Shown here: positions 1 through 55,218 of the stretch, in pieces
How the letters are laid out: each line of letters opens with the position of its first letter
How positions within the stretch are numbered: position 1 is the stretch's first letter
IMG/VR virus record: IMGVR_UViG_3300042337_000069
Location: 1 to 55,218 of that record
DNA from: a virus
DNA: 55,218 nt
Direction: 5' to 3' (one strand)
The notes under the pieces: model-generated
The model's database searches: none
What the model was told of the DNA's origin: nothing
What the model saw: the letters and a program-made list of their open reading frames with translations, nothing else
Position numbers and translations under genes: made by a program

Positions 1-96
1 AAGGTAGAAATCAGAGATTACACAGGAACCAAGAAGCGTTGTGAACATTGCTTTGCGCCTATTGAAACGAAACCTTGGTGGAAGTTCTGGTCATGA
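1..96 (+). CDS. Partial CDS, C-terminal 31 residues of an unknown protein
   Basis: The window opens inside a reading frame that ends at TGA 94-96. The visible tail contains a Cys-x2-Cys pair (RCEHC) and a Trp-rich end (KPWWKFWS). The next gene starts at 93 and overlaps the stop, which is the coupling style of this whole region. The product cannot be identified from this fragment. The CxxC could be half of a zinc ribbon. Confidence 0.55.
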   Translation, partial: KVEIRDYTGTKKRCEHCFAPIETKPWWKFWS

Positions 97-203
97 ACAA
101 TGATATAAAAGAAGCAGTTCGTAAAGCGGTAACCAAAGCCCTCAATGAAATGGGTCTTGAACAGTTCAAGAAAACTTCGTTTTTTGTGAGTAATATAAAA
201 TGA
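93..203 (+). CDS. Small hypothetical protein, 36 aa
   Basis: ATG at 93 overlaps the stop of the upstream partial gene, and the TGA at 201-203 overlaps the next ATG at 200. The product is a short charged peptide (MNNDIKEAVRKAV...) predicted mostly helical. The perfect stop/start overlaps on both sides are the main support. The family is not recognised. Confidence 0.5.
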   Translation: MNNDIKEAVRKAVTKALNEMGLEQFKKTSFFVSNIK

Positions 204-508
204 GCAAAACATATCTAATTGAAACACGACAGACATTCATCATCGGTTATGCTGTAACTATGGATGACGATATGGATCCAAAGACAATTGCTGGTAAGAT
301 CATTGCCGAGACTGGTCATGGTGCAGAATATCCTATAGAACTATATCAGTATGATGCTGGCGAAGTTTTTGAACAATGCATTCCCACAAGCAATGAACAA
401 ATACCAAAAGTCTTTAGAGCAAAGAATGACTATCTCAGCCACCTGACTGATGAAGAGATAGCCTTTAGATTTACAATGGATTTTAGAACGAACAAAGAGG
501 AAAAGTAA
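200..508 (+). CDS. Hypothetical protein, 102 aa
   Basis: The ORF is joined by ATGA-type overlap to its upstream neighbour and by a one-base overlap (TAATG) to nrdJ downstream, so all are probably one operon. The protein is acidic with a mixed alpha/beta pattern and a C-terminal charged stretch. No catalytic motif or transmembrane segment is visible. Its place directly before nrdJ suggests co-expression during nucleotide metabolism, but no function can be assigned. Confidence 0.7.
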   Translation: MSKTYLIETRQTFIIGYAVTMDDDMDPKTIAGKIIAETGHGAEYPIELYQYDAGEVFEQCIPTSNEQIPKVFRAKNDYLSHLTDEEIAFRFTMDFRTNKEEK

Positions 509-2403
509 TGGAATCACTATATCAAGAATTTATCTATAAGAGCCGCTACAGCCGCTATCTCCCAGAAAAGAATCGTAGAGAGAACTGGGAAGAAACAATC
601 AATCGCTATCTAGACTTCATGTATATGCATCTACATGAAAAGTTTAGTTATGACATTCCACCAGAACTTCGCAAGCGTCTATTCGATCACATTCACGATA
701 TGAAGGTGATGCCTTCTATGCGAGCCCTTATGACTTCTGGTAAGGCTCTATTGCGTGATAACACATGCGGATATAATTGTTCGTTTCTACCAGTTGATGA
801 TCCAAAAGCATTTGATGAGGCTATGTTCATCCTACTCTGCGGCACCGGAGTAGGATTTTCTGTTGAGCGTCAGTTTATCAATCAACTACCTGAGATTCCA
901 GATCGTATGTTTGACTCTGAAACCGTTATCGTGGTTCGTGACAGTAAGGAAGGTTGGGCAAAGGCACTTCGTATGATGATTGCCCTACTATACACTGGTG
1001 AAGTTCCTAAGTGGGATCTTTCTAAGGTTCGTCCTGCTGGTGCACCGCTAAAGACATTCGGCGGCCGTTCGTCAGGTCCTGGTCCACTTTCCGATCTATT
1101 CAAGTTTGTTGTAAAGATTTTCAAGAATGCACATGGTCGTCGATTGACTTCATTAGAGTGTCATGATATTATGTGTAAGATCGGTGAGGTTGTAGTCGTT
1201 GGTGGCGTTCGTCGCTCTGCTATGATCAGTCTATCCAATCTTTCCGATGACCGTATGCGTCACGCTAAGGCAGGTGCATGGTGGGAAGCAAATCCGCAGC
1301 GAGCCCTATCAAACAACTCTGCCGTGTATAATGAAAAGCCAGAAATCGGATCGTTTATGTCCGAGTGGGTATCACTATACGAATCTAAATCAGGAGAGAG
1401 AGGTCTATTCAGTCGTGAAGCATGTCAAAAGATTGCCAAAAGGAACGGGCGTAGAAATAGTGACCAACTTTTTGGCACTAACCCATGCAGCGAAATCATT
1501 CTTCGCCCATATGGATTCTGTAACCTTACAGAGGTTGTTATCCGAGCCACTGACACCTTGGAAGATATTAAAGATAAGATTGAAGTTGCGACTATCCTTG
1601 GCACTTTTCAGTCTACTCTTACGGATTTTCCCTACCTAAGAAAGATTTGGCAGAAGAATGCAGAGGAAGAGAGACTACTTGGTGTTTCTCTCACAGGCAT
1701 TTATGATTCCAAGCTGTTCAACAATCCTGATGATAAGGGTATCAGGGAGCGTCTTGCTTCTCTTCGTGACTTTGCTATTGAGGTAAACAATGGACTTGCT
1801 ACTCAACTTGGTATCAATCCTGCTGCTGCTATTACTTGTGTCAAACCTTCGGGAACTGTTTCGCAACTTTGTGATTCTGCTTCTGGGATTCATCCTCGTC
1901 ATTCACAGTATTATATCCGCCGTGTTAGGGCTGACAACAAAGATCCGCTAACTCAGTTCATGAAGGACAAGGGTGTGCCATGGGAACCAGATGTTATGAA
2001 GCCTGATAGCACAACCGTCTTCTCGTTTCCAATGAAGGCACCAAAGGGTGCTGTGGTTCGTGACGACATTGACGCTATCAAGCATCTAGAACTATGGTCA
2101 GTGTATCAGGAAGCGTGGTGTGAGCATAAACCTTCGGTGACTATCAATGTCAAGGAAGAAGAATGGATGCGTGTTGGTGCATGGGTGTATGATCATTTTG
2201 ACGAAATGTCTGGTGTATCATTCTTACCACATGATGGTGGTTCATATCGTCAGGCTCCTTATGAAGAGATTGCAGAGGATCTTTACAAGGCAATGCTACC
2301 AACAATCCCAGAGCATCTAGACTGGGACTCACTTGTTGAAATGGATGATAACGTGGAAGGCGTGCAGACACTCGCTTGCACCGCCGGCTCATGCGAAATC
2401 TAA
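508..2403 (+). CDS. nrdJ: Adenosylcobalamin-dependent (class II) ribonucleotide reductase
   Basis: The enzyme reduces ribonucleotides to deoxyribonucleotides, using coenzyme B12 to generate the thiyl radical, and so supplies dNTPs for phage replication. The class II signature is clear: an N-terminal redox cysteine near residues 87-91 (DNTCGYNC), then NPCSEI at 325-330 giving Asn325, Cys327 and Glu329 of the active site, and Cys338 eleven residues further on, the spacing of Cys408/Cys419 in the Lactobacillus enzyme. The C-terminus CTAGSC (Cys624, Cys629) is the flexible pair that re-reduces the active site. At 631 residues it is shorter than the roughly 740-residue monomeric RTPR family, so the allosteric insertion may be trimmed. 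No small subunit is needed or present. A glutaredoxin lies 2.5 kb downstream. Most T4-like phages carry class I enzymes instead. Confidence 0.95.
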   Translation: MESLYQEFIYKSRYSRYLPEKNRRENWEETINRYLDFMYMHLHEKFSYDIPPELRKRLFDHIHDMKVMPSMRALMTSGKALLRDNTCGYNCSFLPVDDPKAFDEAMFILLCGTGVGFSVERQFINQLPEIPDRMFDSETVIVVRDSKEGWAKALRMMIALLYTGEVPKWDLSKVRPAGAPLKTFGGRSSGPGPLSDLFKFVVKIFKNAHGRRLTSLECHDIMCKIGEVVVVGGVRRSAMISLSNLSDDRMRHAKAGAWWEANPQRALSNNSAVYNEKPEIGSFMSEWVSLYESKSGERGLFSREACQKIAKRNGRRNSDQLFGTNPCSEIILRPYGFCNLTEVVIRATDTLEDIKDKIEVATILGTFQSTLTDFPYLRKIWQKNAEEERLLGVSLTGIYDSKLFNNPDDKGIRERLASLRDFAIEVNNGLATQLGINPAAAITCVKPSGTVSQLCDSASGIHPRHSQYYIRRVRADNKDPLTQFMKDKGVPWEPDVMKPDSTTVFSFPMKAPKGAVVRDDIDAIKHLELWSVYQEAWCEHKPSVTINVKEEEWMRVGAWVYDHFDEMSGVSFLPHDGGSYRQAPYEEIAEDLYKAMLPTIPEHLDWDSLVEMDDNVEGVQTLACTAGSCEI

Positions 2404-2416
2404 AAAAGGAAAGCAA

Positions 2417-2641
2417 ATGACAGATACAAAAGATATGTTTCACGAAAAAGTTGAAGACCTGCGTGAGGAGTATGTCTCTGCCACAGGACATACCATGAAA
2501 CGAGAATATGGTACTAAGACTCCTAATGGAAACAAGATGGATGGTCATTGGGTAGTAAGAGATAAAAATAAACGGTTTGTTGATTTTCATACACATTCAA
2601 ATGATTTGATTGACAAGCATGGACTAAAACCAAAGAAATGA
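2417..2641 (+). CDS. Hypothetical protein, 74 aa
   Basis: I chose ATG 2417 because AAAAAGGA at 2403-2410 gives a good ribosome binding site. An in-frame ATG at 2333 would overlap nrdJ by 70 bases. The product is highly charged, with a His/Asp-containing centre (VDFHTHSND). Its stop overlaps the next ATG (2638). The family is not recognised, and no signal peptide or membrane segment is seen. Confidence 0.7.
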   Translation: MTDTKDMFHEKVEDLREEYVSATGHTMKREYGTKTPNGNKMDGHWVVRDKNKRFVDFHTHSNDLIDKHGLKPKK

Positions 2642-3120
2642 GAAAGCTAGTTCTAGCAATGCTCCTCATGCCTTCACTGGCATGGGGAGCAGACCCGATC
2701 GTTCCTGACCCTCACCTAACCCCAGGGGAGGTAGACCCAAACGCTACACTTGAAAAGGTATGCACGACTGGATATACCAAGAAGGTTCGTCATGTGACCC
2801 AATCAAAGAAGGATCATGTGTATGAGCTATATAATATTCAGAAGGTGCCGCACCAGTATGAAATTGACCACTTGATAAGTTTAGAACTAGGTGGCTCAAA
2901 CTCGATGCGTAATCTATGGCCTCAATCATTCTTTACAGAGACATGGAACGCTAGAGTGAAAGACGTTCTAGAGCATCAGCTAAATCGTATGGTATGTGAC
3001 GGCAAGATCAGTCTAGAGGCTGCCCAGAAAGCTATCGCTACAGACTGGATCAAAGCCTACTGCACCTATTATAACAAACTTCCATCATCATGTTTTGAAT
3101 ATATGAAAGGTAAACAATGA
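2638..3120 (+). CDS. Exported HNH-like nuclease, 160 aa
   Basis: The first 18 residues form a classical Sec signal peptide (basic RK, hydrophobic LVLAMLLMPSLA, small residues WGA before Asp19), so the mature enzyme is expected in the periplasm or outside. The core has Glu75-Ile-Asp77-His78, Gly85-Gly86-Ser-Asn88 and NLWPQ 92-96, the ID-H...GG..N..NLWPQ pattern of secreted HNH/endonuclease-like domains. Cys42, Cys152 and others could form disulfides outside the cytoplasm. The stop overlaps the ATG of the next gene, which also encodes an exported enzyme, so they are translationally coupled. Likely roles, by inference, are degrading extracellular or incoming DNA in the envelope. A non-nuclease role cannot be excluded. 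Confidence 0.75.
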   Translation: MRKLVLAMLLMPSLAWGADPIVPDPHLTPGEVDPNATLEKVCTTGYTKKVRHVTQSKKDHVYELYNIQKVPHQYEIDHLISLELGGSNSMRNLWPQSFFTETWNARVKDVLEHQLNRMVCDGKISLEAAQKAIATDWIKAYCTYYNKLPSSCFEYMKGKQ

Positions 3121-3512
3121 AGCACTTCCTCCTCGCCATGCTACTATCAACATCACCAGCACTCGCTGAAACAAATATCACAGTAAACAAATCAACTCAA
3201 ACAATGACGGTGGACTCAGATGAAGGACAATACGAATGGCCCGTATCTACGGCTCGTAAAGGATACTACACACCATCAGGATCATTCAGACCCTACTCAC
3301 TTCAAACCATGCACTACTCCAAGAAATACGACAACTCCCCTATGCCATATTCAATCTTCTTTACGGGTGGTTTCGCTATCCATGGAACTCCTCATGTGGG
3401 CAACCTTGGTCGCCCTGCCAGTCATGGTTGCGTTAGACTTCATCCATCGAATGCTCGGACCCTATTCAGCATTGTGAGTAGAGATAACGATACAAGGATT
3501 GTAATTCGATGA
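3117..3512 (+). CDS. L,D-transpeptidase (YkuD-type) with signal peptide, 131 aa
   Basis: Residues 1-17 are a signal peptide ending ALA. The mature domain carries the full YkuD catalytic signature: His89 in AIHGT, then Ser102-His103-Gly104-Cys105 followed by Arg107 (SHGCVRL), with Cys105 the nucleophile. Such enzymes form or exchange 3-3 crosslinks or attach amino acids and proteins to peptidoglycan in the periplasm. The length is near that of a minimal catalytic domain, with no LysM or other wall-binding module. It overlaps both the exported nuclease gene upstream and the phosphoribosyltransferase gene downstream by four bases. A phage copy may alter the host wall during infection, for example against superinfection or before lysis; this role is inferred. 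Confidence 0.93.
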   Translation: MKHFLLAMLLSTSPALAETNITVNKSTQTMTVDSDEGQYEWPVSTARKGYYTPSGSFRPYSLQTMHYSKKYDNSPMPYSIFFTGGFAIHGTPHVGNLGRPASHGCVRLHPSNARTLFSIVSRDNDTRIVIR

Positions 3513-3871
3513 GTTTATTTCAAAAGGGTGACTTCACCTCACACGCTGGACTTCCACTCGCATGGAAGATTGAATGTGACGCACTAACTGATGATGATTG
3601 GGAATGCCTGGCATTTCTAATCTCACAGCGTTGTTCGTTTGGCACTGTCTATGGTATTCCCAGGGGAGGAGTCAAACTAGCAAACGCATTAGAAAAGTAT
3701 TGCGATCCGACTAGCAAGATTCGCCTTGTCGTAGATGATGTTTACACTACTGGCAAGTCAATGAATGATGTTATGCAGGATGGTGATATTGGCTTCGTTG
3801 TGTTTGCTCGCCGTAATGTTATGTTTGATGCATCTCGTTATGTCCGAGCCCTATTCACAATGGATGTATGA
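3509..3871 (+). CDS. Phosphoribosyltransferase-like protein, 120 aa
   Basis: The PRPP-binding loop of type I phosphoribosyltransferases is visible as VVDDVYTTGKS at residues 74-84, preceded by the PRGG turn at 51-54. The protein is only 120 residues, against about 170-200 for usual family members, so the hood that selects the base is probably minimal or missing. It could salvage a purine or pyrimidine base in the nucleotide pathway next to nrdJ, or be a regulatory relative. The substrate cannot be told from sequence. Four-base overlaps couple it to both neighbours. Confidence 0.8.
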   Translation: MSLFQKGDFTSHAGLPLAWKIECDALTDDDWECLAFLISQRCSFGTVYGIPRGGVKLANALEKYCDPTSKIRLVVDDVYTTGKSMNDVMQDGDIGFVVFARRNVMFDASRYVRALFTMDV

Positions 3872-4224
3872 TCGAGTCCCTTATGGACGATCTAGATTAT
3901 ATTCTGTTAGATCAGTTACATTCGATCAAGAAAAGCAAGAAGGCTGTAAAGAGAATTAGACAACTTACTCCTGACGACCCTCTTGTTTCTCTTGGTGAAG
4001 CACTAATAGAAAACCGTATAAAATTTTTTGAGAGTATGGTAAGTGACAAAGCATTATTGCGTAAGAAACATAAAAGAAAGAAACGAAAAGACATAGATAT
4101 ATTGGCAAAGAATCCTGTTTATGATTGGTATAAAACTATCTTTATGGCGTCTACCCTTGGTTATAGGATGTTTATGGGTTCAGTTTCATCATACATGTCT
4201 TATTTCAAGAAAGGTAAAACCTAA
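3868..4224 (+). CDS. Hypothetical lysine-rich protein, 118 aa
   Basis: ATG overlaps the end of the phosphoribosyltransferase gene, and the stop overlaps the next start (TAATG). The protein is basic, with Lys clusters (KKSKKAVKR at about residue 21, KKHKRKKRK near 70) and a predicted helical arrangement. It may bind nucleic acid, but no domain is recognised. Confidence 0.65.
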   Translation: MIESLMDDLDYILLDQLHSIKKSKKAVKRIRQLTPDDPLVSLGEALIENRIKFFESMVSDKALLRKKHKRKKRKDIDILAKNPVYDWYKTIFMASTLGYRMFMGSVSSYMSYFKKGKT

Positions 4225-4442
4225 TGGCAGGAGAAAGAGCCGCAATCTTTGGTCAGTTTATTGAGCAACTATCGGAAACAGATATCAACATATTAGAACG
4301 TGAAGAAGTTTATAGAGTCTTGTTAGATGTCCTCGAAGAGTTCGACATAAAAGGTATGGATGGATATCTAGACATAGACCCAGCATTTGATGAAGTGTAT
4401 AACGAAAAGTATCCACCAGAGATAGAAGACTTCGAGGAGTAA
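4224..4442 (+). CDS. Hypothetical acidic protein, 72 aa
   Basis: The start overlaps the upstream stop by one base. The product is strongly acidic (pattern EEVYRVLLDVLEEFD, C-terminal IEDFEE) and contrasts with the basic protein encoded just before it, which raises the possibility that the two bind each other. No motif is recognised. Thirteen bases separate it from the GIY-YIG gene. Confidence 0.65.
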   Translation: MAGERAAIFGQFIEQLSETDINILEREEVYRVLLDVLEEFDIKGMDGYLDIDPAFDEVYNEKYPPEIEDFEE

Positions 4443-4455
4443 ACTATATATCCAT

Positions 4456-4863
4456 ATGACATGGATATATGAAAACAACCCCTTTGAAGAAATTCCCGAC
4501 GGTATCATTGGATATGTGTATGAGATTACATGTATACCCAATGGTAAACGATACATCGGCAAAAAGAACTTTTACTTTTCCAAGACGAAACAAGTCAAAG
4601 GTAAAAAGAAAAAGTTCAAGGTCGACTCTGATTGGAAGACCTACTTTGGTTCTAACAAAGAGATTCAAGAGCATGTTGCCCTATACGGTGAACACAGGTT
4701 TGAAAGAAAGATTTTGCGCCTGTGTTCATCTAAGGGTGAGATGTCTTATTACGAAACCAAATTCATCTTTGAAACCGATGCGATCATATCTGAACAATAT
4801 TACAATGACTGGTGCATGTGCCGAGTTCGTAGGTCGCATGTTGTGAAGAAAGGCAAATCATGA
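4456..4863 (+). CDS. GIY-YIG family endonuclease-like protein, 135 aa
   Basis: The N-terminal half has the GIY-YIG core: GYVYEIT at residues 19-25 and RYIGKK at 32-37, followed by a basic stretch (Lys-rich 47-54) and a conserved Glu (YYETKFI near 98) suited to metal binding. T4-like phages often carry free-standing GIY-YIG homing nucleases of the Seg type. At 135 residues this one has room for the catalytic domain and little DNA-recognition domain. It sits between small acidic and glutaredoxin genes and overlaps the latter by four bases, so it is integrated in the operon. Whether it is an active homing enzyme is unknown. Confidence 0.8.
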   Translation: MTWIYENNPFEEIPDGIIGYVYEITCIPNGKRYIGKKNFYFSKTKQVKGKKKKFKVDSDWKTYFGSNKEIQEHVALYGEHRFERKILRLCSSKGEMSYYETKFIFETDAIISEQYYNDWCMCRVRRSHVVKKGKS

Positions 4864-5087
4864 GAATCATAATCTATTCCAAGGACCAATGTCCTTACTG
4901 TGACAATGCCCGAGACCTACTAAAGCGTTTTGGAAAGGAATACATTGAATACAAGTTGGACAAGGACTTTTCGAGAGCCATGATCAAGGAAGTATTCCCA
5001 ACAGCTAAAACATTCCCAATAATAACACTTGACAAAACCTACATCGGGGGTTATAATGATCTTTGTGAAATCGCAAAGGAATGGTAA
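4860..5087 (+). CDS. Glutaredoxin, 75 aa
   Basis: The small thioredoxin-fold protein has the dithiol active site Cys11-Pro-Tyr-Cys14, the cis-proline loop Thr51-Phe-Pro53 and the glutathione-binding Gly63-Gly64-Tyr motif, in the usual order for glutaredoxins of about 75-85 residues. It probably delivers electrons, directly or through glutathione, to the C-terminal cysteine pair of the class II reductase encoded upstream. The stop TAA overlaps the start chosen for the next gene. Confidence 0.93.
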   Translation: MRIIIYSKDQCPYCDNARDLLKRFGKEYIEYKLDKDFSRAMIKEVFPTAKTFPIITLDKTYIGGYNDLCEIAKEW

Positions 5088-5866
5088 TGAAAATCGCTTA
5101 TGGTTCCGATCTACATCTAGAGTTTGATGGGAACAAGCATGTCAATCCGCTACCTATCTATAATCTAGAGGATGCTCATGTTCTAATTCTAGCTGGCGAC
5201 ATTCTTCTAGCGTCCGATCTAAATCTTGCTATGCAGGAATTCATGGACACTGTTTCGAAAGAGTTTCCATTTGTTCTATATGTCATGGGTAATCATGAGC
5301 ATTATGCCGGAGACTTTTTAGAAACAAAGTCGCTACTAAAGAAGTATATCAGTCCATATAGCAATGTCGCACTACTAGATAATGAATGTGTTCTGTTGGA
5401 TGACACTGCTTTCTTTGGAGGCACTCTATGGACTGATCTAAATCGTCGTGATCCATATGTGGTCGATGTTGTAGCACAAGCAATGAATGATTTTCAGTGT
5501 ATTCAATATGGCGACCGAATGTTTCGTGCTAGAGATACATTGACTGAGCATGACAAAACTCTAGATGCTCTAAAGGATGCTTTGTCTAAAACAAAGGCAT
5601 CTAAGATGGTTGCGATTACTCACCATACACCATCATCCAAATCGTCTCATCCTCGATATGCTGGTGATCCGACTAACTATGCTTACTACTCTGATCTAAG
5701 TGAATTGATTCTTGACAATCAAATCATCAAGGCTTGGATTCATGGTCATACACATGATCAGTATGATTATATGATTGGAGAGACAAGGGTGCTTTGTAAT
5801 CCTCGTGGTTATAAAGGCATTCAATCAAGTGCTGATACATGGCAAGTGAAATACGTGGAGGTCTGA
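5087..5866 (+). CDS. Calcineurin-like metallophosphoesterase, 259 aa
   Basis: I placed the start at ATG 5087 rather than the in-frame ATG 5081, because AAAGGA at 5075-5080 is six bases from 5087 but touches 5081. This also gives a TAATG overlap with glutaredoxin. Metal ligands of the family are present in order: Asp8 and His10 (DLH), Gly37-Asp38, Gly68-Asn69-His70-Glu71, the THH motif in the middle, and GHTHD near the C-terminus. The enzyme hydrolyses phosphomono- or diesters with two metal ions. The substrate (nucleotide, cyclic nucleotide or nucleic acid) cannot be assigned. The length matches stand-alone phage phosphoesterases. Confidence 0.9.
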   Translation: MKIAYGSDLHLEFDGNKHVNPLPIYNLEDAHVLILAGDILLASDLNLAMQEFMDTVSKEFPFVLYVMGNHEHYAGDFLETKSLLKKYISPYSNVALLDNECVLLDDTAFFGGTLWTDLNRRDPYVVDVVAQAMNDFQCIQYGDRMFRARDTLTEHDKTLDALKDALSKTKASKMVAITHHTPSSKSSHPRYAGDPTNYAYYSDLSELILDNQIIKAWIHGHTHDQYDYMIGETRVLCNPRGYKGIQSSADTWQVKYVEV

Positions 5867-5867
5867 T

Positions 5868-6053
5868 ATGAATCGTGATGAAATCGCTACATGTGTTCTA
5901 GAGATTGTCGAAGACTTTATCAAGAAACAGAAGATTGGTTGTGCCGAAGATGTTTACCAATCAGATTGGGTAAGCGAAAATTCACTTGATCTAATCGCAG
6001 AACTATGCGAAGCTGTTGGATATTATGAAGAGGAAAAAGAAAATGTGGAATAA
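5868..6053 (+). CDS. Hypothetical acidic protein, 61 aa
   Basis: A GGAGGT ribosome binding site lies about eight bases before ATG 5868, inside the end of the phosphoesterase gene. The product is a short acidic helical protein (MNRDEIATCVLEIVEDFI...). Its 3' end overlaps the start chosen for the next gene. The family is not recognised. Confidence 0.65.
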   Translation: MNRDEIATCVLEIVEDFIKKQKIGCAEDVYQSDWVSENSLDLIAELCEAVGYYEEEKENVE

Positions 6054-6294
6054 GTATGAACTAAAGGAAACGCTGCGTAATGGTGTGTATACCGTTGTCT
6101 TTGAGAAGGTCGATGGAACGGAACGCAGAATGGAATGCACCCTTGATCCTACTTTTATGCCTGCACAGCTCTTGACAGAGCAGCAGGAAACTGCTAAGAT
6201 CAGAAACGAAAATGACGATGTGCTAGCCGTATGGGATACGCAAGCAAAGGGTTGGCGTTCGTTCCATGTGAGCAAGATCAAGGAGGTATCGTAA
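6043..6294 (+). CDS. DUF2693-like small beta-barrel protein, 83 aa
   Basis: I chose ATG 6043 (MWNKYELKETLRNG) because AGAGGAAAAAGA precedes it and because relatives in T4-like phages begin with this stretch. In-frame ATGs at 6016 and 6025 would lengthen the overlap with the previous gene. The pattern LKETLRNGVYTVVFEKVDG, then RRMECTL, matches small phage proteins grouped as DUF2693 with an SH3-like beta barrel. Their function is unknown. The C-terminal half (LAVWDTQAKGWRSFHVSKI) is also typical of that family. The assignment is from memory of the family pattern. Confidence 0.75.
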   Translation: MWNKYELKETLRNGVYTVVFEKVDGTERRMECTLDPTFMPAQLLTEQQETAKIRNENDDVLAVWDTQAKGWRSFHVSKIKEVS

Positions 6295-6389
6295 TGGCGC
6301 ATCCGCATAAAAATAGACCTCGAAAGGGTCGTCGTAAGATTGGTTCTTCAAAGCGTAAAGCTAGAAGACTAAAAGGAAGAAAGAAGTAA
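6294..6389 (+). CDS. Very small basic protein, 31 aa
   Basis: ATG 6294 overlaps the upstream TAA and is preceded by a near-perfect ribosome binding site (AAGGAGGT). About half of the residues are Arg or Lys (MAHPHKNRPRKGRRK start), so it probably binds nucleic acid. It is too short for standard gene calling. The strong SD and the exact fit between two genes argue that it is real. Confidence 0.6.
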   Translation: MAHPHKNRPRKGRRKIGSSKRKARRLKGRKK

Positions 6390-6653
6390 ATGCCTACAAA
6401 TATACCACCAAGGTTTGGAGTGAATGATATGAATACGAAGAATGTAAAGGTCATTTCGATCGGTTCGAATGATAATCCTATCAACTTTATGGATGGTCTA
6501 TCTCTTCTATTCATTGGGTTGAAGTTAACAGGACACCTAGATACTTGGAGTTGGGTAGAAGTTTTGTCTCCTCTATGGGGTCCTTTTATGATAGTATGGT
6601 TTATTCGACTAGTGGTATCCACGTTTTTTAAAACTGACGAGAATGAGGAATAA
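6390..6653 (+). CDS. Small membrane protein, 87 aa (Fragile-X-F-associated-like family)
   Basis: Two hydrophobic segments are visible: roughly residues 33-49 (FMDGLSLLFIGLKLTG) and 60-80 (PLWGPFMIVWFIRLVV). The pair LLFIGLKLTG...W and VLSPLW resembles short phage proteins often named transmembrane Fragile-X-F-associated. It should sit in the inner membrane. ATG 6429, preceded by GGAG, is an alternative start that would give a 74-residue product with both segments. The role in infection is unknown. Confidence 0.65.
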   Translation: MPTNIPPRFGVNDMNTKNVKVISIGSNDNPINFMDGLSLLFIGLKLTGHLDTWSWVEVLSPLWGPFMIVWFIRLVVSTFFKTDENEE

Positions 6654-6655
6654 CA

Positions 6656-6952
6656 ATGTCTGCGGATAACGGTATCTATGTTCTGTTCACAGAATCAGAA
6701 AAGGGTCCTGAATATCGTGTCGCATATGCTCACGCTATCGACAACATTTACGGAAAATATAACGACGAACTAGGACGGTACGAAGGAGACATTCCTTCTA
6801 TCGTTTCCGTCTTTGGTGAAGCAAATGTTTTCTTTTCCTTGAATGAAGCACTTGACTTTGCCGAAGAACTAGAGTATGGTAGAGAACACTACCTTGAAGA
6901 CGGAATTTGCGTCATTAACGAGTTCAAGGACTATGGCTATATCTTCGGATAA
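6656..6952 (+). CDS. Conserved phage protein of unknown function, 98 aa
   Basis: The protein starts MSADNGIYVL, contains YRVAYAHAIDNIY and ends with an acidic ELEYGREHYLEDGI region. This layout is seen in small proteins of many myoviruses that have no assigned function. No catalytic residues stand out. The next gene begins ten bases after its stop. Confidence 0.75.
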   Translation: MSADNGIYVLFTESEKGPEYRVAYAHAIDNIYGKYNDELGRYEGDIPSIVSVFGEANVFFSLNEALDFAEELEYGREHYLEDGICVINEFKDYGYIFG

Positions 6953-6962
6953 GGAGAAAAAG

Positions 6963-8066
6963 GTGAAAAAGACAACTACCGTTCGTCGGCCGAAATTCGC
7001 TGATGAAAAGTACCTCGGCCCGGAACCCACCGTGACCGAGGAATCGACTCAGGTTGATATGTCTAATGCCTACACATGGTTCAATTACTTCTATAACTCG
7101 GAGGACGCTAAGTCCTTCACTCTCTCCTACCTTAAGTCTATCAAGTATGACAAAGACACAATTAAGAAACTGTCAAAAGCAAAGCCAATCGATCTACACA
7201 ACATTGGATGGAACTGTCGGCTCCTTGCAGGCGGGTCCATTCTCCCTGATAATGGTTGGGAAAGGGTCGAGCAACGTATTAAAGCAGTTGCAGACTCAAT
7301 CACAATCGTTGATGAAATTGAAGAAGATGGCCCTGTCCTAAAGGTCATCTCAATTCAAGATCGTATCAATAACAAAGCGTCTGACCTGATCGGTGAACTG
7401 GAAGAACAGATGGACGTTTTCTTCAAAGAAGGAGTCGTTCAATTTGACGTTAAGAAGTGGTCCCTTGAGAAGGGAATTAAACCGCAAATTGCGAAGAGGA
7501 TTGCAGAACACTTCCGTCCTCAATACGAAGAAATCACCCAAGCCATCGAAGGCAAAGACAAAGAGTTGGCTGAGTCATATAAGTGCTGGCGTAAGCCGGT
7601 TCTTAAGATCATGGTTCTTTTCATAAAGAGAATCATTGATCATATGATTGAACTAGATTCAGCGGGGCAGGCTGTTCGTAAGCCACGTGCCAAGAAGGTA
7701 AAGCCTGCTGGACAGTTGGTCGCTAAAATGAATTACTGCAAGTCTGCTGATACTCTAACGAGTGTCGAACCAAAGGAGATTATCGGTGCTTCACAGCTTT
7801 GGGTCTATAATCATAAGACTCGCAATCTTTCTGTTTATAATGCCGTGGGTCATTCGGGGCTTAGTGTCCGAGGGACTACCATTACAGGATATGATGAAGC
7901 TACTTCTATCACGAAGAAACTTCGTAAACCAGAAGCAGTAATCAAGCCGCTGCTTGAAGGCGGTAAGATTTATCTTCGCAAGGTGATGGAGAATATCACT
8001 ACGAAGGAAGCAGCGGCTAATGGTCGTATCAATGCAGAAACAATTCTATTGAGAGTAGTAAAATGA
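6963..8066 (+). CDS. Conserved T4-like phage protein of unknown function, 367 aa (GTG start)
   Basis: I chose GTG 6963 because AAGGAG at 6951-6956 lies six bases upstream. The open frame extends further back but would overlap the previous gene. The product has a basic N-terminus, a helical middle (about residues 110-220, rich in charged residues) and a beta-rich C-terminal half with KIIGAS-type and RGTTITGYD patterns. T4-like phages of marine and soil bacteria carry similar uncharacterised proteins; this is recollection, not a search. The stop overlaps a small membrane-protein gene. Confidence 0.8.
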   Translation: MKKTTTVRRPKFADEKYLGPEPTVTEESTQVDMSNAYTWFNYFYNSEDAKSFTLSYLKSIKYDKDTIKKLSKAKPIDLHNIGWNCRLLAGGSILPDNGWERVEQRIKAVADSITIVDEIEEDGPVLKVISIQDRINNKASDLIGELEEQMDVFFKEGVVQFDVKKWSLEKGIKPQIAKRIAEHFRPQYEEITQAIEGKDKELAESYKCWRKPVLKIMVLFIKRIIDHMIELDSAGQAVRKPRAKKVKPAGQLVAKMNYCKSADTLTSVEPKEIIGASQLWVYNHKTRNLSVYNAVGHSGLSVRGTTITGYDEATSITKKLRKPEAVIKPLLEGGKIYLRKVMENITTKEAAANGRINAETILLRVVK

Positions 8067-8203
8067 CAGAGGAAACAATTCACACACTAATATTAACGTG
8101 GGTATATGCAGGAGTTGGTGCTGCTGTGTTTAGCCTCGTCCTCCTATTCGCAGTAATGTATTATACAAACAAAGAGAAGAATAATGACAGAGAAGGTAAT
8201 TGA
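8063..8203 (+). CDS. Single-pass membrane peptide, 46 aa
   Basis: ATG 8063 overlaps the upstream stop, and the ORF overlaps the next gene by 20 bases. A single hydrophobic helix spans about residues 14-34 (VYAGVGAAVFSLVLLFAVMYY), followed by a charged tail (TNKEKNNDREGN). It should insert in the inner membrane with a cytoplasmic C-terminus. The function is unknown. Confidence 0.55.
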   Translation: MTEETIHTLILTWVYAGVGAAVFSLVLLFAVMYYTNKEKNNDREGN

Positions 8204-8585
8204 GTTTCCTAAGCATAAGGTTGTAAGAGATGTGCCTGGTGCTGTATTAGAAGAACGCAATAGGCGTGCTGATCAAAAGATGGCAGATAGCATTGTCGAT
8301 GAATTGACTGGAATGATCATAACCGAACTAGATAATTATTATGTTGAGGTTGAAAACAAGCAGTTTGCTAAAGACCTGGTTTTAGTTGCCGATTCTATCA
8401 AGGCTTGTGTCTATCGTTCTTTCGGACTAGACCATCATCTGCATCCCTTTATCGACGATAATGTTAAACTGATTGAAGGTGATGTTTCCTCGATGTCAAA
8501 GGAAGAGATTAAGGAAAAAATCGAAACCATTATGAGCGAACTATCACAAGCAAAAGAAAAACTTGACACTGACGAGGAAGAGTGA
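8184..8585 (+). CDS. Hypothetical protein, 133 aa
   Basis: The protein starts MTEKVIEFPKHKVVRD and ends in a predicted coiled coil with an acidic tail (about residues 105-133). The middle (LVLVADSIKACVYRSFGLDHHLHPFID) looks like a helical domain found in T4-like phages without a known role. The -35 element of the following promoter lies inside its last codons, so transcription of the RNase H gene can restart here. Confidence 0.7.
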   Translation: MTEKVIEFPKHKVVRDVPGAVLEERNRRADQKMADSIVDELTGMIITELDNYYVEVENKQFAKDLVLVADSIKACVYRSFGLDHHLHPFIDDNVKLIEGDVSSMSKEEIKEKIETIMSELSQAKEKLDTDEEE

Positions 8586-8591
8586 TAGAAT
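8563..8591 (+). promoter_or_regulatory. Sigma70-type promoter before the RNase H gene
   Basis: TTGACA at 8563-8568 and TAGAAT at 8586-8591 are separated by exactly 17 bases. A second AT-rich box (TATAAT 8591-8596) overlaps. The expected start is about 8598, twenty bases before ATG 8618. The same design recurs at 10651, 11029, 14366, 15195, 22425 and 27937, so this is probably an early or middle promoter read by host polymerase. Confidence 0.75.
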
Positions 8592-8617
8592 ATAATTCAC
8601 TCAATAAGGAATAAATC

Positions 8618-9514
8618 ATGTCTTACATGTTGATTGACCTCAACCAGGTTCTAATCTCAAATCTAATGCAGTATCTCACTAGAAACCCAACATACGTTGA
8701 TGCCAACGGTGTTACCGTAAAGGCTTCTAGTTCTAATATCAATGAGAATATGATTCGCCATATGTGTATCAATACCATTCGCTCTAATGTGAAGCAGTTT
8801 CGCTCCAAGTATAAGAATGTGGTTCTCTGCTGCGACTCCAAGCACTATTGGCGCCGTGATTACTTCCCCTTCTATAAGGCGCATCGTAAGCATGACCGAG
8901 AGGCATCAGGTCTTGATTGGGATATGATCTTTTCTGTCCTTAATCGACTTCGTGACGAACTGCGAGACAACTTTCCGTATAAAACACTTAACATTGAGGG
9001 TGCCGAGGCCGACGATGTTATTGCTGTGCTTACTGCTCGACTTGCTCCACATGGGGATATTCTTATTCTATCATCTGACAAAGACTTTGGCCAGTTGCAG
9101 AAGTATCCTAATGTCAAGCAGTATTCTCCTATCCTAAAGCGTTTCATTCAGATCGATGATCCGCAGCGTTTTGTGCGTGAGCATATTCTAAAGGGTGATC
9201 GTGGTGATGGCATTCCTAATTTTCTATCTGCCGATAATACATTCGTTGCAGGTGAACGCCAGAAACCTCTTAGCAGTAAGAAACTGAATGAATGGGTTAC
9301 GCAGGATACGTCTAAGTTCTGTACCACAGATAATCTACTACGTGGATTCATGCGTAATCAAACACTTGTTGATTTCGACTATATACCTAGCGAGATTCAG
9401 GCCAACATCGTTACAGCATTTGACGAAGCAAAGCCTGCAAGCAAAGAGAAGATGCTAAACTACTTTATCGATAAGGGTCTTAAGGTTATGATCGAATCGA
9501 TAAGTGACTTTTGA
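8618..9514 (+). CDS. rnh: RNase H / 5'-3' exonuclease (FEN-like, T4 rnh type), 298 aa
   Basis: The T4 RNase H family removes RNA primers and adjacent DNA from lagging-strand fragments. Acidic metal-binding motifs are present in order: Asp7 near the N-terminus (MLIDLN), CCDSKHYWRRDYFPFYK near residue 71, EGAEADDVIA near 127, SSDKDFGQ near 150 and GDRGDGIPN near 190. The length is close to the 305 residues of T4 RNase H. The gene has its own promoter and works with the ligase (16.9 kb), gp32 (28 kb) and gp59 (26.7 kb). Confidence 0.93.
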   Translation: MSYMLIDLNQVLISNLMQYLTRNPTYVDANGVTVKASSSNINENMIRHMCINTIRSNVKQFRSKYKNVVLCCDSKHYWRRDYFPFYKAHRKHDREASGLDWDMIFSVLNRLRDELRDNFPYKTLNIEGAEADDVIAVLTARLAPHGDILILSSDKDFGQLQKYPNVKQYSPILKRFIQIDDPQRFVREHILKGDRGDGIPNFLSADNTFVAGERQKPLSSKKLNEWVTQDTSKFCTTDNLLRGFMRNQTLVDFDYIPSEIQANIVTAFDEAKPASKEKMLNYFIDKGLKVMIESISDF

Positions 9515-9521
9515 GGATAAC

Positions 9522-9953
9522 ATGGCAATCAAAAACATTTACGAAGTCCTTAACGAGTTTAAGGCAGTGAAGACTAAACAAGAAAGGATCGACGTTTTAC
9601 GAAAGAACGATTCTTGGGCGCTCAAGATGGTGCTACAGGCAATCTTTCATCCGAACGTCAAGTTTAATGTCAAAATTCCTGACTATAATAAAATCGATGT
9701 GCCGCCAGGTATGTCATATAATCACATGACCGATGCTCTACAGAGAGCGTATCTGTTTCAAGAAGGTCACCCTAAAACACCACCAGCACTGACCGACAAG
9801 CGCCGAGAAGAAATCCTTATTCAACTTCTCGAATCTCTTGAGCCACCGGAAGCAGAAGTTTTTGCTAACATGCTACGAAAGGATTTGAAAGTTCCATATC
9901 TAACTCAGGCACTAGTGAATGAAACGTTCCCCGGAATACTACCGCAATCGTAA
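9522..9953 (+). CDS. DUF6433-like conserved T4-like protein, 143 aa
   Basis: ATG 9522 is favoured over the in-frame ATG 9504, since GAGGA at 9513-9517 precedes it and the frame then begins MAIKNIYEVL, the usual start of the family. Patterns such as LRKNDSWALKMVLQAIFHP, EGHPKTPP and LLESLEPPEAEVFANML are typical of a widespread T4-like protein family without known function, often placed beside the RNase H gene as here. The end overlaps the protease gene by 35 bases. Confidence 0.8.
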   Translation: MAIKNIYEVLNEFKAVKTKQERIDVLRKNDSWALKMVLQAIFHPNVKFNVKIPDYNKIDVPPGMSYNHMTDALQRAYLFQEGHPKTPPALTDKRREEILIQLLESLEPPEAEVFANMLRKDLKVPYLTQALVNETFPGILPQS

Positions 9954-10323
9954 AAGACTGAAAAACCTAACGTATGATACCGACAACTTCAATACTACAA
10001 TTGACGATATTCATATATGGTTTGATATCCTTAACGAACAGTTGTTCGGTAACAAGTTGCAACCATTTGGTAAAATCTCGCTTAAGCGCCATAAAAATGT
10101 TCATGCGTTGTTTCATTATTGGCCTCGCAAGGAGAACAAGCCAACAATGCTGGAGATTAATCGAAAGTTTGAGAATAAAAAATTCTTTGTCGAAATCCTG
10201 GCACATGAGATGGTTCATCTGTTTCAATACCAATATAATGAACCACTAGGACACGGACCGTCGTTCTTCGTATGGAGTGACAATTTTTATCTCAAAGGGT
10301 TAAAACTACAAAAGGCATCATGA
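9919..10323 (+). CDS. SprT-like zinc metalloprotease-domain protein, 134 aa
   Basis: The zinc-binding helix HEMVH is at residues 96-100, with a downstream His112 (LGHGPSF) as the likely third ligand, in the arrangement of SprT/Spartan peptidases. The N-terminal helix-rich region (IDDIHIWFDILNEQLF) is also typical. Spartan relatives cut proteins crosslinked to DNA, so a role in clearing replication blocks is possible, but the substrate is inferred. The gene overlaps its upstream neighbour in a different frame. Confidence 0.85.
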   Translation: MKRSPEYYRNRKRLKNLTYDTDNFNTTIDDIHIWFDILNEQLFGNKLQPFGKISLKRHKNVHALFHYWPRKENKPTMLEINRKFENKKFFVEILAHEMVHLFQYQYNEPLGHGPSFFVWSDNFYLKGLKLQKAS

Positions 10324-10324
10324 C

Positions 10325-10522
10325 ATGAAAAACAAGTCTCCTTCTCTCAAGAATGATCCTCTATATGCAGAGCTATATGAAGAGGACAAAAAATATGGCG
10401 GCAAGCGCCTTGAAAGGCCGCAAACCGAAGTTAATAAGAAGAGACCTTTAAAGAATTTAAAAAAAGCATGGATGGAGCATCTAGAGGACTTTGATGAAGT
10501 GGACGACTTCTATGAGCATTAA
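10325..10522 (+). CDS. Hypothetical charged protein, 65 aa
   Basis: The gene starts two bases after the protease gene. The product is Lys/Glu-rich (KNLKKAWMEHLEDFDEVDDFYEH end) with basic centre and acidic C-terminus. It is the last gene of this operon: a non-coding stretch with a terminator hairpin follows. Family not recognised. Confidence 0.6.
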   Translation: MKNKSPSLKNDPLYAELYEEDKKYGGKRLERPQTEVNKKRPLKNLKKAWMEHLEDFDEVDDFYEH

Positions 10523-10611
10523 CTAAATTAGAATTGTCTAATATTTGACTTAGATCAATTCCTTTATAAAACAATCACTTATAAAAACTCCTTTTAAATC
10601 AAACACTTAGA
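10523..10611 (+). other. AT-rich intergenic leader with a small inverted repeat
   Basis: Ninety bases without a reading frame separate the replication-side operon from the cassette zone. They contain TTAGA-attg-TCTAA (10528-10541) and a TTGACT box at 10545-10550 whose only nearby -10 (TATAAA 10565) is spaced 14 bases away, so I do not call a promoter. Confidence 0.4.
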
Positions 10612-10638
10612 GGTGCGACATTTTGTCGCACCTTTTTT
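10612..10638 (+). terminator. Rho-independent terminator
   Basis: A perfect 9-bp stem, GGTGCGACA (10612-10620) with TGTCGCACC (10624-10632), closes a three-base loop and is followed by six T residues. The same stem recurs at 14325 and, degenerate, at 11012 and 15155. Confidence 0.9.
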
Positions 10639-10650
10639 CGCATTTTTCCC

Positions 10651-10679
10651 TTGCGTTTCTCTCCGAATCGTCCTATATT
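10651..10679 (+). promoter_or_regulatory. Promoter, TTGCGT-17-TATATT
   Basis: TTGCGT at 10651-10656 and TATATT at 10674-10679 have a 17-bp spacer and follow the terminator directly. The predicted start falls about 10686, at the ATG of the next gene, so the transcript may be leaderless. Confidence 0.6.
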
Positions 10680-10685
10680 ATATGC

Positions 10686-11009
10686 ATGATGATTCGCAAA
10701 CGGAAAACTCGCTCAGATCGCAATCACGTTATCTATAGCTTGGCTATTGGTAAGCGTGAGTATATCGGTGTCACGGTTGTCAATGACCGCTCGCCCACTA
10801 AATCGCTTAAGCGTCGCTGGCAGAAGCATGTTCAGCGGGCTTACGCCGAAGACAAAGGTTGGAAGCTGTCGCTTGCCATTGTCAAGTATGGTCCCGAAGC
10901 GTTCACAGTTGAGGTTGTTCAAGTCGTCCGTGGCAAAGCTGAAGCTCATAAGATAGAGCGTGACCTTATCCGTATCCGCAAGCCTAAGCTTAACACTGAT
11001 GTTAGGTAG
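10686..11009 (+). CDS. GIY-YIG domain protein, 107 aa
   Basis: The core HVIYSLAIGKREYIGV (residues 14-29) holds the GIY-YIG pair (VIY and YIG), followed by a basic region (SLKRRWQKHVQR) and a conserved acidic residue near the C-terminus (IERDLIRIRKP). This is a minimal, stand-alone GIY-YIG domain. The start is ATG 10686 or 10689; no ribosome binding site precedes either, and the promoter's expected transcription start lies on top of them. It forms a one-gene cassette between two copies of the shared hairpin. It could be a mobile homing nuclease or a domesticated one. Confidence 0.75.
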   Translation: MMIRKRKTRSDRNHVIYSLAIGKREYIGVTVVNDRSPTKSLKRRWQKHVQRAYAEDKGWKLSLAIVKYGPEAFTVEVVQVVRGKAEAHKIERDLIRIRKPKLNTDVR

Positions 11010-11011
11010 GG

Positions 11012-11028
11012 TGCGACAAAATGTCGCA
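11012..11028 (+). repeat. Inverted repeat TGCGACA-aaa-TGTCGCA abutting the next -35 box
   Basis: This is the same stem as the terminators at 10612 and 14325 but without a T tract. Its right arm ends one base before TTGACT (11029). It may be a decayed terminator or a protein-binding site at the promoter. Confidence 0.6.
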
Positions 11029-11057
11029 TTGACTATCGTTCCGTGTCGTGCTAAGAT
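11029..11057 (+). promoter_or_regulatory. Promoter, TTGACT-17-TAAGAT with extended -10
   Basis: TTGACT 11029-11034 and TAAGAT 11052-11057 with a 17-bp spacer. TG two bases before the -10 box (TGCTAAGAT) makes an extended -10. The copy at 14366 shares TCGTGCTAAGATATG, so the two promoters are recent relatives. Confidence 0.75.
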
Positions 11058-11082
11058 ATGTCAAGAATCGTGAAAGGAATAT

Positions 11083-11313
11083 ATGATGTCGAATGCTCGC
11101 TTCGCTAACAAGGGTCTTCTCAAATCCGACCTTAATACTCTTAATGCCCTCATTAACTATTTTGAGAATGGCGGCACTATCACTGTTTGTAAGGCCGGTA
11201 AGCGTTCTAAGGCTAACACTTCGTTCCCGAATATTCACGGTACAGTTTCCCATCGTGGTGCTAAATCCGAAACTCTTCGCAATTCTGGGATAGTATCTCA
11301 CAAGAAAGGCTGA
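11083..11313 (+). CDS. Hypothetical small basic protein, 76 aa
   Basis: Two adjacent ATGs (11083, 11086) follow an AAAGGA ribosome binding site. The product has a helical N-terminal half (LKSDLNTLNALINYFENGG) and a basic beta-rich C-terminal half (TITVCKAGKRSKA). It is the first gene after its promoter and begins a run of very small genes. Family not recognised. Confidence 0.65.
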   Translation: MMSNARFANKGLLKSDLNTLNALINYFENGGTITVCKAGKRSKANTSFPNIHGTVSHRGAKSETLRNSGIVSHKKG

Positions 11314-11316
11314 TAA

Positions 11317-11409
11317 ATGAAAAATCGCTTCTATATCTTTCTAATGGAAAATTTTGAAGCGGTATCCGACTTTATCGCTTTTCAAGCTGTCACTAAACTG
11401 GGAGTATAA
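11317..11409 (+). CDS. Micro-ORF, 30 aa
   Basis: ATG 11317 comes a few bases after the previous stop; the ribosome binding site AGAAAGG is at 11303-11309. The peptide (MKNRFYIFLMENFEAV...) is mildly hydrophobic. Support is weak and rests on continuity of the chain of small ORFs. Confidence 0.35.
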   Translation: MKNRFYIFLMENFEAVSDFIAFQAVTKLGV

Positions 11410-11411
11410 GT

Positions 11412-11543
11412 ATGGTCGTCTTCTATTCGATGTGGTATGATCCCATGCATATGAAATACACTTTCACTCGTTATCTCGGAAATCTCATCCTTGACGATGT
11501 TGATATCTCGTATTGGGCTGTTCCTGGAACTCTGGAGGATTGA
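11412..11543 (+). CDS. Micro-gene array member 1, 43 aa
   Basis: The first of the tandem small genes that end in the same words. It ends WAVPGTLED, encoded by bases nearly identical to those ending members 3 and 4. The bases CTGGAGGATTGATTATG at its end give Leu-Glu-Asp-stop and at once supply GGAGG and the ATG of the next gene. The body (MVVFYSMWYDPM) is aromatic. Function unknown. Confidence 0.55.
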   Translation: MVVFYSMWYDPMHMKYTFTRYLGNLILDDVDISYWAVPGTLED

Positions 11544-11545
11544 TT

Positions 11546-11692
11546 ATGAATAAGCCGAGAAAGATTATCTCAGGATCATTCTCATATGTTGCAAAAGTCT
11601 CTCGTCAGTATTATATTCTGGGTTGGAGAATCGTAAAGCAGAATCGCTGGTCTGATGGTAAGTGGACTCTTGTTATCGAACTGGAGGATTGA
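11546..11692 (+). CDS. Micro-gene array member 2, 48 aa
   Basis: It starts two bases after member 1, using the GGAGG inside that gene's last codons. Its body (MNKPRKIISGSFSYVAKVSRQYY) differs from the other members, but it ends LVIELED with the same CTGGAGGATTGATTATG junction, so only the junction is shared. The basic N-terminal half is unlike the acidic or aromatic neighbours. Confidence 0.55.
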   Translation: MNKPRKIISGSFSYVAKVSRQYYILGWRIVKQNRWSDGKWTLVIELED

Positions 11693-11694
11693 TT

Positions 11695-11814
11695 ATGGTT
11701 ATCTATTACACTCGCTGGCTCAATCTTTTTGTTACTGATTACATTATCAGCGATGTGAAGCCATATAGCTGCGATGCATCCTGGTGGATTGTTCCTGGAA
11801 CTCTGGAGGATTGA
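11695..11814 (+). CDS. Micro-gene array member 3, 39 aa
   Basis: A tandem paralogue of member 4: both read ISDVKPYSCDASWWIVPGTLED-like ends (here VKPYSCDASWWIVPGTLED), while their first halves differ. The 3' 71 bases are a near-exact copy of those of member 4. A Cys and a Trp-Trp pair are conserved between the two. Start by the GGAGG in the end of member 2. Confidence 0.6.
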   Translation: MVIYYTRWLNLFVTDYIISDVKPYSCDASWWIVPGTLED

Positions 11815-11819
11815 TTATG
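11749..11819 (+). repeat. Direct repeat copy A of micro-gene 3' end plus next RBS/start
   Basis: This 71-base block (AGCGATGTGAAGCC... to ...GGATTGATTATG) is repeated at 11877-11946 with only a few changes. The last 29 bases also occur at 11520-11548, and the last 17 at 11681-11697. The duplication unit thus spans a C-terminus, a ribosome binding site and a start codon. Confidence 0.85.
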
Positions 11820-11942
11820 ATCGTTGTATATTACGCTCCCTGTTTTAACGTTTTTTCTGTTACTGGTTATAATTTCAGCGATGTGAAGCCATATAGCTGC
11901 GATGCATCCTGGTGGATTGTTCCGGGTACTCTGGAGGACTAA
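11817..11942 (+). CDS. Micro-gene array member 4, 41 aa
   Basis: A duplicate of member 3 with a diverged N-terminal half (MIVVYYAPCFNVFSV) and an almost unchanged C-terminal half. Silent changes (Pro-Gly codons) and a changed junction (GGACTAATATG) show that it has been under selection for protein after duplication, or that the copy is slightly older than the others. Confidence 0.6.
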   Translation: MIVVYYAPCFNVFSVTGYNFSDVKPYSCDASWWIVPGTLED

Positions 11943-11946
11943 TATG
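11877..11946 (+). repeat. Direct repeat copy B of micro-gene 3' end plus next RBS/start
   Basis: Second long copy of the block at 11749-11819, 128 bases downstream. It differs in two silent positions and in the stop-start junction. Confidence 0.85.
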
Positions 11947-12111
11947 TTTCTTTTGTTTGCTGGTGATATCTACTACCCCTGTGGTGGTTGGGAAGACTAC
12001 CGTGGTGTGTATGGTTCGGTAGAATTGGCCCGTGCGGCGGTTCAAGAAATGGAAGTAGAATGGTGGCATATAGTCGATGCTGCGGCTGGTCGTATAGTTG
12101 AGGAAGGATAA
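11944..12111 (+). CDS. Hypothetical protein, 55 aa
   Basis: ATG 11944 uses the GGAGG ending member 4; an in-frame ATG at 11902 lies inside that gene and is less likely. The product starts MFLLFAGDIYYPCGGWEDY and has a helical acidic end (ELARAAVQEMEVEWWHIVD). The pattern G...S.E.A......E.EWW.I.D resembles small phage proteins that carry a short alpha/beta domain; no function known. Confidence 0.6.
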   Translation: MFLLFAGDIYYPCGGWEDYRGVYGSVELARAAVQEMEVEWWHIVDAAAGRIVEEG

Positions 12112-12114
12112 ACC

Positions 12115-12318
12115 ATGTTCGTCTATATCGTATTCTATCATATAGCGTATGAGGGAGAATATGTTGAGGGAGTATTCTCATCCTACGATAAGGCTCGTTC
12201 ATTCGAGTTGGAATTGATCGCCAAGAGGGAGATAACGAGAGCCTCTGAATCAACCAGCATTTGTAAGGTTGAGGTGGATAAGGATTATGGGATGAATGGT
12301 GTAGGAGAAGAAGTATGA
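12115..12318 (+). CDS. Hypothetical protein, 67 aa
   Basis: Starts MFVYIVFYHIAYEGEYVEGVFSSYDKARSFE. The order beta strand, GVFSSYDKA turn and helix looks like the previous gene's layout (strand, VYGSVELA, helix), suggesting the two are distant paralogues. Four-base overlap with the next ORF. Function unknown. Confidence 0.6.
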   Translation: MFVYIVFYHIAYEGEYVEGVFSSYDKARSFELELIAKREITRASESTSICKVEVDKDYGMNGVGEEV

Positions 12319-12419
12319 TTGACACTGACAAGTTTGTCCAAATGGTCGCACTGGCTGTAGTTTCCGTGGGTCTTACGGTCGGTGTTCTGCTAATCGCTTA
12401 TCTCGATGGAGGTATGTAA
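12315..12419 (+). CDS. Single-pass membrane peptide, 34 aa
   Basis: ATG 12315 overlaps the upstream stop, and the TAA overlaps the next ATG. One hydrophobic helix covers about residues 10-30 (MVALAVVSVGLTVGVLLIAYL). GGAG at 12303-12306 is a plausible ribosome binding site. An inner-membrane location is expected; role unknown. Confidence 0.5.
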   Translation: MIDTDKFVQMVALAVVSVGLTVGVLLIAYLDGGM

Positions 12420-12592
12420 TGGCCGAAGTAAAAGTTGTTCTTCGTAGAGGCAAAGGTGATCGTTCAAAATATCTTTATGCAAATGTCTATGATGCTAATA
12501 CGGGTGAAATCCTGATCGCAGCGGATGCTGAGTATGTAATTCAATCACTCAAAGAACACAAGCACACAATCGTTGACCTGGAAATGGAGTAA
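12419..12592 (+). CDS. Hypothetical protein, 57 aa
   Basis: TAATG overlap with the previous ORF and GGAGG at 12409-12413 as ribosome binding site. The product (MAEVKVVLRRGKGDRSKYLYANVYD...) looks like a small beta-sheet protein with a C-terminal helix. Family not recognised. Confidence 0.55.
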   Translation: MAEVKVVLRRGKGDRSKYLYANVYDANTGEILIAADAEYVIQSLKEHKHTIVDLEME

Positions 12593-12596
12593 TCAA

Positions 12597-12737
12597 ATGA
12601 GCGTTACCATCCGCTTGGACGGCTTTCCGCTTTATGCTTTCGTGTCTGAGTGGATGGTCTTTTGCACCTTCGTTGGTGCGTGTGTCCTCTATTTTATTCT
12701 TCGTAACTACGGTTCTGTGAGGTATACAAATGGCTAA
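12597..12737 (+). CDS. Membrane peptide, 46 aa
   Basis: ATG 12597 follows TGGAG at 12586-12590. A hydrophobic segment at about residues 17-36 (SEWMVFCTFVGACVLYFILR) contains two Cys. It overlaps the next ORF by eight bases. Likely a single-pass inner-membrane peptide. Confidence 0.5.
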   Translation: MSVTIRLDGFPLYAFVSEWMVFCTFVGACVLYFILRNYGSVRYTNG

Positions 12738-12888
12738 TGTAAAAACATTTTCATTCAAAGTGTTTTATCATAATGGTGATCTAGCAAAAGTTTTCACTGG
12801 TCTATCTCGGGTTGCTCTAATCCGTTATAGAAACTGGTATCACAATCTGCCGGAAGTGTCGGCAACCGTAACAACAGAGGAAGAATAA
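12730..12888 (+). CDS. Hypothetical protein, 52 aa
   Basis: Begins MANVKTFSFKVFYHNGDLAK and carries a helix RVALIRYRNWYHNL. It ends one base before rtcB, whose ribosome binding site (GAGGAAG) lies in its last codons, so the two are likely co-translated. Function unknown. Confidence 0.55.
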   Translation: MANVKTFSFKVFYHNGDLAKVFTGLSRVALIRYRNWYHNLPEVSATVTTEEE

Positions 12889-12889
12889 G

Positions 12890-14113
12890 ATGGGTTTTCA
12901 GTTCGTAGGTGGTCAGGGTCGTGCGCCGCTAAAGATGTGGTGTGATGGTGTCGAAGTCGAACATGATGCTCGCACCCAGTTAGAGAACATAGCGTCCCTG
13001 CCGTTCATTTATAAGCATGTGGCGGTTATGCCGGACGTTCACTTGGGTAAGGGTGCAACGGTTGGTTCTGTTATTGCTACGAAGGGTGCTGTTGTTCCCG
13101 CCGCTGTCGGTGTCGATATCGGTTGTGGTATGATGGCTGTTCGTTTGTCACTGACGGCGAATGATTTACCCGACGATCTTTCTTCGCTGCGTTCTCATAT
13201 AGAGTCCGTAGTGCCGCATGGTCGCACCGACAACGGTGGAAAGAATGATCGTGGAACTTGGGGTGTTGTGCCGCAGAAGGTGATTGGTCAGTGGAATCGT
13301 TTAGCTGATCGCTATGCGAAGATTGTCGAAAAGCACCCGAAGATCGCTTCGCATAAGACGGCGGAGTTTATGGGTACCCTGGGAACGGGGAACCACTTTA
13401 TCGAGTTGTGTCTTGACGAGGACGACTGTGTGTGGGTAATGCTGCACTCTGGTTCTCGTGGTGTTGGCAACAAGATTGGTACGTATTTCATTGAAGCTGC
13501 GAAGCGTGAAATGGAGCGTTATCATATCCTGCCGTATCTGCCGGATCAGGACTTATCCTATCTTGTAGAGCATACGACCCTGTTTGATGATTATGTGGAG
13601 GCTGTATCCTGGGCACAGGAGTTTGCTGCTCTCAACCGTCAGGTGATGATGGATGCGGTGCTTGACGTTCTGCGTCAGCGTTTGCCGCTGTTTGTTGTCT
13701 CTGATGATCGTGCGGTGAACTGTCATCACAACTATATTGAAAAGGAGAACCACTTTGGTGCTAACGTTCTCGTAACCCGTAAGGGTGCGGTTCGTGCCCG
13801 TGCTGGCGATCTTGGTATCATACCGGGGTCAATGGGAACTGGTTCTTTTATCGTTCGTGGTAAGGGTAACCAGGAGTCGTTTTGTTCATGTTCTCATGGC
13901 GCTGGTCGTCGTATGTCCCGCACGGCGGCACGTAAGGCAATCACGCTAGAAGATCATATCAAGGCGACCGAGGGTATCGAGTGCCGTAAGGATGCTGATG
14001 TGATTGACGAGTCGCCGGCTGCTTACAAGGATATCGGTGCTGTCATGGCAGCGCAGGACGACCTTGTGGAAATCGTGCATCGTCTTCGTCAGGTCCTGAA
14101 CGTGAAGGGGTAA
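12890..14113 (+). CDS. rtcB: RNA-splicing ligase RtcB, 407 aa
   Basis: RtcB joins RNA 2',3'-cyclic phosphate (or 3'-phosphate) ends to 5'-OH ends with GTP and manganese. All signature residues are present: Asp49-Val-His51, the metal Cys79 (VGVDIGCGM), GTGNHFIE with His169, His186 in HSGSRG, His279/His280, and the guanylated His336 in SHGAGRR. The length matches Escherichia coli RtcB (408 residues) and nothing is truncated. The gene follows a run of very small genes in the accessory zone and ends before a terminator. A phage could use it to repair tRNAs cut by host anticodon nucleases, which leave exactly these ends. T4 solves the same problem with Pnkp and Rnl1. This role is inferred. Confidence 0.97.
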   Translation: MGFQFVGGQGRAPLKMWCDGVEVEHDARTQLENIASLPFIYKHVAVMPDVHLGKGATVGSVIATKGAVVPAAVGVDIGCGMMAVRLSLTANDLPDDLSSLRSHIESVVPHGRTDNGGKNDRGTWGVVPQKVIGQWNRLADRYAKIVEKHPKIASHKTAEFMGTLGTGNHFIELCLDEDDCVWVMLHSGSRGVGNKIGTYFIEAAKREMERYHILPYLPDQDLSYLVEHTTLFDDYVEAVSWAQEFAALNRQVMMDAVLDVLRQRLPLFVVSDDRAVNCHHNYIEKENHFGANVLVTRKGAVRARAGDLGIIPGSMGTGSFIVRGKGNQESFCSCSHGAGRRMSRTAARKAITLEDHIKATEGIECRKDADVIDESPAAYKDIGAVMAAQDDLVEIVHRLRQVLNVKG

Positions 14114-14189
14114 AGCAGAAGCGTAGCAATAACTGTTAGCGAGGACTTAACCATACCAATCACCGACGGTGAGAGAGGAGCAAAAGAGC

Positions 14190-14369
14190 ATGGGTACCCC
14201 GTCTAAACACCGAAAGAGCACCACCGGTGCTGCCAACCCTGTCGCTTTTGCCCTTAAAAGCGGGCAATTCAGACAGCGAATAGTCAAGTCCAAGGTTAAA
14301 TATAACCGTAAGCGTGACCATAAGGGGTGCGACAATCTGTCGCACCCTTTTTTGTATTTTTCCTATTGA
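14190..14369 (+). CDS. Small basic phage protein, 59 aa, whose ORF runs through a terminator
   Basis: ATG 14190 (or GTG 14169) follows AGAGGAG at 14172-14178. The stretch NPVAFALKSGQFRQRIVKSK followed by KYNRKR matches a pattern of small basic proteins (DUF7230-like) common in myoviruses; the naming is from memory. The reading frame then crosses the strong terminator at 14325-14353 and stops only at 14367-14369, inside the next promoter. Messages ending at the T tract would therefore have no stop codon. The conserved part is complete before the hairpin. Confidence 0.6.
   Translation: MGTPSKHRKSTTGAANPVAFALKSGQFRQRIVKSKVKYNRKRDHKGCDNLSHPFLYFSY
14325..14353 (+). terminator. Rho-independent terminator
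   Basis: Perfect 10-bp stem GGGTGCGACA (14325-14334) / TGTCGCACCC (14338-14347), loop ATC, then six T residues. Same stem sequence as at 10612. Confidence 0.9.
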
Positions 14370-14394
14370 CCTTTCCGTTCCTTCGTGCTAAGAT
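14366..14394 (+). promoter_or_regulatory. Promoter, TTGACC-17-TAAGAT with extended -10
   Basis: TTGACC 14366-14371, 17-bp spacer, TAAGAT 14389-14394, with TGC before the -10 box. It is nearly identical to the 11029 promoter over the -10 side and lies directly after the terminator. Confidence 0.75.
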
Positions 14395-14421
14395 ATGTTC
14401 ATAATGATGAAAGGAACCCAT

Positions 14422-14673
14422 ATGAAACTCAATCCCATCTCCACTAATCAGACCGAACTTGAAATTGGCAAGGGTGTTGTCGTTTTCTTCTCTTATAAGA
14501 CTCCTGTTGCTGCCTTTGTGCCTGGTGCTGGTTATCTTCGCACGAATCATAAGTGGTCTCGCACCACTTCGAAACATATCAATCAGTGGCTCCGTCGTAT
14601 GACTGGCACCGCTTCTCCCACTCTTACAGAAGTTGATCAGTCGGTTCTCGACACTCTCGTTGGAGGTATCTAA
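14422..14673 (+). CDS. Conserved small phage protein, 83 aa
   Basis: I chose ATG 14422 because AAAGGA at 14410-14415 precedes it; the ATGs at 14404/14407 lack a binding site. The protein has a beta-rich first half (LEIGKGVVVFFSYKTPVAAF) and a helical second half (TTSKHINQWLRRM). This arrangement, with the WSRTTSKHIN signature, appears in short phage proteins of unknown function. Confidence 0.7.
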   Translation: MKLNPISTNQTELEIGKGVVVFFSYKTPVAAFVPGAGYLRTNHKWSRTTSKHINQWLRRMTGTASPTLTEVDQSVLDTLVGGI

Positions 14674-14674
14674 T

Positions 14675-14851
14675 ATGTTTTTATTCTATTATGTCGATAA
14701 AAACGGTGAGCGTCATTCTTTTAATCAACTGTCGGAAAGAATGGCAAAACAAATGTATAAGGTCTTTCTTCGTGAAAGCGGTATACATGGTTATAAACAA
14801 ATAGGCTGGCAAAAAGAAGATGGTTCTTATGCCACGGGAACAACCTGCTAA
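14675..14851 (+). CDS. Hypothetical protein, 58 aa
   Basis: ATG 14675 lies after GGAGGT at 14662-14667; the in-frame ATG 14633 is inside the previous gene. Starts MFLFYYVDKNGERHSFNQLSE and ends with a Trp and Cys. No family recognised. Confidence 0.6.
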   Translation: MFLFYYVDKNGERHSFNQLSERMAKQMYKVFLRESGIHGYKQIGWQKEDGSYATGTTC

Positions 14852-14863
14852 AGGAGATATCTA

Positions 14864-15082
14864 ATGCGTAAATATACGAATAAGATTATCGAAATGGTCG
14901 ATGAAGGTTCTCTGGATCGTGATACTCTTATCCGTGACTTGCTCATGTGGATGAGTGAGTATGATGTGGAAGAGTTTTATGATCGTAATCTTAATGATGA
15001 TGAGGACGAAGACGAGGAGGACGATTATGACGGCCAGCCGTCCGAAATGGACGAGTGGCACGACTTCGATCCAGACTGCTAA
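14864..15082 (+). CDS. Hypothetical protein with acidic C-terminal tail, 72 aa
   Basis: A strong AAAGGAGA ribosome binding site precedes ATG 14864. The N-terminal part is helical (RKYTNKIIEMVDEGSL); residues 44-54 are almost all Asp/Glu (NDDEDEDEEDD). Such tails mimic DNA or bind basic proteins. A basic histone-like protein is encoded in the next cassette. The stop falls at the start of a structured inverted-repeat element. Confidence 0.65.
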   Translation: MRKYTNKIIEMVDEGSLDRDTLIRDLLMWMSEYDVEEFYDRNLNDDEDEDEEDDYDGQPSEMDEWHDFDPDC

Positions 15083-15177
15083 TAGTCTATAGAAAGGGTA
15101 GACTATTGAATAGTCAAGCCAGAGGTAGACTACTCTACCATTTCTATAGACTATGGGTGCGTCATCGTGTCGCACCC
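15082..15177 (+). ncRNA. Structured element: 14-bp outer stem enclosing two hairpins, followed by the shared hairpin
   Basis: ATAGTCTATAGAAA (15082-15095) pairs perfectly with TTTCTATAGACTAT (15141-15154). Inside lie GACTA-ttgaa-TAGTC (15101-15115) and GGTAGA-ctac-TCTACC (15124-15139), so the RNA could fold as a three-way junction. The shared hairpin stem follows (GGGTGCG 15155-15161 / CGCACCC 15171-15177), without a T tract. The motif TAGACTA recurs several times. It may be an unusual terminator, a small RNA or a binding site for a protein. Type and function are uncertain. Confidence 0.5.
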
Positions 15178-15194
15178 TAACCGGGATATTTCCC

Positions 15195-15223
15195 TTGACT
15201 CCTTCCCAAAAGTGTCCTATTAT
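15195..15223 (+). promoter_or_regulatory. Promoter, TTGACT-17-TATTAT
   Basis: TTGACT 15195-15200 and TATTAT 15218-15223, spacer 17. It follows the structured element and drives the histone-like gene; predicted start about 15230, giving a short leader with GCGAGG before ATG 15257. Confidence 0.7.
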
Positions 15224-15256
15224 AGATCATAAAGTGAAAAGCGAGGTCTTAACAAT

Positions 15257-15808
15257 ATGGCTAATCTGACTATCTCCCCCACTATCGTCAAGGCGCTTCA
15301 AGTTATCAAGTTGAATGTTCCTGTTACTCCGACTGAAATTAATGATCATGTCGGTGATGGCGACTATGCTTCTAAACATGTCTGGTATCTCGGTAAGCTC
15401 GGCTTCACTGTGACAAAGCAGAAAGACGGCCGCAAGGTTTCGTCTTATACTTTGATCGCAGAACCCGAAAATGCCGAAGCAATTCGCAACACTATTCACG
15501 GCGCTGCCCGTAAGGCGGCCGCCCCCAAGGCACCCAAAGCGCCTAAGGCGACTAAAGCGCCCAAGGTTGTTGCTCCCAAGAAAGCGGCGACTAAGACTGC
15601 TGCTCCCAAGAAGGTTGCTGCCAAGAAGTCGGTTGCCGAAATCAAGGCTGCTAATCTCGCTAAACTCAAGGCTGTCGGTGCTAAGTTCAAGGCCGATCGT
15701 CCCATGACCGATGCGGATATTCTTCGTGACGAGCCGAAGGCTACCACTTTCTCGCTCGACGGTGATTGGGATTCTATCGACGGTCTCGATCTTTCGAAAC
15801 TTATCTAA
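15257..15808 (+). CDS. Winged-helix protein with histone H1-like Ala/Lys/Pro tail, 183 aa
   Basis: Residues 1-68 look like a winged-helix domain (PTIVKALQVI..., TPTEINDHV as helix 2, DYASKHVWYLGKLGF as recognition helix, then a basic wing KQKDGRKVSSYTL). Residues about 84-125 are a low-complexity tail of PKA, PKK and KAA words like the C-terminus of histone H1 or bacterial H1-like proteins. The last 55 residues end in an acidic segment (DGDWDSIDGLDLSKLI). It should bind DNA and may compact or regulate phage or host chromosomes. It has its own promoter. No name can be assigned. Confidence 0.75.
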   Translation: MANLTISPTIVKALQVIKLNVPVTPTEINDHVGDGDYASKHVWYLGKLGFTVTKQKDGRKVSSYTLIAEPENAEAIRNTIHGAARKAAAPKAPKAPKATKAPKVVAPKKAATKTAAPKKVAAKKSVAEIKAANLAKLKAVGAKFKADRPMTDADILRDEPKATTFSLDGDWDSIDGLDLSKLI

Positions 15809-15819
15809 TAGGTGACTTG

Positions 15820-16173
15820 ATGCATCTCAAGGTAAAGGTCAAAAACCCAGAATATCCGTTTCGGCATCGCTATGCGAGTTATGTCGTTATTCCTGAGTTC
15901 AATACCTATATCGGACAGGTCGTCAAGTCAAAGCCGAAAGGCATATCAGATAAGCAATTCATGCTTACAACCGGAGACTATGAATCTCCGGTTCGTATTC
16001 TGGAGAAAGACTCGATTGTAGAGGCTTGGGTCAATCGTTCGAAGTGTCAAACAAATGTCCATATCATCGAAGATAAGTATGTGGTGACGCAAGGTCCTCT
16101 CAATCGTTATTCTTGCACTTGCACCGCATATCATTATCGTCGTCGTTGTTCCCACATAGATGGAGTGAAATAA
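15820..16173 (+). CDS. SWIM zinc-finger-like protein, 117 aa
   Basis: I chose ATG 15820, preceded by AGGTGAC, since the in-frame ATG 15766 lies inside the previous gene. The C-terminus has Cys99-x-Cys101, then Cys110-x-His112, the C-x-C-x(n)-C-x-H pattern of SWIM fingers, in a basic context (YHYRRRCSH). SWIM domains bind DNA or proteins. The N-terminal 90 residues are beta-rich and unrecognised. The stop overlaps the next ATG. Confidence 0.65.
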   Translation: MHLKVKVKNPEYPFRHRYASYVVIPEFNTYIGQVVKSKPKGISDKQFMLTTGDYESPVRILEKDSIVEAWVNRSKCQTNVHIIEDKYVVTQGPLNRYSCTCTAYHYRRRCSHIDGVK

Positions 16174-16361
16174 TGCGCTGGTTCTTTGAATATATGTTCC
16201 CCGTCGTATTCGGTCTCATGCTTGTGTTTGTATTCGGCATGATTGGTGTCAATATGTATCTCGGGTATCAGTGTTACAAGTCTAATGATCCGACTAGCAC
16301 TGCCTGTTTTATGGTGACTGCTAATCAACAGACTATCAACCTGAATCAGAGGATGCAGTAA
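16173..16361 (+). CDS. Single-pass membrane protein, 62 aa
   Basis: ATG 16173 overlaps the upstream TAA. One strong hydrophobic helix at about residues 9-32 (FPVVFGLMLVFVFGMIGVNM), then a periplasmic-type segment with two Cys (YQCYKSNDPTSTACF). It should sit in the inner membrane with the Cys side exposed, where a disulfide could form. Function unknown. Confidence 0.65.
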   Translation: MRWFFEYMFPVVFGLMLVFVFGMIGVNMYLGYQCYKSNDPTSTACFMVTANQQTINLNQRMQ

Positions 16362-16564
16362 TGATGTATTATGTTCTTCACTTTGATAAAGGTGAATTTG
16401 TAATTCACCCGACTGCTGAAAAGGTTGCTACCTACCTTTTAGGTAAATCTGTCAATCATGTTATAATCTTCAAGGCTATTCCTGAATTTGTTGGTGCAAA
16501 GATATATATTCCTTCTGACGGTGATGTGACAAAGATTCAAGAGGAATTGGAGGCTCTATTATGA
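16361..16564 (+). CDS. Hypothetical protein, 67 aa
   Basis: Start overlaps the upstream stop by one base; the stop overlaps the next start by four. MMYYVLHFDKGEFVIHPTAEKVATYLL suggests a small alpha/beta fold. No motif recognised. Confidence 0.6.
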   Translation: MMYYVLHFDKGEFVIHPTAEKVATYLLGKSVNHVIIFKAIPEFVGAKIYIPSDGDVTKIQEELEALL

Positions 16565-16749
16565 CGTTTTTCTATTCAAGAAATCCTGAGAAGGCGCTTG
16601 TTGAAGTGAAAGAACATTTGTTTGAACGTCTCAACATTCTTCGTCAGTGTCTTGGTCCTTCAGATGAATATGGAGATGATGTCCAGAACCAAATGCGTAA
16701 TGAGATATCCTTTCTGGAAGATATGCTTGATATGATGGAGCGGAGTTAG
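16561..16749 (+). CDS. Hypothetical helical protein, 62 aa
   Basis: Predicted all-helical and acidic (EVKEHLFERLNILRQCLG..., ISFLEDMLDMMERS). GGAGG at 16549-16553 is its ribosome binding site. Probably a small coiled-coil or dimerising protein; no family recognised. Confidence 0.6.
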   Translation: MTFFYSRNPEKALVEVKEHLFERLNILRQCLGPSDEYGDDVQNQMRNEISFLEDMLDMMERS

Positions 16750-16750
16750 T

Positions 16751-16894
16751 ATGGAACGCTTTCATTGGAACGGCAGCAAAGAAGTTCGCCGCAAGTATTG
16801 GTACCGAGGTAAGCGAAGACAGTTCTGGCATTGGGGTTATGACTGGTATCATTATCTTCTGCAAGATGCTCATGATCGGAGACCTATAAAGTGA
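16751..16894 (+). CDS. Small basic aromatic protein, 47 aa
   Basis: Starts two bases after the previous stop, with GGAG at 16742-16745. The product is unusually rich in Arg, Trp, Tyr and His (KYWYRGKRRQFWHWGYDWYHY). The stop overlaps the GTG start of the ligase gene. Function unknown. Confidence 0.5.
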   Translation: MERFHWNGSKEVRRKYWYRGKRRQFWHWGYDWYHYLLQDAHDRRPIK

Positions 16895-18003
16895 CACACC
16901 ATCACAAGCTGTATAAGATCGACTCCAACGGCAACACCCGTGTTTGGTGGATTGAATATGACAATGAGAAATATCGCACTCACTCTGGCATTGATGGCGG
17001 TAAGATCGTTGTTTCTGGTTGGCAGTATCCTACTGAGAAGAATGTTGGCCGCTCGAATGCGACCACTGTAGCGGAACAGGTGCTTGCTGAGATTGGGTCT
17101 GAGTATATAAAGAAGATGCATCAGGGTAAATATCACGCCACGAAAAATGCAACTGCAAAGGGTGCTGGCTTCATTGAATGTATGCTGGCTGACAAATATA
17201 ATCCTAAGAAGCATACCAACTTCCCTTATTACTCACAGCCTAAGTTCGATGGTGTTCGCTGTCTCGTTTCTAAAGACGGTATGCAGTCACGCAATGGCAA
17301 GCCTATTGTATCTGCTCCGCATATTCATGAACAATTGGAGTCATTCTTCAATGTGTTTCCTGATGCCGTGCTTGATGGCGAGTTGTATAATCATGATCTA
17401 AAACATGACTTTGAAAAGATCATCTCGCTCGCTCGTAAGACAAAGCCGACTAAAGAGGATCTGGAAGAATCAAAAGAAATGATTCAGTATCATGTGTATG
17501 ATATTGTTGATCCTACAATGACCTTTGCAGAACGCAATACATTTCTACACAATGTATATGGATTCTGGTGTAAGATGATTCAGCCAGTCTCGACTGTCAA
17601 AGTGAATGACGAGGAAGAGATTCAATCTTATCTTGGAGCGTGTCTCTCTGAGGGATATGAAGGTATGATGCTTCGTGATCCCGAGGGATATTACGAGGGT
17701 AAGCGTTCAAAGGGTTTGCTCAAACATAAGGAGTTTGAGGATGCCGAGTTTCGTATCGTTTCTATCGTAGAAGGAAATGGTAACTGGGCTGGTCGTGCAA
17801 AGTCTATCGAGATTGCTCTTCCTGACGGAACGACTCAGTTTTCCGGAGTGCGTGGGTCATTTGACAAACTCGAAGAAGTGCTGTATAATGCTGATTCGTA
17901 TGTCGGCACTGATGTTACCGTGCGGTATCAGAACAAGACGGAAGACGGTAAACTGCGCTTTCCCGTAGTCGTTGCATTCTGGAAAGGTAAGCGTGATGTC
18001 TAA
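16891..18003 (+). CDS. ATP-dependent DNA ligase with WGR-like N-terminal region, 370 aa
   Basis: The enzyme seals nicks in DNA. The adenylated lysine is Lys118 in QPKFDGVRC (motif I); DGELYN and YHVYDIVD, EGYEGMMLRDP (motif IV) and LKHKEFEDAEF (motif V) follow in order, with an OB-like end (FPVVVAFWKGKRD). The first 85 residues (KLYKIDSNGNTRVWWIEY, VNVGRSN-type turn) resemble a WGR domain, which in PARPs and some ligases contacts DNA ends. The start is GTG 16891 with GGAG eight bases upstream. It is shorter than T4 gp30 (487 residues). It works with RNase H and gp32 on lagging-strand fragments. Confidence 0.93.
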   Translation: MTHHHKLYKIDSNGNTRVWWIEYDNEKYRTHSGIDGGKIVVSGWQYPTEKNVGRSNATTVAEQVLAEIGSEYIKKMHQGKYHATKNATAKGAGFIECMLADKYNPKKHTNFPYYSQPKFDGVRCLVSKDGMQSRNGKPIVSAPHIHEQLESFFNVFPDAVLDGELYNHDLKHDFEKIISLARKTKPTKEDLEESKEMIQYHVYDIVDPTMTFAERNTFLHNVYGFWCKMIQPVSTVKVNDEEEIQSYLGACLSEGYEGMMLRDPEGYYEGKRSKGLLKHKEFEDAEFRIVSIVEGNGNWAGRAKSIEIALPDGTTQFSGVRGSFDKLEEVLYNADSYVGTDVTVRYQNKTEDGKLRFPVVVAFWKGKRDV

Positions 18004-18199
18004 TGATATCGTCTATTACAAACTGGTAAAAGAGACCATTCCATATAATCCTGATGCTTTTGTGACTGCTGCTGTCTGGTCGTGTGCGCTTTGTGATGAA
18101 ACTATTAGCGGTCATAGTGGTCCTGGATGTGGTGAGATTTGTGTTCAATGTGCTATAGATATTCGTTCAAATAAATTAAAATACAAGAGGGAACTATGA
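17996..18199 (+). CDS. Zinc-ribbon-like protein, 67 aa
   Basis: ATG 17996 lies inside the ligase end, preceded by AAAGG. Two Cys-x2-Cys knuckles are visible (CALC and CVQC, with an extra CGEI between), enough for one structural zinc. Small zinc-ribbon proteins of this size are common in phages and often bind DNA or RNA polymerase; no function can be assigned here. Confidence 0.65.
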   Translation: MSNDIVYYKLVKETIPYNPDAFVTAAVWSCALCDETISGHSGPGCGEICVQCAIDIRSNKLKYKREL

Positions 18200-18378
18200 C
18201 CGACGAAACGTTCACTTTTACAAAAGAAATGATATCGTGCGCTCTGGTGGCGAATGGATACTATACTCTATGGAATGAGGACAACTGGGTGCCACCGGAT
18301 TCTAAGAATCCTGACTGGGCAGGTATGTCTATGATGGAAGCATTCAAATCCCTTCTCCGTAAAAAGAATATGGCGTAA
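18196..18378 (+). CDS. Hypothetical protein, 60 aa
   Basis: Four-base overlap with the upstream gene and GAGGGAAC before the ATG, a ribosome binding site used again before the next two genes. The sequence (EMISCALVANGYYTLWNEDNWVPPD) is not recognised. Confidence 0.55.
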   Translation: MTDETFTFTKEMISCALVANGYYTLWNEDNWVPPDSKNPDWAGMSMMEAFKSLLRKKNMA

Positions 18379-18392
18379 AAAAAGAGGGAACT

Positions 18393-18587
18393 ATGAATCA
18401 TATTGAAAGACTCGAACACGACCGTATAAACGCCCGCTTTGATGCTTTAGAAAAGCGTATCAACGAACTAGAACAGAAATGGAAAGATCAAGAAACTGAA
18501 ATAAGCGTAGGATGCACTAATCTGGTGACGAAAGATTATCTTGACCAAGAAATTTCTTGGCGCCTACGTTCATATAAACATAAGTGA
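18393..18587 (+). CDS. Coiled-coil protein, 64 aa
   Basis: The first 35 residues (HIERLEHDRINARFDALEKR...) show heptads typical of a coiled coil. The ribosome binding site is AGAGGGAACT, the same as for both neighbours. No enzymatic motif. Confidence 0.6.
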   Translation: MNHIERLEHDRINARFDALEKRINELEQKWKDQETEISVGCTNLVTKDYLDQEISWRLRSYKHK

Positions 18588-18596
18588 GAGGGAACT

Positions 18597-18806
18597 ATGA
18601 TCATTGAAAAGACAATCACTCAAACTGTGCAAGTAGATGTATATTGCCGTCCTATGCACTGGGCAGTTGTTACAGTGCCGTTATCAGGTTATCCTGATAA
18701 TCCATATGTGATGGCACAGTTTCATTCTGAGACAGATGCTAAGTTCTTTGTGGATAACCTTCCGCCTCAGGGTCTAGAAGTGAGAAAGATTGTTTCTCAT
18801 GACTGA
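18597..18806 (+). CDS. Hypothetical protein, 69 aa
   Basis: Third gene with the GAGGGAACTATG start context. The product is beta-rich (IIEKTITQTVQVDVYCR) with a C-terminal helix, and looks like a small alpha/beta domain. Overlaps the next ORF by eight bases. Confidence 0.6.
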   Translation: MIIEKTITQTVQVDVYCRPMHWAVVTVPLSGYPDNPYVMAQFHSETDAKFFVDNLPPQGLEVRKIVSHD

Positions 18807-18969
18807 TGAAGATAAAGATAGAGAAATTTTTGAAATATTGATGGCACATTATGGATTTCGAGATGTTGTGCTTTGTCTTCAAGGTGCGGCATTTCGTTTC
18901 CGTGCTTATCATGATGGTGGTTGGCTTGAAGGATATCGATCTGATCCTGTGATCTACTGGGGTGCATAA
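18799..18969 (+). CDS. Hypothetical acidic protein, 56 aa
   Basis: ATG 18799 overlaps the upstream gene, and the TAA overlaps the next ATG (18969). The first part is acidic (MTDEDKDREIFEIL), the second aromatic (AYHDGGWLEGYRSDPVIYW). Family unknown. Confidence 0.5.
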   Translation: MTDEDKDREIFEILMAHYGFRDVVLCLQGAAFRFRAYHDGGWLEGYRSDPVIYWGA

Positions 18970-19133
18970 TGCTTGACTCTCTTCGTCAAATCGCATATAA
19001 TGAAGGTTATGAATGTTGTGCGGAAAACATTCTATATCTTTCCGATAATCCGTATGTTGGTGTGTCCGACGAACTTGCTCACATGTTCAGTGAAGGTTGG
19101 TGGGATGCATTCTATGAGGACCTCGAAAAATGA
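18969..19133 (+). CDS. Hypothetical protein, 54 aa
   Basis: Linked by TAATG to the upstream ORF and by ATGA to the next. Contains a Cys-Cys pair (GYECCAEN) and ends WWDAFYEDLEK. Unrecognised. Confidence 0.5.
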   Translation: MLDSLRQIAYNEGYECCAENILYLSDNPYVGVSDELAHMFSEGWWDAFYEDLEK

Positions 19134-19675
19134 ATATCTTCTATATCCATAGTAATCCTAAACTCTGTGCCGAGTGGGCTGTTGACAAGCATGTGGTCAA
19201 GATGATTCTTGAAGCGGCACAGTTGCTTTCTACGGCGCATCGTGTGCTTGATGGCATCGAGTATATTGACGCATCTTCTGGTCGTAAGATCAAGCGTTGG
19301 CGTCTACCTGATAATCGTGATACAGAAATGTATTCAGCCACGCATATCAATCATCCAAGTGCTGTGTGGGTCCGTCAGTCCAATCACAACTACAACTGGC
19401 TTTGGTGTTATCTTCATGAGCATTGTATTGAATACACTCGTCGTTATGGCAAGAAGCATAAGGTTGAGACAAGCGGTCTATTGAATGTTCTGTCACAGCC
19501 GCCACGCAACATTCCTATTGCTCATAAGACGCAACCACCAAGTGCGATGGACGCTAAATATATCATTAGCGAAGACTCTATAGTGAACTATCGCAACTAC
19601 TACAAGGTTGGCAAGGCGCATCTTCATTCATGGAAGGCGCCTGCTACGCCACCAGACTGGATTATGGAGAACTAA
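19130..19675 (+). CDS. Conserved phage protein of unknown function, 181 aa
   Basis: Begins MNIFYIHSNPKLCAEWAVDKHVVKM..., with later patterns INHPSAVWVRQSNHNY, YGKKHKVE and YRNYYKVGKA. This organisation, with a conserved CDKHVVKMxLE-like helix near residue 20 and NHPS near 75, is shared by many T4-like and marine phage proteins that have no assigned activity. Conserved His, Asp, Lys and Arg residues suggest an enzyme acting on nucleic acid or nucleotides, but this is a guess. The gene is coupled to both neighbours. Confidence 0.75.
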   Translation: MNIFYIHSNPKLCAEWAVDKHVVKMILEAAQLLSTAHRVLDGIEYIDASSGRKIKRWRLPDNRDTEMYSATHINHPSAVWVRQSNHNYNWLWCYLHEHCIEYTRRYGKKHKVETSGLLNVLSQPPRNIPIAHKTQPPSAMDAKYIISEDSIVNYRNYYKVGKAHLHSWKAPATPPDWIMEN

Positions 19676-19869
19676 TGCCCACATATTCGTTCAAGTCAAA
19701 AGATACTGGCGAGACATTTGACATTTTTATGGGAGTGTCTGAATTAGATCAGTTCATGGAAGATCATCCAGAATTTGAAAAACTTTTGTCTGCACCACAT
19801 TTTCTCGGTACCAACATGAATGGCGGAATGCTAAATAACAAAACATATGATCCAAAGGATAATGCATAA
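19675..19869 (+). CDS. Small phage protein, paralogue of the next gene, 64 aa
   Basis: ATG 19675 overlaps the upstream stop. The start MPTYSFKSKDTGETFDIFM and SELDQFMEDHPEFEKLL resemble the next gene (MPNYTWCHKETGEEHTNTM, AERDEYEKNNPHLRQVL), so they are tandem paralogues. The pattern recalls FmdB-type zinc-ribbon proteins, but the cysteines are absent. Function unknown. Confidence 0.65.
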   Translation: MPTYSFKSKDTGETFDIFMGVSELDQFMEDHPEFEKLLSAPHFLGTNMNGGMLNNKTYDPKDNA

Positions 19870-20132
19870 TGCCTAATTACACATGGTGCCATAAAGAGAC
19901 TGGCGAAGAACACACAAACACAATGACGATTGCAGAGCGTGACGAATACGAGAAGAACAATCCGCATCTTCGTCAAGTTCTGCGTAACTTTACAATGTGT
20001 GATCCTGTGAATATTGGCGTCACCAAGCCGCCAAGTGATTTCCAAAAGTATATTCTTGGTCGTGTCAAGGCTTCTGTACCACAAGCAGATGCAGTAGCGA
20101 GCAAGCGTTGGGACATTCCTAAGGAGGTCTAG
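19869..20132 (+). CDS. Small phage protein, paralogue of the previous gene, 87 aa
   Basis: It shares the N-terminal half with the preceding gene and adds a basic C-terminal extension (KPPSDFQKYILGRVKASV). In T4-like phages such FmdB-like proteins often sit near phoH or replication genes. It is the last gene before a terminator. An AAGGAGG at 20120-20126 lies at its very end with no gene following. Confidence 0.65.
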   Translation: MPNYTWCHKETGEEHTNTMTIAERDEYEKNNPHLRQVLRNFTMCDPVNIGVTKPPSDFQKYILGRVKASVPQADAVASKRWDIPKEV

Positions 20133-20163
20133 GCTGTCAAACAAACATTTCAGTAAAAGGTTT

Positions 20164-20200
20164 AGAGGTCGCTCCCGTAAAAAGGAGTCGACCTCTTTTT
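20164..20200 (+). terminator. Rho-independent terminator
   Basis: AGAGGTCG-CTCC (20164-20175) pairs with GGAG-t-CGACCTCT (20184-20196) around loop CGTAAAAA, followed by a T run to 20200. It closes the operon before phoH. Confidence 0.88.
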
Positions 20201-20241
20201 GTTATGATGATGTGACCAACAATAACAACAAAGGTCAATAT

Positions 20242-20955
20242 ATGTCTAGAAAGCAGAGAAGAAATAACCAAAAGCAGCAACATGAGAATCAGGCTGAAAG
20301 AAACCATTTCGAACTTCGTCATATCAAACCTCTAACAGTAAATCAACAGAGAGTTTGGGACGCATACGAAGCGGGTTCTAATCTTATGCTACATGGTTAT
20401 GCCGGCACCGGTAAAACTTTTCTATCCTCATACCTAGCTCTAAAGGAGGTTTTAATAGACGAGACATATAAGAGGGTCGTTATCATCCGCTCAGTCGTTC
20501 CATCCAGAGACATGGGATTCTTACCTGGCTCTGAAAAGCAAAAGGCGGAAGTTTACGAACAACCCTATCAAGAAATCTGTGACGATCTATTTGGTCGTGG
20601 TGATGGATGGAAGATTCTAAAGATGAAGCGATTGGTTGAGTTTACCACAACATCGTTTCTTCGTGGAACAACCTTCAATGATTCAATCATCATTGTTGAC
20701 GAATGCAATAACATGAACTTTCAGGAGATTGATACAGTTATGACTCGTATCGGTACCAACTCACGTATCATCTTCTGTGGTGACTATCGCCAGTCTGATC
20801 TACACAAGCCACATGATAAGACAGGCATCAGAGAGCTAATGTCTATCACTCGTCGTATGAAGTCATTCGATCATATCGAGTTTGAAATGGAAGACATTGT
20901 GCGTTCTGGTACAGTCAAAGAGTATATCATTCAGAAGACTGAAATGGGGCTATAA
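20242..20955 (+). CDS. phoH: PhoH-like ATPase, 237 aa
   Basis: The Walker A loop is GYAGTGKT at residues 52-59, and the Walker B region IIIVDECNNMN with the following ...RIIFCGDYRQ matches PhoH-family P-loop ATPases. I chose ATG 20242 because AAGG at 20231-20234 precedes it; the GTG at 20212 would add ten Asn/Lys-rich residues without a binding site. The N-terminus is basic and Gln/Asn-rich. PhoH proteins in phages are widespread; RNA-helicase-like and phosphate-stress roles have been proposed, and none is settled. The stop overlaps a candidate late promoter box. Confidence 0.92.
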   Translation: MSRKQRRNNQKQQHENQAERNHFELRHIKPLTVNQQRVWDAYEAGSNLMLHGYAGTGKTFLSSYLALKEVLIDETYKRVVIIRSVVPSRDMGFLPGSEKQKAEVYEQPYQEICDDLFGRGDGWKILKMKRLVEFTTTSFLRGTTFNDSIIIVDECNNMNFQEIDTVMTRIGTNSRIIFCGDYRQSDLHKPHDKTGIRELMSITRRMKSFDHIEFEMEDIVRSGTVKEYIIQKTEMGL

Positions 20956-20962
20956 CTAAATA
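20956..20962 (+). promoter_or_regulatory. Candidate late promoter CTAAATA
   Basis: CTAAATA directly after the phoH stop resembles the T4 late -10 element TATAAATA. Comparable boxes occur at 24486, 27926, 34632 (- strand), 35098, 40305 and 45728. Here it would serve the two genes with capsid-targeting-like N-termini. Confidence 0.4.
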
Positions 20963-20985
20963 CTAAAAACCCAGGGAGGATTACC

Positions 20986-21498
20986 GTGCTTAGATTTTTT
21001 GAGTTCTTACAAGAGAGAAATTTAGAGGAGGGTAATCCTCTCGCTCGGGTACATAAGTTTGAAAAGAAGGATCGTCCAACCGCTGCTATCACTGGCTATC
21101 GTGCTGGCAAGTCTGATACTGAGAATAAGGCAGCGATGAAATCATTCGACAAGGACCTTCGTGCTAAAGGCTACGGTTTCCGTAAGTCAGAAGGTACCTG
21201 GGAAGGCGGTAAAGAACCATCACGATTCGTTACCGCTAAAGGAAAAGGAAATCGTCATGTCAAGCAGTTTAAACGAGACATGACAAACCTTTCCGCAAAA
21301 TACGATCAGGATGCGGTAGCTATCCGTCACAAGAAAACAACGAATCTTGTCGGTACCAATGACACTGGGTACCCAGGTCGTGGCAAGGTTGACAACGTGG
21401 GTAAGACAGTATATAATAAACAAGATGCAGACTTCAAAACGGAATTCCGTCCTTCGAAGCCAGCAGGAAAGCGTCCGACGTTCACAACAAAGGAATGA
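20986..21498 (+). CDS. Putative internal head protein with capsid-targeting-like N-terminus, 170 aa (GTG start)
   Basis: GTG 20986 follows AGGGAGGA. The first ten residues MLRFFEFLQE fit the T4 capsid-targeting sequence (MKTYQEFIAE), including Glu6, Phe7, a branched or Leu residue at 8 and Glu10, and LQE is a good gp21-type protease site. The rest is basic, with ENKAAMKSFDKDLRAKGYGF and EGGKEPSRFV patterns somewhat like DUF3293 proteins, then a Lys/Gly-rich tail. I infer packaging in the head and ejection into the host. An alternative is a cytoplasmic protein with a chance N-terminus. Confidence 0.65.
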   Translation: MLRFFEFLQERNLEEGNPLARVHKFEKKDRPTAAITGYRAGKSDTENKAAMKSFDKDLRAKGYGFRKSEGTWEGGKEPSRFVTAKGKGNRHVKQFKRDMTNLSAKYDQDAVAIRHKKTTNLVGTNDTGYPGRGKVDNVGKTVYNKQDADFKTEFRPSKPAGKRPTFTTKE

Positions 21499-21502
21499 GT
21501 GA

Positions 21503-21874
21503 ATGACCAACTTTGACATGATCCGTGAAACGGTAGCATACAAGCTTGTGCTTGACAGTGGCCATAAGCATCTTTCCGAGAAAGATTATATGGCGCTTTC
21601 GGTGCACATTTGCAATGAAGCGTATGCTGACGATGAAAGCAAGGCGTCGGGGTTTAATGCTAAGATGGGGTGGTGGCACAAGCTGCGCCAAGCATTACAG
21701 GCCGCTTTAACATCTGACGGTATCACGGTCCATTATGATGATGAGTATGAAACTCAGTTCAAAGAGTGGATCAAGACGCAGGGCGACAACCCAGGACTTG
21801 GCCCTATGGGTAAGATCGACTGGTATTCGCAGAAGCGGGCTGAGTTCGATAAGATTTACAAGAAGGAAGAATAA
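21503..21874 (+). CDS. Hypothetical protein, 123 aa
   Basis: Sits between the two capsid-targeting-like genes and overlaps the second by one base (TAATG). The protein is helical, with MIRETVAYKLVLDSGHKHL and a C-terminal acidic/basic helix (SQKRAEFDKIYKKEE). It lacks the targeting-like N-terminus. Function unknown. Confidence 0.65.
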   Translation: MTNFDMIRETVAYKLVLDSGHKHLSEKDYMALSVHICNEAYADDESKASGFNAKMGWWHKLRQALQAALTSDGITVHYDDEYETQFKEWIKTQGDNPGLGPMGKIDWYSQKRAEFDKIYKKEE

Positions 21875-22416
21875 TGCTAACATTCAGCGAGTTCATTACC
21901 GAGAAGATTCTAAACATAGGTCTAAACCCTAAACACGAAAAGCATCGTGAAGGTTATCGCAAACAGATTCACGATGTTATTCAGCGTTCATATAAAGATG
22001 TTGAAGGTGGCTATGGCGGACATGGTTCGGGATCGGATGCAGAGAGTAAGGCTATTCACGCAGACATCTCGGACAATGCCGTCAAGGCTACTAGAAGAGG
22101 CGATAAGATTACTCACGCCACAATCTACAAACAAAAACACGGTCGTAAGATTATCGGACTGGGCACAGACGGATCAAAGCAAGGTTCAGCAGACTTTGAT
22201 CGGAATGCAAGAGAAGACAACAAACAAAAGAGAGCATGGGGTGAGTTTAGCGGCAATGCCGAAAAGGCATATCGCAAGCGTGATATGCCTCAGGTTTCTT
22301 CATCCGAAGCAGGTAAATTGACTGGAAAGAAAGTCAAAGTAAAAGATGCTGAAAGATACAGTAGAGATATCGGTGGACATGAACATGAAAAGACTATACT
22401 TGGTCATCCAAAGTAA
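21874..22416 (+). CDS. Putative internal head protein, conserved phage family, 180 aa
   Basis: The N-terminus MLTFSEFITE again matches the T4 capsid-targeting pattern (Glu6-Phe7-Ile8-x-Glu10), with ITE a possible prohead-protease site. The body has a Gly-rich motif (GGYGGHGSGSDAE), HADISDNAVKATRRGDKI, KHGRKIIGLGTDGSKQG and DRNAREDNKQKRAWGEFSG. I recall similar proteins in T4-like phages of other hosts, all without assigned function. The repeated GTDGSKQG and conserved charged residues suggest an enzyme. Delivery with the DNA is inferred. A promoter for the next operon starts in the bases after its stop. Confidence 0.7.
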   Translation: MLTFSEFITEKILNIGLNPKHEKHREGYRKQIHDVIQRSYKDVEGGYGGHGSGSDAESKAIHADISDNAVKATRRGDKITHATIYKQKHGRKIIGLGTDGSKQGSADFDRNAREDNKQKRAWGEFSGNAEKAYRKRDMPQVSSSEAGKLTGKKVKVKDAERYSRDIGGHEHEKTILGHPK

Positions 22417-22424
22417 TAAAGTCC

Positions 22425-22453
22425 TTGACTTTTGATATATTCCTTGCTATAAT
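22425..22453 (+). promoter_or_regulatory. Promoter, TTGACT-17-TATAAT
   Basis: TTGACT 22425-22430 and consensus TATAAT 22448-22453 with a 17-bp spacer; the best match to sigma70 consensus in the window. Expected start about 22460, ahead of ATG 22486. Confidence 0.85.
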
Positions 22454-22485
22454 ATACACATAATCGAGACAACACGGAATATATC

Positions 22486-23013
22486 ATGACCCAGCCAGGA
22501 ATCATCTACTTTCACGGTTACAATTCGTCTCCTAATACCGACAAGGTTACGGAACTTCGTAAGCACTTTTCCGAAGTGTATGCTTTTCCTATCGATGTTG
22601 ATCCTGACAAGTCTCTGCCCTATCTAGAGGCAGAGATCGATCATATTCTTGCTTCCTCTATCAACTCCGATAAGCCTCTTGTTTTCGTCGGCACTTCTCT
22701 GGGAGCGTGGTATGCTGGTCATCTCGCCAAGATGTTTTATTCACCTGCCGTTCTAATCAATCCTTGTTGGTCATTCGATGCTGTCAAGGTTGACTTGGGT
22801 ATTGCTGGTGAAATCAAGGCAAAGTATGAAACGCTAGGATTTGAGTATCCTGAAAATACGACATTCTTCATTGCTCAGAATGACGAGGTAATCGACTTCT
22901 CACGCTTTCATCCTCTAAACACTCGCACCATATATAATAAGAATGCGGATCATCGATTCAACGGTGAGCCGTTTGAACGGGTGATTGAGTTATTGAAGCA
23001 TGAAGAATTTTAG
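22486..23013 (+). CDS. YqiA/UPF0227-like alpha/beta-hydrolase, 175 aa
   Basis: The start YFHGYNSSP, the nucleophile elbow Gly69-Thr-Ser71-Leu-Gly73, Asp133 in AQNDEVID and His156 in DHRF reproduce the YqiA-type esterase order and length. Such enzymes hydrolyse acyl or thioester bonds; the substrate here is unknown. It has the strongest promoter in the window, so early high expression is likely. The stop region overlaps the nuclease gene. Confidence 0.85.
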   Translation: MTQPGIIYFHGYNSSPNTDKVTELRKHFSEVYAFPIDVDPDKSLPYLEAEIDHILASSINSDKPLVFVGTSLGAWYAGHLAKMFYSPAVLINPCWSFDAVKVDLGIAGEIKAKYETLGFEYPENTTFFIAQNDEVIDFSRFHPLNTRTIYNKNADHRFNGEPFERVIELLKHEEF

Positions 23014-23677
23014 ACATATCCACAACAATCCGGATATCTGTAGTTTAAACAGAATTGAATACAATGGTAAGAGATACTATGAGTCACCTGACGGTAAAAG
23101 ATTACCGTCGGTGACTACTTTTTTATCACATTTCAAGAAAGACTCCATAATCAAATGGCGCAAGCGAGTTGGTGAAGAGGAAGCAAACAAGATATCCGCT
23201 AAAGCAACTAGAAGAGGCACTAAATTTCATTCGCTAATGGAAGCATACCTAGGTAATCAAGACCCCTCTACATTTCTTACCGAAGATTTGATGCCTGATA
23301 TGAAACATCATTTCAATTTGATGAAACCAAAGCTTGACAGGATCGACAATATACATTATATTGAGGCTATGCTTTATAGCGAAACGATTGGTCTTGCAGG
23401 ACAGGTAGATTGTATCGCAGAGTTTGACGGTATTCCTTCTATCATCGATTTCAAGACGGCTAACAAGATTAAGAAAGAAGAGTGGATCGAAGACTACTTT
23501 CTACAGACAACAGCATATTCGCTCATGTATGAAGACATGACAGGGGTGCAGGCAAAACAGATTGTAATTCTTATTTCGGTAGATCACGAACTACCACAAG
23601 TCTTTGTGAAAGATCGTCGTGATTATGTGCCTTTATTGGCAGAACGTCTCAGAGAGTTTAGGAGAATAGCGCCATGA
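23000..23677 (+). CDS. RecB/MGME1-like PD-(D/E)XK exonuclease, 225 aa
   Basis: The motif set is: Gly73-Thr-Lys-Phe-His, Glu122, GLAGQVDCIAEF with Asp137, and IIDFKTA with Asp150 and Lys152, followed by YFLQTTAYS. This is the order seen in MGME1-like phage exonucleases related to the RecB nuclease domain. It may process DNA ends in recombination or packaging. The length is typical. It starts 14 bases before the esterase stop and overlaps the next ORF by four. Confidence 0.88.
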   Translation: MKNFRHIHNNPDICSLNRIEYNGKRYYESPDGKRLPSVTTFLSHFKKDSIIKWRKRVGEEEANKISAKATRRGTKFHSLMEAYLGNQDPSTFLTEDLMPDMKHHFNLMKPKLDRIDNIHYIEAMLYSETIGLAGQVDCIAEFDGIPSIIDFKTANKIKKEEWIEDYFLQTTAYSLMYEDMTGVQAKQIVILISVDHELPQVFVKDRRDYVPLLAERLREFRRIAP

Positions 23678-23844
23678 AGGGATCTAGAGAGTTCAAGAAT
23701 TATGTGAAAAGATATTCAAAGCAATTGAAAATGTGTTATTGGGATGATCTGAACATATTGACGAAATATCCTAATGATAAAAAGTGGCGAAAGACAAAGC
23801 GTCGTCCAAGAGATGGTTATGGCGAAAAAGGAGTAGAGGAATGA
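23674..23844 (+). CDS. Small basic hypothetical protein, 56 aa
   Basis: Four-base overlaps with both neighbours. Rich in Lys, Arg and aromatic residues (MKGSREFKNYVKRYSKQLK..., KTKRRPRDGYG). GTTTAGGAGA supplies the ribosome binding site. Possibly nucleic-acid binding; unrecognised. Confidence 0.6.
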   Translation: MKGSREFKNYVKRYSKQLKMCYWDDLNILTKYPNDKKWRKTKRRPRDGYGEKGVEE

Positions 23845-23966
23845 AAAAGATCGCATTAGTTCTAGTAGGTTTATCCTTTCTTAGTTTTAGTTTGGCTGGC
23901 TGTGGTGCAGCAGGAACGATTGCTCGCTGCACATTACTGGATAACACATCTAGGCCCTGTAACTGA
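23841..23966 (+). CDS. Small lipoprotein, 41 aa (outer-membrane spanin candidate)
   Basis: ATG 23841 is preceded by AAAAAGGAG. The sequence MKKIALVLVGLSFLSFSLAGC is a type II signal with lipobox LAGC, leaving a 22-residue mature lipopeptide with two more Cys. Size and form fit Rz1-like o-spanins or other phage lipoproteins. No clear i-spanin partner was found next to it. A second open frame overlaps its 3' half in a different register (see findings). Confidence 0.65.
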   Translation: MKKIALVLVGLSFLSFSLAGCGAAGTIARCTLLDNTSRPCN

Positions 23967-24011
23967 TACTCCTTGGATAGAGGAGTTTGAGAAAGATTTG
24001 GAGAATAAAGA

Positions 24012-24299
24012 GTGATTCGTATTTTCGTTATGTTGCTTCTTTCTTGCTCTGCCGCTCTTGCTGAGGACATCTCTTGTCAAAAGAAGCCAACTCATAACTT
24101 TGTTATCGAGTGTAAGAGCAAGAAAGAAGCGGATGTCTCTCTATTAGCACTGAACGGTGGTGAATGTGCTTCTGTTGCATTTCACAAACATGTTGGCGCA
24201 GAGAAAGCATTTGAGATACCTGGAACAAAAGAGTGCTTCTATGTTCGAAGCGTAACATTATCAATAGATGGCAAGAGTAAGACAATCGGACCACTATGA
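24012..24299 (+). CDS. Exported cysteine-containing protein, 95 aa (GTG start)
   Basis: GTG 24012 follows TTGGAG. Residues 1-17 (MIRIFVMLLLSCSAALA) are a signal peptide. The mature part has four Cys (SCQKK, IECKS, GECAS, KECFY) that could form two disulfides in the periplasm, in a compact beta-rich domain. Function is unknown. It is the third exported product of this phage region besides the nuclease and the L,D-transpeptidase. Confidence 0.7.
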   Translation: MIRIFVMLLLSCSAALAEDISCQKKPTHNFVIECKSKKEADVSLLALNGGECASVAFHKHVGAEKAFEIPGTKECFYVRSVTLSIDGKSKTIGPL

Positions 24300-24490
24300 T
24301 AAAAGAACTGATCATACTGGCGCAGGTGGCTAATACAATTCCTCCTACTGACATTATGAGAAATGACACTCCGACTTATTCATGGGAAAGGCCAACACAG
24401 CCACCGAGATATCAAGTTCCCGCAACTGGTATTTACTCGGCAGGATCTAGACCTCCTCCGATTTCGTTTGAAGAGGTTGAAGTAGAATAA
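24296..24490 (+). CDS. Proline-rich hypothetical protein, 64 aa
   Basis: Four-base overlap with the exported protein gene. Residues 23-58 hold many Pro (PTQPPRYQVP, SRPPPIS); the N-terminus MIKELIILAQVANTIPP is mildly hydrophobic. Proline-rich short proteins occur among spanin components, but no signal or lipobox is evident. Ends just before the tmRNA. Confidence 0.55.
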   Translation: MIKELIILAQVANTIPPTDIMRNDTPTYSWERPTQPPRYQVPATGIYSAGSRPPPISFEEVEVE

Positions 24491-24494
24491 ATAG

Positions 24495-24566
24495 AATTGC
24501 CAAAGGTCGTTGAGAGACGAAACATAGGTTTCTTGGACGTGGGTGCGATTCCCACCGTCTCCACCA
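24495..24566 (+). ncRNA. ssrA: tmRNA acceptor piece (3' tRNA-like half) of a permuted ssrA
   Basis: The bases up to CCA at 24564-24566 form the 3' half of a tRNA-Ala-like domain: T stem GTGGG (24539-24543)/CCCAC (24551-24555) with loop TGCGATT, then acceptor strand CGTCTCC (24556-24562) and ACCA. CGTCTCC pairs over all seven bases with GGGGACG at 24640-24646, with a G-U wobble at the third pair, the alanine identity element. The CCA is genomically encoded. The 5' end of the mature piece is estimated. The T-loop second base is G where U is normal. It lies upstream of the coding piece, so the gene is circularly permuted. Confidence 0.85.
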
Positions 24567-24639
24567 TAGATACATCGTAAAGATTGCCGATTAATGATCG
24601 TATATCGCTTAGGTACCATAAGCACGATGTATCTTTGAT
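24567..24639 (+). other. tmRNA intervening segment, removed on maturation
   Basis: The 73 bases between the CCA end and the coding-piece 5' end contain a perfect 11-bp inverted repeat, AGATACATCGT (24568-24578)/ACGATGTATCT (24624-24634), that stacks on the acceptor stem, plus an inner hairpin GCTTA (24607-24611)/TAAGC (24619-24623). This matches the expected processed loop of permuted tmRNA precursors. Confidence 0.75.
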
Positions 24640-24797
24640 GGGGACGAACAGGTTCGACAGGATTCAGTAAGGTCGTAAGGAGACTGTAGGCATTTATAGG
24701 TGCAGCAAATGATAACGCACCTTACGAAATGGCTCTAGCAGCTTGATCGTTTGGGTATGGGTTCCACCTCGAAACAGAACGGGCCCACTAACAACAA
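24640..24797 (+). ncRNA. ssrA: tmRNA coding piece with peptide tag of a permuted ssrA
   Basis: Starts GGGGACG, followed by AACAGGTTCGACAGG, the conserved D-loop-like hallmark of tmRNA. The tag frame runs from GCA 24702 or 24705 to TGA 24744-24746 and encodes ANDNAPYEMALAA, beginning like bacterial tags (AND) and ending in the ALAA that ClpXP recognises. A stem TGGGTTC (24758-24764)/GGGCCCA (24781-24787) follows. The 3' end is estimated from the next gene's ribosome binding region. tmRNA frees stalled ribosomes with SmpB; a phage copy would secure translation late in infection or replace host tagging. Confidence 0.88.
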
Positions 24798-24808
24798 TAG
24801 GATTACAA

Positions 24809-25009
24809 ATGTCCGATATCAAAGAAAGTTTCTTCACCAAAGTAGACGAATTGCGTGAAAACAAAACATTTTTACCCATTCTTCCTGACTATAAAAAGAT
24901 AAAGTCAAAGAAGGAACCATGGGGCAAATCTCACAAGCCTAAACCAGTGGATCCTGATAAGATGGATGAAATCGGCAGAAAGATTGGAAAAGTAAAGAAT
25001 AAAGAGTGA
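24809..25009 (+). CDS. Hypothetical charged protein, 66 aa
   Basis: ATG 24809 follows ATAGGA at 24797-24802. An in-frame ATG at 24743 lies in the tmRNA tag region and is not used here. The protein is Lys-rich with a C-terminal GKVKNKE tail (DYKKIKSKKEPWGK in the middle). Unrecognised. Confidence 0.55.
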   Translation: MSDIKESFFTKVDELRENKTFLPILPDYKKIKSKKEPWGKSHKPKPVDPDKMDEIGRKIGKVKNKE

Positions 25010-25123
25010 AATCAATCTTAGCACAATTGCTCTTTAGTAGGTTACGTGCCGAATGAGAGAGTCGGTAGGAAACATTGAGACTGATCCGTGACTGACACTC
25101 ACACAAACACACAGGAGAATATA
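25010..25123 (+). other. Non-coding leader with short hairpins
   Basis: No gene is seen. AGCA-caat-TGCT and CCGA-atgagaga-GTCGG could form small stems. It resembles neither a tRNA nor a clear promoter. ACAGGAGA at its end is the ribosome binding site of the next gene. Confidence 0.35.
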
Positions 25124-25339
25124 ATGGACCCCTTTACAATCCGGCTAGAACTGCTAAAATTAGCACAGTCAATCGAAAGTGATCGTATCTGGTCGGAACG
25201 GAATCGACTAGAGATGGATTGGAATGCTGCTAGAGATAATAAGCAGACCCTTCCGTATCCCATCCAACCCGTCGTCACTTACGAAGACGTTATCAAGGTA
25301 GCAAATGAACTGAATAAGTTCGTCTCTAACAAATCATAA
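25124..25339 (+). CDS. Hypothetical protein, 71 aa
   Basis: I chose ATG 25124 because AGGAGA lies just upstream; an ATG at 25088 lacks one. The product is helical (RLELLKLAQSIESDRIWSER) with a conserved-looking TYEDVIKVANELNKFV end. Phages of the T4 group have small proteins of this form near gene 33; the function is unknown. Confidence 0.65.
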   Translation: MDPFTIRLELLKLAQSIESDRIWSERNRLEMDWNAARDNKQTLPYPIQPVVTYEDVIKVANELNKFVSNKS

Positions 25340-25349
25340 GGATTATCCA

Positions 25350-25544
25350 ATGAGCAACAAAGACAAATATACAGGTATGCGTGACTTTGAGTTTGCCCTA
25401 AGCACAAACGTTTATATTTGTGCTGTAGCAGGTGCCATTCTCGGTGCTATTCTTGGATACTGGGCAACATCAACGATTGAGATTACTCTTGCTTCTGCAA
25501 TTACGTTCTTTGTCCTCTCAGGCATCTTTGGAATGTTTGTATGA
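25350..25544 (+). CDS. Two-pass membrane protein, 64 aa
   Basis: Two hydrophobic helices with small-residue packing motifs: about residues 20-40 (NVYICAVAGAILGAILGYW, GxxxGxxxG) and 46-63 (TLASAITFFVLSGIFGMF). Such small membrane proteins may oligomerise. It directly precedes, with a four-base overlap, the gp33-like gene. Role unknown; a holin is possible but not supported by neighbours. Confidence 0.65.
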   Translation: MSNKDKYTGMRDFEFALSTNVYICAVAGAILGAILGYWATSTIEITLASAITFFVLSGIFGMFV

Positions 25545-25765
25545 CGCCGGACGACATTCAAAAATTTAGTCTAGAGATTGAAGAGATTGTCTATATGAAG
25601 GACATTCCATATATTGATGCGGTTGTTATGTATTGTGAGCAGACAGGCTTCGAAGTCGAAACGGCCGCTAAACTTATCTCCGGCGTCCTCAAATCCAAAA
25701 TTAAATTAGAAGCAGAACAACTACACTTCCTCAAAAAGACAAGCACCTCACAACTTCCCTTTTAA
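25541..25765 (+). CDS. 33: gp33-like late transcription coactivator, 74 aa
   Basis: The short helical protein MTPDDIQKFSLEIEEIVYMKD..., with MYCEQTGFEVETAAKLI and KIKLEAEQLHFLKK, has the size and pattern of gp33 relatives in T4-like phages. In T4, gp33 links the sliding clamp to RNA polymerase for late transcription. The neighbourhood supports this: gene 59 and gene 32 follow, the same order (33-59-32) as in T4. The similarity is weak and judged by eye. Confidence 0.6.
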   Translation: MTPDDIQKFSLEIEEIVYMKDIPYIDAVVMYCEQTGFEVETAAKLISGVLKSKIKLEAEQLHFLKKTSTSQLPF

Positions 25766-25782
25766 CTTCTAAAGGATATATT

Positions 25783-26682
25783 ATGACAGCGTTCTCGGTA
25801 GAAGAAACATCCCATCTTCAAAAAGTAAAAAAGAATCTTTTGACGATTCTTGATAGTTCTCAGGCAATTGGTTATTTTGAACTGGTCATGAATGAAAATA
25901 CATTCAAGCCTGTTAAAAACATACTCTCTATTGGTGAGATTGAAAAGATTGTGGTCGCTGGTGGTTGTATTACTTCCATCATTAGGAATGATCATGTCAA
26001 CGATATCGATGTTTTCGTTCTAGGCTCAGACTTCAATCTATTTCATAAACTCTTTCGTCAAAAGGGTTCACAGTGGCATGTGAAGTATTTTATTGATCCT
26101 GATCTTGATAGTAGAGAAGATGATTATAAGAATGATCATGTTCTCGCCGTTGCTTTCAATGCTGATTCAAAGGTTCAGTATATTCTAACAGATCATTCTA
26201 CACGCAAGGAACTGTTAGAAGACTTTGACTTTATTCATTGCACTGCTTCATATTGTAACGGTTCTTTTTATATCAACCGTGAAACATATGATTCAATTGT
26301 CACTCGGCGTCTTGTTCCTGTAAACAAGAAAAAGAAGATCAAGAGGCCACGACTTGATAAGTTTCTTTCTCGTGGTTGGTCAATTGACGAGGATTCACTC
26401 GCAAAGGATCCTATCATGAAGACTGCTAAGGATAGACTGCTTGAAAGACTAGAGCAGCAAAAGCAAGGTCTCAATCCTGTTCCGACTAAGCCATGGCACA
26501 ATCAAACACCATCAACTAAGCCAATCACTTGGCAACCACTAGAATCAGAAGATGATTCGAAAACACTTCAACCAGTTCCAACTTGGCCACTTTCTTCGGA
26601 TTCAATGTGGCAAGACATGCAAGACATGCAAGACATTGCTGAGACCTTGAAAAGGTCTGTCAAGATAAAGACATCTAACTAA
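25783..26682 (+). CDS. Nucleotidyltransferase-fold protein, 299 aa
   Basis: A polymerase-beta-type nucleotidyltransferase signature is visible: Gly60-Gly61 (VVAGGCITS) followed by Asp74-Ile-Asp76 (NDIDVF), the metal-binding pair. The second half is basic and then Pro/Gln-rich and probably disordered, ending in a direct repeat (caagacatg three times, MQDMQDMQD). Similar proteins occur in T4-like phages next to gene 59. The substrate might be a tRNA, protein or small molecule and is not known. Insertion of the gene between 33 and 59 is unlike T4. Confidence 0.75.
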   Translation: MTAFSVEETSHLQKVKKNLLTILDSSQAIGYFELVMNENTFKPVKNILSIGEIEKIVVAGGCITSIIRNDHVNDIDVFVLGSDFNLFHKLFRQKGSQWHVKYFIDPDLDSREDDYKNDHVLAVAFNADSKVQYILTDHSTRKELLEDFDFIHCTASYCNGSFYINRETYDSIVTRRLVPVNKKKKIKRPRLDKFLSRGWSIDEDSLAKDPIMKTAKDRLLERLEQQKQGLNPVPTKPWHNQTPSTKPITWQPLESEDDSKTLQPVPTWPLSSDSMWQDMQDMQDIAETLKRSVKIKTSN

Positions 26683-26686
26683 TAAA

Positions 26687-27304
26687 ATGAAACACTTCTC
26701 TGGATACGGAGCCTATCTGTTATTCTTGGCGCTGAGAACTCATTTCACTCGGCCCAAGTATGACTTCTTTCAAATGCACGGCAAACTCCGTGCAACTAAG
26801 GAGGCGTATCTAAAGCGAAGAGATAAGTCTCTCTTTGAGAAGATTGCGAGAACATATAATGCCGAAGAGTTAAAGACATTCTACATAGCGAACTTTCTTG
26901 ACGATCGGCATTATATCACCGACATGCTAGACGAGGATGCACATGGATCATTCTACGAACTACAAAAGCGACAACAATCACTCTCATACATTTTTAAAAA
27001 TGACCTTGATGTCATATTTGAACATGGTTGCAAATCTGCTTTTGATTGCCATGATGGGGATTACCCTCATCTTCTCAATATGGTTATGCGTAGAACTGTT
27101 TCTTTTGAGTCTGCGACTATCCTAAATGACTACGTTCCCTACACGGAGAAATTCACTAAATACCTTGGAGACGATGATATCGTCTGGTCAAGAGTTGCTT
27201 TGAAACTCCGCAAGTATAGACCATTCATAAAGTATGATGCCGAGAAATTCAAAGCCATACTGAAGGAGAAGGTCCATGAATACACTACAGGGGAACGCTT
27301 CTGA
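26687..27304 (+). CDS. 59: gp59-like helicase loader, 205 aa
   Basis: T4 gp59 loads the gp41 helicase onto forked, gp32-coated DNA. The N-terminal pattern YDFFQMHGKLRATKEAYLKRR and FEKIARTYNAEELKTFYIANF matches gp59 (YDVIKYNW..., KRRDKYFFQKLSEKY), and the C-terminal half (SFESATILNDYVPY, VALKLRKYRPFI) follows the same order. Length is close to T4 gp59 (217). It lies just upstream of gene 32, as in T4. Confidence 0.88.
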   Translation: MKHFSGYGAYLLFLALRTHFTRPKYDFFQMHGKLRATKEAYLKRRDKSLFEKIARTYNAEELKTFYIANFLDDRHYITDMLDEDAHGSFYELQKRQQSLSYIFKNDLDVIFEHGCKSAFDCHDGDYPHLLNMVMRRTVSFESATILNDYVPYTEKFTKYLGDDDIVWSRVALKLRKYRPFIKYDAEKFKAILKEKVHEYTTGERF

Positions 27305-27461
27305 CATTTTGAAAGAATGGGTGGATGGACGATATGATGTTCATTACAAGTATGACGGAGACAGAGTATTTCAGATAGAAATTTTTGAGAAGGAGACGAG
27401 AACAAGTTTTCTACCAAATGAAGAAACTGAATACTTTTTGGAGATTGTGTTGAATGAGTAA
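27276..27461 (+). CDS. Hypothetical protein, 61 aa
   Basis: Overlaps gp59 by 29 bases with GGAGAAGG as ribosome binding site. Acidic, with a beta-rich centre (RYDVHYKYDGDRVFQIEIFE). Overlaps the next gene by eight bases. Unrecognised. Confidence 0.6.
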   Translation: MNTLQGNASDILKEWVDGRYDVHYKYDGDRVFQIEIFEKETRTSFLPNEETEYFLEIVLNE

Positions 27462-27765
27462 AGAACAGAGACAGAAGCGTTTTCAACAGAAGACGAGACA
27501 CATTGATAGGCAGTTAGAGATTGCCAAGACTTATCTTCATGGTGCTTATAACGACAACAATAAGCACAAATTACATAAGAAACACGCCATGAATTGTGGC
27601 ATTCCTAATTGCTACATGTGCGCTAATCCTCGCCGAACATGGGGTGAGAAGACAATACAAGAAACAAAGTTTGAGTGTTCCGCAGTTGAACAAACAAATC
27701 GTGATTCAATTGGTAAATGGGAATGGGAAGATTTAACAGACCCAAACATGGAGTGGGATGGATGA
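27454..27765 (+). CDS. Zinc-binding-like conserved phage protein, 103 aa
   Basis: A Cys-rich knuckle CGIPNCYMC (about residues 48-56) preceded by HKKHAMN could bind zinc. The following ANPRRTWGE and TIQETKFE fit a common phage protein of unknown function. N-terminus is basic and helical. It ends overlapping the next ATG. Confidence 0.65.
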   Translation: MSKEQRQKRFQQKTRHIDRQLEIAKTYLHGAYNDNNKHKLHKKHAMNCGIPNCYMCANPRRTWGEKTIQETKFECSAVEQTNRDSIGKWEWEDLTDPNMEWDG

Positions 27766-27929
27766 CAAAGACAGTGAATGAAGTGAAGACAGAGAATGAG
27801 TTTTATCGTGAAGGATATCGTGACGGTTTTAAAGATGGTCAGGAATCCGCTCGTGAGGAGGCTCGTAAGTTTTTCGAAATGATTCAGAGCGGACAGATGG
27901 AAGATATGCCTCGACCACCGGGACGCTAA
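27762..27929 (+). CDS. Hypothetical charged helical protein, 55 aa
   Basis: ATG 27762 overlaps the upstream TGA (ATGA); the in-frame ATG 27717 is inside the previous gene. The product is one long charged helix (EVKTENEFYREGYRDGFKDG...) with a Pro-rich end (MPRPPGR). The pattern YxxGYxDGFxDG is frequent in small phage proteins; function unknown. A promoter follows. Confidence 0.6.
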   Translation: MTKTVNEVKTENEFYREGYRDGFKDGQESAREEARKFFEMIQSGQMEDMPRPPGR

Positions 27930-27936
27930 ATACCTA

Positions 27937-27965
27937 TTGACAGGACGAGATTGTTCTGTTAGAAT
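27937..27965 (+). promoter_or_regulatory. Promoter of gene 32, TTGACA-17-TAGAAT
   Basis: TTGACA 27937-27942 and TAGAAT 27960-27965, spacer 17. It resembles the RNase H promoter. The expected leader from about 27972 to 28026 is AT-rich, as in T4, where gp32 represses its own message through the leader. A candidate late box (CTAAATA, 27926) lies just upstream. Confidence 0.8.
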
Positions 27966-28026
27966 ACACTTCTTATATAATGATAATGTGGATAAGAAAA
28001 CATACAACGTAATACGGAGAAATAAT

Positions 28027-28953
28027 ATGAACTTTTCAAACCTCAAGAAACAGTCTAAGGACTTCTCAATCCTTCTAAAGAAGGTTGATGAACTCAACAA
28101 GCCCGCCTACGAAAAGGACGACACCACAGACAATTACTGGAAGCCCACTCAGGACAAGGCTGGTAATGCTCTTGCTGTTATTCGTTTTCTTCCTGGTCCT
28201 GCCGTCGATGGTGAAGATGCTCTTCCCTGGGAACAGTATTGGGATCACGGTTTCCAGAACAAGGTAACCGGTAAGTGGTATATTGAGAAGTCACTAACGA
28301 CTCTCGGTCAGAAGGACCCCGTTTCTGAGTATAACACCCAGCTTTGGAACTCAACCGCTGATGAAAACTCTCCTGAACGAAAGCAGGCGAGAGACCAGAA
28401 GCGTCGTCTTCACTACGTTTCCAACATTCAGGTGATTAGCGATCCAAAGAATCCTGAGAACGAAGGCAAGGTCTTCCTGTTCAAGTATGGAAAGAAAATC
28501 TTTGATAAGATTACAAAGATGATGAACCCAGACCTTGAATCAGAACAGAAGATTAATCCTTTTGATCTATGGGCTGGTGCACCATTCAAGCTAAAGATGG
28601 TGCGTGTGTCTGGTTTTCCAAACTATGACGAATCAACCTTCCTAACGCCTGGTCCTCTGAGTGAAGACGATGCAGAACTAGAGCGTATTTGGAAGTCCGA
28701 ATATTCTCTTAAGGAGATTACTGATCCTAAGAACTTCAAGACTTATGATCAGCTTAAGGCTCGTCTAGATGATGTTCTCGGTCTTTCTACTCAGTCAGCT
28801 ACCCGTCGCAAGGTAGCAGATACTATTGAGGAAGATGTTGAGGATGTTCCTTTCACTGAGAGCAAGCCTGTTTCTCGTAAGCCTGCGGCACCTGTTGTCG
28901 AGGAAGAAGAGGATGATGACTTCGCAATGTTTAAGAAACTAGCAGAAGACTAA
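28027..28953 (+). CDS. 32: gp32-like single-stranded DNA-binding protein, 308 aa
   Basis: Binds and protects single-stranded DNA in replication, recombination and repair. The order is typical of gp32: basic N-terminal B domain (MNFSNLKKQSKDFSILLKK), OB-fold core (LAVIRFLPGP..., PWEQYWDHGF, RRLHYVSNIQVISDP, GKVFLFKYGKKIFDKI) and acidic C-terminal A domain (EEEEDDDF...). The start is ATG 28027, preceded by ACGGAGA. The protein has no cysteine: where T4-like relatives have a zinc site, there are Ser89 and DPVS (97-100). It ends before a strong terminator. Confidence 0.93.
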   Translation: MNFSNLKKQSKDFSILLKKVDELNKPAYEKDDTTDNYWKPTQDKAGNALAVIRFLPGPAVDGEDALPWEQYWDHGFQNKVTGKWYIEKSLTTLGQKDPVSEYNTQLWNSTADENSPERKQARDQKRRLHYVSNIQVISDPKNPENEGKVFLFKYGKKIFDKITKMMNPDLESEQKINPFDLWAGAPFKLKMVRVSGFPNYDESTFLTPGPLSEDDAELERIWKSEYSLKEITDPKNFKTYDQLKARLDDVLGLSTQSATRRKVADTIEEDVEDVPFTESKPVSRKPAAPVVEEEEDDDFAMFKKLAED

Positions 28954-28961
28954 GAGATTGA

Positions 28962-28987
28962 GGCGGGGAGAAATCCCCGCCTTTTTT
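28962..28987 (+). terminator. Rho-independent terminator
   Basis: GGCGGGGA (28962-28969) / TCCCCGCC (28974-28981) around a GAAA tetraloop, then six T residues. It ends the + strand replication operon where it meets the convergent late operon. Confidence 0.95.
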
Positions 28988-28988
28988 A

Positions 28989-31900
28989 TTATCCCATTAT
29001 CTTTCTGATGTTCATATCACCAGGCAAATCTTCACCTGAATTGATTCGACTGAATGCTCGATAGATCGAAGGGTTATCGGCAGGTGATTGTATCATTTTC
29101 ATATTCGAATCATGATTTTCATTTGTCACATGCGAAACTTGTTGCATCATAGGCAATGATCGTCCTTGTGATTCTGTAGATGATGCTACGGCGGCGGCCA
29201 TTGCTGTCATGTTTGTAGTATGCATTGCGTCTGAGCTAGGAGCAGGACCAGGTGCTTGCATCATTGATCCTCTTACAGGCGATGTATCAGGGAATATAGA
29301 CCTCTGTGGTACCATAGCAGATGGGGCAATAACTGTTGCTGAAAAGTCTCTAAGACCCGCACCTCTAATAGGAAATGTACCTACAGGACTAGTGGTTGGA
29401 AAAACGTTAGTTCCAATTGTGTTGGGAACAGCACCAGGTATATTTGTCATTGATACATTTCTAAGCGCCGATCCAACTGGTGCTGGTTGACTGCTTATGT
29501 CCATAGACCCAGGAGTATATGTAGGACCATAATCTTGTGCTGATGATATACTAGACATACCAGGAGTGGTCATGTTTCCGAGACCTGTTAGACGACCTAT
29601 ACTTTGTTTCAAACTTCTAGCATTGTCGGCATATGATTTTGCATAAGACCTCATCGTTTCACCAAAAGATGGTGCTGCCGATGCTTGTGCTATCTGAGTG
29701 GGTGATGTCACTTGTGAAACAGAAGGAGTAGGTGTCGTCTCGGGTGCAGAGGCGAACATTGTATCTCTTCTTGCCTTCTCACTTTTCATATAATCAGCAT
29801 ACTTATTCATATCAAGCTTATTGACCGATGCGACTCCTGGTATCTGCGGATCTTGTCCTAAGATTGCTTGTGCTTCTGGTAAGAAACGATTAGCATACAT
29901 CTTAGGATACTTTTTCATAAAGTCTCCTTTTGCTCTTGCATATGACATGACCTGATCTTCTGTTGACTGACCGATTGTTGCAAGCATTTTCGGATTCTGT
30001 AGAATGCCCTTGGTGTATCCTCTTTGTTGAATAGATCCACCCCATAGTGCTTCCTGAAAGCGTGGATCTTGTGTGTTATATCCGAGTGCGGTGGCCATTC
30101 TTAGATTAGGCTCGTAGTGTGTTCTACTCAGAAACTTTCTTTGTGCTTCTGCAAATGCAGTAGGGTCTTCGTTGGCAATCTGTTTGTAGATTTGATCAAA
30201 CTGAGGACTAGCGAGTTTAGCTTTACCAAATCTACCACGATATGCCGCTGCTTCTGGACTATTGATAAACTCTTTGAGTGTGCCTGTTCTAGAGGCAATT
30301 TGATGTTCGCCATATGACTTACCACCAGAGTCTTGCTTGCCTGATGAAATAGTCGCCACACCAAAGTTGGCCGCATCACCATACTTACCAGTTTCAAACT
30401 GACGAGTAACATGGCCTATGTCTGGTCTCAATGAAGGCAACATTCTTTCATCTATTTCAGGAATAGGCATTGATGATACGGAACCTTTTTTGCGTCCTCT
30501 CGAACCACCACCAATGCCCTCGCCTGCTCCTTTGCCGGCGCCAAGTGACCCAATCAATGGCATAATAAATCCCATTGCTGTCGTGATAAGTCCTAGTGGT
30601 GTAGCAGATTGCATTCCACCAAAACCACCCATCATACCCATCATCATTCCCATTGGGTTGCCCTGCATGGCACCCATTAGATTTGGTGCACCTCCTAATA
30701 TCCCTAATACTGTTGCTGTCTGTGATTGCCCTTCAATGGGCCCTTGTTGATTCATAGCAGCAGACAATTGTTCTTCTGGTGTCATTGGCACAGGAGCAAG
30801 TGAGTCCATTTCTTCTACTTTTCCAGTAATGCCCGGAGTGCCCGATGCAGTGCCGATGATCTGTTTTTCTGAATCTTTTGCAACAGTTTTACCATAAGAA
30901 AGTGCCTCTTGTGATATCTCGCTGTGCACCTTACCACCTGATGATATTAGACCAAATGATGTTGTACCACCACCTGGAATTGGGTATGCGTTCTTATCAA
31001 CCCATCTTGTTCTAGCAGGTTGTCCATTGAACTGTTCTAGTAGAAGAAACTTGCCTTCTTGATTAGGTGCTGTGAGTGCTACGCCTGTATGGTAACCAGC
31101 ATGTTCTCTATCACCGCCTGGATTGTTATATTGCTTTGTTGCTACTACTTGTCCGGCTTTAATATCACCATCTACAACTGTCCATCCGCCTGATCGGCCA
31201 ATGTTGGGGTTGAATGCTTTACCTAGCGTAGCACATTGTTGAGCGTTTCTTGTGTCATATAGACTGTTATCTTGTGGAACAACGAAGCCTGAAACGACTT
31301 TAAATGATCCGCCTGATGTGCTTCCGCCACCACCTGCCGACCCTGTGGTTGTCTGGCCGCCTGCTTGTTGAGGAGTTTGTCCTTTTGCTTGCTCAGTTGA
31401 TGGTGTTGTGTCTTCAATACTTGCGGCAGCCTTTTGTGCTGTTCCCAAATACTGTCTATATCCACCGTCGGTGAATCCACCCCAATGTCTAATACCATTA
31501 GGTGTTTTATGGTAAAGATAATAAGCAACCTTAGCGTTCTTAGCGGGATCATATAAATCCTCTACACTATTAACACCGGCATATCTCATTTCAGGACTGC
31601 CAAAAGGATGTGCATTGATATTAATCTGAAATAGACCATATGATCTTTCTCTAGATGTTTTATCATTAGACGCTCTAATATTACCAGCGGACTCCTGCAT
31701 ACCGACGGCGGCCATCAGAGTCGCATCTTTATGACTAAATCCTGCTTGTTTTAGAATCTTGACGTATTGTGCTGCTGAAAATGATCCTTTAACATTACCA
31801 CTACCTCCGCCATCCATTGAGACATTGTTACCACCAGAATACTTGTCACGCATCTTCTCAAGCCAAGACCCTTCTGATCTTAGTCGATCATTAACACCTT

Positions 31901-32114
31901 GCTGCCAGAGTGAGGTTCTTTCTGCTGATGCTTTTGAAATAGCATCTCTGAATCCACCAATGTCCGGTGTACCTCGTCTAAAGTAATCAGGGAAGAGTTC
32001 GGCAATCTGAGTAGGAGTCAACCCGTTCAAAAGACCAGGGTTGCTTTTGATAGCTCTATTTCTTTCGGCTGCGCTAAACTGTGCTAGTCTATTATAGTTT
32101 GATTTCTTTGCCAT
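28989..32114 (-). CDS. Multi-domain tail-associated peptidoglycan hydrolase, 1041 aa
   Basis: Three wall-cutting domains can be read. Residues ~112-225 are a lytic-transglycosylase/goose-lysozyme-like domain with Glu141 (MQESAGN) and SYGLFQIN at 158-165. Residues ~280-390 are a CHAP/BPSL0067-like amidase domain with Cys294 (QQCA) and His342 (GYHTGVAL). Residues ~565-750 resemble VgrG-linked muramidases: Glu574 (RQFETGKYG), then GGKSYGEHQIAS at 597-608. A hydrophobic Gly/Met-rich segment (~469-536) lies between the second and third and could insert in membranes. The rest is low complexity. It follows the gp26-like operon, in the position where lambda has its tape measure. It probably opens the cell wall during infection. 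Confidence 0.85.
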   Translation of the reverse strand: MAKKSNYNRLAQFSAAERNRAIKSNPGLLNGLTPTQIAELFPDYFRRGTPDIGGFRDAISKASAERTSLWQQGVNDRLRSEGSWLEKMRDKYSGGNNVSMDGGGSGNVKGSFSAAQYVKILKQAGFSHKDATLMAAVGMQESAGNIRASNDKTSRERSYGLFQININAHPFGSPEMRYAGVNSVEDLYDPAKNAKVAYYLYHKTPNGIRHWGGFTDGGYRQYLGTAQKAAASIEDTTPSTEQAKGQTPQQAGGQTTTGSAGGGGSTSGGSFKVVSGFVVPQDNSLYDTRNAQQCATLGKAFNPNIGRSGGWTVVDGDIKAGQVVATKQYNNPGGDREHAGYHTGVALTAPNQEGKFLLLEQFNGQPARTRWVDKNAYPIPGGGTTSFGLISSGGKVHSEISQEALSYGKTVAKDSEKQIIGTASGTPGITGKVEEMDSLAPVPMTPEEQLSAAMNQQGPIEGQSQTATVLGILGGAPNLMGAMQGNPMGMMMGMMGGFGGMQSATPLGLITTAMGFIMPLIGSLGAGKGAGEGIGGGSRGRKKGSVSSMPIPEIDERMLPSLRPDIGHVTRQFETGKYGDAANFGVATISSGKQDSGGKSYGEHQIASRTGTLKEFINSPEAAAYRGRFGKAKLASPQFDQIYKQIANEDPTAFAEAQRKFLSRTHYEPNLRMATALGYNTQDPRFQEALWGGSIQQRGYTKGILQNPKMLATIGQSTEDQVMSYARAKGDFMKKYPKMYANRFLPEAQAILGQDPQIPGVASVNKLDMNKYADYMKSEKARRDTMFASAPETTPTPSVSQVTSPTQIAQASAAPSFGETMRSYAKSYADNARSLKQSIGRLTGLGNMTTPGMSSISSAQDYGPTYTPGSMDISSQPAPVGSALRNVSMTNIPGAVPNTIGTNVFPTTSPVGTFPIRGAGLRDFSATVIAPSAMVPQRSIFPDTSPVRGSMMQAPGPAPSSDAMHTTNMTAMAAAVASSTESQGRSLPMMQQVSHVTNENHDSNMKMIQSPADNPSIYRAFSRINSGEDLPGDMNIRKIMG

Positions 32115-32120
32115 GTAGCC

Positions 32121-32339
32121 TTACATTCGTTTTCTTAGAAGATGATTGAGTTTGTCTCTTTGTTCATTCTCAAGGTCTTTCATCTTCTGCTCTTGTTCTT
32201 TTAGAAACTGTGTTAGCATATCAATGTAAATCTGTCTTTCCCAAGGTATCATACTTTCAACATCGGACAGTGGCCACTTATGATGGTGCATTAGAGAAAA
32301 GTTGTTTCTGAAATGCCCTGATAGTCCTTCATAGGACAT
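32121..32339 (-). CDS. 51: gp51-position small baseplate assembly protein, 72 aa
   Basis: Short helical protein with the pattern PLSDVESMIPWERQIYIDMLTQF, followed by a coiled coil. Proteins like this follow gene 26 in T4-like phages and are usually annotated as baseplate hub assembly proteins. The start is two bases after the gp26 stop. The 1- to 3-base junction and the slippery site upstream suggest it is also made as a C-terminal extension of gp26 by frameshifting. Confidence 0.65.
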   Translation of the reverse strand: MSYEGLSGHFRNNFSLMHHHKWPLSDVESMIPWERQIYIDMLTQFLKEQEQKMKDLENEQRDKLNHLLRKRM

Positions 32340-32341
32340 TA

Positions 32342-33067
32342 TTAGAGAAAAAAATCGGCGAAGTCTGTATACCTCACAGAATGTTCAAACCCACACTTAT
32401 TACATGTAGCGTTGATTCTAACAGCAAACGAAGGAAAGTTCTGTGTAAAATCTTCCATCTTTCTAAAGTTTGCTTCTGTTAATCCTTCGACAAATTCTTG
32501 TAATTCTTCTTTCGTATGATCTTTTGAAGAATAGATACCGTCTTTATCATAAATGTAATCGATGCTGCCTATAACAATATTGATTGCTCTATCAATGTCT
32601 GTGCCGCCGTCAATTCTTTTCATTGCACTGTATCCTGGATACTTCATACGAACACCCTTACCATCACCTAACTTGATATCATTGTCTATATGATTATCAT
32701 CTACTAGTTCACAGTTACTAATGTCTAATTCAGCAGGAAAGATATTGGCACATTTTTCTCCACTATCTAGAACATTATTACATGTTAGTTTAACGGCAAC
32801 TTTATCACCAATGCTCTTGGCTCTGAGAAAGATAAAGATGAAATCTACCTCAAAGAATGCAGCTTTGTTAACATCGAACTTACCAGCAACAATACAATTA
32901 TTCACAACTTGTTTAACGGTGTTTTGAATTTCATTCTGATCTTTTGACTCTAGAGCAATCAACAATAACTTTTCTTCTCTCACGTTAAAAGGTCTGAGAG
33001 AAAGAGTTTCTCCTGTTGTTGGTAATGTCAGATCGTAAGTTGGCACATCTATCTTTGGTAATGACAT
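32342..33067 (-). CDS. 26: gp26-like baseplate hub assembly protein (T4_baseplate family), 241 aa
   Basis: The start LPKIDVPTYDLTLPTTGE and SLRPFNVREEKLLLIALES (about residues 24-41) fit the T4_baseplate/gp26 family. Zinc-type Cys pairs are seen (CNNVLDSGEKC, and CNKCGFEH near the C-terminus). T4 gp26 helps assemble the baseplate hub. The length is close to T4's 208. The last codons hold the slippery heptamer. In analogy to lambda G, it may also act as a tail assembly chaperone. Confidence 0.85.
   Translation of the reverse strand: MSLPKIDVPTYDLTLPTTGETLSLRPFNVREEKLLLIALESKDQNEIQNTVKQVVNNCIVAGKFDVNKAAFFEVDFIFIFLRAKSIGDKVAVKLTCNNVLDSGEKCANIFPAELDISNCELVDDNHIDNDIKLGDGKGVRMKYPGYSAMKRIDGGTDIDRAINIVIGSIDYIYDKDGIYSSKDHTKEELQEFVEGLTEANFRKMEDFTQNFPSFAVRINATCNKCGFEHSVRYTDFADFFL
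32348..32354 (-). promoter_or_regulatory. Candidate programmed -1 frameshift site (T TTT TTT)
   Basis: On the - strand the last codons of gp26 read GAT TTT TTT CTC TAA. The seven T residues form a perfect X-XXY-YYZ heptamer in the gp26 frame. A -1 slip gives TCT CTA ATA ATG TCC, entering the frame of the downstream gene at its own ATG with no stop in between. Confidence 0.7.
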
Positions 33068-33082
33068 AATCTAAACTCCATA

Positions 33083-33760
33083 TTATTTTGCGAACTTTTC
33101 AGCAACCTTATAAATGTCACCGTGTCTTGTCCAATTTTTGAAAGCAAATGATACTTGTAAACGTAGAGCATCAGAATCCGCCCAGGTAACTTGCTGCGGA
33201 TTTACTGATACCGGCCATGCTTTCATTATCTTCCAACCGTATATAGGTTCAGGTTGATATCTATTAGCAGGGTTTGCATTGCTAGGAATACCCTTAATAG
33301 GATCAGATAATGAAACATTTGTATTTGATCCAAACTCACCGAATTGAAAAACTTCAATGTCAGACCAATACTCATTTGGATATTTGAAGTGATAACTAGT
33401 AGGTGGGTTGATGATATCCATCCAATCATCAAAGAACTGTCTCTCCATTGTTTTAGAACGACACAAGAAAGATAGAGTGATTCCTTCTCCGTAGATAGTG
33501 TTACCAGGAACCAATTGCTTAGGACCGTAGTAACGATACTCAGAAACTTCAAATGAACGACCAGGAAACTCGGCAGCGTCACAGGCGAAATGTAAATCAC
33601 CTTTAATATTGGATGCGTAAGGTAGTTGCGAAGTTAGGTTGCCGAGATTGATTCTGACAAGAAATCTACATCCTTTAACCACACTCTCATTAACATTGAG
33701 TGAAGAAATTGCAGCAGCAAGATCGAGATTAGTAGGTGGGTTGTTACCATTAAATGCCAT
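33083..33760 (-). CDS. 54: gp54/gp19-like tail tube or baseplate-tube junction protein, 225 aa
   Basis: The fold pattern matches T4 tail tube gp19 and its relative gp54: RFLVRINLGN, FACDAAEFPGRSFEV, DWMDIINPPTSY, and the end AWPVSVNPQQVTWADSDALR with FKNW. By position, after a gp48-like gene, gp54 (tube initiator on the baseplate) is the best match; it is shorter than T4 gp54 (320). The start overlaps the gp48-like stop (TAATG). Confidence 0.8.
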   Translation of the reverse strand: MAFNGNNPPTNLDLAAAISSLNVNESVVKGCRFLVRINLGNLTSQLPYASNIKGDLHFACDAAEFPGRSFEVSEYRYYGPKQLVPGNTIYGEGITLSFLCRSKTMERQFFDDWMDIINPPTSYHFKYPNEYWSDIEVFQFGEFGSNTNVSLSDPIKGIPSNANPANRYQPEPIYGWKIMKAWPVSVNPQQVTWADSDALRLQVSFAFKNWTRHGDIYKVAEKFAK

Positions 33761-34608
33761 TAGAATCCGTCCAGTATTCTTGTTTTGTCTATAATTTCCA
33801 TCTCAACAAAGTTCATTGATAAACGTGCTGTTGTTGGTGCGCCGTTTTCGAACGAACTAAATTCAGTACCAGGGTTATAATCAACATCAACTCTTGTTAG
33901 CACCCCTTTTGCGATTCTGGGCATCTTACCATTTGGTGCCCAATTGCCGCCGTCTCTATAAAGAAAATCTATTTCCCACTCTGATGGGCTCTTGAAGAAT
34001 AACCCATCACCTCCACCACTAAACTCTGGCGCAGCATGATATCTAAATCTATTCAGAATACCAGACCCATCACCATTACCGCTTCCATAGAGTTGAAGGG
34101 CATCAGTCGAACTTTGTGGGGCAAACATGAATGATAAAACGTATGATCTTAGTTTAGTTCCTCTAAACAAAACTTCAACATAAGGATTGATTTGTGTTCT
34201 GAAAATTCCACCGGCAACTTGTCCAACTTTAGATATTGTTCCGGGATCAACACCAGAAATTGCACCTAAAATTCCCGCACCCATACCTGTTGCGAGGCCT
34301 GCCATTTTAACATCTTGGTACTCATGCTCTTGCTGCCATGATAGGTTGACTTCTTGACTACCTGGAACAAACAGATAAATTTGATCCAACATTTCACGAG
34401 ACATTGTTGGCATAGTAATAGGAGTGCCTGCATTAGGACCAAGCAAAGGCGTTCTTAATAATGGATCTAATGCATTAAAAGCAGCGGCTGCTCCGCTTTG
34501 AGCCGCCGCCAATCTAGCAGATTGTGGTGTATATGCTGTGAATACCATCATATGACCGTAATCGGTTGAATCGGATAAGTCAGATGGAAATTGATAAACG
34601 TTGGCCAT
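33760..34608 (-). CDS. 48: gp48-like baseplate tail-tube cap protein, 282 aa
   Basis: ATG 34608 is preceded by GGAGGT; the frame opens earlier but without a binding site. Features: FPSDLSDSTDYGHMMVFTAYTP near the N-terminus, a glycine-rich helix in the middle (GLATGMGAGILGAISG) and PYVEVLFRGTKLRSYVLSFMFAPQS, the pattern of gp48-like tube-cap proteins. First gene of the - strand late operon, with a CTAAATA box 24 bases upstream. Confidence 0.75.
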   Translation of the reverse strand: MANVYQFPSDLSDSTDYGHMMVFTAYTPQSARLAAAQSGAAAAFNALDPLLRTPLLGPNAGTPITMPTMSREMLDQIYLFVPGSQEVNLSWQQEHEYQDVKMAGLATGMGAGILGAISGVDPGTISKVGQVAGGIFRTQINPYVEVLFRGTKLRSYVLSFMFAPQSSTDALQLYGSGNGDGSGILNRFRYHAAPEFSGGGDGLFFKSPSEWEIDFLYRDGGNWAPNGKMPRIAKGVLTRVDVDYNPGTEFSSFENGAPTTARLSMNFVEMEIIDKTRILDGF

Positions 34609-34631
34609 TATACCTCCAATAATGCTACATA

Positions 34632-34638
34632 TATTTAG
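34632..34638 (-). promoter_or_regulatory. Candidate late promoter CTAAATA
   Basis: On the - strand CTAAATATAT reads towards the gp48-like gene, 24 bases from its ATG. It sits in the 42-base gap between divergent late operons. Confidence 0.5.
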
Positions 34639-34650
34639 TGAGGTATACAG

Positions 34651-35097
34651 ATGGCAAGAAACTACAAACAAGGCAAATTTAAACCAGAGAACCCTGACAA
34701 ATACAAAGGTGATGCATCTAACATCGTATATCGTTCAGGCTGGGAAAAGCGAGTGATGGACTGGTGTGATACAAATAGAAATGTCATCGAATGGTCATCA
34801 GAAGAAATCGTCATACCATATCGATCACCGGTCGATAATAGAGTTCACAGATACTTTACCGACTTCTATGTGGTCGTGCTAGATGCTAAAGGCAATAGAC
34901 AGACAATGATATTAGAGGTCAAACCAAAGGCCCAGACACAAGAACCTACACCACCTAAGAGAAAGACAAAACGTTACATCAACGAGGTGTTCACATGGGG
35001 CGTCAATCAGGCCAAGTGGAGAGCCGCAGAAGAATTTTGCAAAGATCGTGGATGGCAGTTTCGTTTGATTACAGAAACAGACTTGTTCAAAAAGTAA
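34651..35097 (+). CDS. 4: gp4-like head completion protein, 148 aa
   Basis: The T4 gp4 family stabilises the filled head and allows tail joining. The TnsA-like PD-(D/E)XK fold is visible: SGWEKRVMDWCD, RYFTDFYVVVLDAKG with Asp at ~71, and ILEVKPKA with Glu-x-Lys. Length equals T4 gp4 (150). Starts after GTGAGG at the divergent promoter region. It heads the + late operon. Confidence 0.9.
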   Translation: MARNYKQGKFKPENPDKYKGDASNIVYRSGWEKRVMDWCDTNRNVIEWSSEEIVIPYRSPVDNRVHRYFTDFYVVVLDAKGNRQTMILEVKPKAQTQEPTPPKRKTKRYINEVFTWGVNQAKWRAAEEFCKDRGWQFRLITETDLFKK

Positions 35098-35110
35098 GAT
35101 AAATAACAAT

Positions 35111-35614
35111 ATGCAGAATTATACTCAGGACGAATTAACAGACTGGATTAATAATAAGGCTAAAGACCTAACGGCCGGTGTTGTTCAAAAGCGTTTGCTT
35201 AATTCTAAGAGAGCGGCGGGATCAGTTACTATAGGCAATCTATATTTCTTTAAGTATGATCCTAAGACAAAAGACAAGTTAACGATATATGATAAGTATC
35301 CTATGGCATTTCCTATCAAAATGTATGGTGATGGATTTCTAGGTTTGAACATGCACTACCTAGCAATGGGCGCTAGAAGACAATTTGTCAAGAATATTAA
35401 TGAGTATAGAGAGACAAGTCCCGAGTCTCGTTTTGATATTAATGCTGAGTTGTTTAACGAGTTGACCAGAACAAAACGCATCTATGATATGGTACCTCAA
35501 ACGGTTCATCGTTATTTGTTTAAGCAAATGAAATCAAGATTCATTACAATACTGCCGGAAGAATATGAGAAAGCAGTTCAATTACGAATAGACGAATGGG
35601 TAATTAAGGATTAA
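35111..35614 (+). CDS. Conserved T4-like late protein of unknown function, 167 aa
   Basis: Pattern TIGNLYFFKYDPKTK, FPIKMYGDGFLGLNMHYL and VHRYLFKQMKSRFITI is found in a conserved protein near baseplate genes of T4-like phages, without an agreed name. It sits between gp4 and gp53. Probably structural or an assembly factor. A GATAAATA box lies at 35098-35105 just upstream. Confidence 0.7.
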   Translation: MQNYTQDELTDWINNKAKDLTAGVVQKRLLNSKRAAGSVTIGNLYFFKYDPKTKDKLTIYDKYPMAFPIKMYGDGFLGLNMHYLAMGARRQFVKNINEYRETSPESRFDINAELFNELTRTKRIYDMVPQTVHRYLFKQMKSRFITILPEEYEKAVQLRIDEWVIKD

Positions 35615-35617
35615 CAA

Positions 35618-36451
35618 ATGGCTGTTGTAAGTAGTTTCTATGATCTTTTTCCTAAGATCAGTTATGATGCTAATAATCTCAAATCAAATCTGTCCAATTA
35701 CGAAGAAGTTACAAATATCTTCTTTCGTCTAGGTGTGATTCGTGAGGCACTAAACACTATATCATCATACTCTGTGTATGACATTGAAGAAAATGATACG
35801 CCCGAGATTGTTGCTGAGAAAGTTTACGGCGATGCAGGCGGCGCTTGGCTTGTTCTTATGACAAATAATATACTAGACCCTCAGTTTGATTGGCCTTTAG
35901 ATTACACATCATTCAATCAATTTATTGAAGTGAAGTATGGTTCTATCGAGACAGCATTAATCACGCCACATCATTTTGAAAAAGTTATTATAAGAAGAAA
36001 CAATAGAACCAATACAGAATCAGTTACACGTTTCATTGTCAACGAGGAACGTCTAACTGAAAACATGCCAGAAAATATTCCTTTTAGTTATTACAAACCA
36101 TGGACAACAACCACATATAGAACCGCCGACTCCACATTCTTCAATGCTGATAATGAATCGATTGATTTGCTTGCCGACCTTGACAACGGCGAAGAGTTCG
36201 GTGCCACACTTGATAGAGGTAATCTTGCATTAACAGGTGATTATACACCATCTACAACATACATTATTAATGGTGAACCTATTGAGATTATTACCAAAGG
36301 TGAACAAGTCAATTGCTATGAGTATGAGAAGCGTCTTAATGATGACAAACGTTCTATCAAGATTATTAAGAAAGAATATTATATACAGATACAGGATGAA
36401 CTTAAGTCAATGACATCTAACAGACCAACATACATTAGAAGAGTTCTTTAA
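35618..36451 (+). CDS. 53: gp53-like baseplate wedge protein, 277 aa
   Basis: The family pattern is plain: DTPEIVAEKVYGDAGGAWLVLMTNNI, DPQFDWPLDYTSFNQFI and the C-terminal KIIKKEYYIQIQDELKSM. gp53 closes the T4 baseplate wedge. The protein is longer than T4's 196 residues by a middle insertion. Overlaps the hub gene by one base. Confidence 0.9.
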   Translation: MAVVSSFYDLFPKISYDANNLKSNLSNYEEVTNIFFRLGVIREALNTISSYSVYDIEENDTPEIVAEKVYGDAGGAWLVLMTNNILDPQFDWPLDYTSFNQFIEVKYGSIETALITPHHFEKVIIRRNNRTNTESVTRFIVNEERLTENMPENIPFSYYKPWTTTTYRTADSTFFNADNESIDLLADLDNGEEFGATLDRGNLALTGDYTPSTTYIINGEPIEIITKGEQVNCYEYEKRLNDDKRSIKIIKKEYYIQIQDELKSMTSNRPTYIRRVL

Positions 36452-37692
36452 TGAGTTCGCTTGATTTTAACAAAGGCGGTACCAATGATCAAATGCGTTT
36501 GGTCAGAATTTCAGGTGACCTTGGCGGTGTCGATTATACGCAAGTAACAACAAAAGAAATTAATGCTACAGAAAGTTTGTTGACCCCAGGGTTACAGACT
36601 TCGGTAACTTTACAATCTCAGATTTATAACAATACAATATTCAAAAACTGGGATAGAACCAAGGGACAGAAACTACGCCTTGATCTTAAAGATGCTCTCG
36701 GTAATGAGATGACGATTGATCAACGTATTTACAGATTAGATAATCGTGAGTTTATGCCTCTCAATACCGGTCGAACAGAAGAAATGACATTTCATGCCTG
36801 TGACGCTTCATTGTTAGAAGATGCTAAACATCTCGTTTCTAAGTCATGGAAATGCACCACACCTGATGATATTGTTCGCTATTGTTTATCATCATGCCTC
36901 AGTGTAGATCATATGGATATACAAAAGTCTTCACCAGCAAGAGATTACATAGCAGACTCTATTCATCCATTTCAAGTTATTTCTCAAATGGCAAACATGG
37001 CTCTTGATGAGAATGACCCATCGTTTGTTCACTACATGACATATGGTGTCGGTTCTCAGTCACAACCCACACACCATTTCAAGTCACTTAAAAAGTTAAC
37101 GGCACAACCATCAAAGTTTACCTATTACAATACAGAAACAGGTCTTAGAGGTAATTCTGATTATAACAGTCAATCATCAGGCAACAAAGCAATTCACTTT
37201 ATGTTTCCGTGTGATTTTGATTTACTATCCGACCTACTCAATGGTGTTGATGAATCCGGTGCAGATATTAATATAGGCACATTCTTGAACGTTTCTGATG
37301 CCACTGGATCGGCACAAGGTGGTAATATCAACGGTTGTATTCAGAACGGCAATCTAAAAGTTTCGCTTACAAACAAAGGCACTTCTAAGCAACAAAATGG
37401 ATGCGATACAGAAGTCGAAAAGTATTTGCTTCGTCGTCAGGCTCGTATGGGACTCTTAGAAAAAGATAAGGTGACTTTTCGTCTTATAGCACCATGGAAT
37501 CCTAATTTACATGCAGGTGATGTTATAACTTTTAAATGGAAAGACAAAGACGATACTGGCACTTTGATATATGGTTCTGGTGATTATTTGATTGTATCAA
37601 TGACACATAAGATTAGATTGGGCGGTTACGCCACGACCACATTTGATTGTGTGGCGAAAACGGTAGGACAGGGAAAAATAGATCATGAGTAA
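36451..37692 (+). CDS. 27: gp27-like baseplate hub protein, 413 aa
   Basis: Length matches T4 gp27 (391), and the position beside a gp5-like OB protein fits. The opening MRLVRISGDLGGVDYTQVT..., WDRTKGQKLRLDLKDALGNEM and the late part APWNPNLHAGDVITFKWKDK, ending in GDYLIVSMTHKI, fit a hub protein with two tube-like domains as in gp27 and VgrG. Pairwise identity to T4 is too low to see by eye, so the assignment rests on length and context. Confidence 0.7.
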   Translation: MSSLDFNKGGTNDQMRLVRISGDLGGVDYTQVTTKEINATESLLTPGLQTSVTLQSQIYNNTIFKNWDRTKGQKLRLDLKDALGNEMTIDQRIYRLDNREFMPLNTGRTEEMTFHACDASLLEDAKHLVSKSWKCTTPDDIVRYCLSSCLSVDHMDIQKSSPARDYIADSIHPFQVISQMANMALDENDPSFVHYMTYGVGSQSQPTHHFKSLKKLTAQPSKFTYYNTETGLRGNSDYNSQSSGNKAIHFMFPCDFDLLSDLLNGVDESGADINIGTFLNVSDATGSAQGGNINGCIQNGNLKVSLTNKGTSKQQNGCDTEVEKYLLRRQARMGLLEKDKVTFRLIAPWNPNLHAGDVITFKWKDKDDTGTLIYGSGDYLIVSMTHKIRLGGYATTTFDCVAKTVGQGKIDHE

Positions 37693-39097
37693 TGCTTCTA
37701 CTCCAGCACACAAGCAAGGACAAATTACACCAATGGTGATTGCTGGTGGTAATAAAAACAGCGTCACTGGTGTTTCAGAAAGACAAGATGGGTCGGCACC
37801 TGTCTTCGATCCATTGCGTTGGTCACAAGAGGATGTTGATCCTAACGATCTTTGGTTCTCTGGACTATCATCTTTACCAACAGCATTCGGCCAGAATAGT
37901 TTTATGGCGCCTCCTGATCCAGGCACAATTGTATATGTATTGAAACAGATGGGCGAGCCTGGTGGTATTATTCTGGGTATGTCTAATACTGTTCGTAATG
38001 GTGGTGATGGTGGTGGCGCAGGTGGAACCGATATTATGAACGGTTCATTTATGCAGCAACTTAAGAATGAAAAAGTTCCTGTTAGTATTCCACCTAAACT
38101 AAAAGAGACTACAGAACGTGGTGCTAAGATTCGTAAGATCGAAGAAAAGGGTGAAGAACATTCATTAGGTCTATTAGACGGTCTGCCTATTCACGGTGCA
38201 CTATTTCAGATGACAGGATTTAAACTTCCTGAAATTAAGAACGTGCCGACTGCTAAACAAAAAAATGACAAGATGATGAATAACCAGATGATGCAGCAGC
38301 TCCCTGGTCAGATCATGTCAATGGCACAAATGTTCCAAGGGTTAATGAGTAAAGGAGGAAGCGGAGGAGCGGGTGCTGGTAATCAGACCTACATGCAGCA
38401 AATCAATAATAAAGTTCCTCCACATGTGCAGACTGCCGTTAAGTCGCTATCAAAACTTGTGCAGGGACTAGACGCCGAAGGAGGTGTTGAGTTTGTTACA
38501 GGCGGTGTAGTTCATGAAGATACTTACTTAGAAAACTCTGCTAATCTGTTATCACAATGCACCTCTGTTCATGATATTATGTCATGTATGCAGCGCCTAC
38601 AGTGGGATACATCTCTATTCGGTCATGATAAATTAAATTCAGTAGAATATACAATTGATACAGCACACGGTCCTGCAAAACAAATTGTTGACTTTGATGG
38701 AACGGTTCAGGTTGTTTATGATGCTAATACCATGAACAATATGAACAACTGGGCGAATGTTGTATCAAGCAATACATATTCACCTGGTGTTGGTTCGGCG
38801 CCACCTAGTTCTCCCTCATCAGGATCGAATGCTGGAGGTGGACAGGGATCAATGATGAATAATATGTTTGGACAGTCTTCTAAGATTATGCAGGAGATGT
38901 TCAAGCGTCTAGCACCACAGCAAGAAAAAGAAGCAAAGAAAATGCATGAGAAGTTGAATAGAAGCGGAACTGCCAATAAACTACAGAATATTGCTAAAGA
39001 TACAATAGAAGGCGGAGAGCCTCTTAGTAAAGAACATTATAAGTCTGACGGATCCTCAGTGGGTTCAGGTCAATTCAGTTTGCAGTTTTTGGAGTAA
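37685..39097 (+). CDS. 5: gp5-like OB-fold hub protein, 470 aa, lacking a lysozyme domain
   Basis: The N-terminal region (residues ~15-105) is an OB-like domain ending FMAPPDPGTIVYVLKQMGEPGG, as in the start of T4 gp5 and VgrG. The centre is rich in Met, Gln and Gly (MNNQMMQQLPGQIMSMAQMF). The second half holds a SAN-like region (YLENSANLLSQCTSVHDIM) and a Ser/Gly-rich tail. No lysozyme motif is seen, unlike T4 gp5, and the needle helix is in the next gene. It overlaps the hub gene by eight bases. Confidence 0.7.
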   Translation: MSNASTPAHKQGQITPMVIAGGNKNSVTGVSERQDGSAPVFDPLRWSQEDVDPNDLWFSGLSSLPTAFGQNSFMAPPDPGTIVYVLKQMGEPGGIILGMSNTVRNGGDGGGAGGTDIMNGSFMQQLKNEKVPVSIPPKLKETTERGAKIRKIEEKGEEHSLGLLDGLPIHGALFQMTGFKLPEIKNVPTAKQKNDKMMNNQMMQQLPGQIMSMAQMFQGLMSKGGSGGAGAGNQTYMQQINNKVPPHVQTAVKSLSKLVQGLDAEGGVEFVTGGVVHEDTYLENSANLLSQCTSVHDIMSCMQRLQWDTSLFGHDKLNSVEYTIDTAHGPAKQIVDFDGTVQVVYDANTMNNMNNWANVVSSNTYSPGVGSAPPSSPSSGSNAGGGQGSMMNNMFGQSSKIMQEMFKRLAPQQEKEAKKMHEKLNRSGTANKLQNIAKDTIEGGEPLSKEHYKSDGSSVGSGQFSLQFLE

Positions 39098-39103
39098 TAG
39101 ACA

Positions 39104-40309
39104 ATGGCAAAAGAGAATCCTAATAAGTCTGCGAAAGAAACACAAGATGAAATGCACTTTCGTGGTACTCCAAGAAACGAAAAAGGTGCTGGTGAAAACC
39201 CCAATTATTGGACATGGAAAGATCGTTCGGGTAATAACTTTGGTGCTGATGCGTCTAAAGGTAATGAGTCGATGTGGTTTCAACATCGTTCTGGTACCGC
39301 TATTGAAATGCATCCTGATGGTGCTCTACACGTTACAGCACACAACGGTAAGTTTGAAATTGTCTTTGGTGAAGACAGAGTAACAATTTCTGGCGCACAA
39401 GATATTACAGTCAAAGGTGATGCATCTCTCAGAGTGTTTGGTGATTACAACGTCACATGTCATAAGAATTATAATCTAACCGTCATGGGTGATTATAATG
39501 TCACATCTAAGAACCTCAACAGACATATTCGTGGCAACATGGACACACAAGCAAAAAACGTCAATAAGAAGGTTGAAGGTTCTATTAACTATCAGGCTCA
39601 CGGTGCTGCTGCTTATGTATCTAAAGGTGCCACAACGGTTGCTTCTCAAGGTGATAAGTTGTTTGCCGGAGGTTCTGCTGGTCTTCATGCTTCTGTTGCT
39701 AACGAAGGTGATATGTCATTCTATAACGAAAAGGGTGATATGTTTCATGAGACCAAAGACGGTAAGTCTGATCAGAAGTATGCCAGCAATGATAAGACTG
39801 TAAAGATTATGCATAAAGACGGCAAAACAGATCATACAGCCGACGAGGAAATTACGACAACATCAACTAACAAAGGCATTACTACAACTGCTAAACAAGA
39901 TATTACCACTAAGTCACAGCAAGGTGGTATTCAGATGAAAGCCGATCAAGGTTCCATTTCTGCTGACGCTCAACAGAACATTGAAGTTAAATCGCAGCAA
40001 GACACACACGTTATTGCACAAGGTCATGCTGCCGTCGAAGGTGGTTCAGGTACTACGGTAGGTAATGCGACTGCTACAACAAACGTAGTCGGCGGTGGTA
40101 GCGGTGTTAATATTGAACCTATTTCAGGCCTACTCAATCTTGCTCCAGGTGGTACATCACCATTTGGTGGTCTCGGTCAGTTGGCGTTTGACTTTCTTAC
40201 AGGCGATCAAGCAGAAGGTGTTCAAGATCGTAAATCTAGTAGAGCAGATCAACCACAGGCTGAGGCAGATGCTTCTAGCTGGATTGATGCTCTTGATAGA
40301 ACGGCATAA
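39104..40309 (+). CDS. gp5-C-terminus-like needle (beta-helix) protein, 401 aa
   Basis: Contains regular short repeats typical of triple beta-helix needles: DITVKGDASLRVFGDYNVTCHK, then NLTVMGDYNVTSK, and later KGITTTAKQDITTKSQQGG. T4 gp5C and VgrG tips show such V-x-G-D-x-x-V words. The first part (residues ~40-110) is a small beta domain (HRSGTAIEMHPDGAL). It is a separate gene here, so the needle is not fused to the OB domain. Confidence 0.75.
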   Translation: MAKENPNKSAKETQDEMHFRGTPRNEKGAGENPNYWTWKDRSGNNFGADASKGNESMWFQHRSGTAIEMHPDGALHVTAHNGKFEIVFGEDRVTISGAQDITVKGDASLRVFGDYNVTCHKNYNLTVMGDYNVTSKNLNRHIRGNMDTQAKNVNKKVEGSINYQAHGAAAYVSKGATTVASQGDKLFAGGSAGLHASVANEGDMSFYNEKGDMFHETKDGKSDQKYASNDKTVKIMHKDGKTDHTADEEITTTSTNKGITTTAKQDITTKSQQGGIQMKADQGSISADAQQNIEVKSQQDTHVIAQGHAAVEGGSGTTVGNATATTNVVGGGSGVNIEPISGLLNLAPGGTSPFGGLGQLAFDFLTGDQAEGVQDRKSSRADQPQAEADASSWIDALDRTA

Positions 40310-40331
40310 ATAAAAGAAATAGAGGAACCTT

Positions 40332-40736
40332 ATGTCTGTCAATCAAATCAATAGAGATCCTGACTACTCAGACCTGGATTTAGATTTTATTCTAAACCCA
40401 TCAACCAATGATGTGAGTAGAAAGACTGGTAATGCTGCCATTCAACGTTCTATTCGTAATTTGATTTTGACAAACTATTACGAGAGACCGTTTCAGTCTC
40501 AGATTGGTTCTGATGTTACAAGGTTGCTATTCGAACCTACAACATCCATCACATCGATTCAATTAGAAAAAGTAATTAGACTTTGTATTGAAAACTTTGA
40601 ACCTAGAGTTAGGTTGCAGAATGTTAAAGTCTCTTATAGAGAAGATGAATATGGATTTGCTGTTACATTAGAATATGTAATTTTAAATAGAAATCTACCT
40701 GTAGTTACTACAATGTTCCTAGAAAGGATTCGCTGA
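40332..40736 (+). CDS. 25: gp25-like baseplate wedge protein, 134 aa
   Basis: Matches the gp25 family (lysozyme-like wedge protein that is also part of type VI secretion): AIQRSIRNLILTNYYERPF, IGSDVTRLLFEP, RVRLQNVKVS. Length 134 equals T4's 132. A CATAAATA box (40305-40312) lies before it. Confidence 0.93.
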   Translation: MSVNQINRDPDYSDLDLDFILNPSTNDVSRKTGNAAIQRSIRNLILTNYYERPFQSQIGSDVTRLLFEPTTSITSIQLEKVIRLCIENFEPRVRLQNVKVSYREDEYGFAVTLEYVILNRNLPVVTTMFLERIR

Positions 40737-40741
40737 TAGCC

Positions 40742-42820
40742 ATGGCCAATAATGCACTCAGAGTTGCAGACTTAGACTTCTTTTCTATTCGCAACAACCT
40801 TAAAAACTATCTTAAAAATCAGTCCCAGTTTCAGGATTATGATTTTGAAGGCTCTGGTATGTCCGTGCTGCTTGATGTCCTTGCTTATAACACATATTAT
40901 AATTCTTTCTACCTTAACATGGCAGCTAACGAATCATTTCTAGACACAGCACAAATTCGTAACAACATTCTATCACACGCTAAGTTGGTGAATTATATTC
41001 CTATGTCCAAGCGTGGCGCAGAGGCTGTTGTTGATCTAATTGTCACACCGGGTCCTACAGAAGATCAAGACGTAAACTATATCACTCTAGACAAATATAC
41101 AAACTTTCTAGGTGCAGATAAGGATATGGTCAATTATCCTTTCGTCACAATGAATGCTAACACTGTTAATAAAGTTAACGGATCATTCACATTTTCTAAT
41201 GTCATTATTCGTCAGGGTGAAGCAGTCACCAGACAATTTCCAGTTACGGGAAATAATTCGACCAGACGCTTTCAGATTCCTTCCGCTAATGTTGATACAT
41301 CAACTATTACAGTTGTTGTTCAAGAGTCAGCTTCTAATTCGACTACAACTCTCTACACACTAGCAGACAACTTCATTGAACTAAGAAGCAATTCTGCGGT
41401 TTACTTCCTTGAGGAAGATCATGACCTACAATATACCATTTACTTTGGTGATGGTACATTTGGTCAACGTCCTGCAAACGGTAATATCGTTCAAGTTACT
41501 TATCTTGATACTGTAGGTACTAAGGCAAATAGTATTGTCAAGTTTGCTCCAACAGACGGCGATGGCATTGCAGGGTTTAAAAGTAATGTTATTGTCAGAC
41601 TAGTGCAATCATCTAATGGTGGTTCTGAAAAAGAAACTGATGATCAAGTTCGTTTTCGTGCACCTCTTTATTATACAACTCAGAATCGTGCTGTTACTAA
41701 GTCTGATTATGAATCCCTTATCACCAAAGATTTTCCTAATATTGAGGCAGTCACAACATGGGGCGGTGAAGAGAACGACCCTCCAATCTACGGTAAAGTA
41801 TTCACATCTCTTAAGACAAAGGGATATTATGTTCTAACAAATCTTGAAAAAGAAGAAATTAGAAACACTCTTATTAAGAACAGAAGCGTTCTTACCGTTG
41901 ACCCTGAGATTGTCGACCCGGAGTATGTGTTTGTCATGATTCGTGGTGACATGAAGTATAACCCTCTATTGACAAATAGGACTTCCGATCAGATCAATAC
42001 ATTAATCAAGCAGTCTATCTTTGATTACACCGTTATAGAACTATACACATTCAAGTCAACCTTTAAACTATCTAAGTTGCAGTATTTCATGGAAAGTTCT
42101 GACCCTTCCATTACTTCATCTGATATCGATATTCTTCTTCAAAGAAGAGTTAAGTTAGAAGTAGGCGGAACAAATACATATATTGTTAACTTTAACACAC
42201 CTCTTAGAAAAGGTGATTATACATATAAGTTTAATACATTCCCAAGTGTCAGTGTATATGACTCGGCAGGTATCAGACGCAGTGTGTTTTTTGAAGAAAC
42301 ACCAGAGTCCTATACAGGTGTGGATACTGTCGATATTATCTCAGCAGGTATCAACTACACATCAAAGCCTGTTATCACTATCACCGGTGACGGCACGGGC
42401 GCTGTGGTCGAACCAACCGTTGTGAATGGTAGAATTGTTTCTATTAAAATTGTAAACCCTGGTATCAATTACACAAGAGCATTTGCTCAGATTACCGATC
42501 AGTATGGTTCGGGTGCTCTACTCTCTGTTAAACTAAGATCAGATTCAGCAACCATCAGATCATATTACTATAAGTCAAACGGTGAAAAAGTTTTTGTCAA
42601 TGAGGATGCAGGAACAATCAACTATAAGACAGGTAGAATTATTCTTGATTCATTGAACCCATTGGAAGTAGCATCAAATGACTTCTATGATCAAGATATC
42701 TTGACATTCAACGTTGTTCCGGAAAACACCGTTATTGATCCTTTGAGAAACCGTATTCTAGCAATCGATACAAATAACATTCAAGCAATTCAGCTAAGAG
42801 TAACACCTGAAACAGCATGA
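40742..42820 (+). CDS. 6: gp6-like baseplate wedge protein, 692 aa
   Basis: gp6 joins wedges into the ring of the baseplate. The N-terminus (DFFSIRNNLKNYLKNQSQFQDYD, then GSGMSVLLDVLAYNTYYNSFY) and the ESFLDTAQIR block are typical gp6/BplB features. Length is near T4's 660. Overlaps the gp7-like gene by four bases. Confidence 0.93.
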   Translation: MANNALRVADLDFFSIRNNLKNYLKNQSQFQDYDFEGSGMSVLLDVLAYNTYYNSFYLNMAANESFLDTAQIRNNILSHAKLVNYIPMSKRGAEAVVDLIVTPGPTEDQDVNYITLDKYTNFLGADKDMVNYPFVTMNANTVNKVNGSFTFSNVIIRQGEAVTRQFPVTGNNSTRRFQIPSANVDTSTITVVVQESASNSTTTLYTLADNFIELRSNSAVYFLEEDHDLQYTIYFGDGTFGQRPANGNIVQVTYLDTVGTKANSIVKFAPTDGDGIAGFKSNVIVRLVQSSNGGSEKETDDQVRFRAPLYYTTQNRAVTKSDYESLITKDFPNIEAVTTWGGEENDPPIYGKVFTSLKTKGYYVLTNLEKEEIRNTLIKNRSVLTVDPEIVDPEYVFVMIRGDMKYNPLLTNRTSDQINTLIKQSIFDYTVIELYTFKSTFKLSKLQYFMESSDPSITSSDIDILLQRRVKLEVGGTNTYIVNFNTPLRKGDYTYKFNTFPSVSVYDSAGIRRSVFFEETPESYTGVDTVDIISAGINYTSKPVITITGDGTGAVVEPTVVNGRIVSIKIVNPGINYTRAFAQITDQYGSGALLSVKLRSDSATIRSYYYKSNGEKVFVNEDAGTINYKTGRIILDSLNPLEVASNDFYDQDILTFNVVPENTVIDPLRNRILAIDTNNIQAIQLRVTPETA

Positions 42821-45732
42821 CAGAATTATCAAATAACAAAACATCGGTACTAATTAAGTCACAAGTTCCTGCATTCGTCAGGGATGAACACGGACTATTT
42901 GTGCAGTTCTTAGAATCGTATTATCAATTCTTAGAACAAGACGGGCAGTTGTCTTATGTCACAAAGAATTTCTTAAACTTCTTAGATATCGATACCATCT
43001 ATCAAGATATTAATTCTGATGATAATATGGATTCGATGAATGATTATCATCAGTTCCTACAAAAGTTCTATGATAATTTTGCTGCTAAGATTCCTGAAAC
43101 ACTTTTATCTAATAAAGCACTATTGCTTAAACATGCCAAAGAGTTTTACGGTTCAAGAGGATCAGAGAAGTCTATTCGCTTTCTAATGCGAGCCTTGTTT
43201 AATGAAGAGGCGGATTTCTATTATCCTAAGAATGACATTCTTCGTGCATCTGATGGCAAGTGGTTTGTTGAACAGTCACTAAACGTAAAAGATTTTGCGG
43301 TTAATAATGTTGCTAACTCTACATGCTTTAGTCAGTTCATTGGTAGAACCATTCGTGGTGCCACATCTAATTCTACATGTAATGTAGAAACAGTTGATCA
43401 GTATTATGATAACGGCACTCTTGTTACAGAACTAAAGATTTCTGCGGTTGAACAGGACTTTATCAATGGCGAAAAGATTTTCACCTTCTTTGAAGAGAAC
43501 GGTGAAGTAAAGCATCTATCATGTAATCTATTCTCTGGCATCATCATTAACACAACTGTAACATATCCTGGATCTGGATATATTCAAGGTGCTTCTGTTC
43601 CTGTTGAAAGCAACTCCGGATCAGGTGCTATTGTTATCATTTCTAAGGTTGTTAAAGCTAATCTAGATGGTAAGATTAAGTCTGTTCTAGTTACTCTACC
43701 TGGTGCAGGTTTCAGAGTTAATGACCCATTGCTATTCACAGGCGGCGGCGGTAAGAATGCTGCGGCTATCATCTACTCAGTCAACGAAGACGAAACATTT
43801 CATAAATCTTCATATGATATTGTCGGTTCCAGAATCATTGATATTCAAAATCAACAAGTCGCCAATACCACAGATCCTAATGAAGGTTTTGCATATAGCA
43901 ACCTTGCTACACAATATGTCAATACAACTAATCTAACTGTCAGCACTATTCCAGGTTCATTTGTAACAGACGGAACACTTTCGGGTGCTTTAGAGACATC
44001 TAATGTTTACTTTGAAACCGGTGATAAGATGATCGTTTCTAATGTAGAGTATTACATTCTAGAGACAAACCGTTACGGTACATACATTCGTGTTAACCCA
44101 CCTGGTCTTCCTGGCGGTCTAACAAACGAAACAATCACAGTTATTAAGAAACCTAATGCCAATACTACAATGGCAAACTCTATGATCTATTGGACATATG
44201 CAAACTGTGGTCCTATTGTTTCTACACTTATTACAAATCCGGGTCAGAACTATGTCGAACTACCAACTGTAGACGTTCAATCAAACAGTTTCATTCGTGC
44301 CGCTGGTATTCTAGGACGTATGGAAATTATTGACGGCGGCCTCGGATATCAAAATGGTGATGAGATCGAGTTTATTAATCAGCCTGGTGACTATGGACAC
44401 GGTGCTAATGCTGTTGTAACTCTTGTTGATGCTAATGGTGTTATTGAACAAGTAACATTCTATTCATCTGACGGTGATAATGCAGGTGGTATGGGTTACT
44501 CTCTCAAAGCAATGCCTAGAGCAAACGTTATAACAACAACCGGTAATGGTGCTAACATTATGGTTACCGCAATCATTGCTGACGGTGAATTGCTTGAAGC
44601 AACATCTAACGTCATTGGTTCTATTGAGAGACTTAAAGTCCTATCAGGTGGCGCTGGTTATCTTACGAACCCAACTCTTAATCTTACTTCACAAGGCGAC
44701 GGCACTGCTAAGGCAATTGCCAATATCGTTACGGGTATCTTTACTTATCCTGGTCGTTATATCAATGACGATGGACACCTTTCAGGATATAACTTTATTC
44801 AAGATCGTGACTACTATCAGCCTTATTCATACGTTATTAAATCTAAAGTCTCTACAGACAAGTATAGAAAAGTTGTCAAAGAACTTACACATCCTGCCGG
44901 CATGAAGATGTTTGGACAGTTTGTGTATAGTGATCAGAATCAACAGAACGTTTCGGCCAATGTTGTTAATACTCTAATATACACATCAAATTCATATGCT
45001 AACTTGGTTGTAAAATTCAGTCGCTCAAACACTTTAAGTTTCGTCACAACAGGTGATTATGCTTACTTGACTTTTGATCGTAGAATTGGTGCACAGAACA
45101 CAAGAGCAAATCTTAATAACGTTTACTATGACACACAAAACATTTGGTATAATGCCGCAAATACAAAACAGTATGCCGTTGTGAATGGTAATACTTACTT
45201 TACATCAGCAGGTCTAAACTTTGACGGTATCTATAGTCAGGGTAACGCTATTGCTACACATGCTAACAGTATGAACGTATCGAATATCATGACAGTTATT
45301 GCTTGGGTTAAACAAGCAAATACATCCGGATATAAGGCTATCGTTGCTAAGAATAATACAGGATTCACTAGAGGGTTTGAGTTCTTTTTGTCCAATGGAA
45401 CGCCAACTGTGTATATGAGACCCGGTACCGCAAATAATACTATGACATTTGGACCTGCACTATCTAATACTGTATGGCACTGTGTCGCCTTTACATATGA
45501 TGGTGTCAACATTCGTGGATACTCAAACGGTGCATTCAAAGCAGTTTCAACTGGTATTTCCAACGCTGCATCAGATTCAACAGGCAGTTTGTTTATAGGT
45601 GCCAGAAACTTCCCATCTGCACCAATGATCTTTGAAGGTCAAATCGGCTCAGTTGAAATCTATAATAGAGTATTGTCAAATAACGAAATTCTTAATGTTT
45701 ATAACACTACCCGTAGAATATACGGCGTATAA
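42817..45732 (+). CDS. 7: gp7-like baseplate wedge protein with C-terminal LamG-like domain, 971 aa
   Basis: The first 130 residues contain the gp7 signature: QFLESYYQFLEQDGQLSYV and EFYGSRGSEKSIRFLMRALF NEEADFY (read in two parts), seen near the C-terminus of T4 gp7 but near the N-terminus here. Residues ~780-971 are a concanavalin/LamG-like domain (FDGIYSQGNAI, WHCVAFTYDG, GQIGSVEIYNR), which binds sugars in other proteins. The middle is beta-rich with repeated GxGY strands. The LamG part may touch the host surface. The stop overlaps a TATAAATA box. Confidence 0.8.
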   Translation: MTELSNNKTSVLIKSQVPAFVRDEHGLFVQFLESYYQFLEQDGQLSYVTKNFLNFLDIDTIYQDINSDDNMDSMNDYHQFLQKFYDNFAAKIPETLLSNKALLLKHAKEFYGSRGSEKSIRFLMRALFNEEADFYYPKNDILRASDGKWFVEQSLNVKDFAVNNVANSTCFSQFIGRTIRGATSNSTCNVETVDQYYDNGTLVTELKISAVEQDFINGEKIFTFFEENGEVKHLSCNLFSGIIINTTVTYPGSGYIQGASVPVESNSGSGAIVIISKVVKANLDGKIKSVLVTLPGAGFRVNDPLLFTGGGGKNAAAIIYSVNEDETFHKSSYDIVGSRIIDIQNQQVANTTDPNEGFAYSNLATQYVNTTNLTVSTIPGSFVTDGTLSGALETSNVYFETGDKMIVSNVEYYILETNRYGTYIRVNPPGLPGGLTNETITVIKKPNANTTMANSMIYWTYANCGPIVSTLITNPGQNYVELPTVDVQSNSFIRAAGILGRMEIIDGGLGYQNGDEIEFINQPGDYGHGANAVVTLVDANGVIEQVTFYSSDGDNAGGMGYSLKAMPRANVITTTGNGANIMVTAIIADGELLEATSNVIGSIERLKVLSGGAGYLTNPTLNLTSQGDGTAKAIANIVTGIFTYPGRYINDDGHLSGYNFIQDRDYYQPYSYVIKSKVSTDKYRKVVKELTHPAGMKMFGQFVYSDQNQQNVSANVVNTLIYTSNSYANLVVKFSRSNTLSFVTTGDYAYLTFDRRIGAQNTRANLNNVYYDTQNIWYNAANTKQYAVVNGNTYFTSAGLNFDGIYSQGNAIATHANSMNVSNIMTVIAWVKQANTSGYKAIVAKNNTGFTRGFEFFLSNGTPTVYMRPGTANNTMTFGPALSNTVWHCVAFTYDGVNIRGYSNGAFKAVSTGISNAASDSTGSLFIGARNFPSAPMIFEGQIGSVEIYNRVLSNNEILNVYNTTRRIYGV

Positions 45733-45735
45733 ATA
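45728..45735 (+). promoter_or_regulatory. Late promoter box TATAAATA
   Basis: Exact T4 late -10 sequence, 20 bases before the gp8 ATG, overlapping the gp7-like stop codon. Confidence 0.5.
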
Positions 45736-45754
45736 GTCTTAAAGAGAGAAAGTA

Positions 45755-47086
45755 ATGGCATCAGTTCGTTCAAAAGACCTTGGGGTATTCATCGCTAAAC
45801 AGTTTCGTGAATCGGTATCAGAACCTTCAAGTTCAAATCTTTATTTGACTTTTGGTAGATCATATCCATGGACTAACGATGCTAACCCACCTGCGGCTAA
45901 CACATCTGATATATCAGTCTATGATGTTTGGAATAACATGATTGGTGGTAAGCGTATTACCGGTAATGATATTCGTCATGTTGTGCCACGTTTTAATTGG
46001 ACAAATAACACAACTTATACTGCCTATTCCGATTTTATGGATTCAAAAGATTTGAAGAATCCTAATACTGCTTTCTATGTTGTTACTGATGAGTTCAACG
46101 TTTATAAGTGTATCTCTAACAATTACGGCAATGTTTCTTTAACCAAGCCTCAATCAACAAATCCTATTGGACAGTTTCAAACTTCTGATAAGTATATCTG
46201 GAAGTATATGTATTCAATCTCAGCAGAAGATCAGGAACGTTTTCTAACTGACTCTTTCATGCCTGTAAGAACACTAATAACAGACGATAATACTCTACAG
46301 TGGCAGGTACAGGATAACGCCGTAGATGGTGCTATTCATAGTATTCTTATTACTAATAGAGGTGCAGGATACACATCAAATAATATTACAGTAAACATTA
46401 CCGGTGACGGACTGTTTGCTAATGCGGTTGCTGTAAGAAATACATCAACATATCAGATCGAAAGTATCATTGTTGACAACAAAGGTTCTAAGTATACCTA
46501 TGCCAACGTAAGAATTACATCAAGCACAGGTGCGGGTGCTACTGCTAAAGCAGTTATTTCTCCACCAGGTGGACATGGTTACGACCCTCTTTATGAATTG
46601 GGTGGATCATATCTAATGATTGATACTCGTATTAAGACAGACGAAGGACAAGTTCTAACCGTCGCCAATGATTTCAGACAGATTGCAATTGTAGAAAACC
46701 CTTTTGTCTACAATGAATCAAATACTGTATCCAATACCGTTGTTTCACAGTTGACAGTTCTAACAATGGCTGAGAGTTCTTCAACCACAAATTATCTTGA
46801 AGATGAATGGGTATATCAGGGTAAGAACCTAGCAAACGCAACGTTTAGAGGTGTCGTAGTAGATTGGGATTACTCTAATAATAGATTGAAGTTGTCTAAT
46901 GTCAAGGGCATTCCTACATCAGATATTATTACAGGTAACAATTCGACCACTACACGTTATGTCAGTTCAATCAAAGATCCTGACTTACAGCCCTATTCAG
47001 GAAAACTTTTATATATAGATCAAATAGTTCCTATCGAACGTTCGGGCGACCAAACCGAAGAATATAAAATTCTACTAAGTTTCTAA
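45755..47086 (+). CDS. 8: gp8-like baseplate wedge protein, 443 aa
   Basis: The gp8 signature YVVTDEFNVYKCISNNYGN, then SDKYIWKYMYSISAED, is clear, and gp8 follows gp7 as in T4. It is longer than T4's 334 by a middle GAG-rich beta region. It supports the wedge and contacts fibre proteins. Confidence 0.92.
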   Translation: MASVRSKDLGVFIAKQFRESVSEPSSSNLYLTFGRSYPWTNDANPPAANTSDISVYDVWNNMIGGKRITGNDIRHVVPRFNWTNNTTYTAYSDFMDSKDLKNPNTAFYVVTDEFNVYKCISNNYGNVSLTKPQSTNPIGQFQTSDKYIWKYMYSISAEDQERFLTDSFMPVRTLITDDNTLQWQVQDNAVDGAIHSILITNRGAGYTSNNITVNITGDGLFANAVAVRNTSTYQIESIIVDNKGSKYTYANVRITSSTGAGATAKAVISPPGGHGYDPLYELGGSYLMIDTRIKTDEGQVLTVANDFRQIAIVENPFVYNESNTVSNTVVSQLTVLTMAESSSTTNYLEDEWVYQGKNLANATFRGVVVDWDYSNNRLKLSNVKGIPTSDIITGNNSTTTRYVSSIKDPDLQPYSGKLLYIDQIVPIERSGDQTEEYKILLSF

Positions 47087-47101
47087 AAGGAAGAATAGAA
47101 A

Positions 47102-50100
47102 ATGGCAAATACTGCTAACACAACTGCCTTGACTACAGATTTCAATGTAACACCTTACTATGACGATTATGATCCGGAGAAGGGTTACTATCGCATTCTG
47201 TTCAAGCCAGGTTATGCTGTTCAGGCAAGAGAACTTACACAGATTCAATCTTCCTTACAGGAACAGATTCAGCGTTTCGGTCGCAATATCTTTAAAGACG
47301 GCACTATTGTTCTTCCAGGTGCATTCTATCTAGAAACAAATGATGGGTTGAGTGCCGGTCGTGGTGTTCGTTATGTCAAGGTTAAAGACACGGATTCTAA
47401 CGGCGATACTGTTGATATTTCTGAATGGAATAATTTTGTAACTCTAGGCAAGGCAAACGGTAATACTCGACTTGAAGTAGTTGGCGCAACCACAAACATC
47501 AGAGCAAAGATTGTTCAAACAATCGATGGTGTTCAAACTTCTTCAAACACCAAGACAATTTATGTTGCTTATTCATCTGCATCAACAGCAAACGGTCAGA
47601 TTAAAGTATTTCAGGCCGGTGAAACTCTTACAGCAAATGTTAACGGAACACTTCGCACTCTAGTAGTTCATGATACTGATCCTAAGCCAGTTGGTTCAGG
47701 ATCACGTTTCTCTATTTCTTCTGGTGTTCTGTTTGCCAAGAATCACTTCATTGCATTTCCTGATCAGTCTATTATCATTGATCGTTATAATCCAAACCCA
47801 ACTGCTAGAGTTGGGTTCTATATTACAGAAGAAATTGTTTCTGCTACTAGAGATGCATCTCTACTCGATCCTGCACAAGAAGCCTCAAACTTCTCTGCGC
47901 CAGGTGCTGACCGTCTTCTATTAAATCCTGAGTTGGCTGTTGTTGGTATCAATGATACAACAGACGTTCAAAACTTCGTAACACTATTCACAGTTGAAAA
48001 TGGTGTTGTTAAGACATACCTAGCCAATACTCAGTATTCATACATCAATGATGCTATGGCTCGTCGCACATATGACAACTCAGGCGACTATGTTATTAAT
48101 GGTCTAGAAGTTCAACTAAAAGAACATGATGACACCGGTAGTAACTATGGACGTTACACCAGCGGCAATAACAAACTACTTTATGTCGGTGTATCACCTG
48201 GTACTGGATATTGTCAGGGATATCAAGTTGGACTATTATCAACTTTTGATATGTCAACTGAGAAGGGACTATCATCAGCAAACGTTAACGGACAATATGC
48301 TGCTGCCACTATGGGTCAGTATGTCACAGTTAATGAGTTTGTAGGAGGTTGGGAACTTAATAAAGGTAATACAATTGACCTATACGACACATATCAATAC
48401 CGCATCTCAGGAAGAAAGTGGTCTACTGGTGCTCAGACTGGTAATAAGATCGGTACAGCAACTCTACTTTCATATGAGTATGTTACCGGAACACCAGGAT
48501 ATGATGCTAAGTATAATGTGTATCTTGCTGATATCACATTCAATGGCCCTTACACATTTAGCAACGTAAAAAACCTTCGTGCTGCTGGATCAGGTGTAAG
48601 TTCTGCTATTGGTGCTGACGTTGTTCCTACGAAGACTGTAGCATATCCAAGTGGTATTCCTATGCTACAGAGAGTGCCAGATTCAACTCTTCTTTATAGA
48701 ACAGGATCAGATTCAACCAGAACAATTCGTTCTGCTAGTGATATTTCACAGACTGATACATCATTCATATTCAACGATACTGCCGGTGTTGCTTCTTCTG
48801 TTGAAGTAAAAGCAAATGGTAACTTCACCATCTCTATTTCACCTGGTGATGAAAAGTTCCCATACGGAACTACCACTTTGTCAGGTGTTCAGACAAATGG
48901 ACTATACCTAACATTCAACCAAACTTCTGTCGGTGCTACAGAGACTTCTATCACTCTGCCCGGTTCTGCGGCTTCTGGTACAGGAACAGACACACTAACA
49001 GGACTAGGAACTAAGTTCTTAAGACTAAACGTTGGTGATAAGATCAGCATTTCCGGCAATTCAAGAATTTACTATGTAACTGCTATTAACAACAATCTAA
49101 CACTTAAGGTCGACTCTAACCTACCTTCTGTCTTTGCTGCTAATACAATTTACAAAGTTTACAAGTCAGGTGATATGATTGCGCTCAATGCTCTTGGATC
49201 AGATTCAGGAGAGCAGAGAGTAGTTACCGCAACAGATACAACTTTGAGATTCGATCTTAAAGAAACGTTCCCAAGCATCTTCTATGCAACAGTTTCTTAT
49301 CCTCTTGTTAGAAGAAATGCTCTAGAAATTAAGAAGGATCTACGCACTCGTAGATATGTTAAGATCAATTGCGCCACACATCCTAACGGTGTTGCTGGTC
49401 CATACGATCTAGGTTTCTCTGATGTCTATAAAGTTAGAACCATTAGAGTAAGAACCGATTCAACATTCCCAACATCAAATACTGATGGAACGAATGCTAC
49501 AACTTCATTTGTCATAAACAATGGACAAAAAGATACTCATTACGATCACGGAACAATCAAGCCACAAGTATCACTTTCTAGCACAACTAGAATCCTTGTT
49601 GAACTAGATTACTTCATTTCAGACTTCACTAATCGTGGTGGTTACTTCTCTATCGATTCTTATCCAGTTCAAGATGACGACGCACTATTCAATGCATCTA
49701 CAAACATCAGAACTGAGAATATTCCTATCTTTAGATCACCAACAAATGGTGCAACTTATGATCTAAGAAATTGCTTGGACTTTAGACCTATTAAGACAAA
49801 CTCTGCAACAGATGCTTTGACTGTAGTAACTGCATCTACAAATCCGGCAAAGTCTACATCATTCTCATCACCTGCTTCGGGATTGAAGTTCCCTGTGCCA
49901 TCTTCATTGATCACATATGACTTCCATTATTACCTAGGCAGAACTGATCTACTAATTGTTGATAAAGATAATAACTTCCAGATCATCAAGGGTATTCCAA
50001 GTGCTAACCCACAGACACCTCAGATTTACCCTGGAACAATGGCACTATATTCAATTAATATTGCGCCATATCCATCCTTGTCACCTGCTTATGCAGTATC

Positions 50101-53100
50101 ACTAGGACGTTCCGATCTAGCATGTTCTAGCCGTCGTCTTTCAAACATTCGTTTCACAATGCGTGATATCGGTGTTCTAAAGCAGCGTATTGTTAACCTA
50201 GAATACTATACATCTCTATCTGTTCTAGAACGTTCTGCAACCAGCACATCAATTCAGAATGATCTAGGTGGCGAAAGATTTAAGAACGGTATCTTTACTG
50301 ATACCTTTAGAGATGATTCGCTTTCTAGAACCGACGATACGGAACAGAGAATCACATTCGATCCAGAAGAGAAGTCAATTCGTCCTCTTTACAAGATGGA
50401 AACAGTTGCTTTCGATTATAAGTCTGGAACAAACGTCAAGTATAACAGCCCTGTGATTACTCTTAACTATACAGAAGTCGAGTATTTCAATCAACTTAAG
50501 GCAACTGTCGATGTTAACGTGGAGCGTGGTTCTTGGTTGTATATCGGAACAGTTAACCTATTCCCTGATCAAGATATTTGGATTGATACTAATATCATGC
50601 CTGATGAAAAACTCGGCAGTCAGTCAATCAAGATTGTCACCTACGGATCACAGGCAAACGGTTATCTTACCAATGCTTACACTACAGATAAGTATGGATA
50701 TTCTGGAAATACAGTAACAACTTTCGGTAACTTTACTGCTAATGCTACACCCGGTGTTGTCGATATTATCAATAGCACTGAATGGAAATCTTGGCAGAAG
50801 TGGGTTACTGGTTATAAGATTTATAAAGGCACAGGATCAACCAGAACTCTTGTTGGTAGTGCTTCAACTTATGATCAAGCCAGAACAATCGCTAACTCCA
50901 ACAACCCTGTAGGTGGTCCTGGTGTAACAATCGAGACTGTCTATAATAATCAAAGAACTGGTACACAGTATTGGGAAGCAGCCGGAACAGATGTTGTCCA
51001 AACAGACTATAAGATCATTGACATTCAGTCATATCCTTATATCCGTCCACAGATGATCACTGTTCAATGCACCGGACTCAAGCCTTTCACTCGTGTTTGG
51101 CCATTCTTTGACAACGTTCCAGTTGCTAATAACTCTCGTCCTGTCACAGCTAACCAGTTTGGTTGGATCATTAAGAACGGACAGTTTGGTCTACCATCTA
51201 ACACTGTCATTGATTTGACCAAAAATACCACAAGTAATAACATGCTGGCAGCACCTTCTACACTAGGTACATGGTCACAGTTTGGATCTGATCTAGTAAC
51301 AGATTCGAATGGTGAAGTTACCTTCCAGTTCCAAGTCACATCTGGACAGTTCCGTGTTGGCCAGCGTTCGATGCTTGTTATTGACAGTCGCTTGCCGGTA
51401 GATCAGAACGCATTCAAAACTAGATCAGATATTCCAGATGAAATCTCTACAGGTGGTACCGCAACATTTACTGCTTCCGGACAGTCTGTAACTAAGCAGC
51501 GCACAATCTTGTCAACAAAGACAGTTTCTTATCACTCAGAAGCCGTAAGACAAGATTTCCCATCATCTGATTGGCAGTCACTTGCTGCTCCTCCACCACC
51601 GGCAAGATGTTCACATTCTTGCTCTGCCTACTCATTCTTGGCTAGAGCACCAAATGGTGAAGAAGGTATCTTCCTAACAGGTGTTGATATCTTCGTTTCA
51701 AGAATCGGCCGTCAAGGATTCTGGGTCGAAATTCGTGAAATGGATGCTGGTCAGACCATTACAAGAAACACTGTTCCATATTCAGAAGTGTTCTTTAATG
51801 ATCCTACAAAGGTTCCTATTTCATCAAATGGTAAAGACAACCCATGTAAGGTTAAGTTCCAAGCACCGGTATTCTTGTATGATAATACTCAATATGCTAT
51901 CGTCATTCACCCAATCAACGCTAACCCTGATCTTTATGTTTGGGTTGCTAAACTTGGCCAGAATGATGTTAACGGACTTGGCCCTGTGGTTGATCGTCGT
52001 GGATTCGGCACATTCTTCCAGACAAACAACAATACAAACTGGGATATTGTTCCTGATACTGATCTAACCTGCTATTTCTATAGAGCAGAATTTGCGAAGA
52101 ATGTGGACGGTATTGCTTATCTTGCTAACAAACCGCTTGAGAAAATCTTCCTTAAGAATCAGTCAATCACATTTGGTGAAAACCTAGGTGAATTGGTTCT
52201 ATCAGGCGATAAGTTGACAACCTCTATTCCAGTTGGCGGATCAATCTCTGTAGGTGATGTTATTCACGGTAACACATCAGGTCAGAACAGCACAGTAATT
52301 AATATCTCTGCTGGAATGATTCATTGTTCAAATACTGGATACATTCAAGGTGAAGAATTTTACGTCCTAGACGGAACAACTCTACTTTCGAAGGCAATCT
52401 TTGCTAATATTCTTGATATCAGCAATGCATATGGTACTCTAGATTATTACATCGATGGTCCCGATACATCTCTACTTCATCTAGGCGGATCAGGAGGCGG
52501 CTTCGTCACTGGCGATTCTGTTATCTGTTCAACAGATTGGAGTAAATCAGGTGTGATTGAAAAGGTTGAGTCAATCTCAAACTTTAGATATTCTACTGTA
52601 ACATTCGAACCTTCTTATCTGTCATTCAAGAATACAGATATTCAGTTCTATATGCGTCCAACAACTGTTGCAGGAACACTAGGAACTTATTTCCCTATTG
52701 ATCCTTCTGAGTTGCATGAGTTTAACAGAGAGCAAGCAATTCTCTCTAAGTCAAACGAGATGACGTTGCTTGGCGGAACTCAGTCAATGAACGTTCAAGT
52801 TATTATGCGTTCTTCATCAAACGCTGTTTCACCAGTAGTTGATGCAGGCAGAACACATGCTATCATTATTGATAACATCATTAATAACAATACAACTGGT
52901 GAGACTTGGCCAACCAACGGTCTACTCCTTAATAAGTATATGACTAAGACTGTAACACTGGCTGAAGGACAAGATGCAGAAGACATTCGTATTATTCTTG
53001 CTGCTTATCGTCCACCAGGAACAGACGTAAAGGTATGGATCAAGATTCTAAATGCAGAAGATGACACACCTTTTGATGAAAGACCATGGACAGAACTATA

Positions 53101-53578
53101 CAAGGATAATAGCGGCGACGTTATCTATTCTGATCTAGATCATAAGGATGACTTTAAGGAATATACATTCCTTGTTCCAACTTCAACAATTGATAGAGTA
53201 ACACTAGCAAATACTAAGGGTATCGCAGTTGTTAATGTTGGAGATACTCTAGAAGGACTAACATCAGCATTTACATCAAGAGTCAATTCAATAGAAGGAT
53301 CTATCTATCTAATGTCTGGCTCCGGATACTCTGCCGGTGAAACTGCAAATGTTATCGTTAGTGGTGTTGTCGTTGGTAACACCGAGATTTATGCCACAGG
53401 GCGTCCAGTTGCTCTTAATGGTGGTGTCTCAAACGTTATAAGTTATACAACCGACTCTGGCGTAACTTATTCATCATATAAGTATTTCGCTGTTAAGATC
53501 GGACTACTTAACGATGGATTGAATACTGCAATTGTTCCTAGAGTTGGTGATCTAAGAGTTATCGCACTACAAATGTAA
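47102..53578 (+). CDS. DUF4815-like giant virion protein, 2158 aa
   Basis: The start has YYDDYDPEKGYYRILFKPGY and AVQARELTQIQSSLQEQIQR, typical of DUF4815 proteins, which in T4-like phages are large baseplate or fibre-attachment proteins. Its place after gp8 fits the T4 gp9-gp12 area. The long C-terminal half is beta-rich with Asn-rich loops and a Pro-Pro-rich spot (APPPPARCSHSC). It is the largest gene in the window and may include receptor-binding parts. Confidence 0.85.
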   Translation: MANTANTTALTTDFNVTPYYDDYDPEKGYYRILFKPGYAVQARELTQIQSSLQEQIQRFGRNIFKDGTIVLPGAFYLETNDGLSAGRGVRYVKVKDTDSNGDTVDISEWNNFVTLGKANGNTRLEVVGATTNIRAKIVQTIDGVQTSSNTKTIYVAYSSASTANGQIKVFQAGETLTANVNGTLRTLVVHDTDPKPVGSGSRFSISSGVLFAKNHFIAFPDQSIIIDRYNPNPTARVGFYITEEIVSATRDASLLDPAQEASNFSAPGADRLLLNPELAVVGINDTTDVQNFVTLFTVENGVVKTYLANTQYSYINDAMARRTYDNSGDYVINGLEVQLKEHDDTGSNYGRYTSGNNKLLYVGVSPGTGYCQGYQVGLLSTFDMSTEKGLSSANVNGQYAAATMGQYVTVNEFVGGWELNKGNTIDLYDTYQYRISGRKWSTGAQTGNKIGTATLLSYEYVTGTPGYDAKYNVYLADITFNGPYTFSNVKNLRAAGSGVSSAIGADVVPTKTVAYPSGIPMLQRVPDSTLLYRTGSDSTRTIRSASDISQTDTSFIFNDTAGVASSVEVKANGNFTISISPGDEKFPYGTTTLSGVQTNGLYLTFNQTSVGATETSITLPGSAASGTGTDTLTGLGTKFLRLNVGDKISISGNSRIYYVTAINNNLTLKVDSNLPSVFAANTIYKVYKSGDMIALNALGSDSGEQRVVTATDTTLRFDLKETFPSIFYATVSYPLVRRNALEIKKDLRTRRYVKINCATHPNGVAGPYDLGFSDVYKVRTIRVRTDSTFPTSNTDGTNATTSFVINNGQKDTHYDHGTIKPQVSLSSTTRILVELDYFISDFTNRGGYFSIDSYPVQDDDALFNASTNIRTENIPIFRSPTNGATYDLRNCLDFRPIKTNSATDALTVVTASTNPAKSTSFSSPASGLKFPVPSSLITYDFHYYLGRTDLLIVDKDNNFQIIKGIPSANPQTPQIYPGTMALYSINIAPYPSLSPAYAVSLGRSDLACSSRRLSNIRFTMRDIGVLKQRIVNLEYYTSLSVLERSATSTSIQNDLGGERFKNGIFTDTFRDDSLSRTDDTEQRITFDPEEKSIRPLYKMETVAFDYKSGTNVKYNSPVITLNYTEVEYFNQLKATVDVNVERGSWLYIGTVNLFPDQDIWIDTNIMPDEKLGSQSIKIVTYGSQANGYLTNAYTTDKYGYSGNTVTTFGNFTANATPGVVDIINSTEWKSWQKWVTGYKIYKGTGSTRTLVGSASTYDQARTIANSNNPVGGPGVTIETVYNNQRTGTQYWEAAGTDVVQTDYKIIDIQSYPYIRPQMITVQCTGLKPFTRVWPFFDNVPVANNSRPVTANQFGWIIKNGQFGLPSNTVIDLTKNTTSNNMLAAPSTLGTWSQFGSDLVTDSNGEVTFQFQVTSGQFRVGQRSMLVIDSRLPVDQNAFKTRSDIPDEISTGGTATFTASGQSVTKQRTILSTKTVSYHSEAVRQDFPSSDWQSLAAPPPPARCSHSCSAYSFLARAPNGEEGIFLTGVDIFVSRIGRQGFWVEIREMDAGQTITRNTVPYSEVFFNDPTKVPISSNGKDNPCKVKFQAPVFLYDNTQYAIVIHPINANPDLYVWVAKLGQNDVNGLGPVVDRRGFGTFFQTNNNTNWDIVPDTDLTCYFYRAEFAKNVDGIAYLANKPLEKIFLKNQSITFGENLGELVLSGDKLTTSIPVGGSISVGDVIHGNTSGQNSTVINISAGMIHCSNTGYIQGEEFYVLDGTTLLSKAIFANILDISNAYGTLDYYIDGPDTSLLHLGGSGGGFVTGDSVICSTDWSKSGVIEKVESISNFRYSTVTFEPSYLSFKNTDIQFYMRPTTVAGTLGTYFPIDPSELHEFNREQAILSKSNEMTLLGGTQSMNVQVIMRSSSNAVSPVVDAGRTHAIIIDNIINNNTTGETWPTNGLLLNKYMTKTVTLAEGQDAEDIRIILAAYRPPGTDVKVWIKILNAEDDTPFDERPWTELYKDNSGDVIYSDLDHKDDFKEYTFLVPTSTIDRVTLANTKGIAVVNVGDTLEGLTSAFTSRVNSIEGSIYLMSGSGYSAGETANVIVSGVVVGNTEIYATGRPVALNGGVSNVISYTTDSGVTYSSYKYFAVKIGLLNDGLNTAIVPRVGDLRVIALQM

Positions 53579-53588
53579 TGGAGAACAA

Positions 53589-54359
53589 ATGGAATTTCGT
53601 TTTGACCCAAGTGAATTTATTGAAGAGATAACAATTGACTTTCAAGATGGAGCGGGGCCTGTCCCCGCCCATCAGCACATAAAAGGCGGTGGCTGGGTTG
53701 CATCAACCGCCCATGTAGATGATACCTGTTATGTCGGTCCTTTTGCAATGGTTTATGGTGAAGCAAGAGTTACCGGCAAGGCAATTATTAATGATTATGC
53801 AAAAGTATATGGTAAGGCACAAGTCTATGACAATGCGAAAGTTTATGGTGATTGTCAAGTTTATGGAGATGCCCAGGTATATAATGATGCTAAGATTAGT
53901 GGACACTCAAAAGTATATGGTAACTGTAGAATACTAAACAACGCCATGGTTTATGATAGTGCAGAAGTATTTGGTAGTGCTATTGTAAGAAACAACGCAG
54001 AAGTCTTAAACGAATCTAAAGTTCATGGTAATGCGGACATATACGATTCAATCAAGATATATGATAACAGTATCGTTACAAGAAAACCAAAAGTATGTTA
54101 CGGGTTTGATTACAATATTACAGTAACAGATCATCATATATGTATTGGGTGTGTCACATTTCCTCCTAAGTTCTTAGAGACTACCGGTAAGAGAGTAATG
54201 CTAATGATGCAGTATCATCCTGACGACGCATCAAAATGGATTCAAGCAATTAGTTTCTTAGCAGAATTTCACAAGTGTACCGATAGACCAGAGGATGTTG
54301 AGAGTTATAACGAAAGAAAAGTTCTCACCGATCTACTAAATGCGAGAATCGGACTATGA
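53589..54359 (+). CDS. Left-handed beta-helix protein, 256 aa
   Basis: Residues ~35-165 are built of short repeats of the form [IV]-x-[DNG]-x-A-x-V-x-G (KVYGKAQVYDNAKVYGDCQ and so on), the repeat of hexapeptide-type beta helices. The first 30 residues and the C-terminal 90 differ. Phage proteins of this type lie close to tail fibres and may be adhesin or chaperone parts; no enzyme site is visible. Begins ten bases after the giant protein. Overlaps the next gene by four bases. Confidence 0.75.
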   Translation: MEFRFDPSEFIEEITIDFQDGAGPVPAHQHIKGGGWVASTAHVDDTCYVGPFAMVYGEARVTGKAIINDYAKVYGKAQVYDNAKVYGDCQVYGDAQVYNDAKISGHSKVYGNCRILNNAMVYDSAEVFGSAIVRNNAEVLNESKVHGNADIYDSIKIYDNSIVTRKPKVCYGFDYNITVTDHHICIGCVTFPPKFLETTGKRVMLMMQYHPDDASKWIQAISFLAEFHKCTDRPEDVESYNERKVLTDLLNARIGL

Positions 54360-54565
54360 ATAACAAAAAAGATGTGAAAACAGATGTTCCCGGTATTTAC
54401 CGATCCCCGGAAGGATTTCTTATAAATAAAGATAACAATGCTCTTGCTGCATACAAAGCAAAGCGGATAAGAGACCAGGAACTTGATAAGATGAAGGAAG
54501 AAGTTTCTTCGCTGAAAGATGACATCAACGAAATAAAAGAAATGCTAAAGAAGGTTTTAAAGTAA
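54356..54565 (+). CDS. Small coiled-coil virion-associated protein, 69 aa
   Basis: Starts NNKKDVKTDVPGIYRSPEGFLINKD..., with a coiled coil at 42-69 (DKMKEEVSSLKDDINEIKEM). This VPG..I.KD.ALAAYK pattern is seen next to tail fibre genes of T4-like phages, with no fixed name. A TATAAATA word at 54421 is inside the frame and is not called a promoter. Confidence 0.65.
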   Translation: MNNKKDVKTDVPGIYRSPEGFLINKDNNALAAYKAKRIRDQELDKMKEEVSSLKDDINEIKEMLKKVLK

Positions 54566-54566
54566 C

Positions 54567-55218
54567 ATGGGATTAACAACCGTAAATCTTACTGACACAT
54601 TCGATCAGCAAAGACTAAAGATCAATCAATCTATCCTTTATCTAAACGACCAGAATTTGTTGTTGAACTTAGCGTTTGATACAACCAATTCAGCATTTGG
54701 TGTGGCCAATGCGGCCTATAACAACGCCAACATAGGGTTTGTTTCTGCTAATAACTACTCTGGATTTATGGCAAACAGCGGTAACGCATTTGCTGTATCA
54801 GTTGGTATAGCAGGTAACGTTTATGCAAATCTTGTAGGTACTTCTGGTAATACATATGCTAATCTTGTAGGTGTATCAGGAAACACATACGCAAATCTTG
54901 TAGGTACTTCTGGTAATACATATGCTAATCTAGTAGGTATATCAGGCAATGCTTATGCTAATCTGGTAGGAATTTCTGGTAATACATATGCAAATACAGT
55001 CGGACTTGCAGGAAATGCTTATGCTCTTTTCATCGATACTGCATCTAATACAGCAGCCTACGCAAACATCAGAACTTCTACAGTAGCAGCAAATGCCTAT
55101 GCTTTGAGCATTGATTCAGCATCTAATACCGCTGCTTATGCCAACATCTTGGCATCAACCGTTGCAGCAAATGCCTATGCTTTGAGCATTGATTCAGCAT
55201 CTAATACCGCTGCTTATG
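54567..55218 (+). CDS. Tail fibre-like protein, N-terminal part, cut by window end
   Basis: ATG 54567 starts an open frame that has no stop to the window end (217 codons). The N-terminus (TTVNLTDTFDQQRLKINQSI) is typical of T4-like fibre and attachment proteins. After residue 78 come 11-residue and 26-residue repeats, listed separately, that would form a fibrous shaft. The receptor-binding end is beyond the window. Confidence 0.8.
   Translation, partial: MGLTTVNLTDTFDQQRLKINQSILYLNDQNLLLNLAFDTTNSAFGVANAAYNNANIGFVSANNYSGFMANSGNAFAVSVGIAGNVYANLVGTSGNTYANLVGVSGNTYANLVGTSGNTYANLVGISGNAYANLVGISGNTYANTVGLAGNAYALFIDTASNTAAYANIRTSTVAANAYALSIDSASNTAAYANILASTVAANAYALSIDSASNTAAY
54801..55030 (+). repeat. 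Tandem 33-bp coding repeats (11 residues)
   Basis: Seven units of VG[ITVL][SA]GN[VTA]YANL follow each other in frame, first unit at 54801, with strong nucleotide conservation. The units probably form a beta- or coiled fibre shaft. Confidence 0.9.
55030..55218 (+). repeat. Tandem 78-bp coding repeats (26 residues)
   Basis: At least two full units and a partial one with the theme SIDSASNTAAYANI, then STVAANAYAL. Copies 78 bases apart are near-identical. It continues past the window. Confidence 0.85.

Follow-up and report, generated by a model that had tools for sequence, protein, structure and literature searches.

We propose, with a probability of about 0.88, that the virus record IMGVR_UViG_3300042337_000069 encodes a functional, circularly permuted two-piece tmRNA (ssrA) of the alphaproteobacterial type, and that this gene, which spans positions ~24500-24790 upstream of the gp33-gp59-gp32 block, is a standing element of that region in related phages. 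The proposal rests on the anatomy of the gene, its conservation, the covariation of its stems, the retention of its tag and its synteny. Viral two-piece tmRNA genes are already known; what is new here is the covariation, the set of tags, an ATAAATA motif at a fixed position and the finding of no phage SmpB. The gene itself is of modest interest, and the least expected result, surprising to specialists, is that relatives of this phage carry an HNH endonuclease gene inside the spacer of their permuted tmRNA genes.

Results

The window, by which we mean the whole stretch of DNA analysed, comprises positions 1-55,218 of the record (55,218 nt, linear), which is probably a genome fragment. Judged by its PHROG matches, which include RNR, RtcB, DNA ligase, PhoH, a PDDEXK exonuclease, gp33, gp59, gp32, tail tube and baseplate genes, the virus is a T4-like myovirus. 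The RtcB RNA ligase (12890-14113; phrog_1075, 4.5e-150) is a possible RNA-repair partner, and a 1041-aa protein encoded among the tail genes on the minus strand (28989-32114) has C-terminal SLT lysozyme-like and T6SS VgrG3-like domains.

An Rfam scan of the whole window returned two matches only, both at the tmRNA locus: RF04321 (tmRNA_permuted) at 24505-24746, with 95.2 bits against a gathering cut-off of 47 (E = 3e-17), and RF01849 (alpha_tmRNA) at 24464-24789, with 59.7 bits against a cut-off of 50. An earlier note, made from the sequence alone, had read the locus as a permuted phage tmRNA of the alphaproteobacterial type and had made this reading depend on an alpha-tmRNA match above threshold; both models now bear it out, and the T-arm, CGTCTCC-ACCA, GGGGACG, the G-U at position 3 and the 11-bp stem all lie where that note had placed them (Table 1). 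The order of the parts is permuted: the T-arm and CCA come first, and the acceptor 5' strand and the tag follow. The two acceptor strands pair at 7/7 positions and include G3-U70, the alanine identity pair of tRNA-Ala. ARAGORN, which the note had also suggested running, did call a tmRNA at this locus but got its 3' part and tag wrong; we rejected the call (24474-24949, tag VRYQRKFLHQSRRIA), the coding part of which lies beyond the real tag, inside the next ORF.

Table 1. Positions of the tmRNA gene, its parts and the neighbouring genes in the window
Feature	Position	Strand	Basis or remark
PDDEXK-type exonuclease, upstream of tmRNA	23000..23677	+	phrog_298 3.8e-73; syntenic with Melnitz
AATAAATA, T4-type late-promoter-like motif upstream of tmRNA	24486..24493	+	ATAAATA scan; fixed offset in relatives
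Acceptor (tRNA-like 3') piece	24505..24566	+	RF04321 match start 24505; sequence
T-arm GTGGG-TGCGATT-CCCAC	24539-24555	+	sequence
Acceptor 3' strand CGTCTCC	24556-24562	+	sequence
ACCA (encoded CCA 24564-24566)	24563-24566	+	sequence
Intervening segment (spacer), 73 nt, no ORF	24567..24639	+	between CCA and acceptor 5' strand
11-bp terminal stem, 5' arm	24568..24578	+	pairs without mismatch with 24624-24634; covariation in the 29-sequence alignment
11-bp terminal stem, 3' arm	24624..24634	+	conserved UGAU lies between this arm and G1
Coding (mRNA-like) piece with acceptor 5' strand, D-loop-like GGTTCGAC, tag frame and structured 3' tail	24640..24789	+	RF04321 to 24746, RF01849 to 24789; 3' end approximate
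Acceptor 5' strand GGGGACG	24640-24646		
Tag reading frame AANDNAPYEMALAA-stop, 14 aa, resume codon GCA 24702	24702..24746	+	translation; relatives' resume-codon alignment
gp33-like late transcription coactivator, downstream of tmRNA	25541..25765	+	phrog_254 1.3e-21; syntenic with Melnitz
gp59-like helicase loader	26687..27304	+	phrog_269 1.7e-49
gp32-like single-strand DNA-binding protein	27937..28953	+	phrog_224 8.3e-102; query for syntenic relatives

Pairing was scored in a gapless alignment of 29 distinct phage sequences that comprised the T-arm, the acceptor strands and both ends of the spacer. Stem cells were paired in 94.8% of cases, compared with 73.8% in shuffles and 43-58% when the strands were slid, values in which the pairing of the acceptor and T-stem is partly selected because the extraction script demanded full pairing there, while the spacer stem was not a criterion. 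Changes on both sides of a pair occurred in 134 cells versus 37 in shuffles, with a covariation score of 0.56 versus 0.15, and covariation is present in all three stems. Acceptor pair 3-70 is G-U in 29/29 sequences and pairs 4-6 change with compensation, and in the spacer stem both-side changes are found at all 11 pairs. Since every stem covaries across these sequences and the Rfam match has an E value as low as 3e-17, chance can be excluded.

To place the gene in its genomic context, we collected 80 viral loci via gp32 and searched whole records with RF04321. A permuted tmRNA is found in the same position, between 1.3 and 5.3 kb upstream of gp32 and with other ORFs in between, in 26/26 relatives with at least 5.7 kb of upstream sequence, a count that includes two loci (L050 and L051) missed by the T-stem filter of the script and covered by other searches. 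The order of genes in the window is also that of phage Melnitz, in which PhoH, the PDDEXK nuclease, tmRNA, gp33, gp59 and gp32 follow one another. No permuted tmRNA was found in P-SSM2, S-SRM01 and DSL-LC02, which are cyanophages close in gp32, nor in Caulobacter Cr30 and Ochrobactrum OC, and of the eight other related phage records examined, that of the Rhizobium phage RHph_I1_18 alone contained one. Candidates with low pairing (6/7 in the acceptor, 4/5 in the T-stem) were dropped as spurious, and a 19-mer match in L082 proved to be a chance match within a GC-rich protein gene.

The tag frame begins with an alanine resume codon and ends in a hydrophobic degradation signal, and the single GCA of relatives such as L083 aligns with the GCA at 24702. 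The earlier note had the coordinates and the stop of this frame right but gave the peptide as the 13-aa ANDNAPYEMALAA, dropping one Ala from the 14-aa form. Approximately 21 distinct tags were found in phages, nearly all of which keep ANDN...ALAA, or something close to it, around a variable centre. The centre of the window tag, APYEM, had been singled out as unusual, and it is indeed absent from the bacterial tags sampled, although variable centres are normal across the phage clade. As a whole, the window tag had no match among 24 distinct tags from 108 alphaproteobacterial loci that a tag-pattern search had picked out.

The motif ATAAATA, which we take for the T4-type late promoter of this phage on the strength of its placement, occurs at five sites in the window, all on the plus strand (24487, 35099, 40306, 45729 and 54422). 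Set against the ORF list, three of these lie 13-27 nt before late-gene starts, the ORF at 54567 has one 146 nt upstream of it, and the fifth precedes the tmRNA. In 24/33 distinct phage loci, the acceptor 3' strand is preceded at a constant distance of 66-70 nt by [TA]ATAAATA, and TTGACA is often found ~17 nt before this motif; in the window promoter the -35 side is weak (TTGAAG). These features suggest that transcription of the tmRNA is either late or mixed early and late. A search for SmpB genes in the window and eight relatives, among them the three complete phages Melnitz, Mosig and Phosso, found none, and therefore the SmpB of the host is presumably used.

Phage spacers range from 23 to 531 nt and have a hypervariable interior. 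In 14 contigs of relatives of the window phage, which represent at least six tmRNA types, a spacer of 480-530 nt contains HNH-endonuclease sequence. Loci of this kind are L011-L013, L024, L028, L029, L031, L284-L295, L307 and L313, and an HNH-type ORF of 144-156 aa lies in the spacer (482-531 nt where measured) in L284-L288, L289, L290-L292, L293-L295 and L313; the copy in L307 was rejected as an intact gene, given that its frame is not intact, and is probably broken. The spacer ORF matches a homing endonuclease family (phrog_655, 6.7e-15) and reaches 20.6 bits with Pfam HNH, just below the cut-off of 21.4. Judged by RF04321, whose gathering score is passed over the whole HNH-bearing span in L024, L031, L289 and L313, the tmRNA around the insert is intact. 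In the L286 and L290 groups the terminal stem is kept with 10-13 pairs, and the stop codon of the ORF overlaps the conserved UGAU before G1. Between intact copies dN/dS is 0.14-0.31, and therefore the HNH protein has been maintained under purifying selection. In one group, the Shine-Dalgarno sequence and the last codons of the ORF form the terminal stem, an arrangement by which processing and nuclease translation might be coupled. Members of this HNH family also adjoin the tmRNA gene in divergent orientation, at 63-90 nt, in six loci (L368, L372, L373, L374, L375 and L379), and lie 36 nt from it on the same strand in L301/L377, where the tmRNA is beta-type. Other spacers gave further ORFs: one in L056 (2248-2481) gave a match to the C-terminal end of phrog_4098, which suggests a captured gene fragment, and another small one is found in L015 (786-992). 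The spacer ORF of Phosso had no clear coding signal.

Discussion

Two-piece tmRNAs have been published for the Methylophilales phage Melnitz and the Pelagibacter phage Mosig, and a survey of phage tmRNAs counted 53 two-piece forms among 133 structures (PMC9004378). The earlier note took most phage tmRNAs to be one-piece, but the two-piece form is less unusual than it implied, and since Melnitz has one in the same slot, the window gene belongs to an already known kind. Melnitz and the window share the T4-like myophage background, the slot between PhoH/PDDEXK and gp33-gp59-gp32 and a permuted, alpha-like tmRNA; they differ in tag centre, in spacer sequence and in the wider tmRNA sequence, with Melnitz having the tag ANDNYVPVDYALAA and a 142-nt spacer instead of 73 nt. 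A glutamine riboswitch has been reported in the 3' part of the Melnitz tmRNA (PMC9004378), and none was detected in the window by the Rfam scan at gathering threshold. Mosig is likewise a T4-like myophage with a permuted tmRNA (RF04321, 93.6 bits). The Sinorhizobium phage Phosso, which like RHph_I1_18 is a phage of alphaproteobacteria with a permuted tmRNA, is 89% identical to the window over 64 nt at the 3' end of the coding piece; however, it is a 469-kb phage with a 410-nt spacer, and the likeness shown is one of the tmRNA, not of gp32-slot synteny. In Phosso (L086), the permuted tmRNA lies at ~4467-5064 and is missing from the annotated features of the record.

With the Caulobacter-type two-piece ssrA (RF01849/RF04321) the window gene shares the permuted order, G3-U70, the encoded CCA and the ANDN...ALAA style of tag. 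The differences lie in the spacer, which measures 22-118 nt in the 108 alphaproteobacterial loci compared with 23-531 nt in phages, and in the anticodon-analogue motif of the phages, which had no match in 84,980 bacterial genomes; the RF04321 spans listed for alphaproteobacterial genomes are ~184-351 nt. Because of the missing match for the anticodon-analogue region, neither a donor lineage nor a host can be named, and function is read across some divergence from bacterial ssrA. By its sequence, the phage tmRNA is therefore best described as alpha-like, yet a lineage of its own. The earlier note had also regarded the tmRNA as the best clue to the host in the window: it does point to alphaproteobacteria, but weakly, since Melnitz infects a non-alphaproteobacterial host and has an alpha-like tmRNA.

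By analogy with the tmRNAs of Caulobacter and E. coli, we infer how cleavage, charging, delivery by SmpB and tagging would proceed. Starting at a phage promoter that includes the late motif ATAAATA, transcription would yield a single precursor, in which RNase P would cut before G24640 and host tRNA-processing enzymes would trim the 3' end to just after the CCA at 24566. The spacer stem, stacked on the acceptor stem, may aid this processing, by which the intervening segment would be removed, with the two pieces expected to remain paired after cleavage. Host AlaRS would then charge the CCA end, and host SmpB would bring the tmRNA to ribosomes stalled on broken mRNA, where the stalled chain would be tagged with AANDNAPYEMALAA and subsequently degraded, its ALAA end being suited to ClpXP-type proteases. 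The likely benefit is that host ribosomes, when they stall on mRNA that was broken in the course of infection, would be recycled with a tmRNA supply that the phage itself owns.

Other readings of the locus have to be weighed against this one. The gene could encode a decoy that inhibits trans-translation by the host, as described for phage DS6A, whose tag-less tmRNA-like form inhibits endogenous tmRNA (PMC11915505), and the centre of the window tag is unlike those of the 24 bacterial tags sampled; nonetheless, the tag frame, resume codon and ALAA end, for which a decoy would have no need, are kept across the clade, and we regard this explanation as unlikely. Slightly less probable still is that the permuted RNA works uncleaved, in one piece. 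A closing stem is always present in the intervening segment, so that an uncut RNA could still fold, but the encoded CCA requires a free 3' end for aminoacylation, the segment varies freely in length and interior, as would be expected of discarded RNA, and the permuted tmRNAs of bacteria are cleaved, according to Keiler et al. (2000) as cited in PMC9004378. It is very improbable that the locus acts mainly in cis, as a leader or processing element for the gp33 transcript: although the tmRNA always lies 5' of gp33 on the same strand and is probably on the same transcript, its distance from gp32 varies with intervening ORFs, and such an element would need neither tag frame nor CCA. Equally improbable, and already largely refuted, is a recently captured and decaying host ssrA devoid of phage function, for which the entry of ssrA fragments by tmRNA-targeted integration (discussed in PMC9004378) offers a route, given that every adequately covered relative carries the gene with covarying stems and intact tags, that no integrase was found among the proteins scanned and that the phage-specific motif is absent from the bacterial genomes searched.

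We consider it fairly probable that the spacer of phage permuted tmRNA genes is a safe harbour, in or directly beside which one family of HNH homing endonucleases has repeatedly settled, because tRNA-processing enzymes cut the spacer out and insertion costs the tmRNA nothing. In this scenario, tRNA processing would play the role that self-splicing plays for intron-encoded endonucleases, and the 73-nt spacer of the window would be an empty allele. The distribution of this HNH family suggests that it targets tmRNA genes; as a homing endonuclease it would be expected to cut an empty tmRNA spacer allele and move into it. A homing-endonuclease gene has been described within a self-splicing group I intron in the T-loop of a standard-form tmRNA (PMC11915505). 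There, too, an endonuclease gene sits inside a tmRNA gene and the tmRNA is spared; our cases differ in that the HNH gene occupies the spacer of the permuted form, with removal presumably by tRNA processing. In open-access full text we found no report of an HNH or homing endonuclease in the spacer of a permuted tmRNA, and such a spacer-borne gene appears to be unreported. These results raise a separate question that can be tested directly: whether the loss of the spacer during processing makes permuted tmRNA genes both tolerant of homing endonucleases and a target for them.

For the uncultured T4-like clade to which the window phage belongs, our data indicate that the tmRNA belongs to the core replication and late-transcription block as a fixed and co-evolving component and is not an occasional pick-up, and phage-run ribosome rescue thereby becomes a testable part of infection. 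Some loci also bear traces of rearrangement around the gene: in L010, L015 and L037, the spacer end and an acceptor-like strand are repeated (GTATCTTTGATGGAGACG or similar) ~55-85 nt 5' of the acceptor piece, directly before the promoter motif, as if left by a past gene duplication or recombination.
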